A stretch of 33,887 nt of DNA, from assembly GCF_022711995.1 (NCBI RefSeq), contig NZ_JALAHI010000086.1, forward strand, positions 1-33,887. Reading direction: 5' to 3'. The notes beneath the pieces are model-generated. The model worked only from the letters and a program-made list of their open reading frames with translations, had not been told where the DNA came from and did not search any database. This DNA comes from Enterococcus sp. Its GTDB lineage: Bacteria > Bacillota > Bacilli > Lactobacillales > Enterococcaceae. The position numbers and the translations under genes are program-made. Each line of letters begins with the position of its first letter. Position 1 is the stretch's first letter. Shown here one piece after another: positions 1 through 33,887 of the stretch.

Positions 1-44
1 CAGCAGAATGTGAGTTTACCTTTATTGTTGGCGAACAGAAATAA
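1..44 (+). CDS. 3' end of an unidentified gene (partial)
   Basis: An open frame runs from the window edge to a TAA at 42-44, encoding a tail that ends FTFIVGEQK. It stops three bases before a strong hairpin terminator, which is where a real gene end would be expected. The other two forward frames close at 10-13 and 61-63, the latter inside the hairpin. The fragment is too short to assign to a family, and the call rests only on its position next to the terminator. Confidence 0.35.
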   Translation, partial: AECEFTFIVGEQK

Positions 45-46
45 TC

Positions 47-93
47 AAAGGACCACTGTTTGAAATTTTTAACTTTCAAACAGTGGTCCTTTT
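47..93. terminator. Bidirectional intrinsic terminator
   Basis: A near-perfect stem pairs AAAGGACCACTGTTTGAAA with TTTCAAACAGTGGTCCTTT around a short AT-rich loop. T-rich sequence follows on the plus strand. It lies between a gene ending at 44 (+) and the cyclophilin gene ending at 96 (-), so it can serve both convergent transcripts. Confidence 0.85.
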
Positions 94-95
94 GC

Positions 96-833
96 TTATT
101 TTGCTTCTTGTAAAATCTTGATTGATTTGATCTTAACGGGGTCTTTCGGTGTGGAGTCTTCACCGCTGCTATTGGCTTCACCTGTGGTTTCAGCTTTAGC
201 GATCTTATCTACGACATCCATTCCTTCAATGACTTGGCCAAAGACTGTATAATTCCCGTCTAATGAGGGAGTGCCCCCGTCCTTGTAGGCGTCAATAATT
301 TTTTGCGGATAAAATTGGATCGCCCGGCCATCAGAGACATCATCATGGTTTTGAACAATGAAGAATTGACTTCCTTGACTGTTAGGAGCGCTGGATTTTG
401 CCATGGATAATGCCCCGCGAATATGGTAAAGCTGTTTGGAGATTTCCTCGCCAAATCCTTTACCCCAGATGCTTTCGCCGCCAGTTCCATCACCATTCGG
501 GTCGCCCCCTTGAATCATAAAGTCTTCGACGATTCGATGGAAAGTCAAGCCGTCGTAATAGCCATTTTTGGCATGAGTCATAAAGTTTTCCACCGCTTTT
601 GGTGCAATTTCTGGGAATAATTTGATCTTGATGGCACCTTCAGTGGTTTCCAGTTCAACAAGATCTTCATTTTCTTTGACTTCAGTGGACAGCTGAGGTA
701 GTTCCAGTGAATTTAAGTCAACGGACTCTGATGTCGCCGTTTTGTCGGAGGAACTGGTAGTGGTTGTATCATTGCAGGCAGCTAAAAGCAGAAGACTACT
801 TGCTGCCACCAATGTTAGTATCATTTTTTTCAT
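96..833 (-). CDS. Cyclophilin-type peptidyl-prolyl isomerase lipoprotein
   Basis: Predicted peptidyl-prolyl cis-trans isomerase that is exported and lipid-anchored on the outer face of the membrane. The 245-aa product begins with a lipoprotein signal, with lipobox LAAC giving Cys20 as the modified residue. A Ser/Thr-rich spacer follows to about residue 40, then a single cyclophilin domain (about 58-243). The catalytic block FHRIVEDFMIQGGDP is at about 98-112 and the SQFFI strand at about 155. Members of this family assist folding of secreted proteins; the client here is unknown. The gene is monocistronic with its own promoter upstream (TTTTCA, 17 bp, TATGAT), and an AAAGGA site lies about 11 nt before the ATG. 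Family assignment is secure. The anchor is inferred from the lipobox. Confidence 0.93.
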   Translation of the reverse strand: MKKMILTLVAASSLLLLAACNDTTTTSSSDKTATSESVDLNSLELPQLSTEVKENEDLVELETTEGAIKIKLFPEIAPKAVENFMTHAKNGYYDGLTFHRIVEDFMIQGGDPNGDGTGGESIWGKGFGEEISKQLYHIRGALSMAKSSAPNSQGSQFFIVQNHDDVSDGRAIQFYPQKIIDAYKDGGTPSLDGNYTVFGQVIEGMDVVDKIAKAETTGEANSSGEDSTPKDPVKIKSIKILQEAK

Positions 834-867
834 TTGAGTAAGATCCTTTCATTATTAGACTGCTTTT

Positions 868-896
868 ATCATATCAAACTTTACTAGGAGTGAAAA
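868..896 (-). promoter_or_regulatory. Promoter of the cyclophilin lipoprotein gene
   Basis: On the minus strand TTTTCA (896-891) and TATGAT (873-868) are separated by exactly 17 bp, about 35 nt upstream of the start codon. This is a plausible vegetative sigma-A promoter. Confidence 0.6.
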
Positions 897-938
897 GCGG
901 TTATCGCTGTGGATTTACTAAAATGGGAAGGAAAGGTG

Positions 939-967
939 TAGACCATTTATAGGTTGTTTGCTATAAT
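939..967 (+). promoter_or_regulatory. Promoter of the MupG-family gene
   Basis: TAGACC (939-944), a 17-bp spacer and a perfect TATAAT (962-967) lie about 50 nt upstream of the start codon at 1019. Confidence 0.65.
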
Positions 968-1018
968 GTAAGAGGATACATGAACAAAAACGGATAGAAC
1001 TTTTAGGAGGTTTGACGG

Positions 1019-2116
1019 ATGGGAAAATTAGGTATTTCGGTTTATCCAGAACGATCAACATTTGAGAAAGACAAGGCGTATCTTGATTTAGCGCACAAAT
1101 ATGGCTTTAAGCGTGTGTTTACCAGCTTGCTCCAAATCGAAGATGACAAAGAAAAGGTATTGGCTGATTTCAAACAGGTTGTTGACTATGCCAATGAATT
1201 AGGAATGGAAGTCATGGTGGATATCAATCCAGGGCTTTTTGATCAATTAGAGATCTCCTATGATGATCTTTCCTTCTTCCATAAAATGGGGGCTTATGGC
1301 GTCCGCTTGGATATTGGTTTCACCGGTGCGGAAGAAGCAAAAATGACACGAAATCCTTATGGTATCAAAATTGAGATCAATATGAGCAGTGGCACGAACT
1401 ATGTAGACAACATCATGAGCTATTCACCAAATACAGACAATCTATTAGGTTCTCACAACTTTTATCCTCATCGGTATTCTGGACTGGGCTATGATCATTT
1501 TGTGTATTGTTCAGAAAAATTCCGTCGCTACAATTTGAATACAATGGCTTTTGTCAATTCTCATGAAGCAACATTTGGACCTTGGCCAACACAAGATGGA
1601 CTTTGCTCGTTGGAAGACCATCGTGATCTGCCAATCGCGACCCAAGTGAAGCACTTGGTACTGACAGGATTGATCGATGATATTTCTGTAGGAAATGCCT
1701 ATGCATCTGAACAAGAATTGGCTGCGATGGCAGAAGCCTTCAATGCGGATTATCCGACTCTGAAAGTGGATGTGGCTGAAGGAATCACGGAAGATGAACG
1801 CATCTGTTTATTTGATAATCTTCACAGCTATCGCGGGGATCGTTCAGAATATATTTTACGCTCAACGATGACGCGAATTTACTACAAAGACAAACCATTC
1901 CCAGCGCATGACACTCATGACATGACTCGTGGCGATATCTTGATCGATAACGTTGGGTATGGGCAATACAAAGGTGAAACGCAAATTGCCTTGAAAGAGA
2001 TGAAGAATGATGGCCGTGTCAATGTCGTTGGGAAAATTGCCGCAGATGAATTATTCCTGCTGGATTTCTTGAAACCATGGTCAAGCTTTAAATTAAAAGA
2101 TAGCAAAGACGAGTAA
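1019..2116 (+). CDS. MupG/DUF871-family TIM-barrel protein
   Basis: The 365-aa product has the DUF871 (MupG) architecture: an N-terminal TIM barrel starting GKLGISVYPE, with VDINPG at about 66-71 and LGSHNFYPH near 143-151, then a smaller cyclophilin-like C-terminal domain from about residue 245. The characterised family member MupG of Staphylococcus aureus is a 6-phospho-N-acetylmuramidase that splits MurNAc-6-phosphate-GlcNAc during cytoplasmic cell-wall recycling. No murQ, murR or PTS gene adjoins this copy, so the exact substrate is not shown by context. The start is well supported by AGGAGG at 1005-1010, 8 nt before the ATG. Flanking promoter and terminator make it a single-gene unit. 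Family is certain; muramidase activity is inferred. Confidence 0.88.
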   Translation: MGKLGISVYPERSTFEKDKAYLDLAHKYGFKRVFTSLLQIEDDKEKVLADFKQVVDYANELGMEVMVDINPGLFDQLEISYDDLSFFHKMGAYGVRLDIGFTGAEEAKMTRNPYGIKIEINMSSGTNYVDNIMSYSPNTDNLLGSHNFYPHRYSGLGYDHFVYCSEKFRRYNLNTMAFVNSHEATFGPWPTQDGLCSLEDHRDLPIATQVKHLVLTGLIDDISVGNAYASEQELAAMAEAFNADYPTLKVDVAEGITEDERICLFDNLHSYRGDRSEYILRSTMTRIYYKDKPFPAHDTHDMTRGDILIDNVGYGQYKGETQIALKEMKNDGRVNVVGKIAADELFLLDFLKPWSSFKLKDSKDE

Positions 2117-2134
2117 GACTACTTCCTTTTTGCT

Positions 2135-2162
2135 GACCGCTCTTTTTGAGCGGTCTTTTTTT
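2135..2162 (+). terminator. Intrinsic terminator after the MupG-family gene
   Basis: The stem GACCGCTC / GAGCGGTC with a TTTTT loop is followed directly by seven T residues. Confidence 0.92.
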
Positions 2163-2263
2163 GTGAGAAACTGGTTCTAATTGGCTACTGATTCGGGTAA
2201 GAGGATGCAGGGGCTTTTCTGACCTTCCGCCGGAAGCATTTTTATCTTTTCATTTTGAGGCTA

Positions 2264-2293
2264 TTGACAAATCAAAACTAAAAGGGGTATTTT
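2264..2293 (+). promoter_or_regulatory. Promoter of the 115-aa membrane protein gene
   Basis: A perfect TTGACA (2264-2269) is followed after 18 bp by TATTTT (2288-2293). The GTG start is about 40 nt downstream. Confidence 0.6.
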
Positions 2294-2330
2294 GTACTAG
2301 AATGTTTTTTAGGAAGGAGCAACCGAAGCG

Positions 2331-2678
2331 GTGGTTTTTATTATTGAAACGTTACTGTTATTTATCGTTACCATTCGTCTGGCCGGCTTTTTGGCGATTT
2401 TCTTACTGATCGCTATTTTTCAGGGGAAGAGGAAACGACAACACATGACCAATGAAGAGTGGGAGTCCTACTTTACCAAATTAGGAACAAATGGCTTTAT
2501 CTGGCGCCTATATGGTTGCTTTTTTGCTGTTTTGGGAGTCTTTGCGGTTATTCATACTTATTACTTCTGGCATCAAATGTGGGTTTATGGGTTCACATTG
2601 ATGCTGGCCGGCGGTTTTCATCTTTACTTTAAATACCGGCTGAACAAGGAACAGATTCAAGCCCGTTTCTTGAAATAA
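2331..2678 (+). CDS. Small integral membrane protein, unknown function
   Basis: A 115-aa protein I do not recognise. It has about three hydrophobic segments (roughly 2-31, 62-82 and 86-103) and a basic cytoplasmic loop (GKRKRQ) after the first. The rest of that loop carries a short charged stretch, TNEEWESYF. The start is taken as GTG at 2331, with AGGAAGGAG at 2311-2319 a little far upstream (11 nt). No nearer ATG gives a better fit. It lies 50 nt upstream of the alpha/beta hydrolase gene on the same strand with no terminator between them, so the two are probably cotranscribed. No catalytic motif is visible. Confidence 0.7.
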   Translation: MVFIIETLLLFIVTIRLAGFLAIFLLIAIFQGKRKRQHMTNEEWESYFTKLGTNGFIWRLYGCFFAVLGVFAVIHTYYFWHQMWVYGFTLMLAGGFHLYFKYRLNKEQIQARFLK

Positions 2679-2728
2679 TTATTTGATAACCGATAATTTT
2701 ATTATGTAAACTTTAGAGGAGGAACAAC

Positions 2729-3670
2729 ATGAAACTACGCTGGAAGATTGCCATTTTGGTAGGGGTGCTTTTGATTGCCGGATTGGGGTATGCGGGAAAT
2801 TATTTTTATAATTACGCAGTTGTCCCATCTGAAAAAGATTTTTTAAAAGGGGATACCTCTGGAACGGATCGGAGTAATGCAAATCCTGAGGCAGAGGATT
2901 GGTTTACCGCATCGGAAAATCGCCAAATGTGGCAACTAGAGTCTACGGACGGTCTCAAGCTCTCTGGAATTTACTTGCCGGCGGAAAAAAAACAGAATAA
3001 GACAGTGATCGTGGCTCACGGATATATGGGAAACGCAGAGACGATGGGAGTTTATGCGAAGATGTTCCATGATCTAGGATATAACGTATTGGTTCCCGAT
3101 GCCCGCGGTCATGGAGAAAGTCAAGGGGATTACATTGGCTTTGGATGGCCAGAGCGGAAAGACTATGTCCAATGGATCAATCAAGTTTTGAAAGAAAACG
3201 GACCAGAAGAATCAATCGTCTTATACGGTGTCAGCATGGGGGCAGCTACCGTAATGATGACCAGCGGTGAAAAGTTACCGGACAACGTAACAGCGATCAT
3301 TGAAGATTGCGGCTATGCTTCGGTAACGGAAGAATTAAGCTATCAATTGGATCAATTATTTGGCTTGCCAGCATTTCCTTTGATCAATGTGACCAGCTTG
3401 GTCACTAAATTAAGAGCGGGTTATTTCTTTGGAGAAGCCGATGCAGTGAAACAACTGCACAAGAATACCCGACCAATGTTCTTTATCCATGGAGATGCAG
3501 ATACGTTTGTCCCTTATTCGATGTTAGCTGAAGTTTACGCTGCTACAGACGCACCAAAAGAAAAATGGGTCGTGAAGGGGGCAGAACATGCCCAAAGCTA
3601 TACGAAAGATCCAAAACTTTACCAAGAAAAGATTGCCGCTTTTCTTGAAAAATATGACCACTTGAACTAG
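2729..3670 (+). CDS. Membrane-anchored alpha/beta hydrolase
   Basis: The 313-aa protein has one N-terminal membrane segment (about 7-29) and then an extracytoplasmic alpha/beta-hydrolase domain. The oxyanion motif VAHGYMG is at about 95-101 and the nucleophile elbow GVSMG at 167-171 (Ser169). The acid residue is likely in HGDAD (254-258) and the catalytic His in AEHAQS (His287). It resembles the YqkD-type Bacillus hydrolases; substrate unknown, with esterase or peptidase-like activity possible. The ATG at 2729 is preceded by GAGGAGGA at good spacing. It probably shares a transcript with the small membrane protein upstream and ends at a strong terminator facing gap. Confidence 0.85.
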   Translation: MKLRWKIAILVGVLLIAGLGYAGNYFYNYAVVPSEKDFLKGDTSGTDRSNANPEAEDWFTASENRQMWQLESTDGLKLSGIYLPAEKKQNKTVIVAHGYMGNAETMGVYAKMFHDLGYNVLVPDARGHGESQGDYIGFGWPERKDYVQWINQVLKENGPEESIVLYGVSMGAATVMMTSGEKLPDNVTAIIEDCGYASVTEELSYQLDQLFGLPAFPLINVTSLVTKLRAGYFFGEADAVKQLHKNTRPMFFIHGDADTFVPYSMLAEVYAATDAPKEKWVVKGAEHAQSYTKDPKLYQEKIAAFLEKYDHLN

Positions 3671-3671
3671 T

Positions 3672-3706
3672 AAAAAAGCGAAGATCCGAGGATCTTCGCT
3701 TTTTTT
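3672..3706. terminator. Bidirectional terminator between hydrolase and gap
   Basis: The stem AAAAAAGCGAAGATC / GATCTTCGCTTTTTT with a CGAG tetraloop is flanked by A and T tracts. It can therefore end both the plus-strand hydrolase transcript and the convergent gap transcript. Confidence 0.92.
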
Positions 3707-3718
3707 ATGAGAAATAGC

Positions 3719-4729
3719 TTATAAGTTAGCAAATTTTTCTAGTAAACGAATCATTTGGCAAGTGAAGCCATACTCATTATCGTACCATGCGACTGTTTTG
3801 ACTAATTGGAAATCTCCAGCAGTCGTTACTTCTGTTTGTGTTGGGTCGAAGATCGATCCTTGTGTTGTGCCGATTACATCGCCCGAGACGATTTCGCGGT
3901 CGTCATAACCAAAGGAAGGATTGTCGATGGTGTGTTTCTTGATAGCTTCATTGACTTCTTCTGCCGTTACTTTTTGTTTCAGAATCGATACCAATTCTGT
4001 TAAAGAGCCATCAACAACAGGTACCCGTTGGGCGTGTCCTTGAAGTTTGCCATTTAGTTCTGGAATAACCAAGCCAATGGCTTTCGCTGCTCCTGTGGAG
4101 TGAGGAATCGTGTTGTCTGCAGCGGAACGTGCAGCCCGCAAGTTGCCTCCCCGTACTGGCCCATCTAGAAGCATTTGAGTCGAAGTATAAGCATGGACGG
4201 TCGTCATCGTACCGACTTCAATCCCGAATTCTTGATTTAGGAAATAGGCCATTGGTGCCAAACAGTTGGTTGTACAAGAGCCTGCGGAGATGATTCGATC
4301 ATCTGCTGTAAGGGTATCACTATTAACATTGTAAACGATTGTTTTCATTTTGCCCGCTGGAGCTGAGATAACCACTCGTTTAACACCGGCATCCAAATGC
4401 GCTTGTGCTTTTTCTTCAGAAGTATAAAAACCCGTGCATTCTAAAACGATATCCACGCCATTTTCTTTAACCCAAGGAATTTTGCTGGCATCAGGTTCTG
4501 CATAGACTTTTGTTTCCTCACCATCAACCACGATTGCATCGTCTGTGGCAGTGACTGTACCTGGATAGGTTCCATGTGTCGAATCAAACTGGAGTAACTG
4601 TGCTAACATGACTGGGCTTGTCAAATCATTGATCGCCACGACTTCGATATCATCTGATACTTCTTTGATGCGGCGGAAGGCCAAACGGCCGATACGTCCG
4701 AATCCATTTATTCCCACTTTTACTGTCAT
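3719..4729 (-). CDS. gap: Glyceraldehyde-3-phosphate dehydrogenase, type I
   Basis: Catalyses NAD-dependent oxidative phosphorylation of glyceraldehyde-3-phosphate in glycolysis. The 336-aa length is standard. The Rossmann motif [10 protein letters not shown] is at 6-15, with Asp35 in INDLT favouring NAD over NADP. The catalytic Cys152 is in SCTTNC and His179 in TTVHAY. The gene stands alone with its own promoter and terminator, not in the cggR-gap-pgk glycolytic operon, so it may be a second GAPDH in the genome; which copy is the main glycolytic enzyme cannot be decided here. The chosen ATG lies 11 nt after GGAGG. An out-of-frame ATG also occurs only 4 nt after that site (see findings). Confidence 0.96.
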
Positions 4730-4768
4730 AATCCATTGTTCCTCCTTTTTTTTGCTCTTACAGTTAAA

Positions 4769-4797
4769 ATTCTGCTACGAAACCAGAATTCTGTCAA
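4769..4797 (-). promoter_or_regulatory. Promoter of gap
   Basis: On the minus strand a perfect TTGACA (4797-4792) and CAGAAT (4774-4769) are 17 bp apart. A 10-bp palindrome, CAGAATTCTG (4784-4793), overlaps the downstream edge of the -35 and could be an operator, although no regulator is identified. Confidence 0.6.
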
Positions 4798-4980
4798 AGA
4801 AAAACCCTTCATTTTTATCTTGTTCTTTGGGAAAAAGGGCAGAAAAGATAGACAAATGGCTCTGGGGTCGTTACAATTAAATAGACTTTCTTAAAGGTGA
4901 ACTTTGCCCTGTAAAATGGCAGGATTTGTATTCAAATTGGTTTATTAGAAGGTAAGAAGAAAGAATGGAGGGCACACAAC

Positions 4981-6294
4981 ATGTCCATGTTTTTAGATCA
5001 AGTAACGATTGATGTCAAAGCCGGAAAAGGCGGCGACGGAATGGTTGCATTTAGAAGAGAAAAATACGTTCCCGATGGCGGACCAGCCGGTGGGGATGGC
5101 GGCCGGGGGGGCGATGTGATTTTAGTCGTCGACGAAGGCTTGCGCACATTGATGGATTTTCGTTTCAACCGTCATTTTAGAGCACAACCAGGTGAGAACG
5201 GAATGAGCAAAGGAATGCATGGCCGCGGCGCAGAAGATACCTATATCAAAGTTCCTCAAGGCACTACTGTCCGAGATGCAGACACAGGTGCTCTGCTTGG
5301 CGATCTGTTGGAACAAGGGCAGACATTGACAATTGCCAAAGGCGGCCGGGGCGGTCGGGGCAATATTCGTTTTGCTTCTCCGAAGAATCCTGCGCCGGAG
5401 CTTGCCGAAAATGGCGAGCCGGGGCAAGAAAGAAAAATCGAGTTAGAGTTGAAAGTATTAGCCGATGTCGGCTTAGTTGGATTCCCATCTGTAGGGAAAT
5501 CCACATTGCTTTCGGTGATTTCTTCTGCAAGACCGAAGATTGGCGCTTATCACTTTACAACGTTAGTCCCTAATTTAGGAATGGTCACCACTTCAGACGG
5601 CCGCAGCTTCGCGGTTGCCGATTTACCAGGTTTGATCGAGGGGGCTTCCCAAGGTGTCGGTTTAGGTACTCAGTTTTTACGCCATATTGAACGGACCCGC
5701 GTGATTTTGCATGTGATCGATATGAGTGGCATGGAAGGGCGCGATCCTTATGAAGATTATCAAGCGATCAATCAAGAATTAGGGACCCACAACTTGCGCT
5801 TATTAGAACGGCCGCAAATCATCGTAGCCAACAAAATGGATATGCCGGATGCGGAAGAAAATCTGAAGAAATTCAAAGAGCAATTGGCAAAAGAACAAAC
5901 CGATGAATTCGCAGATCCGTTGCCGATTTTTCCAATTTCCGGCGTCACTCGCAAAGGAATCGATGCCTTGCTTCGTGCAACGGCTGACTTATTGGAAGTC
6001 ACTCCTGAGTTCTTATTGTATGACGAAGAAATCGAAGAAGATGTTGTTCACTATGGCTTCCATTCGGATGAACCGGAATTTACCATCGATCGTGACCCAG
6101 ATGCGACTTGGATCTTGAGTGGTGAAAAGATTGAGAAGCTCTTCCAAATGACAAACTTTGATCATGATGAAACAGTCATGCGCTTTGCCCGTCAATTACG
6201 GGGCTTAGGTGTGGATGAAGCACTGCGGGCACGAGGAGCCAAGGATGGCGATATCGTCCGGATCGGTAATTTTGAGTTTGAATTTGTCGAATAG
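4981..6294 (+). CDS. obgE: Obg-family GTPase ObgE/CgtA
   Basis: A 437-aa essential GTPase that associates with the large ribosomal subunit and links ribosome assembly to growth and stress. The glycine-rich Obg fold (about 2-158) contains [12 protein letters not shown] and GGRGGRGN. The G domain follows, with GFPSVGKST (167-175), DLPG (214-217) and NKMD (284-287). A C-terminal OCT domain occupies about 360-437, as expected for Firmicute Obg. The ATG at 4981 has GGAGGG at 4967-4972. Its transcript ends at the hairpin at 6380-6412. It is divergent from gap. Confidence 0.97.
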
Positions 6295-6379
6295 GCGCCT
6301 ATTTAATTTTTGAACAGGCAGTATTCAAGGTTTTTTTACGATTAGCTGCAACTATTGACTAAACAAAATGATCTATAGC

Positions 6380-6416
6380 AAGAAACGGAGTCGTCACAAA
6401 ACTCCGTTTCTTTATT
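6380..6416 (+). terminator. Intrinsic terminator after obgE
   Basis: A 12-bp perfect stem, AAGAAACGGAGT / ACTCCGTTTCTT, with a 9-nt loop is followed by a T-rich tract. Confidence 0.88.
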
Positions 6417-6424
6417 TGTTTTCT

Positions 6425-6453
6425 TTTTCAAATTGGCGAGATACTGGTAAAAT
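6425..6453 (+). promoter_or_regulatory. Promoter of the DUF1269 gene
   Basis: TTTTCA (6425-6430), a 17-bp spacer and TAAAAT (6448-6453) lie between the obgE terminator and the start codon at 6481. Confidence 0.6.
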
Positions 6454-6480
6454 GAAAAGAAAAGGAAGGAAGCGATAATT

Positions 6481-7044
6481 ATGGCAAAACGTGTCATCGT
6501 AATGAATTTCAACGCAAACTCAGAAGCATATCAAGCATTTTCTGAAGTAAAACGCATCCACATGGAACGAAAAATCAAAGGAGAACAAATGGCAGTGATC
6601 ACCCACACGGAATCCGGGGCCCATCAGTTCAAGATTGAAGACTTTCTGGATTTTACCGGCAATAACAAAGCATCTACCGGTGGAATGATCGGTATGCTGG
6701 TGGGAATCTTGGGAGGACCCTTAGGAATTATGTTAGGTTGGTTCGGCGGTAGTATGATTGGTGCGACACGAGATGCCAAAGAGATTCAAAATGCGCAGCA
6801 ACTATTTGAGCATGTCAGCACTCAAATCGGCGTTGGAGATACCGGCTTATTGTTGATTGCTGATGAAGAAGACAATCGTCCGCTAAATCAGTTAATCATG
6901 AATCAATTAGGCGGAGAAATCACTCGCTTTGATTATGATGAAGTAGAGGCAGAAATCGCAACAGCCAAACAAGTAGAAGAAAAAACCAAAGCGCAAGTCC
7001 AAAAAGATTGGCAAAATTCGCATTCCCAGTCTGATGAACAATAG
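6481..7044 (+). CDS. DUF1269-family protein with glycine-zipper segment
   Basis: The 187-aa protein fits the DUF1269 family of uncharacterised membrane-associated proteins. An N-terminal alpha/beta region (1-55) is followed by a glycine-rich hydrophobic segment at about 62-97 (GGMIGMLVGILGGPLGIMLGWFGG), shown here only to mark the repeated GxxxG spacing. After it comes a second alpha/beta region (about 98-160) containing LLLIADEED. The C-terminal tail is charged and Gln-rich. The glycine zipper suggests helix packing or membrane insertion, but no activity is known to me. AAGGAAGGAAG lies just before the ATG. The gene has its own promoter and is separated from rnz by only 70 nt. Confidence 0.72.
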   Translation: MAKRVIVMNFNANSEAYQAFSEVKRIHMERKIKGEQMAVITHTESGAHQFKIEDFLDFTGNNKASTGGMIGMLVGILGGPLGIMLGWFGGSMIGATRDAKEIQNAQQLFEHVSTQIGVGDTGLLLIADEEDNRPLNQLIMNQLGGEITRFDYDEVEAEIATAKQVEEKTKAQVQKDWQNSHSQSDEQ

Positions 7045-7114
7045 AAAGAAACAATCGATTGCATCTGGCCTTCGTTTCCGCTAAAATTGGGGGAAGATGA
7101 AAGGATAGAAGTAT

Positions 7115-8071
7115 ATGGAATTAGAATTTTTAGGGACCGGTGCGGGGGTACCAGCGAAGCATCGGAATGTGACAAGCACTGCACTGCGTTTACTTGATGA
7201 ACGCAACGCGGTTTGGTTGTTTGACTGTGGGGAAGGCACCCAAATGCAGATTTTGCATTCAACGATTCGCCCACGAAAAATCGAAAAGATATTTATTACT
7301 CATTTACATGGGGATCATATTTATGGATTGCCGGGTTTAATCAGTAGCCGCTCATTCCAAGGGGGCGCATCACCGTTAGAGATTTATGGCCCTCAAGGCA
7401 TTGAAGAATTTGTGCGGACCGTCTTGCGGATCTCTCAAACAAAACTGAGTTATCCCCTGGTCTTTCATGAAATCACAACTGAAGGCATCCTCTTTAAAGA
7501 CAAACAGTTTACTGTTTCTTGCCGTCGTTTGGATCATGGGATCGAAAGTTATGGGTATCGTATTGAAGAAGCGAGCCATCAAGGAGAACTTCAGGTAGAT
7601 GCGCTGACTGCATTAGGAATCAAGCCTGGACCTGTGTTTGGGCGGCTGAAAAAAGGGGAAACAGTCACATTGGAAGATGGGCGGCAAATCAACGGCAAAG
7701 ACTATGTTGGCGAAGCCAAAAAAGGCCGAATCGTTACAATTTTAGGCGATACCCGTCTGTGTAAGAATTCGATCCTGTTAGCAGAAAATGCTGATGTACT
7801 CGTCCACGAAAGTACCTTTAACAAAGATGAAGCGAAAATGGCCCGGGCCTATTTTCATTCAACCACGATGCAAGCAGCCGAAGTGGCCAAGCAAGCCAAT
7901 GTGAAACGATTGCTTTTGACCCACATTAGTGCCCGTTACGTAGGCAAAGATATTACAAATCTAGCAAATGAAGCACGAGCTGTTTTTCCTGAGACGGTGA
8001 TCGTTAAGGACTTTGATGTCGTAGATGTGCCATTTGCAGGAAAAGGAGAAGAAGATGCTGTTAGAAAATAA
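7115..8071 (+). CDS. rnz: Ribonuclease Z (tRNA 3' processing endonuclease)
   Basis: Removes 3' trailers from tRNA precursors, mainly those lacking an encoded CCA. The 318-aa length fits the short RNase Z form. The metallo-beta-lactamase signature THLHGDH at 62-68 supplies the zinc ligands His63, His65, Asp67 and His68. The later metal ligands are in LGDTR (about 210) and LTHISARY (about 270). AAGGA at 7101-7105 lies 9 nt before the ATG. The gene overlaps the SDR gene by 17 nt, indicating translational coupling; the same rnz-SDR (yqjK-yqjQ) pair occurs in B. subtilis. Confidence 0.95.
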
Positions 8072-8843
8072 AGTAGTCGTAGTCACTGGCGGTTCTGCTG
8101 GATTAGGGGAACAAATTTGTTATGAAGCAGCAAAACGCGGGGCAATCGTCGTGATCTGTGCTCGTAGGAGTCAATTGATCAATAAAGTCAAAGAAGAATG
8201 TATGGCATTAAGCGGCAAGCCAGCTTATGCCTTTCAATTAGATATCGCAGACCCTGAAAGTGTCGAAAATTTAGTTGCTTCAATTCGCCAAAAGGTTGGC
8301 ATAGTGGATATTCTCGTCAATAATGCTGGTTTCGGGGTTTTTCAAGAATTTACACAGATGCCAACAGAAACGATCCGCAGTATGTTTGAAGTCAATGTGT
8401 TAGGCATGATGGTCTTGACCCAACAAATCGCATTGGAGATGGTGGACCAAGGCTCTGGTCATATTATCAATGTGGCATCGATGGCCGGGAAAATCGCTAC
8501 ACCTAAAACCGCTGTCTATTCAGCAACAAAATTTGCGGTATTAGGGTTTTCCAATGCACTGCGTTTAGAGTTGAAACCTTTGGGGATTCATGTGACCACC
8601 GTCAATCCTGGTCCCATCGAAACGGCATTCTTTGATCAAGCGGACCCAAGTGGCAGTTATTTAGCTTCTTTAGGCACCTTTGTCCTTGATCCGACAAAAC
8701 TGGCAAAGACCATCGTTAAAGCGATGATCCGTCCGAAAAGAGAAATCAATCGCCCACAAGTGATGGGGATAGCAGCAAAATTCTACACACTATTTCCCAA
8801 TGTGGGTGACTATTTAGCCGGGAGTCTATTCAATAAAAAATAG
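8055..8843 (+). CDS. Short-chain dehydrogenase/reductase, YqjQ-like
   Basis: The 262-aa classical SDR has the dinucleotide-binding motif TGGSAGLG at 11-18, NNAG at 89-92, and the catalytic Ser142, Tyr155 and Lys159 (YSATK). Substrate is unknown; NAD(P) dependence follows from the family. The frame is open further upstream, but the start is set at ATG 8055 because AAAGGAG (8042-8048) sits 6 nt before it and the Rossmann fold then starts normally ([12 protein letters not shown]). It overlaps the end of rnz by 17 nt and matches B. subtilis yqjQ by position. Confidence 0.88.
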
Positions 8844-8855
8844 GAGTTGTTCGTG

Positions 8856-9281
8856 ATGAAAAATCAATGGCGGGTTATCCTTGGTATTTTGCTGGTGTTA
8901 GTAATCGTCCTTTTTGCAGTCGCCAACAATATGACTGTTCCGATCAATTTTGGCTTTACTAGCATCAAAGCACCTCTGATCTTGATCATCATTGGTTCGG
9001 CGTTTTTAGGGGCGTTGATTATTTTATTGGTCTCAACCGGTACAATGCTGCAACAAAAGAAAGAATTAAAACGATTAAGGAAAGAATTGACTGACTTCCA
9101 GCAAAACAATGATGAAAAATTGCGGGAACAGCGGGAGGCTTTGGAACGGGAGTATGCCAACAAGCAAGCGGACCTCGCTTTACGTGAACAACAAATTGCT
9201 GAGGCAGAAGCTGCGACAGTCCTTCCAGATGAAATGGCTGATTCGGAGCATCGTCAAGATTCGTTTACAAATCAGGACTAG
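8856..9281 (+). CDS. LapA/DUF1049-type membrane protein (YrvD-like)
   Basis: A small protein (about 141 aa) with two transmembrane helices (about 6-25 and 38-62) followed by a cytoplasmic coiled coil rich in Lys, Glu, Gln and Arg (about 67-125). This is the LapA-domain layout. In B. subtilis the equivalent yrvD precedes recJ and apt, as here. Function is unknown; a role in envelope assembly is proposed for the E. coli homologue LapA. AGGAG at 8842-8846 overlaps the stop of the SDR gene and is 9 nt before ATG 8856; GTG at 8853 is an alternative start. The next gene is separated by a terminator, so recJ is independently transcribed. Confidence 0.78.
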   Translation: MKNQWRVILGILLVLVIVLFAVANNMTVPINFGFTSIKAPLILIIIGSAFLGALIILLVSTGTMLQQKKELKRLRKELTDFQQNNDEKLREQREALEREYANKQADLALREQQIAEAEAATVLPDEMADSEHRQDSFTNQD

Positions 9282-9445
9282 TGCTGCTTTTAGTTTGGTC
9301 TTTTGGCACGTCGATGCCAGTGAGAGATAGCACAGGACTTGATTTTGCTCTATTATTAGGTAATGGTAACATAGGCGCAATCCTGCGGCATTCTTCGTTG
9401 ACTGTAGTCGAAGGATGTCGTATTTCTTTTGCGTCGAAAAATATC

Positions 9446-9466
9446 GCCGCTGAGAGCGGCTTTTTT
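9446..9466 (+). terminator. Intrinsic terminator upstream of recJ
   Basis: The stem GCCGCT / AGCGGC with a GAG loop is followed by six T residues. It ends the rnz-SDR-lapA unit about 165 nt beyond its last stop codon. Confidence 0.85.
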
Positions 9467-9497
9467 CGGCAACGCTTTTCTTTTCAAGGAAATATTT

Positions 9498-9505
9498 GCT
9501 ATAAT
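9498..9505 (+). promoter_or_regulatory. Extended -10 promoter of recJ
   Basis: TGCTATAAT is a TGn-extended perfect -10. The -35 region (TTTCTT near 9477) is poor, as is common for extended -10 promoters. AGGAG follows at 9515-9519, then the GTG start at 9527. Confidence 0.6.
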
Positions 9506-9526
9506 TAACAGGTTAGGAGTGATTGT

Positions 9527-11827
9527 GTGAAGCGCGCAAACTTTCATTGGCTGAGACCAGAAAAACATGAATTATCAGCTGATTTCAAGGAAATGATCCA
9601 AGCAAAACGACTATCGCCACTGATAGGTCAATTATTATGGCAGCGTAATATCCGCACAGAAGAAGCTTTGCAACGCTTTTTAGAACCGGATTTGCAGCAG
9701 CTCCATGATCCATTTTTATTGTACGATATGGAAAAGGCTGTTGAGAGAATTCAAGCAGCGATTATGAATGGGGAGCGCATTCTGATTTATGGGGATTATG
9801 ATGCAGATGGTATCACCAGTACAACGGTTTTAAAAGAAGCATTGGAACTATTAGGTGCAGAGGTGGAATATTATTTGCCCAATCGCTTTACGGATGGGTA
9901 TGGCCCCAATCTTTCTGTCTATCAAGAAAAAATTGCCGCCGGTGTACAGTTGATCCTGACTGTCGATAATGGGGTTTCCGGTCATGAAGCATTGGCGTAT
10001 GCTAAGTCCGCGCAAGTGGATGTCATCGTTACCGATCACCATGAGTTGCCGCCGGAATTGCCGGAGGCGTATGCGATTATTCATCCAAGGCATCCTTTAG
10101 GAAATTATCCATTTCCTGATTTAGCTGGAGTAGGGGTCGCATTCAAGGTTGCTACGGCATTGTTAGAAGAAGTACCGGTAGAACTATTGGATCTTGTGGC
10201 AATTGGGACGATTGCGGACATGGTCTCCTTGACTAGCGAAAATCGGGTGCTAGTAACGAATGGGTTAAAAATGATTCAGCAGACCGAACGGGCAGGACTT
10301 TCTGCTTTGATCGAGATCAGCGGCTTGAAAAAACGCACCATTAATGAGACGGACATTGGCTTTGCCATCGGACCCCGGTTAAATGCCATTGGTCGCTTAG
10401 AGGACGCCACCCCTGGGGTGACATTGATGTCGACATTTGATCCTGAGGAGGCACAGGCCTTAGCCAAACAATTGGATACGATCAATCAAAAGCGTAAGCA
10501 GTACGTGGAAACGATTTTGAAAGAAGCTCAGACGCTGCTTTCAGATGCTAATCAAGTCCATTTGATCGTGGGAGAGGATTGGCATGAAGGTGTTTTAGGA
10601 ATCGTAGCTGGTCGATTGATGCAGCAGACAGGCAAGCCAGTTCTGGTATTGACGAAAAAAAGCAATGGGATCGCGAAAGGTTCTGGGCGAAGCGTTGCGG
10701 CTTTAAACTTATTTGAGATGCTCTCAGGTATGCGGGAAATGTTTACCAGTTTTGGTGGCCACCATGCAGCGGTAGGACTTAGTGTACCCATCGATCACCT
10801 TTCGATGCTGCAAGAGCGAATGAACCAATACGTGATCGATAACCAGATCGACCTTTCCAGCGGGATTCCTTTGCCAATCGATGAAGAACTATCCCTAGCA
10901 GAAATTACGATCGATTTTATCGAGTCACTGAAGATTTTAGCTCCTTTTGGTACGGATAATCCGATTCCTAAGTTTTTGATCAGCAATATCTCTGCGGATA
11001 ACGGTAGACAAATCGGTACGGAGAATCAGCATTTGAAAGTAAGTCTCATCGATGAAGAAAATGGTCAATTGGATGTGATCGGTTTTGGATTTGGCTCGCA
11101 GCTAGTAGAGTTCAAGAGCGAGGGCTTAGCGGTCGTTGGCCAATTATCTGTCAATGAATGGAATGGCAAGAAGAAGCCGCAGCTAATGCTGGAAGACTTT
11201 GAAGTCAATGGCATGCAGTTATACGATTTGCGATCAAAGAAAAATCGCCAAGGAATGACCCTCGATGCGCAGACATTAGGCATTACCTTTTCCGATAAAC
11301 TGTCATCAGAGATGCAACAATTTTGTCCGCATATTCATGTTTTTCAAACCCTCGACGAACTAAGAGACGCTTTTAACGCAGGTGATTATACGCAATTGGC
11401 CTTTTTGGACTGTCCAGATAGGAAAGAGTTGCTGAAGGAAATTATCCAAGAAATAACGGTTACTCGTGTCTATTTGATTTTGCTCTCGACAGAAGATGCT
11501 TATTTGGATGGGATTGGGACGAGAGAACAATACGGCCGCTTGTTTCAATTGATCAACCAGCAGAATGGAATCGATATTCGTTATAAACTGCCGATGGTCG
11601 CAAAGTATTTGCAGATCCCGGAAAAATTATTAATTTTTATGATTCAAGTGTTTTTTGACTTGAAATTTGTTACAATAAAAGATGGCGTTTTGAAAAAAGT
11701 CCCTGATCCAGTGAATACACCGCTTACAGAGAGTGTCCTGTATCAGCAGCGACTGGCAAAAATCAAAACAGAAGAAGATTTATTAATGAGTGATTTATCA
11801 ACGATTCGTAAATGGTTGATATCTTAG
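9527..11827 (+). CDS. recJ: Single-stranded-DNA-specific exonuclease RecJ
   Basis: A 5'-to-3' single-strand DNA exonuclease for recombination and mismatch or base excision repair. The 766-aa product has the DHH phosphoesterase core: YGDYDADG at 88-95, VDNG at 146-149 and VTDHHE at 168-173. The DHHA1 motif GGHHAAVG is at 411-418, followed by an OB-like domain and a long C-terminal extension typical of Firmicute RecJ. GTG is the start, 7 nt after AGGAG. The apt ribosome binding site overlaps the recJ stop, so the two genes form an operon as in B. subtilis. Confidence 0.96.
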
Positions 11828-11838
11828 GAGGAAAAAAC

Positions 11839-12351
11839 ATGAATTTAAAAGACTATATTGCCAGCATTCCAGATTATCCGCAAGAAGGAATTGTCTTTCG
11901 CGATATTTCTCCATTGATGGCTGATGGCGAAGCGTATCGGTATGCCACACAACAAATCGTGGAGTACGCTCAGGAAAAAGGCATCGACATGGTTGTCGGT
12001 CCGGAAGCGCGCGGCTTTATCGTCGGTTGTCCAGTAGCCTATCAACTTGGAGTAGGTTTTGCTCCTGTTCGTAAAAAAGGAAAGTTGCCACGAAAAACGA
12101 TTGAAGCAACCTATGAAAAGGAATATGGCGTTGATATCTTAACCCTACATGAAGATGCCATCACTCCTGGTCAACGGGTATTGATCTGCGATGACCTGCT
12201 TGCTACTGGCGGTACGATCAAAGCGACTATTGAGCTTGTAGAAAAATTAGGCGGCGTCGTGGTTGGCTGCGCTTTTCTGATCGAGTTGATGGACCTTCAT
12301 GGCAGAGACAAAATCAAAGGCTATGAAATCAAAACACTGATGGAATATTGA
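11839..12351 (+). CDS. apt: Adenine phosphoribosyltransferase
   Basis: Salvages adenine to AMP using PRPP. The 170-aa length is typical. The PRPP-binding loop [13 protein letters not shown] is at 114-126, and the N-terminal region with [17 protein letters not shown] (10-26) is diagnostic of Apt. The start is ATG 11839, preceded by TAGGAGG at 11824-11830. That site overlaps the recJ stop (TAG 11825-11827), so the genes are cotranscribed and probably coupled. The strong hairpin at 12369-12412 ends the operon. Confidence 0.96.
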
Positions 12352-12368
12352 TCGAATAAACAGACTAA

Positions 12369-12412
12369 AAATAGAGGATAAAATCAACGACGGTTGATTT
12401 TATCCTCTATTT
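12369..12412. terminator. Bidirectional terminator after apt
   Basis: A 20-bp perfect inverted repeat (12369-12388 with 12393-12412) surrounds a GACG loop. T-rich tails lie on both sides. It can also end the convergent transcript of the SOS-box gene. Confidence 0.88.
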
Positions 12413-12440
12413 GTTTAGTAGTAGGAAAGAAGTGCCTCAT

Positions 12441-12516
12441 GGTCAACTTCAAGAAATTTTGATTTGTTTCTGAAGAAGTTGCCAACCTTTTTATGCCTTG
12501 CTCTGGCTTCGAGCAA
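12441..12516. repeat. Degenerate intergenic hairpin repeat
   Basis: GGTCAACTTC (12441-12450) pairs imperfectly with GAAGTTGCC (12475-12483). A second hairpin, TTGCTC / GAGCAA, lies at 12498-12516. The GAAGTTGCC motif resembles GGAAGTTGC and GGAAGTTAC in the intergenic DNA around 20815 and 20960, suggesting a decayed copy of the same repeat family. The second hairpin may help terminate the minus-strand gene. Confidence 0.4.
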
Positions 12517-12533
12517 TATTCTAAACCATCGAC

Positions 12534-12746
12534 CTATTGTTCATAATGATAAAAATCATGGTCGTGGTAATAACTTTGGTTTCTTTTACGTTCGGCTTGC
12601 CGGAATTTTTTTTCATCCCATAGCATGAACCACAGCATCATTAAAGGACAAAAAATCAGAACTGCACTGAGTACGCCAAAATAACCAATAATGATCCCGA
12701 TCAACAACACCCACAACATAAAACCAAATCGACGAACTGCTTTCAT
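12534..12746 (-). CDS. 70-aa membrane protein under LexA control (unknown)
   Basis: I do not recognise this protein. It starts with a short basic end (KAVRR), then has a continuous hydrophobic stretch at about 7-43 with a Gly-Tyr-Phe-Gly break, best read as a two-helix hairpin. A basic cytoplasmic segment (EKKFRQAERKR) follows, and the tail is rich in Tyr, His and Asp (YYHDHDFYHYEQ). The start is ATG 12746: AAGGAG (12760-12755) is 8 nt upstream, while the in-frame GTG at 12755 overlaps that site. Its promoter carries two LexA boxes, so it should be induced by DNA damage. It lies directly downstream of lexA but has its own promoter after the lexA terminator. Possible roles, by analogy with YneA, SosA or TisB, are division inhibition or membrane stress; none is shown. 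Confidence 0.78.
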   Translation of the reverse strand: MKAVRRFGFMLWVLLIGIIIGYFGVLSAVLIFCPLMMLWFMLWDEKKFRQAERKRNQSYYHDHDFYHYEQ

Positions 12747-12770
12747 TATTTTCACTCCTTATAAAAAATG

Positions 12771-12784
12771 CGAACTTATGTTTG
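12771..12784. promoter_or_regulatory. LexA (SOS) box at the start of transcription
   Basis: CGAACTTATGTTTG fits the Gram-positive LexA consensus CGAAC-N4-GTTYG in both half-sites. It covers the expected transcription start of the 70-aa membrane protein gene, just downstream of its -10. Confidence 0.85.
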
Positions 12785-12791
12785 TAAAATC

Positions 12792-12820
12792 ATTATACGA
12801 ATGTTTGTTCGGTTTGTAAA
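12792..12820 (-). promoter_or_regulatory. SOS promoter of the 70-aa membrane protein gene
   Basis: On the minus strand TTTACA (12820-12815), a 17-bp spacer and a perfect TATAAT (12797-12792) form a strong promoter. It starts right after the T tract of the lexA terminator. Confidence 0.85.
12798..12811. promoter_or_regulatory. LexA (SOS) box in the promoter spacer
   Basis: On the minus strand CGAACAAACATTCG matches CGAAC-RNRY-GTTYG with one change (A for G). It fills 14 of the 17 spacer bases between -35 and -10 and abuts the -10, so bound LexA would block RNA polymerase. Confidence 0.83.
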
Positions 12821-12825
12821 GAGGA

Positions 12826-12856
12826 AATAAAAAAATCTTCGGAAATTCGAAGATTT
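12826..12856 (-). terminator. Terminator of lexA
   Basis: Read on the minus strand, the stem AAATCTTCG / CGAAGATTT with a 6-nt loop is followed by a run of T residues. It separates lexA from the SOS promoter of the next gene. Confidence 0.87.
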
Positions 12857-12866
12857 AAGGAAATTA

Positions 12867-13487
12867 TTATAATAAGTGACGGTAGAGACCAACGACTAAT
12901 CCAAGAATCGTCACATCTGGTAAGATGATCGGTTCGAGGTAATCATTCTCCGGTTGCAAGCGGATGTGATCTTTTTCTTTGAAGAATCTCTTACAAGTTG
13001 CTTCATCTTCATCGGTCATTGCAATTACGATGTCGCCGTTTTGAGCGCTTTGCTGTTTGCGGACAATGACTTGGTCACCATCTAATATTCCGGCGTTGAT
13101 CATACTTTCACCGCGAATCGTCAACATGAATAAACTGCCGGTACTATTCGCTAAATCCGGCGGTATTGGGAAAAAATCAGAGGCATCTTCTACTGCCAAG
13201 ATTGGTTCGCCAGCTGTTACCACCCCTAGCATTGGGATTGAGTTAGGCTGAACATCGATTTTTTCTAATCCGGAGGAAGTCAATTCAATCGCTCTTGGTT
13301 TTGTTGGGTCGCGTAAAATCAAGCCTTTTTTTTCAAGTCTAGATAAATGTCCGTGGACGGTAGAAGTAGAGGATAGCTGAACGGCTTCGCCAATTTCGCG
13401 AACAGTCGGCGGATAGCCTTTTTCAGTGACTCGTGTATGAATAAACTTAAGAATCTCGATTTGACGATTTTCTGTTCGTTTTGCCAA
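12867..13487 (-). CDS. lexA: SOS-response repressor LexA
   Basis: Represses SOS genes and cleaves itself when stimulated by RecA filaments. The 206-aa product has an N-terminal winged helix (about 1-70). The cleavage bond is Ala92-Gly93 (VTAGEP). The Ser128 (RGESM) and Lys166 catalytic dyad match the spacing in B. subtilis LexA. The start is taken as TTG 13487, 8 nt after AAGAAGG, giving the usual MAKRTENRQ opening. A GTG nine bases upstream overlaps the ribosome binding site. A LexA box overlaps the -35, indicating autoregulation. It is divergent from ynzC and tkt, as in B. subtilis, but the yneA and yneB genes normally in between are missing. Confidence 0.96.
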
Positions 13488-13517
13488 AACTGACACCTTC
13501 TTTCATTTGATAACCCT

Positions 13518-13546
13518 AGTGTACCATAGGAGAAACGACAATTCAA
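13518..13546 (-). promoter_or_regulatory. Promoter of lexA
   Basis: On the minus strand TTGAAT (13546-13541), a 17-bp spacer and TACACT (13523-13518) lie about 30 nt before the lexA start. Confidence 0.65.
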
Positions 13547-13557
13547 ACAAATGTTCG
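13544..13557. promoter_or_regulatory. LexA box in the lexA-ynzC intergenic region
   Basis: CAAACAAATGTTCG matches the Gram-positive LexA box with one change in the left half-site. It overlaps the lexA -35 and should give autoregulation. It may also affect the divergent ynzC promoter. Confidence 0.83.
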
Positions 13558-13624
13558 CTTTTTGTCGCTATTGTTTTTTTGTCTAGTTTTGTATAAGATA
13601 AGTAAGTAAAAGGGAGGTGTCGAA

Positions 13625-13864
13625 ATGTTATCTAAAGAAAAATTAGCACGTATCAATGAGTTAGCCAAAAAGAAAAAAGAACAAGGGTTATCTGCTGATG
13701 AAACCATCGAACAGCAAAAGCTTCGTGAAGAGTATTTACACGCTTTTCGTGGCGGAATGCGACACCACATTGAAGGCATGAAAATCGTTGATCTGGAAGG
13801 CCAAGATGTCACACCGGAAAAATTAAAGGAAATCCAAAAGAAAAAAGGATTACATGGCAGATAA
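13625..13864 (+). CDS. ynzC: DUF896 protein, YnzC-like
   Basis: The 79-aa protein matches the DUF896 (YnzC) family, a small helical-hairpin protein of unknown function in Firmicutes. It has a Lys/Glu-rich N-terminal helical pair (about 4-40) and the conserved [19 protein letters not shown] region at about 35-53. In B. subtilis ynzC belongs to the LexA-regulated yneA-yneB-ynzC operon divergent from lexA. Here it is the first gene on that side and may share the LexA box at 13544-13557. GGGAGGTG at 13612-13619 precedes the ATG. It is followed by tkt, which has its own promoter. Confidence 0.88.
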
Positions 13865-13887
13865 AGATGAATTCCTTTTCATTCCTA

Positions 13888-13916
13888 TTGAAATCCTCAG
13901 AAAAATCACGTATAAT
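13888..13916 (+). promoter_or_regulatory. Promoter of tkt
   Basis: TTGAAA (13888-13893), a 17-bp spacer and a perfect TATAAT (13911-13916) form a strong vegetative promoter. Confidence 0.8.
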
Positions 13917-13964
13917 ATGAGGTGTAATAAAGGTAAAAAAAACCTAAATTAGGAGGAATTACCA

Positions 13965-15962
13965 TTGTTTGATAAAATCGATCAATTAGGTGTCAACACT
14001 CTTCGTACATTAAGTATCGAAGCCGTACAAAAAGCAAATTCAGGACATCCCGGTCTACCGATGGGGGCAGCGCCAATGGCGTACGCTTTGTGGACCAAGC
14101 ACTTGAAAGTCAACCCAACAACTTCTAGAAACTGGATCGACCGCGACCGGTTCGTCTTGTCTGCTGGACATGGTTCTGCACTGCTTTACAGCTTGCTGCA
14201 TGTTTCTGGCTATCAAGTAACGACGGAGGATTTGAAAAATTTCCGCCAATGGGGCAGCAAAACACCAGGACATCCTGAAGTTGGCCATACGGATGGCGTG
14301 GAAGCAACGACTGGACCACTAGGACAAGGGATCGCAATGGCTGTAGGGATGGCGATGGCAGAAGAACATTTAGCAGCTACTTACAATCGCGACGAATACA
14401 ATGTGATCGATCACTATACGTATGCATTGTGTGGCGACGGCGACTTGATGGAAGGTGTTTCTCAAGAGGCAGCTTCAATGGCTGGTCATATGAAGCTGGA
14501 CAAATTGATCGTTTTATACGATTCCAATGATATCTCATTAGATGGTCCGACCTCAAAAGCCTTTACAGAAAATGTTGGCGCACGTTTTGAAGCTTATGGT
14601 TGGCAACATATATTGGTGAAAGATGGCAATGACTTAGAAGCCATCTCGCAAGCCATTGAAGCAGCGAAAGCTGAAACAGAGAAACCAACATTGATCGAAA
14701 TCAAAACAGTGATTGGCTATGGCGCACCGAATCAAGGAACGTCTGCTGTTCACGGGGCACCATTAGGCGCTGAAGGAATCTCGGCAGCCAAAGCAATCTA
14801 TGGCTGGGAATATCCTGAATTCACCGTACCAGAAGAAGTAGCTGCTCGTTTTAAAGAAACGATGATCGATGAAGGCCAAAAAGCCGAAGCAAAATGGCAC
14901 GAGAAATTTGCTGCTTATAAAGCGGCTTATCCAGAATTGGCTGCACAGTTTGAACAAGCGGTTGCTGGTGAACTACCAGCCGACTGGGATGCAGAACTGC
15001 CAACGTATGAAGTCGGTAGCTCACAAGCCAGCCGTGTTTCTAGTAAAGAAATGATTCAAGCTCTTTCAAAAGCTATCCCAAGCCTATGGGGAGGATCTGC
15101 CGATCTATCTGGTTCAAACAACACAATGGTGGCAGCAGAGAAAGATTTTGAGCCTGGGCAATATGAAGGCCGCAACATTTGGTTTGGTGTGCGGGAATTT
15201 GCGATGGCTGCAGCTATGAACGGGATCCAATTACATGGAGGTACGCGAGTATATGGCGGTACATTCTTTGTCTTTGTGGATTACTTACGTCCAGCTGTAC
15301 GCTTATCTGCTTTACAACATGCACCTGTCATCTATGTATTGACTCATGATTCTGTGGCTGTCGGTGAAGATGGACCAACTCATGAACCAATTGAACAATT
15401 GGCAAGCGTTCGTTGTATGCCAAATGTGCAAGTGATTCGACCAGCAGATGGCAATGAAACCCGCGCTGCCTGGAAAATTGCTTTGCAAACAACGGATAAA
15501 CCAACGGTCTTAGTATTAAGCCGTCAAAACTTACCAGTGTTAGCTGGTACACAAAGCCATGTAGAAGAAAATGTGGCTAAAGGTGGATATGTAGTTTCTA
15601 AACAAACTGGGGACACACCAGAAGGGATCTTGATCGCTACTGGTTCAGAAGTGAATCTAGCGGTAGAAGCGCAAGCCAAACTAGCAGAAGCTGGTGTGGA
15701 TGTCTCTGTCGTCTCCTTGCCAAGCTTTGACTTGTTTGACGCACAATCGGAAGAATACAAAGAAAGCGTCTTACCGAAAGCAGTGAAAAAACGCGTAGCC
15801 ATTGAAGCAGCTTCACCATTTGGCTGGGATCGTTACTTAGGCTGCAAAGGCAAAGTCATTGCGATTGATCATTTCGGTGCCTCAGCACCAGGAAACAAAG
15901 TATTGGAAGAATTTGGCTTTACAGTTGAAAATGTTGTGGCTACTTTCCAATCAATTAACTAA
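13965..15962 (+). CDS. tkt: Transketolase
   Basis: Thiamine-diphosphate enzyme moving two-carbon ketol units in the pentose phosphate pathway. The 665-aa length is standard. Visible features are the N-terminal SGHPGLPMG (26-34), the thiamine-diphosphate motif GDGDLMEG (157-164), the central pyrimidine-binding domain with [10 protein letters not shown], and a C-terminal domain with [10 protein letters not shown]. The start is TTG 13965, 8 nt after AGGAGG (13951-13956), with no suitable ATG nearby. Its position after ynzC matches B. subtilis. It ends in an unusually branched terminator. Confidence 0.97.
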
Positions 15963-15975
15963 ATCAATAAAACAG

Positions 15976-16086
15976 GTTAGCGACTAACGTTAGCAAACAA
16001 AAATCCGAAGGCTCTCACCACTAGTCAAAAAGCACGATGTGCCAATGACACTTGCGGAAACGCAAGGGGAGTCCTGCGGATTTTTT
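15976..16086 (+). terminator. Branched terminator structure after tkt
   Basis: A small hairpin, GTTAG-CGA-CTAAC (15976-15988), precedes a long outer stem (15999-16014 with 16069-16086) ending in TTTTTT. The outer stem encloses two further helices. One is GTCA...TGAC carrying a GCAC-GAT-GTGC hairpin (16024-16049); the other is CTTGCG-GAAA-CGCAAG (16051-16066), which has a GNRA tetraloop. Termination is likely. The extra helices suggest a folded RNA 3' end or a small RNA. Confidence 0.7.
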
Positions 16087-16115
16087 GATTGGGCAAGAAC
16101 TACTGACACCCTCCC

Positions 16116-16182
16116 GTTTTTTTAAAGACTTTTCCGTTTTTGCCGCAAAAATGATTTTTAAGGGAAAAGACTTTTAAAAAAC
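16116..16182. repeat. Long imperfect inverted repeat before the GH73 gene promoter
   Basis: The arm at 16116-16135 is complementary to 16162-16182 at 18 of 20 positions. The spacer holds a smaller hairpin, TTTTTG-CCG-CAAAAA (16137-16151). It ends 16 bp upstream of the -35 of the glucosaminidase gene. It could be an additional terminator or a regulatory site. Confidence 0.65.
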
Positions 16183-16198
16183 TATTAAGTTGCTAAAG

Positions 16199-16227
16199 TT
16201 GCATAGAAAAAGATTTTTCCGTATAAT
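16199..16227 (+). promoter_or_regulatory. Promoter of the LysM glucosaminidase gene
   Basis: TTGCAT (16199-16204), a 17-bp spacer and a perfect TATAAT (16222-16227) lie 42 nt before the start codon. Confidence 0.7.
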
Positions 16228-16269
16228 GACTTTATTGTTTAATAGGAATCAGGACTATGGAGGAAAAGA

Positions 16270-17136
16270 ATGAAAAATTATCAAACCCGCAGTGAAAGAC
16301 ATATCCGCCAACAAAAAGCAGTGATGCCTCGCCCAAGTAAACGAGCAATGATTTCATTGGTTGGTGCCGGATTGGCATTGTCACCAGCGGTGGTCGCGTT
16401 ACTTCCGGAACAGGTCCAAGCAAGTGAATATCAAGCGTCCAGTCAAGGGATTGCCAATTTTATCGAACAAATCGGTTGGTCTGCTCAGGATGTGGCTGCT
16501 AACAACGATCTTTATGCTTCAGTAATGATCGCGCAAGCTATCTTGGAAAGCGGCTACGGCTCATCCACATTATCCAATGCGCCATACTACAACCTGTTTG
16601 GGGTCAAAGGGTCTTATAATGGTCAATCTGTTTATTTACCAACAAATGAGTATATCAATGGCCAATGGGTCGTGATGAACGAACCGTTTCGCCAATATAA
16701 TTCTTACTGGGAGTCATTTCAAGACCACGCCAATGTTTTGAGAAGCACGAGCTTCACTACTGGTAATCCGCATTATAGTGGGGTTTGGAAAAGCCAAACA
16801 ACTTCTTTCTATGATGCCACCAGCTATTTGACAGGTCGTTATGCTACGGATCCGGGGTATGCCCAAAAATTGAATTGGCTGATCGAAACCTATCAGTTGA
16901 CACGATTTGATACGCCAAGCACCGCTGCAACAACGACTTCTGTAACGACGACACAATCTACAACAACAACGACACAAACGACACAAACACAAAGTACGGG
17001 TCAAAGCTATGTGGTCGCTTCTGGGGACAGTCTTTGGGACATTGCATCACGTTTTGGCACAACGGTGGATCAAATTATGGCTGACAACGGCTTGAGCAGT
17101 GATTTGATCGTCGTGGGTCAAGAATTGATTGTCTGA
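16270..17136 (+). CDS. Secreted GH73 glucosaminidase with LysM domain
   Basis: A wall hydrolase that should cleave glycan strands of peptidoglycan. The 288-aa precursor has a long basic N-region and hydrophobic core (about 26-45), with likely signal cleavage after VQAS near residue 52. The glucosaminidase domain (about 55-213) has the probable catalytic Glu93 in AILESGYGSS and the YNLFGVKG motif near 107-114. A Thr/Gln-rich linker (about 216-246) leads to a single C-terminal LysM domain (about 247-288) for wall binding. With one LysM it is much smaller than AtlA-type autolysins and may act in remodelling or cell separation. GGAGG lies 8 nt before the ATG. It is monocistronic. Confidence 0.9.
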   Translation: MKNYQTRSERHIRQQKAVMPRPSKRAMISLVGAGLALSPAVVALLPEQVQASEYQASSQGIANFIEQIGWSAQDVAANNDLYASVMIAQAILESGYGSSTLSNAPYYNLFGVKGSYNGQSVYLPTNEYINGQWVVMNEPFRQYNSYWESFQDHANVLRSTSFTTGNPHYSGVWKSQTTSFYDATSYLTGRYATDPGYAQKLNWLIETYQLTRFDTPSTAATTTSVTTTQSTTTTTQTTQTQSTGQSYVVASGDSLWDIASRFGTTVDQIMADNGLSSDLIVVGQELIV

Positions 17137-17188
17137 TTTTAGCTATTTAGTTTGACAACGACTAAATTTCAATAAATAATTTCACAAA

Positions 17189-17243
17189 ACTTTTGCTTTT
17201 CTGCTCTTTTTTAGTAACAAAAAGAGGAAAGTAAAAGTTTTTT
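17189..17243 (+). terminator. Intrinsic terminator after the glucosaminidase gene
   Basis: A long imperfect stem pairs ACTTTTGCTTTTCTGCTC (17189-17206) and the following T run with 17218-17238. A T run follows. Confidence 0.75.
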
Positions 17244-17343
17244 CTTTGTGAAAAAAACCTAAAAATTTGGAAAACGCTAACTTTTTGTTCGCAAGTCTGT
17301 CTTTTTTTAGGTAGAATAAGAATATGAACTGGAGGGATTGCAA

Positions 17344-18270
17344 ATGACAAAGATTTACCAATCTGTTACCGAACTTGTTGGGCATACGCCCATCGTCAAA
17401 TTAAACAAAGTGGTGGGGGAAGATTCCGCTGATGTTTACGTAAAACTTGAGTTTTATAATCCAGGAAGCAGTGTGAAAGACCGAATCGCTTTGGCCATGA
17501 TCGAAAAAGCGGAAAAAGATGGTTCTTTGCAAGCAGGCAATACGATTGTTGAGCCAACGTCTGGCAATACAGGAATTGGATTGGCGATGATTGGAGCAGC
17601 TAAAGGCTATCGAGTGTTGATCGTGATGCCAGAAACCATGAGTATCGAACGGCGCAAACTGATGCAGGCATATGGTGCGGAATTGATTTTGACCCCAGGC
17701 GCAGAAGGAATCACAGGTTCCATCAATAAAGCCAGAGAATTAGCAGAACAAGAAGGCTATTTTATGCCGTTGCAATTTGAAAATCCGGCAAATCCTGAGA
17801 TCCATGAGAAAACAACGGGGAAAGAAATTGAAAATGCTTTTGAATCAAAAGGTTTAGATGCTTTTGTCGCTGGAATCGGCACTGGTGGCACCATCACTGG
17901 TGCGGGACGAGAATTAAAACGAGTGTATCCAGACTTGAAAATCTATGGCGTCGAGCCAGCAGAATCGGCCATCTTAGAAGGCGGACAGCCTGGTCCTCAC
18001 AAAATTCAAGGAATCGGCACCGGGTTTGTACCGAAAGTTCTTGATACTGATATCTTTGATCAAGCGATTGCCGTATCAAGTGAAGATGCTATGGCAACTG
18101 CGAGAGAAGTCGGTCGGAAAGAAGGCTTGCTTGTAGGAATTTCTTCAGGAGCGGCGATCCATGCTGCACTCAAAGTTGCCAAGGAACTAGGCAAAGGGAA
18201 AAAAGTCTTAGCAATCGTACCAGATAACGGGGAACGTTACCTGTCAACGGCATTGTATCAAGAAGAATAG
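17344..18270 (+). CDS. cysK: Cysteine synthase A (O-acetylserine sulfhydrylase)
   Basis: PLP enzyme making cysteine from O-acetylserine and sulfide. The 308-aa product has the PLP lysine at Lys45 in NPGSSVKDR and the substrate loop TSGNTG at 72-77. The phosphate-binding loop GTGGTITG is near 178-185 and SSGAA near 265. The start is ATG 17344, 7 nt after GGAGGG. A likely promoter is TTCGCA-18-TAGAAT at 17288-17317. The 5' region is short and shows no T-box or S-box structure. It has its own terminator and precedes perR. Confidence 0.95.
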
Positions 18271-18274
18271 CAAG

Positions 18275-18306
18275 AAAAGCGGGCATGGATGGGATGCCTG
18301 CTTTTT
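18275..18306 (+). terminator. Intrinsic terminator after cysK
   Basis: AAAAGCGGGCAT pairs with ATGCCTGCTTTT (one G-U pair) around GGATGGG, with T residues following. Confidence 0.88.
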
Positions 18307-18390
18307 CTCCTCTTTTTATTGCCAAGAAAATTCGATCATAAAAGAGAGAAATTATTTTGACTCTTGTGGGGAAATTTTAAGGAAAGCTGT

Positions 18391-18419
18391 TTGAATTTTT
18401 ACCATCTACATAGTATGAT
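18391..18419 (+). promoter_or_regulatory. Promoter of perR
   Basis: TTGAAT (18391-18396), a 17-bp spacer and TATGAT (18414-18419) precede GGAGG and the GTG start at 18450. I find no clear PerR box around it. Confidence 0.65.
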
Positions 18420-18449
18420 ATTACAGATAAGAGAATTGGAGGAACTCCT

Positions 18450-18881
18450 GTGAACACGATATATGATGAGGCAATCAAACAATTAAAACAAGAAAACATC
18501 CGTATCACGCCTCAACGAGTTGCGATACTTGAGTTTTTGGCTAGCCATGCATCACATCCTACCGCAGAAGAGATTTACCGAGCGATCGAAGTGCACTTTC
18601 CCGGTATCAGTGTAGCGACCGTCTACAACAATCTGCGTCTGTTTACGGAGATTGGTTTTGTGAAAGAAATGAATTACGGCGATGCATCCAGCCGGTTTGA
18701 CTTCACGACAGAGCCGCATTATCATGCGATTTGTCAGCGATGTGGCAAAATTTCTGATTTTTACTATCCCGGTTTGGAAGATGTCGAAATGGCTGCTTCC
18801 CAGTTGACAGGATATAAGATTCGTAGCCATCGATTAGAGGTTTATGGGTTGTGCCCAGAATGTAAAGGAGAAGAAGAATGA
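18450..18881 (+). CDS. perR: Peroxide-stress repressor PerR (Fur family)
   Basis: Metal-dependent repressor inactivated by hydrogen peroxide through iron-catalysed histidine oxidation. The 143-aa product can be told from Fur by its full PerR metal set: His36, Asp84, His90, His92 and Asp103, each one residue below the B. subtilis PerR numbering. The structural zinc site is Cys95, Cys98, Cys135 and Cys138. The DNA-binding helix is in SVATVYNNLRLF (54-65). GTG start after GGAGG. The stop overlaps the ridA start (ATGA), so the two genes are coupled. Confidence 0.93.
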   Translation: MNTIYDEAIKQLKQENIRITPQRVAILEFLASHASHPTAEEIYRAIEVHFPGISVATVYNNLRLFTEIGFVKEMNYGDASSRFDFTTEPHYHAICQRCGKISDFYYPGLEDVEMAASQLTGYKIRSHRLEVYGLCPECKGEEE

Positions 18882-19258
18882 AAATTATTTCAACAGATCA
18901 AGCACCGCAAGCAATTGGACCTTATGTGCAGGCTCGAGTTGCTAATGGCTTCTTGTTTGCTTCGGGACAAGTACCATTAGACCCTGCGACAGGAGAGGTC
19001 GTAGGCACGACGATCGAAGTTCAAACACAGCAAGTACTCAAAAATATCCAGGCAATTTTAACCGCTGCCGGTATTACACCAGATGAAATCGTCAAAACTA
19101 CTTGTTTTTTAAAAAACATGGATGATTTTGTTCCCTTCAATAATACATACAGCACACTTTTTCATGAACAGTTACCTGCCCGTTCAGCAGTTGAAGTGGC
19201 TCGTTTGCCGAAGGATGTATTGGTGGAAATTGAGATCATCGCTGTAGTGCCACAATAA
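18878..19258 (+). CDS. ridA: RidA-family reactive enamine/imine deaminase
   Basis: Hydrolyses reactive 2-aminoacrylate-type intermediates released by PLP enzymes. The 126-aa length is typical. Visible features are the AIGPYVQA opening (12-19), LFASGQVP (26-33) and the key arginine Arg102 in LPARSAVEVA. Translation is coupled to perR by a 4-nt overlap. This could link protection against damaged metabolites to peroxide control, although that is an inference. Nearby cysK is itself a PLP enzyme. A terminator follows at 19266-19303. Confidence 0.93.
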   Translation: MKIISTDQAPQAIGPYVQARVANGFLFASGQVPLDPATGEVVGTTIEVQTQQVLKNIQAILTAAGITPDEIVKTTCFLKNMDDFVPFNNTYSTLFHEQLPARSAVEVARLPKDVLVEIEIIAVVPQ

Positions 19259-19265
19259 TGAGTCG

Positions 19266-19303
19266 ATGGGACGGTCGTATGTTTATGCGCAGTCCCATTT
19301 TTG
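19266..19303 (+). terminator. Intrinsic terminator after ridA
   Basis: ATGGGAC (19266-19272) pairs with GTCCCAT (19292-19298), enclosing a smaller CGTAT / ATGCG hairpin and followed by T residues. Confidence 0.82.
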
Positions 19304-19376
19304 TTGAGATTCGTTTTTGGTTAAGCCAGGATGAAAGATTTATTTTTATGTATCAATGGGAAAAGAGGACAAAAGC

Positions 19377-20078
19377 ATGATTTCTTTACAAGAATATTTA
19401 GCCAAGGGGCACACGACCATCTCAAATTTACTTTTGGAAAATTATCACAGCCTTGGATTTACCAATGATGAATTTGTTTTGTGGCTTCAGCTGTATCGTT
19501 TCCATGAGCAAGGCAATGATTTTCCAGATCTTTCCTTGATTGCAAAAGAGATGGGCAGTGAACAAAAAGAAATCTATAAATGGTTGAATCAGCTTTTGAA
19601 TAAGCAGATCATCACCATTGAATCCAAGAAAGATTCAGCTGGGAAAATGGTGGACTACTATGAGTTTTCTGGAATCTATGAACGACTGGAAGTTTGTTTG
19701 CGGCAAAAAAATCAGCAGCAAGAAAAACAAAGCTATGATGCAAAAGTTCGTTCATTGTATCAAATGTTTGAGTCCGAATTTGGCCGGCCGCTTTCGGCAA
19801 TCGAATACCAGCGGATCGCTCAATGGTTGGAAGAAGACAAGTACCAGCCGGATTTGATCCAATTTGCCTTGCGTGAGGCGGTTTTGAATCAAGCGTATAG
19901 TTTGAATTATATTGATCGGATTTTACTTTCTTGGGAACGAAAGAATATTACCTCCAAGGAACAAGTTGAAGAAGAACAAAAGCGTCGTAAAAAGCAGTTC
20001 ATGCAAAAAGAAAATTTCGAGCAACCGAAGGGACCAGCCCCTAAAATTCCTATGCATAATTGGCTGGAAGGGGAGTAA
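19377..20078 (+). CDS. dnaD: DNA replication initiation protein DnaD
   Basis: Primosomal protein acting with DnaB and DnaI in helicase loading in Firmicutes. The 233-aa product has an N-terminal winged-helix domain (about 1-110) and the DnaD/DDBH2 domain at about 120-195, including YIDRILLSWE. A charged, disordered tail ends MHNWLEGE. The start is ATG 19377 with AGAGGA at 19364-19369. An in-frame ATG seven codons upstream lies before that site and is less likely. It is followed 12 nt later by nth, the same pair as in B. subtilis. Confidence 0.9.
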   Translation: MISLQEYLAKGHTTISNLLLENYHSLGFTNDEFVLWLQLYRFHEQGNDFPDLSLIAKEMGSEQKEIYKWLNQLLNKQIITIESKKDSAGKMVDYYEFSGIYERLEVCLRQKNQQQEKQSYDAKVRSLYQMFESEFGRPLSAIEYQRIAQWLEEDKYQPDLIQFALREAVLNQAYSLNYIDRILLSWERKNITSKEQVEEEQKRRKKQFMQKENFEQPKGPAPKIPMHNWLEGE

Positions 20079-20090
20079 AGGAGTGTTGTC

Positions 20091-20744
20091 ATGATCAGTA
20101 AAGCAAAAACCATGATCGCATTGGAACAAATGTATCAAATGTTTCCTGATGCCCACGGAGAACTGGTTTCTAAAAATCCGTTCGAACTGTTGATTGCCGT
20201 GATTTTAAGTGCGCAAGCTACCGATGTCTCTGTCAATAAAGTTACTCCGGCGTTGTTTGCTGCTTATCCAACACCAGAAGCCTTGGCAGCAGCTCCAGTT
20301 GAGGATATCATTGAGAAAATCCGTTCGATTGGTCTTTACCGCAATAAAGCAAAGAATATCAAAGCCTGCGCGTTACAGCTTATCGAAAAATTTCATGGGC
20401 AAGTACCTAAAACCCGTGAAGAATTGGTCTCATTGCCCGGGGTGGGAAGAAAAACAGCTAATGTGGTATTGGGGGATGCATTTGGTATCCCGGCAATCGC
20501 TGTTGATACCCATGTTGAACGAGTAACCAAACGCCTACGCATTTGCCGGTTAGATGCAAATGTCTTAGAAGTCGAACAAACATTGATGAAGAAAGTGCCG
20601 GAAGACCTGTGGGTCAAGACCCACCATACATTGATTTTCTTTGGCCGCTACCATTGCACGGCACGAGCGCCAAAATGTGAAGTCTGTCCCTTATTGACCA
20701 TGTGCCAAGAAGGCCAGATCCGAATGCGGGAAAAAAGAGTGTAG
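20091..20744 (+). CDS. nth: Endonuclease III
   Basis: Base-excision DNA glycosylase/AP lyase for oxidised pyrimidines. The 217-aa product has the helix-hairpin-helix LPGVGRKTANVVL (115-127) with catalytic Lys121, the catalytic Asp139 (VDTHVERV), and a [4Fe-4S] loop with Cys189, Cys196, Cys199 and Cys205 in the canonical C-6-C-2-C-5-C spacing. AAAGGAG overlaps the dnaD stop, so dnaD and nth form one operon. In B. subtilis ypoC, ponA and recU follow on the same strand; here pbp1A and recU are inverted. Confidence 0.96.
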   Translation: MISKAKTMIALEQMYQMFPDAHGELVSKNPFELLIAVILSAQATDVSVNKVTPALFAAYPTPEALAAAPVEDIIEKIRSIGLYRNKAKNIKACALQLIEKFHGQVPKTREELVSLPGVGRKTANVVLGDAFGIPAIAVDTHVERVTKRLRICRLDANVLEVEQTLMKKVPEDLWVKTHHTLIFFGRYHCTARAPKCEVCPLLTMCQEGQIRMREKRV

Positions 20745-20765
20745 AAGTAATCAGCTAGAGAGAAG

Positions 20766-20930
20766 AGGCTGGGACAGAAGTGTTAACGTCCGAGAAAGAT
20801 GGAGGAATACATGGAAGTTGCTTTTCAGATTTGGGGATATTTTGACTTATTTCCCGGAGTTGCTTCTGCTCCAGCTATTTAGACGTGTTTAGAGCGTGGA
20901 ACAAAAAACACTTTTGTCCCACGCTCTAAA
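20766..20930. repeat. Enterococcal-type intergenic repeat cluster
   Basis: GCTGGGACAGAAG (20768-20780) pairs imperfectly with CTTCTGCTCCAGC (20863-20875). A nearly perfect 20-bp hairpin follows (20888-20907 with 20911-20930), built on AGAGCGTGGAACAAAA. The second unit recurs in inverted orientation at 28165-28200. GGAAGTTGCTTTTC-like motifs recur near 20815, 20856 and 20960. The hairpin has a T-containing tail and may end nth transcription. No coding sequence is evident. Confidence 0.65.
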
Positions 20931-20993
20931 ATTTTTGTGAAATTTCGGCTTATTTCCGAGGAAGTTACTTCTAACCGTTTATTCAGAAAAAGG

Positions 20994-21026
20994 AGCTATG
21001 ACAAGATTTTTGTCATAGCTACTTTT
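20994..21026. terminator. Bidirectional terminator after pbp1A
   Basis: AGCTATGACAA (20994-21004) pairs with TTGTCATAGCT (21010-21020). T tracts lie on both outward sides. It ends the minus-strand recU-pbp1A transcript. Confidence 0.85.
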
Positions 21027-23327
21027 TTATCCCCCTGATGTGGTTGACTCTGTATTTGTATTGTTAGCCTCAGATGAAGAAGGGGGGCTAGATTCTGTTG
21101 AAGAGGGAGTGGTATCAACCTCTGCTGTTGAACTTGAAGATTGCACACTTTCTGAAGATGATTCTACCGGCGGAATCGATTCTTCGGTCGAACTAGACTC
21201 AATGGTTTCGGTACTTTCTGATGTTGATTCAGGTATCGAAGTCGAATACGTTGATCGTGTGCTGGAACTTGGTTGTTGGTACGTTCCTTTAATGTACAAT
21301 TCATTGCCGATCCGAGTTAAGTCTGACGGCATCTTCCAGTCGCGATTTTCAACAGACGCCGAAACGAACTGCATTAGTTCTCGATAAACATCTGATGCAA
21401 CATGGGTACTGCTATCAGTGATTGGCGTCATTTTATCGTTATACCCTGTCCAAACAGCTAAAGAGTAGGAGGGCGTGTATCCTGCGAATGTAATGTCTGG
21501 GTAGGCACCATTCGAAGTGTCTAACTTAGCCAATTGATTGTCATCATAGTTGGAGGTTCCGGTTTTACCCGCTTGGTACAATCCGTCAATTTGAGCATTG
21601 GTTCCGGTACCGACAGAGATCACGTCTTTCAGGATATCAGTGACCATGTAGGCAGTGGTGTCGTCCATGGCTTTTTCACCTTCTACTTTGAAGGAGTCCT
21701 CATCCACTGTGCCATCTTGGGATACGATTTTATTGACATACCGAGGTTCATAATAAGTTCCTCCATTTGAAAAAGCAGCATAGGCAGCAGCCATTTTCAA
21801 GCTGGAGATCCCGTACTTGGTGCCATCGATTTCTGATGTGTTGCTGGAAATCGCATTCGATTGTTCAATGTTTTTGTATTCAATGCCTAATCCATTTAAG
21901 AAAGAAGAAATCTTGTCAGCGCCGACTTCTTCAAAGAGCTTTGCAGCAGGAACATTTCGTGATTGCGCTAATGCCGTTCGCAATGTGATATTTCCCATAT
22001 ATTGGCGATCCCAGTTGTAGATTGGTGTGTTTGTGCCAACGTAATTGTAGGGTTCATCCAAAATCATGCGCCCGGTGGAATTTTGTAAAAATTGAAAGGC
22101 GGGCCCATAGTCAGTCAATGGTTTCACGGTTGATCCAAAGTCACGGGTGACGTTGACGGCTAAATTATTTCCTAAGACCACATCGTCTGCCACGTGACGA
22201 GCGCCGATTTGTGCAACGACTTTACCGCTGTTGACGTCTACTAAGGTTGCCGCAACTTGCATTTTATCATCAGGGAAGTTGACGTAATCATCGCTATTGA
22301 CGATATCATACAAGCGTTTTTGGGTATTGACGTCAAGATTCGTGTATATATCTAACCCATCGGTGTAGACATCTTTGCCAGTTTTTTCTTTTACTTCATC
22401 AATGACTTCTTTAAAGTAATTGTCGTAATATTTCCATTCATTATTTCGTTGCGGATTTTTTTGCAAGCCTTCTGAAATATCTTCGGCTTTAGCAGCCTCG
22501 TATTCGTCTTTCGTGATTTTTTCATTCTCATACATGGTAAGTAAGACAAGATCACGACGTTGTTTGGCTTTGTCTTCATGAACATAAGGATCATAGGCAG
22601 AAGGGGCGTTTGGCAATCCAGCAATCAACGCGGTTTGTGCCAAGTCCAGCTGGTCCAACGTCTTGCCGTAGAACTTCATGGCAGCTGTCTGCATACCATA
22701 CACACCATTAGACATATAGACTTTATTGATGTAGTAAGTTAAGATTTCTTGCTTGGATTTCGTTTGTTCCAGTCTGACGGCCATCCAAGCTTCTTGCGCT
22801 TTTCTTCGCAACGTTTGATCTTCGGCACTGGTAGAGAAGAAAGATAGCTTGATTAATTGCTGTGTCAGGGTACTCCCACCTTGCATGCCGCCGGTAGTCA
22901 CGTTAGATAGCGCTGAACCAACGATACGGATAGGGTCTACACCAATGTGTTGGTAGAACCGACGATCCTCTACCGAAACAATTGCATCTTCTAATTGTTG
23001 GGGGATTTCCTTGGCGGTGATTTTCTCACGGGTCTCACTACCAAAGTCGAGAATCAGATCCCCATTTGCCGCATAAAAGCGAGAGGAAGCTGCAGAATCG
23101 AGCTGTTTTTCATCTAATGCAGGGGCATCTTTGGCATACCACCAAAAAAGACCCATCCCTGATAAGAGACCAAGACATCCTAAAAAGAAAAGTCCCATAA
23201 ATGTACGCAACAAAATACTGCCAATCGTTCGTTTTCCTTTCGGCTTTTTTTGTTTGGGGCTTTTATTTGTAGCCGCCGTTTTTTTAGAATCATGTCGAGA
23301 AACCCTCGATTGCGATTCTTTCGCCAT
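21027..23327 (-). CDS. pbp1A: Class A penicillin-binding protein 1A (PonA-like)
   Basis: Bifunctional peptidoglycan synthase. The 766-aa protein has a basic cytoplasmic tail, a transmembrane helix (about 37-63) and a GT51 glycosyltransferase domain with EDRRFYQH at 120-127. The transpeptidase has Ser399 in STVK (399-402), SRN (456-458) and KTGTS (588-592). A Ser/Thr/Glu-rich tail (about 686-766) ends the protein. The start is ATG 23327 rather than the ATG three codons upstream, because AAGGAG is 10 nt before the former and only 1 nt before the latter. That ribosome binding site lies inside the end of recU, so the genes are coupled. Position matches ponA of B. subtilis. Confidence 0.95.
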   Translation of the reverse strand: MAKESQSRVSRHDSKKTAATNKSPKQKKPKGKRTIGSILLRTFMGLFFLGCLGLLSGMGLFWWYAKDAPALDEKQLDSAASSRFYAANGDLILDFGSETREKITAKEIPQQLEDAIVSVEDRRFYQHIGVDPIRIVGSALSNVTTGGMQGGSTLTQQLIKLSFFSTSAEDQTLRRKAQEAWMAVRLEQTKSKQEILTYYINKVYMSNGVYGMQTAAMKFYGKTLDQLDLAQTALIAGLPNAPSAYDPYVHEDKAKQRRDLVLLTMYENEKITKDEYEAAKAEDISEGLQKNPQRNNEWKYYDNYFKEVIDEVKEKTGKDVYTDGLDIYTNLDVNTQKRLYDIVNSDDYVNFPDDKMQVAATLVDVNSGKVVAQIGARHVADDVVLGNNLAVNVTRDFGSTVKPLTDYGPAFQFLQNSTGRMILDEPYNYVGTNTPIYNWDRQYMGNITLRTALAQSRNVPAAKLFEEVGADKISSFLNGLGIEYKNIEQSNAISSNTSEIDGTKYGISSLKMAAAYAAFSNGGTYYEPRYVNKIVSQDGTVDEDSFKVEGEKAMDDTTAYMVTDILKDVISVGTGTNAQIDGLYQAGKTGTSNYDDNQLAKLDTSNGAYPDITFAGYTPSYSLAVWTGYNDKMTPITDSSTHVASDVYRELMQFVSASVENRDWKMPSDLTRIGNELYIKGTYQQPSSSTRSTYSTSIPESTSESTETIESSSTEESIPPVESSSESVQSSSSTAEVDTTPSSTESSPPSSSEANNTNTESTTSGG

Positions 23328-23328
23328 A

Positions 23329-23955
23329 CTAATCATTCTCCTTCATTGACAAAAATTGATCTACTGCTTCTAAATAAGGAATACGCGGGGCGATTCCCGG
23401 GATGATTTCAATCCCGTTTTTTTCGATATAGGCAAGAGGCAGCGATTTTTTCCCCGTTGTCTTTTGCTGATGCCATTCCGTGATCAAATCGTGGCTAGTC
23501 AGAAAAAAGCAACGTTGCAGGCTTGAGAACCATAATAAGACAAAACAGATCCCGTTTTGTGTTAAACAGTTTTCCATGTGTTGAATTTGGTGTTCATGAA
23601 AATTTTTGAAGGGAAAAGAGGTTTTATTTTGTGTCTCTTTTGCTTCGAAATCCAAATAATGCCCGCGATAAACGCCATTATAGTCCGTAGTAGAAGCCTC
23701 ACGAAAGTAAGCCTCTTTGATCACAGCGGCACTACGGCGGGGATAATCCACCTTAACGATCTGAATAGGTGTTGGTTTTTTATGAATGACTGCTGCTTGA
23801 CGATTCAAATAATACGCATTGCTTTGATTGATTGCCTCTTCAAAACGCATTCCGCGATTTGCGAAAGTTTTCGGTCGAGCTATTTTTTCTTGCAATTTTT
23901 GTTTTTTACCGCCATCATAAGCAGAAGATTGACCGTTAGGGTATCGAATGACCAT
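23329..23955 (-). CDS. recU: Holliday junction resolvase RecU
   Basis: Resolves Holliday junctions in Firmicutes and modulates RecA. The 208-aa protein begins MVIRYPNG, typical of RecU. It has the nuclease-fold residues in [21 protein letters not shown] (about 87-107; the D-x(n)-E-x-K active site) and the [12 protein letters not shown] region after it. The start is ATG 23955, 10 nt after AGGAG; the GTG nearer the site leaves only 1 nt. It is the first gene of the recU-pbp1A operon. Confidence 0.94.
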
Positions 23956-23977
23956 GTTATTCACACTCCTAGCCATC

Positions 23978-23986
23978 ATTATACCA
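23978..23986 (-). promoter_or_regulatory. Extended -10 promoter of recU-pbp1A
   Basis: On the minus strand TGGTATAAT is a TGn-extended perfect -10, with only a weak -35 (TTTCTT) 17 bp upstream. It lies 22 nt before the recU start codon. Confidence 0.6.
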
Positions 23987-24025
23987 AAAAGACGTTTGGA
24001 AAGAAAAGAGATGACTGCTTAAACA

Positions 24026-24571
24026 ATGAAAACCTTATATTTTACCGGCTACCGCAGCTTTGAACTTGGTGTTTTTCAAGAAAAAGATCCCAAAATCAAA
24101 ATTATTAAGAAAGTAATAAAAATGACATTACTTTCTTATCTTGAACAAGGGCTGGAATGGGTATTGATTAGCGGCAATTTAGGTGCCGAATTGTGGTGTG
24201 GTGAAGTGGTGGAAATTTTGCAAAAGGATTATCCGGAACTCAAGTTAGGCATCATCTATCCTTTTCAAGGATTTGGCGAAAACTGGAAGGAAGGGAACCA
24301 GCAATTGCTGCAACGGGTACAGATGAGTGCAGATTATGTCAATGCGACAAGCCACCAGTCCTATAAAGAACCTAGTCAGTTAAGAAATCACACCCAGTTT
24401 TTGCTGAGTCACACCGATGGGGCACTTCTGCTTTATGATGACGAATTTCCCGGGAAAACCAGCTTTTTTTTGAAAGATGCCAAGAAATATCGGGAGGAAC
24501 ATCCTTACGAAATTCATCAAATTACGATGGATGATTTGCAAAACGCAACATTTGATAGTAATTTACTTTGA
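24026..24571 (+). CDS. ypsA: YpsA-like SLOG-fold protein (DUF1273)
   Basis: The 181-aa protein matches the YpsA family: a Rossmann-like SLOG fold expected to bind nucleotide-type ligands. Conserved parts include the FTGYRSFELG opening (5-14), WVLISGNLGAELW (about 45-57), the IIYPF strand, and RNHTQFLLSHTDGALLLYDDE near 123-143. In B. subtilis and Staphylococcus aureus YpsA has been linked to cell division, and gpsB follows it here as there. No good ribosome binding site precedes the ATG. A four-codon reading frame (ATG ACT GCT TAA, 24011-24022) with an AG-rich leader sits just upstream. Confidence 0.88.
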   Translation: MKTLYFTGYRSFELGVFQEKDPKIKIIKKVIKMTLLSYLEQGLEWVLISGNLGAELWCGEVVEILQKDYPELKLGIIYPFQGFGENWKEGNQQLLQRVQMSADYVNATSHQSYKEPSQLRNHTQFLLSHTDGALLLYDDEFPGKTSFFLKDAKKYREEHPYEIHQITMDDLQNATFDSNLL

Positions 24572-24595
24572 TTTCTGTGAGTTTTTTGATAGAAT
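24568..24595 (+). promoter_or_regulatory. Promoter of gpsB
   Basis: TTGATT (24568-24573), a 16-bp spacer and TGA-TAGAAT (24587-24595), an extended -10, overlap the ypsA stop and drive gpsB and perhaps rnpB. Confidence 0.6.
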
Positions 24596-24642
24596 GGTTG
24601 AGAAAGTGAAAATCATTTGGAAAAATCAATGAGGTGTAAATA

Positions 24643-25053
24643 ATGGCAAATCTAATTTTTAGTCCCAAGGATATTCTTCAACAAGAATTTAAGACCAAAA
24701 TGCGCGGCTATGATCCAGTCGAAGTCGATGAATTTTTAGATAATATTATCAAAGACTACGAAAGCTACAATAAAGAAATTTTGGCCTTACAAGAAGAAAA
24801 CGATCGTTTAAATGCAAAAGTCGATCAACTTTCTAAGAACCAAGCAATTGCTTCACGGGTCCAACCAGAAGCACCAAAAAGTCAAACGGTGACAAACTTT
24901 GATATTTTGAAACGTTTGTCTAATTTGGAAAAAGAAGTTTTCGGTAAAAAATTGGATCAAGGACAAGAACCAGTTACACGTTCCTCTTCCTACAATGCAA
25001 ATTATACAAATGCTGACTTTGAAGATGACAACGAGAAAACACGTCAATTTTAA
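24643..25053 (+). CDS. gpsB: Cell division protein GpsB
   Basis: DivIVA-related regulator that couples division with peptidoglycan synthesis and binds cytoplasmic tails of class A PBPs. The 136-aa protein has the membrane-binding N-terminal domain (SPKDILQQEFKTKMRGYDP, about 7-25, then VDEFLDNIIKDYE) and a coiled coil (about 30-66). A linker and a C-terminal helix (about 85-105) end the conserved part. A Ser/Asn/Thr-rich acidic tail follows. pbp1A, encoded 1.3 kb away, is a plausible partner. GAGGTG precedes the ATG. Its stop is about 13 nt before rnpB. Confidence 0.94.
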   Translation: MANLIFSPKDILQQEFKTKMRGYDPVEVDEFLDNIIKDYESYNKEILALQEENDRLNAKVDQLSKNQAIASRVQPEAPKSQTVTNFDILKRLSNLEKEVFGKKLDQGQEPVTRSSSYNANYTNADFEDDNEKTRQF

Positions 25054-25063
25054 TCAATTTGAT

Positions 25064-25447
25064 TGTTGTGGTTTTCGGGTAATTGCGGCATAACTTTGAT
25101 TATGCTGAGGAAAGTCCATGCTCGCACAGGCTGAGATGCTTGTAGTGATCGTGCCTAGCGAAACAATAAGCTAGGGTACTTGAAAGAGTAACGGCAGGAA
25201 AAATGGCTAAGGCGCAAGCTATGCCAAAGTATCCTTGAAAGTGCCACAGTGACGAAGCAAGGCGGGAAACCGTCTTGGTGGAACGCGGTAAACCCCTCGA
25301 GCGAGCAACCCAAACAATGGTAGGGGCGCTTTTTGCACGGAAATGAACGGAGCAAGAAGGCAAGTAATTGCAGATAGATAATTACCCAACGTTTTCTTCT
25401 CCCTGAGGAAGACGTGGACAGAACATGGCTTATAGAAAATCACAGCA
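25064..25447 (+). ncRNA. rnpB: RNase P RNA, type B
   Basis: Catalytic RNA that removes tRNA 5' leaders. The hallmark GAGGAAAGTCCATGCTCGCA block (25109-25128) and the ACAGAACATGGCTTATAGA block near 25418-25436 form the P4 core. Further conserved blocks are CCTAGCGAA, GTGCCACAGTGACGAAG and GGTAAACCCCTCGAGCGAG. The ends are set by P1, where TGTGGTTTTC (25067-25076) pairs with GAAAATCACA (25435-25444); exact termini may differ by a few bases. It sits between gpsB and the ypsC-type gene as in B. subtilis. Confidence 0.96.
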
Positions 25448-25458
25448 TATCAGGGAAT

Positions 25459-25482
25459 CCTTCCATAATGGAAGGTTTTTTT
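25459..25482 (+). terminator. Terminator of rnpB
   Basis: The stem CCTTCCA / TGGAAGG with a TAA loop is followed by seven T residues, immediately before the next ribosome binding site. Confidence 0.87.
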
Positions 25483-25502
25483 ATATCAAGAAGGAGAAAT
25501 TT

Positions 25503-26666
25503 ATGACAGAAAAAGTATTTGATTGTGTCGCAACCGCTGCTAGTGGGTTAGAAGCATTAGTAGGAAAAGAATTGCGCGATTTAGGCATTGATTGCCAAGT
25601 AGAAAATGGCCGGGCTCGTTTCAAAGGAACGATCGAGACCATTGCAACCGCTAATCTTTGGTTGCGAACAGCTGACCGCATCAAGATCGTGGTGGGGGAA
25701 TTTGATGTATACACATTTGATGAATTATTTGAACAAGTCAAAGCATTGCCTTGGGAAGATTTTTTACCGCTAGATGCAGAGTTTCCAGTTGCTGGTAAAT
25801 CCATCAAATCGAAATTATTCAGTGTGCCTGATTGTCAAGCGATCACAAAAAAAGCGATTGTTAACCGTCTAAGGGAAGTTTATCATCGCCCAGCAAGTGT
25901 GCCGTTAACTGAAAGTGGCGCTTTTTTCCAGCTGGAAGTAGCTCTATTAAAAAATCACGCTATGATCACACTGGATACCACCGGACCGAGCTTATTCAAA
26001 CGAGGCTATCGGTTAGAAAAGGGTGGGGCGCCTTTAAAAGAAAATATGGCTGCTGCATTAGTCCTATTGACCAACTGGCGCAAAGACCGACCATTTGTTG
26101 ATCCTGTATGTGGATCCGGTACACTGTGTATCGAAGCTGCATTGATCGGTCACAATATTGCTCCTGGATTCAATCGTTCCTTCGTTTGTGAAACTTGGAA
26201 TTGGGTGCCAAAAGAAGTATTTGAGAAAGTACGGGCGCAAGCGGAAGAAGCGGCAGATTATGACATTCAACTGGATATCATGGGTTCGGATATCAATGGT
26301 CGGATGATCGAAATCGCCAAAGCAAATGCGGAAGAGATTGGCCTAGGTGATTCCATTACCTTTAAACAACAAGCAGTCAAAGATTTTAAAACGGAGAAAG
26401 AATATGGCGTCATCGTTGCCAACCCACCATATGGGGAACGTTTAGGGGAAGAAGAGACTGTTCAACGCTTGTACCAAGAAATGGGCCAAGTCTTCCGGCC
26501 ATTAAAAACTTGGAGCAAATATATTTTGACCAGTGACCTTACGTTTGAGACCCACTATGGGGAAAAAGCAACCAAGAAACGCAAACTTTATAATGGGGCG
26601 TTGCGCACAGACTTCTTCCAATATTGGGGCAGTCGTCCGCCACGTAAAAAGGAGACGGTTGAATGA
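25503..26666 (+). CDS. THUMP-domain rRNA methyltransferase (YpsC/RlmL-like)
   Basis: A class I SAM-dependent RNA methyltransferase, probably making N2-methylguanosine in 23S rRNA by analogy with the RlmL N-terminal half. The 387-aa product has a ferredoxin-like and THUMP region (about 1-160). The SAM motif DPVCGSGTLCIEAALIG is at 200-216, and the catalytic NPPYGERL at 307-314 is diagnostic for amino-group methylation. The start is ATG 25503 after AAGGAG at 25491-25496. An upstream extension would run through rnpB and is rejected. It overlaps the M32 peptidase gene by 4 nt (ATGA). Confidence 0.92.
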   Translation: MTEKVFDCVATAASGLEALVGKELRDLGIDCQVENGRARFKGTIETIATANLWLRTADRIKIVVGEFDVYTFDELFEQVKALPWEDFLPLDAEFPVAGKSIKSKLFSVPDCQAITKKAIVNRLREVYHRPASVPLTESGAFFQLEVALLKNHAMITLDTTGPSLFKRGYRLEKGGAPLKENMAAALVLLTNWRKDRPFVDPVCGSGTLCIEAALIGHNIAPGFNRSFVCETWNWVPKEVFEKVRAQAEEAADYDIQLDIMGSDINGRMIEIAKANAEEIGLGDSITFKQQAVKDFKTEKEYGVIVANPPYGERLGEEETVQRLYQEMGQVFRPLKTWSKYILTSDLTFETHYGEKATKKRKLYNGALRTDFFQYWGSRPPRKKETVE

Positions 26667-28156
26667 AAGAACAAGAATTTCTGAAAGAACTCAAAGAACT
26701 TGACCTGTTATCACAAGCAATGGGCATCCTTGGTTGGGATACTCAGACGGGAATGCCGGAGAAAGCCAGCGAATACCGCAGTGAAGTCGATAGCTATTTG
26801 TATGGCTTGTACTTTGAAAAAAAGGTTGGCCCTACGATCCAAGAAGCAATTACTTACTTTGGGCAACACCCTGAAGAATTATCGGAAGTGGGAAAAGCTG
26901 CCTACCAATTGGTCAAAGAAGAATATGAACTGCAAAAAAATGTGCCGAATGAATTAGCCATCGAAGCGTCTGCAGCTACTTCCAGAGCTCATACGGCTTG
27001 GACAAAAGCCCGTAAAGCCAAAGATTTTTCCTTGTTCAAAGAGGCATTGTCTGAGAATATTCGTTTGACAAAAGCGTTGATTCCTTACTGGAAAAAAGAA
27101 GAACGGACCAACTATGACGTCCTTTTGAATCAGTATGAACCGAATATGACCGTTGAGATCCTGGACAATGTGTTTGCGCAAGTGCGTGACGGGATCATGG
27201 ATATTCGTCGTCAATTGGAAAAAGGCACGCCGCCAGATACATCAATCTTGTCCCGTAAAATGACCGAAGCGCAACAACGGAAATTCATCTCCAAAGTCAT
27301 CACAGACTTAGGGTATGATTTCTCTCGCGGACGGTTAGACAATACGGTGCATCCTTTTGCGACTGGGATCAATCACAACGATGTTCGCTTGACGACGCGT
27401 TGGAATGAAGAAGATTTTTCGATGGGAATTTTCGGTGTGATCCATGAAGCAGGACACGGCATGTACGAACAAAATATCGACGAAAAATTTGAAGGAACAC
27501 CAGCTCACGAAGGAGCATCCATGGGGATTCACGAATCGCAATCCTTATTTAATGAAATCATCATCGGCAGCAACCGGAATTTTTGGGAGAAACAATACCC
27601 TTATTTCCAAGAATGCGCCGAAGGAACCTTCGATGACGTTTCCTTTGAGACCTTCTATAATGCCTTGAAATTCACCAAAGCAAGTTTGATTCGTATCGAA
27701 GCCGATAGCTTGACCTATGTCCTGCATATCATCATCCGTTATGAAATCGAAAAAATGATTTTTAATGAAGAAGTGAATGTGGAAGATCTGCCAACTATTT
27801 GGAATGATAAATATGAAGAATATTTAGGTGTACGCCCACAAAATGATTTAGAAGGGATCTTGCAAGATGTTCACTGGTCTGGATCCAGCTTTGGTTATTT
27901 CCCGTCTTACGCATTAGGCTATATGTATGCGGCACAGCTTCTCCATGCCATGGAAAAAGAAGTGGACGTCGATGCCGTATTGGCTTCTGATGATTATTCA
28001 GAAATCCGTCAATGGTTGACTACACATATCCATCAATATGGGGCTTCTAAAAAACCAAATCAATTGATTTTGGATGCGACAGGTGAACTGTTAAATCCTC
28101 AATACCTATTGGATTATTTGCGGAAAATCTATTTTTCTGTTTATCAGATCCGATAA
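26663..28156 (+). CDS. M32-family metallocarboxypeptidase
   Basis: Cytosolic zinc carboxypeptidase (Taq carboxypeptidase/YpwA type) removing C-terminal residues from peptides. The 497-aa length is normal. The family zinc motif HEAGH is at 261-265 and the HESQS segment at about 291 supplies the third ligand. Family motifs DTQTGMP (26-32) and HPFATG (230-235) are also visible. Translation is coupled to the rRNA methyltransferase by an ATGA overlap, with AAGGAGA upstream. The transcript probably ends at the hairpin repeat at 28165-28200. Confidence 0.94.
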   Translation: MKEQEFLKELKELDLLSQAMGILGWDTQTGMPEKASEYRSEVDSYLYGLYFEKKVGPTIQEAITYFGQHPEELSEVGKAAYQLVKEEYELQKNVPNELAIEASAATSRAHTAWTKARKAKDFSLFKEALSENIRLTKALIPYWKKEERTNYDVLLNQYEPNMTVEILDNVFAQVRDGIMDIRRQLEKGTPPDTSILSRKMTEAQQRKFISKVITDLGYDFSRGRLDNTVHPFATGINHNDVRLTTRWNEEDFSMGIFGVIHEAGHGMYEQNIDEKFEGTPAHEGASMGIHESQSLFNEIIIGSNRNFWEKQYPYFQECAEGTFDDVSFETFYNALKFTKASLIRIEADSLTYVLHIIIRYEIEKMIFNEEVNVEDLPTIWNDKYEEYLGVRPQNDLEGILQDVHWSGSSFGYFPSYALGYMYAAQLLHAMEKEVDVDAVLASDDYSEIRQWLTTHIHQYGASKKPNQLILDATGELLNPQYLLDYLRKIYFSVYQIR

Positions 28157-28164
28157 AAAGCACG

Positions 28165-28200
28165 AGCGTGGGACAAAGGAAAACACTTTTGTTCCACGCT
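28165..28200. repeat. Hairpin repeat (GTGGGACAAA family)
   Basis: AGCGTGGGACAAAGG (28165-28179) pairs with CTTTTGTTCCACGCT (28186-28200) around AAAACA. The same sequence occurs inverted at 20890-20928. It may act as a terminator after the M32 gene, although only TT follows the stem. Confidence 0.75.
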
Positions 28201-28233
28201 TTAAACACGCATAAAGGACAGGAGTGGCGATAA

Positions 28234-28875
28234 ATGGCTGAAATGGCACCAATCTATGAGTATGCCAAATTGATTTTAGGATCTGATTACACAGGACATG
28301 GGTTCGATCATGTCAACCGCGTAGCGGCCATGGCTAAGCAGATTATCGCTGAAGATCAATTACAGGTAGATGATTTTGTTGTGGAATCAGCGGCGATTTT
28401 GCACGATACCATCGATGATAAAGTGGTGGCAGATGTGACCAAAGCCAAAGCAGAGGTAGAAAATTGCCTGCGGGGCGCAGGAGCAACCCCAGAACAAATC
28501 AGCCATGTATTCACGATCATTGAGAATCTTTCTTTCTCAAAGGAATTGCTGGCAGGAGCGCAGGTGACTTTATTAGAAGGACAAATCGTGAAAGATGCGG
28601 ATCGCTTAGATGCATTAGGAGCGATTGGAATTTTGCGTACCAGTTATTTTGGCGGTGCCCATCAGCATCCGATCCATGAGTCTGAACGCGCGCCGAAGAC
28701 CTTTACGGATCATGCGGATTACCGAAAAGGCACCACAGTGATCAATCATTTTTATGAAAAATTATTTCTTTTGCCCGAAAAAATGCATACGGCATTCGGC
28801 AAAAAAGAAGCCTTACGGCGAAAAGAATTTATGACCGCTTTTCTAACGGAATTTTATCAAGAGTGGGATGTTTAG
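28234..28875 (+). CDS. HD-domain phosphohydrolase (YpgQ/YedJ-like)
   Basis: The 213-aa HD-superfamily protein resembles YpgQ of B. subtilis, a metal-dependent nucleotide pyrophosphohydrolase. Metal ligands are His26 (GHGFDH), the His57-Asp58 pair (ILHDTIDD) and the later Asp in VKDADRLDALG (about 128). The YFGGAHQHPIHE segment near 137-148 is typical of this subgroup. Nucleotide substrate is inferred from the family. GGAG lies upstream of the ATG. It is separated from the M32 gene by the hairpin repeat, so may be a separate unit. Confidence 0.87.
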   Translation: MAEMAPIYEYAKLILGSDYTGHGFDHVNRVAAMAKQIIAEDQLQVDDFVVESAAILHDTIDDKVVADVTKAKAEVENCLRGAGATPEQISHVFTIIENLSFSKELLAGAQVTLLEGQIVKDADRLDALGAIGILRTSYFGGAHQHPIHESERAPKTFTDHADYRKGTTVINHFYEKLFLLPEKMHTAFGKKEALRRKEFMTAFLTEFYQEWDV

Positions 28876-28953
28876 CAATTTTTAATCTTTGATTCGATTC
28901 CTTTGTGTTTCCTCCATATTTATCTATAATTGTAAATAAGGGGAGGGATGGAT

Positions 28954-29313
28954 ATGTATTACAAACAAGCACTGAAGCCGAATGAACTATTACCAGCACT
29001 TTCTGATTCTGGAGAATGTTTTTTTGTCATTCGAGCTGCATTACCCATCCGGAATTATCAAGTGGCCATCTATCGCTATGATGGTGAGTATTTTTTATTG
29101 CAAGATGAACGTTTGTTCAATCAAATCTCTAGTATTTCCAGAGAAAGGCAAGGAGATGAAGAACAAATCCTGCCATATATCGAAGAAGCATTGGAGGACA
29201 ATCATTATTTCCTAGTGGAAAAAGAATTTATCCGCTTGGATCTAGTGACGCTACAAAAAATGACCAACATTCAATCGTTTGAAATATTGTTTTATGAATT
29301 TTTTGATATTTGA
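28954..29313 (+). CDS. Unknown small acidic protein A
   Basis: I do not recognise this protein of about 119 aa. It is soluble and acidic, with alternating hydrophobic residues (FFVIRAALPIRNYQVAIYRY at about 23-42, then EYFLLQDE) suggesting a beta-rich fold, and an aromatic C-terminus (EILFYEFFDI). No signal peptide or catalytic motif is visible. The start is ATG 28954, 6 nt after GGGAGGG; the ATG two codons earlier abuts the ribosome binding site. A perfect TATAAT lies at 28925-28930 with a weak -35. It is 11 nt upstream of the next small gene and cotranscribed with it. Confidence 0.72.
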   Translation: MYYKQALKPNELLPALSDSGECFFVIRAALPIRNYQVAIYRYDGEYFLLQDERLFNQISSISRERQGDEEQILPYIEEALEDNHYFLVEKEFIRLDLVTLQKMTNIQSFEILFYEFFDI

Positions 29314-29324
29314 GGTGAGACGTG

Positions 29325-29546
29325 ATGAAAAAAACGGAATACCTAACTATTGAAGATGCAGCACTCGCTGATTTATTTCGGGATTTGGGAGATACATACA
29401 GCAACCTTGAATTGATCGACGAAGAGAAAAATTTAGATGTTGTCGTGGTGTCAAACAGTGATTGGCAATATCTGTTAGAACAATTAAATGACGAAGTCAA
29501 AGAGCAATTCCTAGAACAATCCGAAACCGATTTTCTAGATGAGTAA
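29325..29546 (+). CDS. Unknown small acidic protein B
   Basis: A 73-aa acidic protein (many Asp and Glu, ending in SETDFLDE) with no recognised domain, signal or membrane segment. It is predicted to be mostly helical with one central strand (LDVVVVSNSDW). The ATG at 29325 is 7 nt after AGGTG; GTG one codon upstream is possible. The close spacing to protein A suggests the two act together or are co-regulated. It ends near a convergent membrane protein gene. Confidence 0.68.
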   Translation: MKKTEYLTIEDAALADLFRDLGDTYSNLELIDEEKNLDVVVVSNSDWQYLLEQLNDEVKEQFLEQSETDFLDE

Positions 29547-29603
29547 AAAACAGCGGCCCCCTCACTGAAGGATCAGGGCTAAATCTCAACGCAACATAAA
29601 AAA

Positions 29604-29692
29604 ATCCGATCGATAGACGAAGCGTACCATATACTGACAAGGTGCAATTAGATAGGTCAGCGGGACATTCAGCTATCTTTCGGATCGTTTTT
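29604..29692. terminator. Branched bidirectional terminator
   Basis: ATCCGA and GATAG (29604-29616) pair with CTATC and TTCGGAT (29673-29685) across a small internal loop. A second helix, CTGAC / GTCAG (29634-29638 with 29656-29660), lies inside. A and T tracts border both sides, so it can serve the convergent genes ending at 29546 (+) and 29752 (-). The remainder of the 29547-29751 gap shows no gene. Confidence 0.65.
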
Positions 29693-29751
29693 TTTGTGAT
29701 GCGAGAGAATTTCAGTGTAGCCTTCAATCAAGTGAGCATTCAACGATACGC

Positions 29752-30078
29752 TTATTTAGATTGCAGGCGGATTTTTTTGATTTTAGCATAACCACGAAAA
29801 ATATTGCGAATCACCAATAGCAGACCAATCAGTAATGGGATGGCTAATAAATATAGGGGATAGCCGTGGGTATGTTCCACTGCTGCAGCGTTCGTTTTTG
29901 TTACTTCTGTCAATGCTTGTTGGATCACTTGAAAGCTAAATACACTCAAAAATCCGGCAATGATGAAAAGAACAAAGCCTAAGTAAGGAATATGAGACGA
30001 ACGGCGAAAAAGTGCAAAGCCGATATAGAGCAATAAAAGAAAAAATGGCACACCAAAAGCAAAATAAGGATTCAACAT
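29752..30078 (-). CDS. Small integral membrane protein, unknown function
   Basis: A 108-aa protein with three predicted membrane helices (about 4-24, 32-52 and 75-95), an external loop containing EHTHGY and a basic cytoplasmic end (RGYAKIKKIRLQSK). I do not recognise the family. The start is ATG 30078, 9 nt after AAAGGAGG; the longer in-frame ATG at 30102 lies upstream of that site and would translate through it. It is divergent from the VanZ-RDD gene and convergent with small protein B. Confidence 0.7.
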   Translation of the reverse strand: MLNPYFAFGVPFFLLLLYIGFALFRRSSHIPYLGFVLFIIAGFLSVFSFQVIQQALTEVTKTNAAAVEHTHGYPLYLLAIPLLIGLLLVIRNIFRGYAKIKKIRLQSK

Positions 30079-30172
30079 GTTTTTTAACCTCCTTTTATTC
30101 ATGATACTCCAAATTGCAAGATTTGGGAATTAAGGTGTAAAATAAAAAGGAAATAGATTTTGGGAGGAAGTT

Positions 30173-31330
30173 ATGTCAGCTTATCTGATGCCGATCAAGG
30201 TTGCACTATTGTTATTTCCCTTCTTAGCATTTGCAATTTCTTCGATCTTTTTTGTACGTCAATACCGGAAATACGGAAGGTTTATTTTATCACGGGCAAT
30301 TGTTCTCTATTCATTTGTCTTTTATTTGCTTTGTGCTTATTTCTTGGTCATTTTGCCATTACCAAGTATTGAAGAAGTCGCACAAATGACTGGTCCAAAA
30401 ATGGAATGGCACTTAGGTGCTTCCTGGCAGCACTTTTTGCAGCAAACGGTGCTGCAAATCGGTGAACCATCAACTTATTTACCTGCATTAAAGCAAAACG
30501 TAGTCTTAGAGCCATTATTCAATCTTTTTTTGACACTGCCCTTTGGTGTCTATCTTCGCTACTACTTTAAATGGTCCTTTCCAAAGACGATCCTAGCCTC
30601 ATTTTGTTTGTCACTTTTCTTTGAATTGACGCAGTTGACGGGATTGTACTTTATTTATCCGCGGCCTTATCGTTTGTTTGACGTCAATGATTTATTTGTC
30701 AATACGCTGGGGGGAACCATCGGTTATTTGGTGGCGCCAGTGTTTACCTTTTTGTTACCCACTCGTGAGGAAATGGATGCTGTCTCTTATGCCAAAGACA
30801 CGCGAGTTACCTTTACCCGGCGAATCGTTGCTTGGCTGATTGATTGGGGTATTCTCAATCTTTTCAGTGGATTGTTGCTGACACTTCTGCGTTTAGGCTG
30901 GAAAAAAGAGTTGGCTGATTTTACCAATGATTACTGGTATTTTGCGCTTGAGGTGTTGTTGTATTTTGTTTTGCTGGCGTATTTGCTCAATGGACAAACC
31001 ATCGGCAAAAAACTGGTTCGCATTCGGGTGATGGAAGAGAATCATTCACGAGTTCGTCTGCTGACATTATTTAAACGGTATGGACTGGTCTATTTGGTCT
31101 ATGTCAGTGTGTCGAGAGTCAATGAATTGTTTGCTCCGTTTCTTCAGTCAGACAATCAACTGCTATTGCCAGTCAGTTTACTGATCGTGTTGATTTTTGG
31201 TTTGATCCAGGTGGGTTTTTATTGCAATATCCTCTGGGCAGCCTTTAAAAAACAACCGCGATTCTTTTATGAAAAAAGAACCGCCACCTATTTGGTAAGT
31301 ACGGTTCAGCGAAACAACGTTAGGAATTAA
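30173..31330 (+). CDS. VanZ-RDD two-domain membrane protein
   Basis: The 385-aa polytopic protein joins an N-terminal VanZ-like domain (about 1-205), with the signature ELTQLTGLYFIYPRPYRLFD followed by VNDLFVNTLGGTIGY, to a C-terminal RDD domain (about 212-365) starting RRIVAWLIDW and including NGQTIGKKLVRIRV. VanZ-like proteins are known for low-level teicoplanin resistance, but most chromosomal members are uncharacterised. RDD domains are poorly defined membrane modules sometimes tied to transport. No vancomycin cluster is present. GGGAGGA precedes the ATG. It is upstream of cshB, which has its own promoter. Confidence 0.85.
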   Translation: MSAYLMPIKVALLLFPFLAFAISSIFFVRQYRKYGRFILSRAIVLYSFVFYLLCAYFLVILPLPSIEEVAQMTGPKMEWHLGASWQHFLQQTVLQIGEPSTYLPALKQNVVLEPLFNLFLTLPFGVYLRYYFKWSFPKTILASFCLSLFFELTQLTGLYFIYPRPYRLFDVNDLFVNTLGGTIGYLVAPVFTFLLPTREEMDAVSYAKDTRVTFTRRIVAWLIDWGILNLFSGLLLTLLRLGWKKELADFTNDYWYFALEVLLYFVLLAYLLNGQTIGKKLVRIRVMEENHSRVRLLTLFKRYGLVYLVYVSVSRVNELFAPFLQSDNQLLLPVSLLIVLIFGLIQVGFYCNILWAAFKKQPRFFYEKRTATYLVSTVQRNNVRN

Positions 31331-31340
31331 GCGGGAAATA

Positions 31341-31349
31341 TGCTATAAT
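31341..31349 (+). promoter_or_regulatory. Extended -10 promoter of cshB
   Basis: TGCTATAAT is a TGn-extended perfect -10 about 33 nt before the cshB start. The -35 region is weak. Confidence 0.62.
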
Positions 31350-31381
31350 CCATAAGATGTCATTAGAAAGAAGGTGTTTGA

Positions 31382-32728
31382 ATGTCTTTTGAGTCATTTA
31401 AATTTCAACCATTTATTTACGAAGCGTTAGCGGAGAAGAAATTTACTTCACCAACAGAAGTTCAAGAAAAACTGATCCCTGTGATCCAAAAAGGCCGCAG
31501 TGTCGTGGGGCAATCCCAAACCGGAAGTGGGAAGACCCATACATTTTTGCTGCCTTTGATGGATCAGATCGATCCTCAAAAGGATGAAGTGCAAGTTGTC
31601 ATTACTGCGCCTAGTCGTGAGTTAGCAACACAAATTTATCAAGCGGCCAAACAAGTGGCTGAATACCAACAACCAGAGATTCGTGTGACCAATTTTGTGG
31701 GCGGCACGGACAAGCAGCGTCAAATCGACCGTTTGCAAAACCAACAGCCCCAATTGGTTATTGGGACACCAGGCCGAATTTTGGATATGATCAATGAACA
31801 AGCATTGGCTGTGCATACGGCAAAAGCCTTTGTCATTGATGAAGCAGATATGACATTGGATATGGGCTTTTTGGAAGAAGTGGACCAAATCGCTAGTCGA
31901 TTGCCGGAAAAACTGCAAATGTTGGTATTCTCGGCGACGATTCCAGAAAAACTGCGCCCATTTTTGAAAAAATATCTTGAAAATCCATTGATCGAAGAGA
32001 TTCGTCCGAAAGCAGTCATCTCTGAATCCATTGAAAATTGGTTGATCTCAACCAAGGGCAAAGACAAAAATCAGTTGGTCTATCAACTGTTAACAACAGG
32101 GCATCCTTATTTGGCAATCGTTTTTGCCAATACCAAATCCCGTGTAGATGAATTAACTGACTATTTGAAAGAAAAAGGGCTGAAAGTCGCCAAGATCCAT
32201 GGCGATATCACTCCACGAGAACGCAAACGTGTGATGCGTCAAGTACAAAATTTAGAGTATCAATATGTAGTAGCGACGGATTTAGCTGCCCGAGGCATTG
32301 ATATCGAAGGGGTTTCCCATGTGATCAATGCAGAGATCCCCGCAGATTTGGATTTCTTTATTCACCGAGTAGGACGGACCGGCCGGAACAAGTTGGCTGG
32401 AACGGCGATCACGTTGTATGATCCGAGTGACGAACAAGCCATTCAAACCATCGAGGATCTAGGGGTTAAATTCCAACCAAAAGAAATCAAAAATGGAGAG
32501 ATCCTAGATACCTATGACCGGAATCGACGACAAAAACGTGAGAAAACAAGAGATGAACTAGATCCAACATTGATTGGATTGGTCAAAAAGAAAAAGAAAA
32601 AAATCAAACCTGGCTACAAGAAGAAAATTCAATGGGCCGTGGATAAGAAAAACAAAGAGAAACGTAAAATCGAACGACGTCAGACAACCCGTTCTGCACG
32701 TAAAAATAAAAAGAATTCTAGTATTTGA
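31382..32728 (+). CDS. cshB: DEAD-box RNA helicase CshB
   Basis: ATP-dependent RNA helicase of the CshB (YqfR) group, associated with cold-shock RNA unfolding and ribosome biogenesis. The 448-aa product has the Q motif region (FTSPTEVQ, 21-28), motif I SQTGSGKT (45-52), Ia PSRELA (77-82), Ib TPGR (129-132), II DEAD (153-156), III SAT (184-186), and motifs V and VI (ATDLAARGID and HRVGRTGR). A Lys/Arg-rich tail from about residue 380 should bind RNA. AAGAAGGTG precedes the ATG. A large structured element follows its stop. Confidence 0.92.
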   Translation: MSFESFKFQPFIYEALAEKKFTSPTEVQEKLIPVIQKGRSVVGQSQTGSGKTHTFLLPLMDQIDPQKDEVQVVITAPSRELATQIYQAAKQVAEYQQPEIRVTNFVGGTDKQRQIDRLQNQQPQLVIGTPGRILDMINEQALAVHTAKAFVIDEADMTLDMGFLEEVDQIASRLPEKLQMLVFSATIPEKLRPFLKKYLENPLIEEIRPKAVISESIENWLISTKGKDKNQLVYQLLTTGHPYLAIVFANTKSRVDELTDYLKEKGLKVAKIHGDITPRERKRVMRQVQNLEYQYVVATDLAARGIDIEGVSHVINAEIPADLDFFIHRVGRTGRNKLAGTAITLYDPSDEQAIQTIEDLGVKFQPKEIKNGEILDTYDRNRRQKREKTRDELDPTLIGLVKKKKKKIKPGYKKKIQWAVDKKNKEKRKIERRQTTRSARKNKKNSSI

Positions 32729-32734
32729 TTTTCA

Positions 32735-32897
32735 AAGGGACTGTGACTTAAGTCATCATCCAACAAGTAAAACCGAATCATATGCTATTGCTACAGATTC
32801 CTCTGACTTTTGCGACGAGGAGTCCCTGCACCGCAGGAGCAATACTAGGGACTGTTCGGATAGTGTTACTTGTAGGTGGCTTATGGCACAGCCCCTT
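32735..32897. repeat. About 160-nt multi-helix element after cshB
   Basis: Terminal arms AAGGGACTGTG (32735-32745) and CACAGCCCCTT (32887-32897) pair with one mismatch. The stem continues with AAGTCATC / GGTGGCTT (two G-U pairs) and ACAAGTAA / TTACTTGT. Inside are CCGAA / TTCGG, ATTGCT / AGCAAT or AGTCC / GGACT, CCTC / GAGG (32801-32820) and CTGC-ACC-GCAG (32826-32836). It may be a small non-autonomous repeat or a folded RNA. It contains no convincing reading frame. Confidence 0.6.
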
Positions 32898-32903
32898 CTT
32901 GGT

Positions 32904-33332
32904 TTAGAGAAGCTTTTTTTCCATTGCGACACAAAGAATCCCATCTTCTTCAAAAGGGGCTGAAACCAGTTTGTAGCCGCATTTCTGATAAAAGCCGACT
33001 GCTGCGATTTCAGAAGACAAAATCGAGCGGGAAAAGCCCTCAGCGATCGCTTTTTGCTCATAGGCTGTCAGCAGGTAACGTCCTATTCCTTGCTTTCGGT
33101 AGTTTTTAGCCACACAAAAGCGATCCGGCTGAATCCTTTTAGAATCCAACGATTGGTAGCGAATAGTGGCAATCGGTTCTTGTTCGTTTGCCAGCAAAAA
33201 ATAATCACAGAACTGATCGTTTTGATCAAATTCAAGTGCGGGAGAAATCCCTTGTTCTTCGACAAAGACGGCTTTTCGCAGGGCAAAAACCGCCTCTTTG
33301 ATCCAAGGATCATGGCCAAAATAAAGCTGCAT
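32904..33332 (-). CDS. GNAT-family N-acetyltransferase
   Basis: The 142-aa acetyl-CoA-dependent transferase fits the ElaA/YjcF-like GNAT subgroup. The N-terminal segment LRKAVFVEEQGIS (18-30) and the acetyl-CoA pyrophosphate loop RKQGIGRYLL (about 83-92) are visible, with the later GFYQKCGYK motif near 112-120. Substrate is unknown. AGGAGG lies 7 nt before the ATG. It is convergent with cshB and divergent from the truncated gene at the window end. Confidence 0.86.
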   Translation of the reverse strand: MQLYFGHDPWIKEAVFALRKAVFVEEQGISPALEFDQNDQFCDYFLLANEQEPIATIRYQSLDSKRIQPDRFCVAKNYRKQGIGRYLLTAYEQKAIAEGFSRSILSSEIAAVGFYQKCGYKLVSAPFEEDGILCVAMEKKLL

Positions 33333-33350
33333 CCTGTTTCCTCCTGATTC

Positions 33351-33359
33351 ATGGTATAC
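33351..33359 (+). promoter_or_regulatory. Candidate promoter of the terminal gene
   Basis: TGGTATACT is an extended -10 on the plus strand, 40 nt before the GTG start. The divergent region also holds the inverted repeat CAATC-TATATT-GATTG (33361-33376), a possible operator. Confidence 0.4.
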
Positions 33360-33399
33360 TCAATCTATATTGATTGTAGCAGATGAAAGGGGAAAGCTC

Positions 33400-33887
33400 G
33401 TGGATTTTTTTGAAGCATTGCAATGGACGCATTGGAAAAACTTGACTGCGGAGGTCAAAAGCCAGTTGTTTCAACAAGTGGTCATGTATTTTGTCAGTCC
33501 GCTAAAAGAAATTACAGATGTGCACGCGATTAAAACAAGTTATGCCGGGATCAAGTGTGACACTTTTGAACTGACGATTGATGAGGAGCCCTTCGTCTTT
33601 GTTCCTGGAAACGCAGAAACGATCCTAGGCTGGGATTTAGGGATTCAGGGATTGCCGATGGCCAGCTGGTCCAAAATGTGGCAGGAACCGATCAGCAACT
33701 CTCTCCGTCGTTTGATTGACGGATATGGGTTGACCACCGCTGAAGAGTGGGGAGATTTCGTGAATGAATCGACAAGACCATTACGAAAAGCGGCTATTCA
33801 ACCGATGCTGGTGCAAAAAAAGGCTTTACCAGCAGGCACGCGCTTCATCGGTGAATTAGATACTGTCACGGGAGAATTTCAAGGTCA
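33400..33887 (+). CDS. Unknown protein, truncated at the window end
   Basis: An open frame from GTG 33400 continues past the window edge (162 codons seen). AAAGGGG at 33386-33392 lies 7 nt upstream. The visible part begins MDFFEALQWTHWKNLTAEVK, contains FELTIDEEPFVFVPGN at about 63-78 and a Trp-rich middle (LGWDLGI, ASWSKMWQEP), and ends near FIGELDTVTGEF. It looks like a soluble protein. I cannot assign a family, although the VPGN and GWDLG segments hint at a metal or cofactor enzyme. No stop codon or frameshift is seen. Confidence 0.75.
   Translation, partial: MDFFEALQWTHWKNLTAEVKSQLFQQVVMYFVSPLKEITDVHAIKTSYAGIKCDTFELTIDEEPFVFVPGNAETILGWDLGIQGLPMASWSKMWQEPISNSLRRLIDGYGLTTAEEWGDFVNESTRPLRKAAIQPMLVQKKALPAGTRFIGELDTVTGEFQG

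Follow-up and report, generated by a model that had tools for sequence, protein, structure and literature searches.

What is the role of a gene for a 70-aa membrane protein that lies beside lexA, behind a promoter with two LexA boxes, in a 33,887-nt stretch of Enterococcus DNA (hereafter the window)? The coding sequence occupies 12534..12746 of the reverse strand, stop included, with its ATG at 12746, 70 codons running down to 12537 and the stop codon at 12534-12536; the call is supported by the frame read, its homologues and the dN/dS values given below. An AAGGAG ribosome-binding site was read in the sequence at 12755..12760 on the same strand. The lexA gene lies upstream at 12867..13496, likewise on the reverse strand (TIGR00498, E 2.1e-67, 226.7 bits), and divergent from it, on the forward strand at 13625..13864, lies a DUF896 gene (PF05979, E 8.8e-30) that we take to be the one named YnzC. 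The box scan placed lexA's own LexA-like box in the spacer between these two genes, at 13544..13557 on the reverse strand. On the 3' side of lexA, an intrinsic-terminator-like hairpin on the same strand (12833..12856; a 9-pair stem followed by a T run) separates the promoter of the 70-aa gene from lexA, and the gene should therefore be transcribed as a unit of its own; the terminator scan of the region returned 2 sites with a hairpin and T run, with 1.3 expected. Between the 70-aa gene and apt, an inverted repeat read in the sequence at 12372..12409, with no strand assigned, is probably a two-way terminator; it has a sub-threshold Rfam match on both strands and is not reported by the terminator scan. 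By its named matches, at 96% protein identity, the window lies near Enterococcus gallinarum.

The promoter scan found a -35 hexamer TTTACA at 12815..12820 and a -10 hexamer TATAAT at 12792..12797 on the reverse strand, which are separated by 17 nt and match 11 of 12 consensus positions. It ranks first among the 5 promoter-like sites of 12300-13650, a stretch in which shuffled sequences average 3.5. LexA box 1 (CGAACAAACATTCG; 12798..12811, reverse strand) is located in the promoter spacer, while box 2 (CAAACATAAGTTCG; 12771..12784, same strand) is located at the transcript start, spanning about +2 to +15 if transcription starts 7 nt past the -10 hexamer; each carries one mismatch across the ten core positions. 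Thus, the strong promoter with a LexA box in its spacer, as claimed in the original prediction, was recovered in the sequence, and the claim that the second box covers the start is roughly right, this box beginning a little downstream of the start itself.

Sites with at most one core mismatch number 3 in the window, namely boxes 1 and 2 and lexA's own box, against 0.54 expected, and none of 100 shuffles gave three; a looser pattern has 8 matches against 3.5, a count equalled by 2 of 100 shuffles. In the whole 3.49 Mb genome, 51 sites have at most one mismatch, fewer than the 131 of the reversed control pattern, so a single box carries little weight. The pair is a different matter: among the 50 of 51 genome sites listed, no other two sites are as close together: the next pair, which includes lexA's own box, is 746 bp apart, and the one after it 1,062 bp. 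Sites of the genome scan also occur at recA, dinB and uvrB frames, and one occurs near a YolD-like frame, all labelled by eye from the translations. Most genome sites are probably chance matches, since 16 of the 20 with surroundings read fall inside script-called frames.

We then compared the locus across the window's family, Enterococcaceae (f1). A genus-level search found the protein in 6 of 6 genomes, and homologues are present in 101 of 105 Enterococcaceae genomes (E <= 0.01; weakest best match 4.9e-8), all 105 of which carry lexA. Loci were read from 90 of the 101 matching genomes (90 loci; G009, G010, G014, G020, G024, G025, G043, G049, G053, G072 and G084 were left out), and a box pair was scored where both boxes agreed at 8 or more of 10 core positions, lay 25-36 bp apart and stood no more than 320 bp from the start. 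All 90 loci carry such a pair, with boxes at the same places as in the window, together with TTTAC/TATAMT hexamers, versus 0 of 915 control stretches of the same loci; the spacing is 27 bp in 87 loci, 29 bp in 2 and 28 bp in 1. The fetched flanks contain lexA in 67 of 90 loci, apt in 73 and either gene in 89, so the proposed search of other enterococci for the same gene beside lexA found it there in 67 cases. The other 23 loci have no lexA within 1.5 kb upstream, with the full stretch present in all of them, and both boxes are kept; LexA control therefore seems to be selected in its own right and not to be riding on lexA. Across the six genus genomes, dN/dS over the first 57 codons is 0.044-0.103 in 12 of 15 pairs (two of the remaining three have no amino-acid change and one has a saturated dS), and by this measure purifying selection evidently acts on the 70-aa frame. 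Conservation in related species, on which the original prediction had been staked, was thus found for the frame and for both boxes.

A few genomes of the family depart from this pattern. In G094, which the sequence search missed, this promoter and its boxes are kept in the same position, and behind them lies a diverged two-helix protein (L288:3138-3341) that has QWNERDFRK past its second helix and is without W-x3-WD; hence a promoter-anchored search can find such members. Presence of the gene could not be judged in G066, where a contig edge falls at both lexA and apt, or in G057, whose assembly has no apt match. In G095, lexA and apt are far apart and no such gene is near either, which looks like gene loss with lexA kept, a diverged copy elsewhere being possible. 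Conversely, at least three genomes of the family (G033, G034 and G038) have a second chromosomal copy away from lexA. Two of these copies (L172 in G033 and L173 in G038) carry paired boxes and adjoin a frame that looks transporter-like by eye, and the third (G034:C34:93584-93790) also has the promoter pattern upstream.

Beyond the family, a 33-member profile matched 102 of 395 Lactobacillales genomes. Apart from four weak matches (G194, G266, G307 and G374; E 5.4e-4 to 7.5e-4), which we treated as noise, the matches in the order are confined to Enterococcaceae and a second family (f8), probably Carnobacteriaceae, in which 28 of 29 sampled genomes match, the exception being G253. Three copies of the second family (G247, G265 and G283) hold stop codons or are split, and the lexA-type locus was read in the other 25 of the 28 genomes. 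Both boxes are present in 23 of these 25 loci at a spacing of 26-35 bp, and lexA is adjacent in 20; among the other five, L180 ends at a contig end. The two second-family copies short of one box are L195 and L194 (G187 and G207), of which L195 has one perfect palindrome in the spacer and L194 has a promoter that looks degraded. The apparent loss in G095, the lack of a match in G253 and the three broken copies indicate that the 70-aa gene is not indispensable. Together, the paired boxes of both families strongly support, at the level of sequence, the double LexA control that had been claimed for the gene; LexA binding and induction by DNA damage are predicted from the same sites.

The tandem LexA-box promoter is wider than the gene. 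Of 395 Lactobacillales genomes, 178 have the pattern, none of the matches shown being from a control, and at 45 loci from four further families (f2, f4, f6 and f9; L294-L338) it heads other genes. We therefore rejected the pattern as a marker of the 70-aa gene in general: it is a general strong SOS promoter, which marks this gene only in Enterococcaceae and the second family. As a side observation, 43 of the 45 loci (e.g. L299, L307, L319 and L325) have a 94-118 aa frame behind a near-identical tandem promoter, which may be another unnamed SOS protein; four of these 43 frames were scanned and gave no Pfam match at E <= 0.1. The remaining two loci have a frame resembling a Y-family polymerase by eye (L324) and no frame found (L313).

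In the protein itself, two hydrophobic runs, at residues 7-21 and about 28-43, flank a turn. Across 33 sequences, turn position 22 is polar in 94%, and the charge is net basic both ahead of the first run and behind the second. This pattern predicts a two-helix hairpin with both ends in the cytoplasm. Residues M1, R5, W39, W43 and D44 are invariant in the 33 members, and the C-terminal part consists of W-x3-WDE-K followed by a variable tail; W-x3-WD itself occurs in 90 of 90 Enterococcaceae proteins and in 20 of 25 frames of the second family. An AlphaFold model places helices at residues 2-20 and 22-69 with pTM 0.32 and a pLDDT of 66.9, for which reason its helix packing is not to be relied on. 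Foldseek with this model found no match in the PDB, the best PDB match by sequence is only SecD (E 0.33), and a plasmid search gave no match to the protein.

The most likely role, to which we give about an even chance, is that of a membrane-embedded brake on division during the SOS response. With box 1 occupied by LexA, RNA polymerase would be blocked at the promoter, and with box 2 occupied, initial transcription would be blocked; such double repression, judging from the promoter anatomy, would keep a potentially harmful product very low. In the SOS pathway, RecA triggers LexA cleavage after DNA damage. With LexA cleaved, the strong promoter of the 70-aa gene would fire, and the hairpin may then use its helices and its W-x3-WD collar to dock onto an integral membrane component of the septal machinery, delaying division until the DNA is repaired. 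The protein would thereby do for enterococci what YneA does for Bacillus or SosA for Staphylococcus. Several points count against the division brake: the predicted hairpin has nothing outside, unlike the single-helix inhibitors characterised so far; the conserved features name no target; W-x3-WD is looser in the second family and missing from the G094 protein; the structural model is weak and has no PDB counterpart; and the gene is dispensable.

An envelope accessory, a phage-exclusion factor and a depolarising peptide are weaker alternatives. The first would be a damage-induced accessory of envelope stress, for example a modulator of a membrane protease, the translocon or a cell-wall enzyme, and not a division inhibitor; we regard it as unlikely. 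Weak matches to general membrane-protein profiles speak for it, such as Pfam MFS in 13 of the 33 members (best E 1.1e-5), although the window protein reaches only 16.7 bits with the MFS profile, whose cut-off is 33.4. The Pfam scans also returned seven other families in one member each, and NCBIfam scans returned AFWIR in 2 of 33 and UgtL, PRK09109 and PRK14094 in one each; all these matches are weak or scattered, with no specific Pfam or NCBIfam family for the protein. The predicted architecture also resembles that of many small proteins that regulate membrane enzymes, which consist of a hairpin with a short cytoplasmic tail. However, no neighbour or fusion that we saw points to such a partner, and the linkage to lexA and the double box would be unusual for such a role.

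The phage relatives, which are new relative to the original prediction, bear on both the division brake and the second alternative. PHROG 1270, a family with function unassigned, matches the window protein at E 3.5e-7 and 30 of the 33 members at E <= 0.01; the claim that the protein has no recognised family thus holds for Pfam and NCBIfam but not for PHROGs. Run against 398 genomes of the class, the PHROG 1270 profile matched 8, each from Enterococcaceae or the second family, and it matched 0 of 14 control genomes. With the protein of phage SEsuP-1 (QYI86644.1) as query, homologues were found in 11 phage records (phiFL1A-C, phiFL2A/B, phiFL3A/B and SEsuP-1), among which is phiFL1A gp11; of these phages, the window protein as query reaches only SEsuP-1, and a second-family prophage copy as query found nothing in the phage collection. 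The gene lies past regulator and antirepressor-type genes in phiFL1A and SEsuP-1, and in phiFL1A it lies ahead of RecE/RecT and replication genes. In 12 prophage-type loci, read out of more such profile matches, the copy is on the strand opposite an upstream block read as integrase or repressor; of 10 neighbours scanned with Pfam, 8, from 6 of the 7 loci sampled, have integrase, repressor-type or Rha domains. A LexA box pair upstream is absent from the 12 prophage copies, SEsuP-1 and phiFL1A gp11, and at L164 and L168 a lone 8-of-10 site lies over 200 bp from the phage-type copy. Given phage copies without a box pair, DNA damage probably turns on this kind of protein through two different repressors.

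In a tree of 60 columns and 74 rows (excluding L164, L165, L174, L200 and L201), in which bootstrap is unsettled and long branches are joined, the Enterococcus phages group with enterococcal rows and most second-family prophages with second-family rows. Such a grouping would be expected had phages acquired the gene from their hosts on more than one occasion, although tree support is weak and the direction undecidable. L174 was rejected as a prophage copy on account of its match at only E 3.7e-4. The records OR847331.1 and OR846632.1, deposited as Listeria and Enterococcus phages, were also discarded as phage evidence, as they are bacterial chromosomal DNA with apt in both and lexA and the DUF896 gene in one.

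On the strength of the PHROG 1270 match in 30 of 33 members, the 11 phage records and the 12 prophage-type loci, the protein might instead face phages: it would be co-induced with prophages and alter the membrane so that superinfecting phages are kept out or the escape of prophages is limited, and the phage copies would serve the same purpose. Phage exclusion genes usually sit on the lysogenic strand, whereas the copies here sit among early genes opposite the repressor block. Moreover, the PADLOC defence library matches only 1 of 33 members (E 0.0065), and the host gene is near-universal in the family, not patchy. We regard a phage-facing role as unlikely too.

In the third alternative, the product would act like TisB, as an SOS peptide that forms pores or depolarises the membrane, with a lower proton motive force and a shift towards persistence as the outcome. 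Type I SOS toxins, TisB among them, are likewise short hydrophobic SOS products, and the small size, the hydrophobicity, the two boxes and the glycine-spaced first helix (G17 and G21 in the window protein) would suit such a peptide. Nevertheless, the leader with the first codons folds at z 0.65, with 159 of 200 shuffles folding at least equally, no sigma-70-like site was found on the opposite strand at the leader, and Rfam gave no match at gathering score; with no leader structure, opposite-strand promoter or RNA family, nothing points to an antisense lock. A protein partner would also be suggested by the conserved charged WDEK collar, and we hold a TisB-like action to be quite improbable. Finally, that the gene is not real or the boxes are chance matches has a negligible probability and is refuted by conservation, for although single boxes are no commoner than chance (51 versus 131 for the reversed pattern), the paired boxes occur at 90 of 90 loci versus 0 of 915 controls and dN/dS is 0.044-0.103.

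Returning to the division brake, the early-gene copies in temperate phages that share these hosts fit a product that halts host division or growth. We found no open-access paper on the 70-aa gene or on an enterococcal SOS division inhibitor, subscription papers being outside the scope of the search. The accessible part of a LexA regulon reconstruction in lactic acid bacteria covers Lactobacillaceae and Streptococcaceae (PMC3616900), and that of the SosA paper does not mention enterococci (PMC6851548). The 70-aa gene is a good candidate for the missing post-damage division brake of enterococci. More tentatively, and with a probability well short of even, W-x3-WD hairpins might form a new SOS checkpoint family that replaces YneA/SosA in nearly all Enterococcaceae and the sister family, and that phages took up repeatedly as an early lytic gene, host and phage sharing one brake under two repressors. 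A near-universal and apparently tightly controlled small protein offers a single gene to delete and test, and its use by phages as well would link checkpoint control in the host to the lytic programme.

How does the protein compare with known systems? In B. subtilis, lexA and the DUF896 gene diverge and yneA sits between them, unlike the 70-aa gene, which is downstream of lexA. At 66 Enterococcaceae loci with both genes divergent, the gap between lexA and the DUF896 gene measures 122-328 bp (median 135); in 63 of these loci it does not exceed 183 bp, in the others it is 264, 284 and 328 bp, and the frames of at least 40 codons in these three wider gaps do not look like membrane proteins by eye. 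As the usual place of yneA and sosA offers no room, a double-box membrane protein lies across lexA and phages carry early copies, the 70-aa gene is the best candidate for the role. According to the accessible text of PMC6851548, Gram-positive SOS division inhibitors are small membrane proteins that diverge widely in sequence and commonly have their genes next to lexA, and the characterised ones have a single membrane helix and, in several cases, LysM. Several are suggested to act on FtsW via the membrane, on the basis of low-confidence models, in the available part of PMC13396833.

YneA of Bacillus and Listeria and ChiZ of Mycobacterium are likewise small membrane proteins, SOS-regulated and commonly encoded beside lexA, as far as the accessible text describes them (PMC6851548). 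YneA has one transmembrane helix and an extracellular LysM in the available part of PMC13396833, in contrast to the two predicted helices of the 70-aa protein, for which LysM gave no match with the window protein (E <= 1) and none was listed for the 33 members (E <= 0.01). With no LysM domain and a different predicted topology, the 70-aa protein is not YneA. SosA of Staphylococcus is likewise an SOS membrane protein, of 77 aa, encoded beside lexA in a coccus and without LysM; the accessible text of PMC6851548 gives it one predicted helix (10-30) and an extracellular C-terminus that is needed for activity and probably also for turnover involving CtpA. Compared by description only, the C-terminus of the 70-aa protein instead follows a second helix and is predicted to be cytoplasmic; hydropathy and charge suggest two helices with both ends inside, unlike SosA, the model being of low confidence. 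The PHROG 1270 phage proteins and the phage homologues phiFL1A gp11 and SEsuP-1 QYI86644.1 have a similar length and the same two-helix pattern ending in WDE; the 12 prophage copies, SEsuP-1 and phiFL1A gp11 differ in having no LexA box pair upstream and in their early-region position. The 70-aa protein is a plausible candidate member of the functional class of SOS membrane peptides, similar to YneA and SosA in its predicted regulation and different from both in predicted topology.
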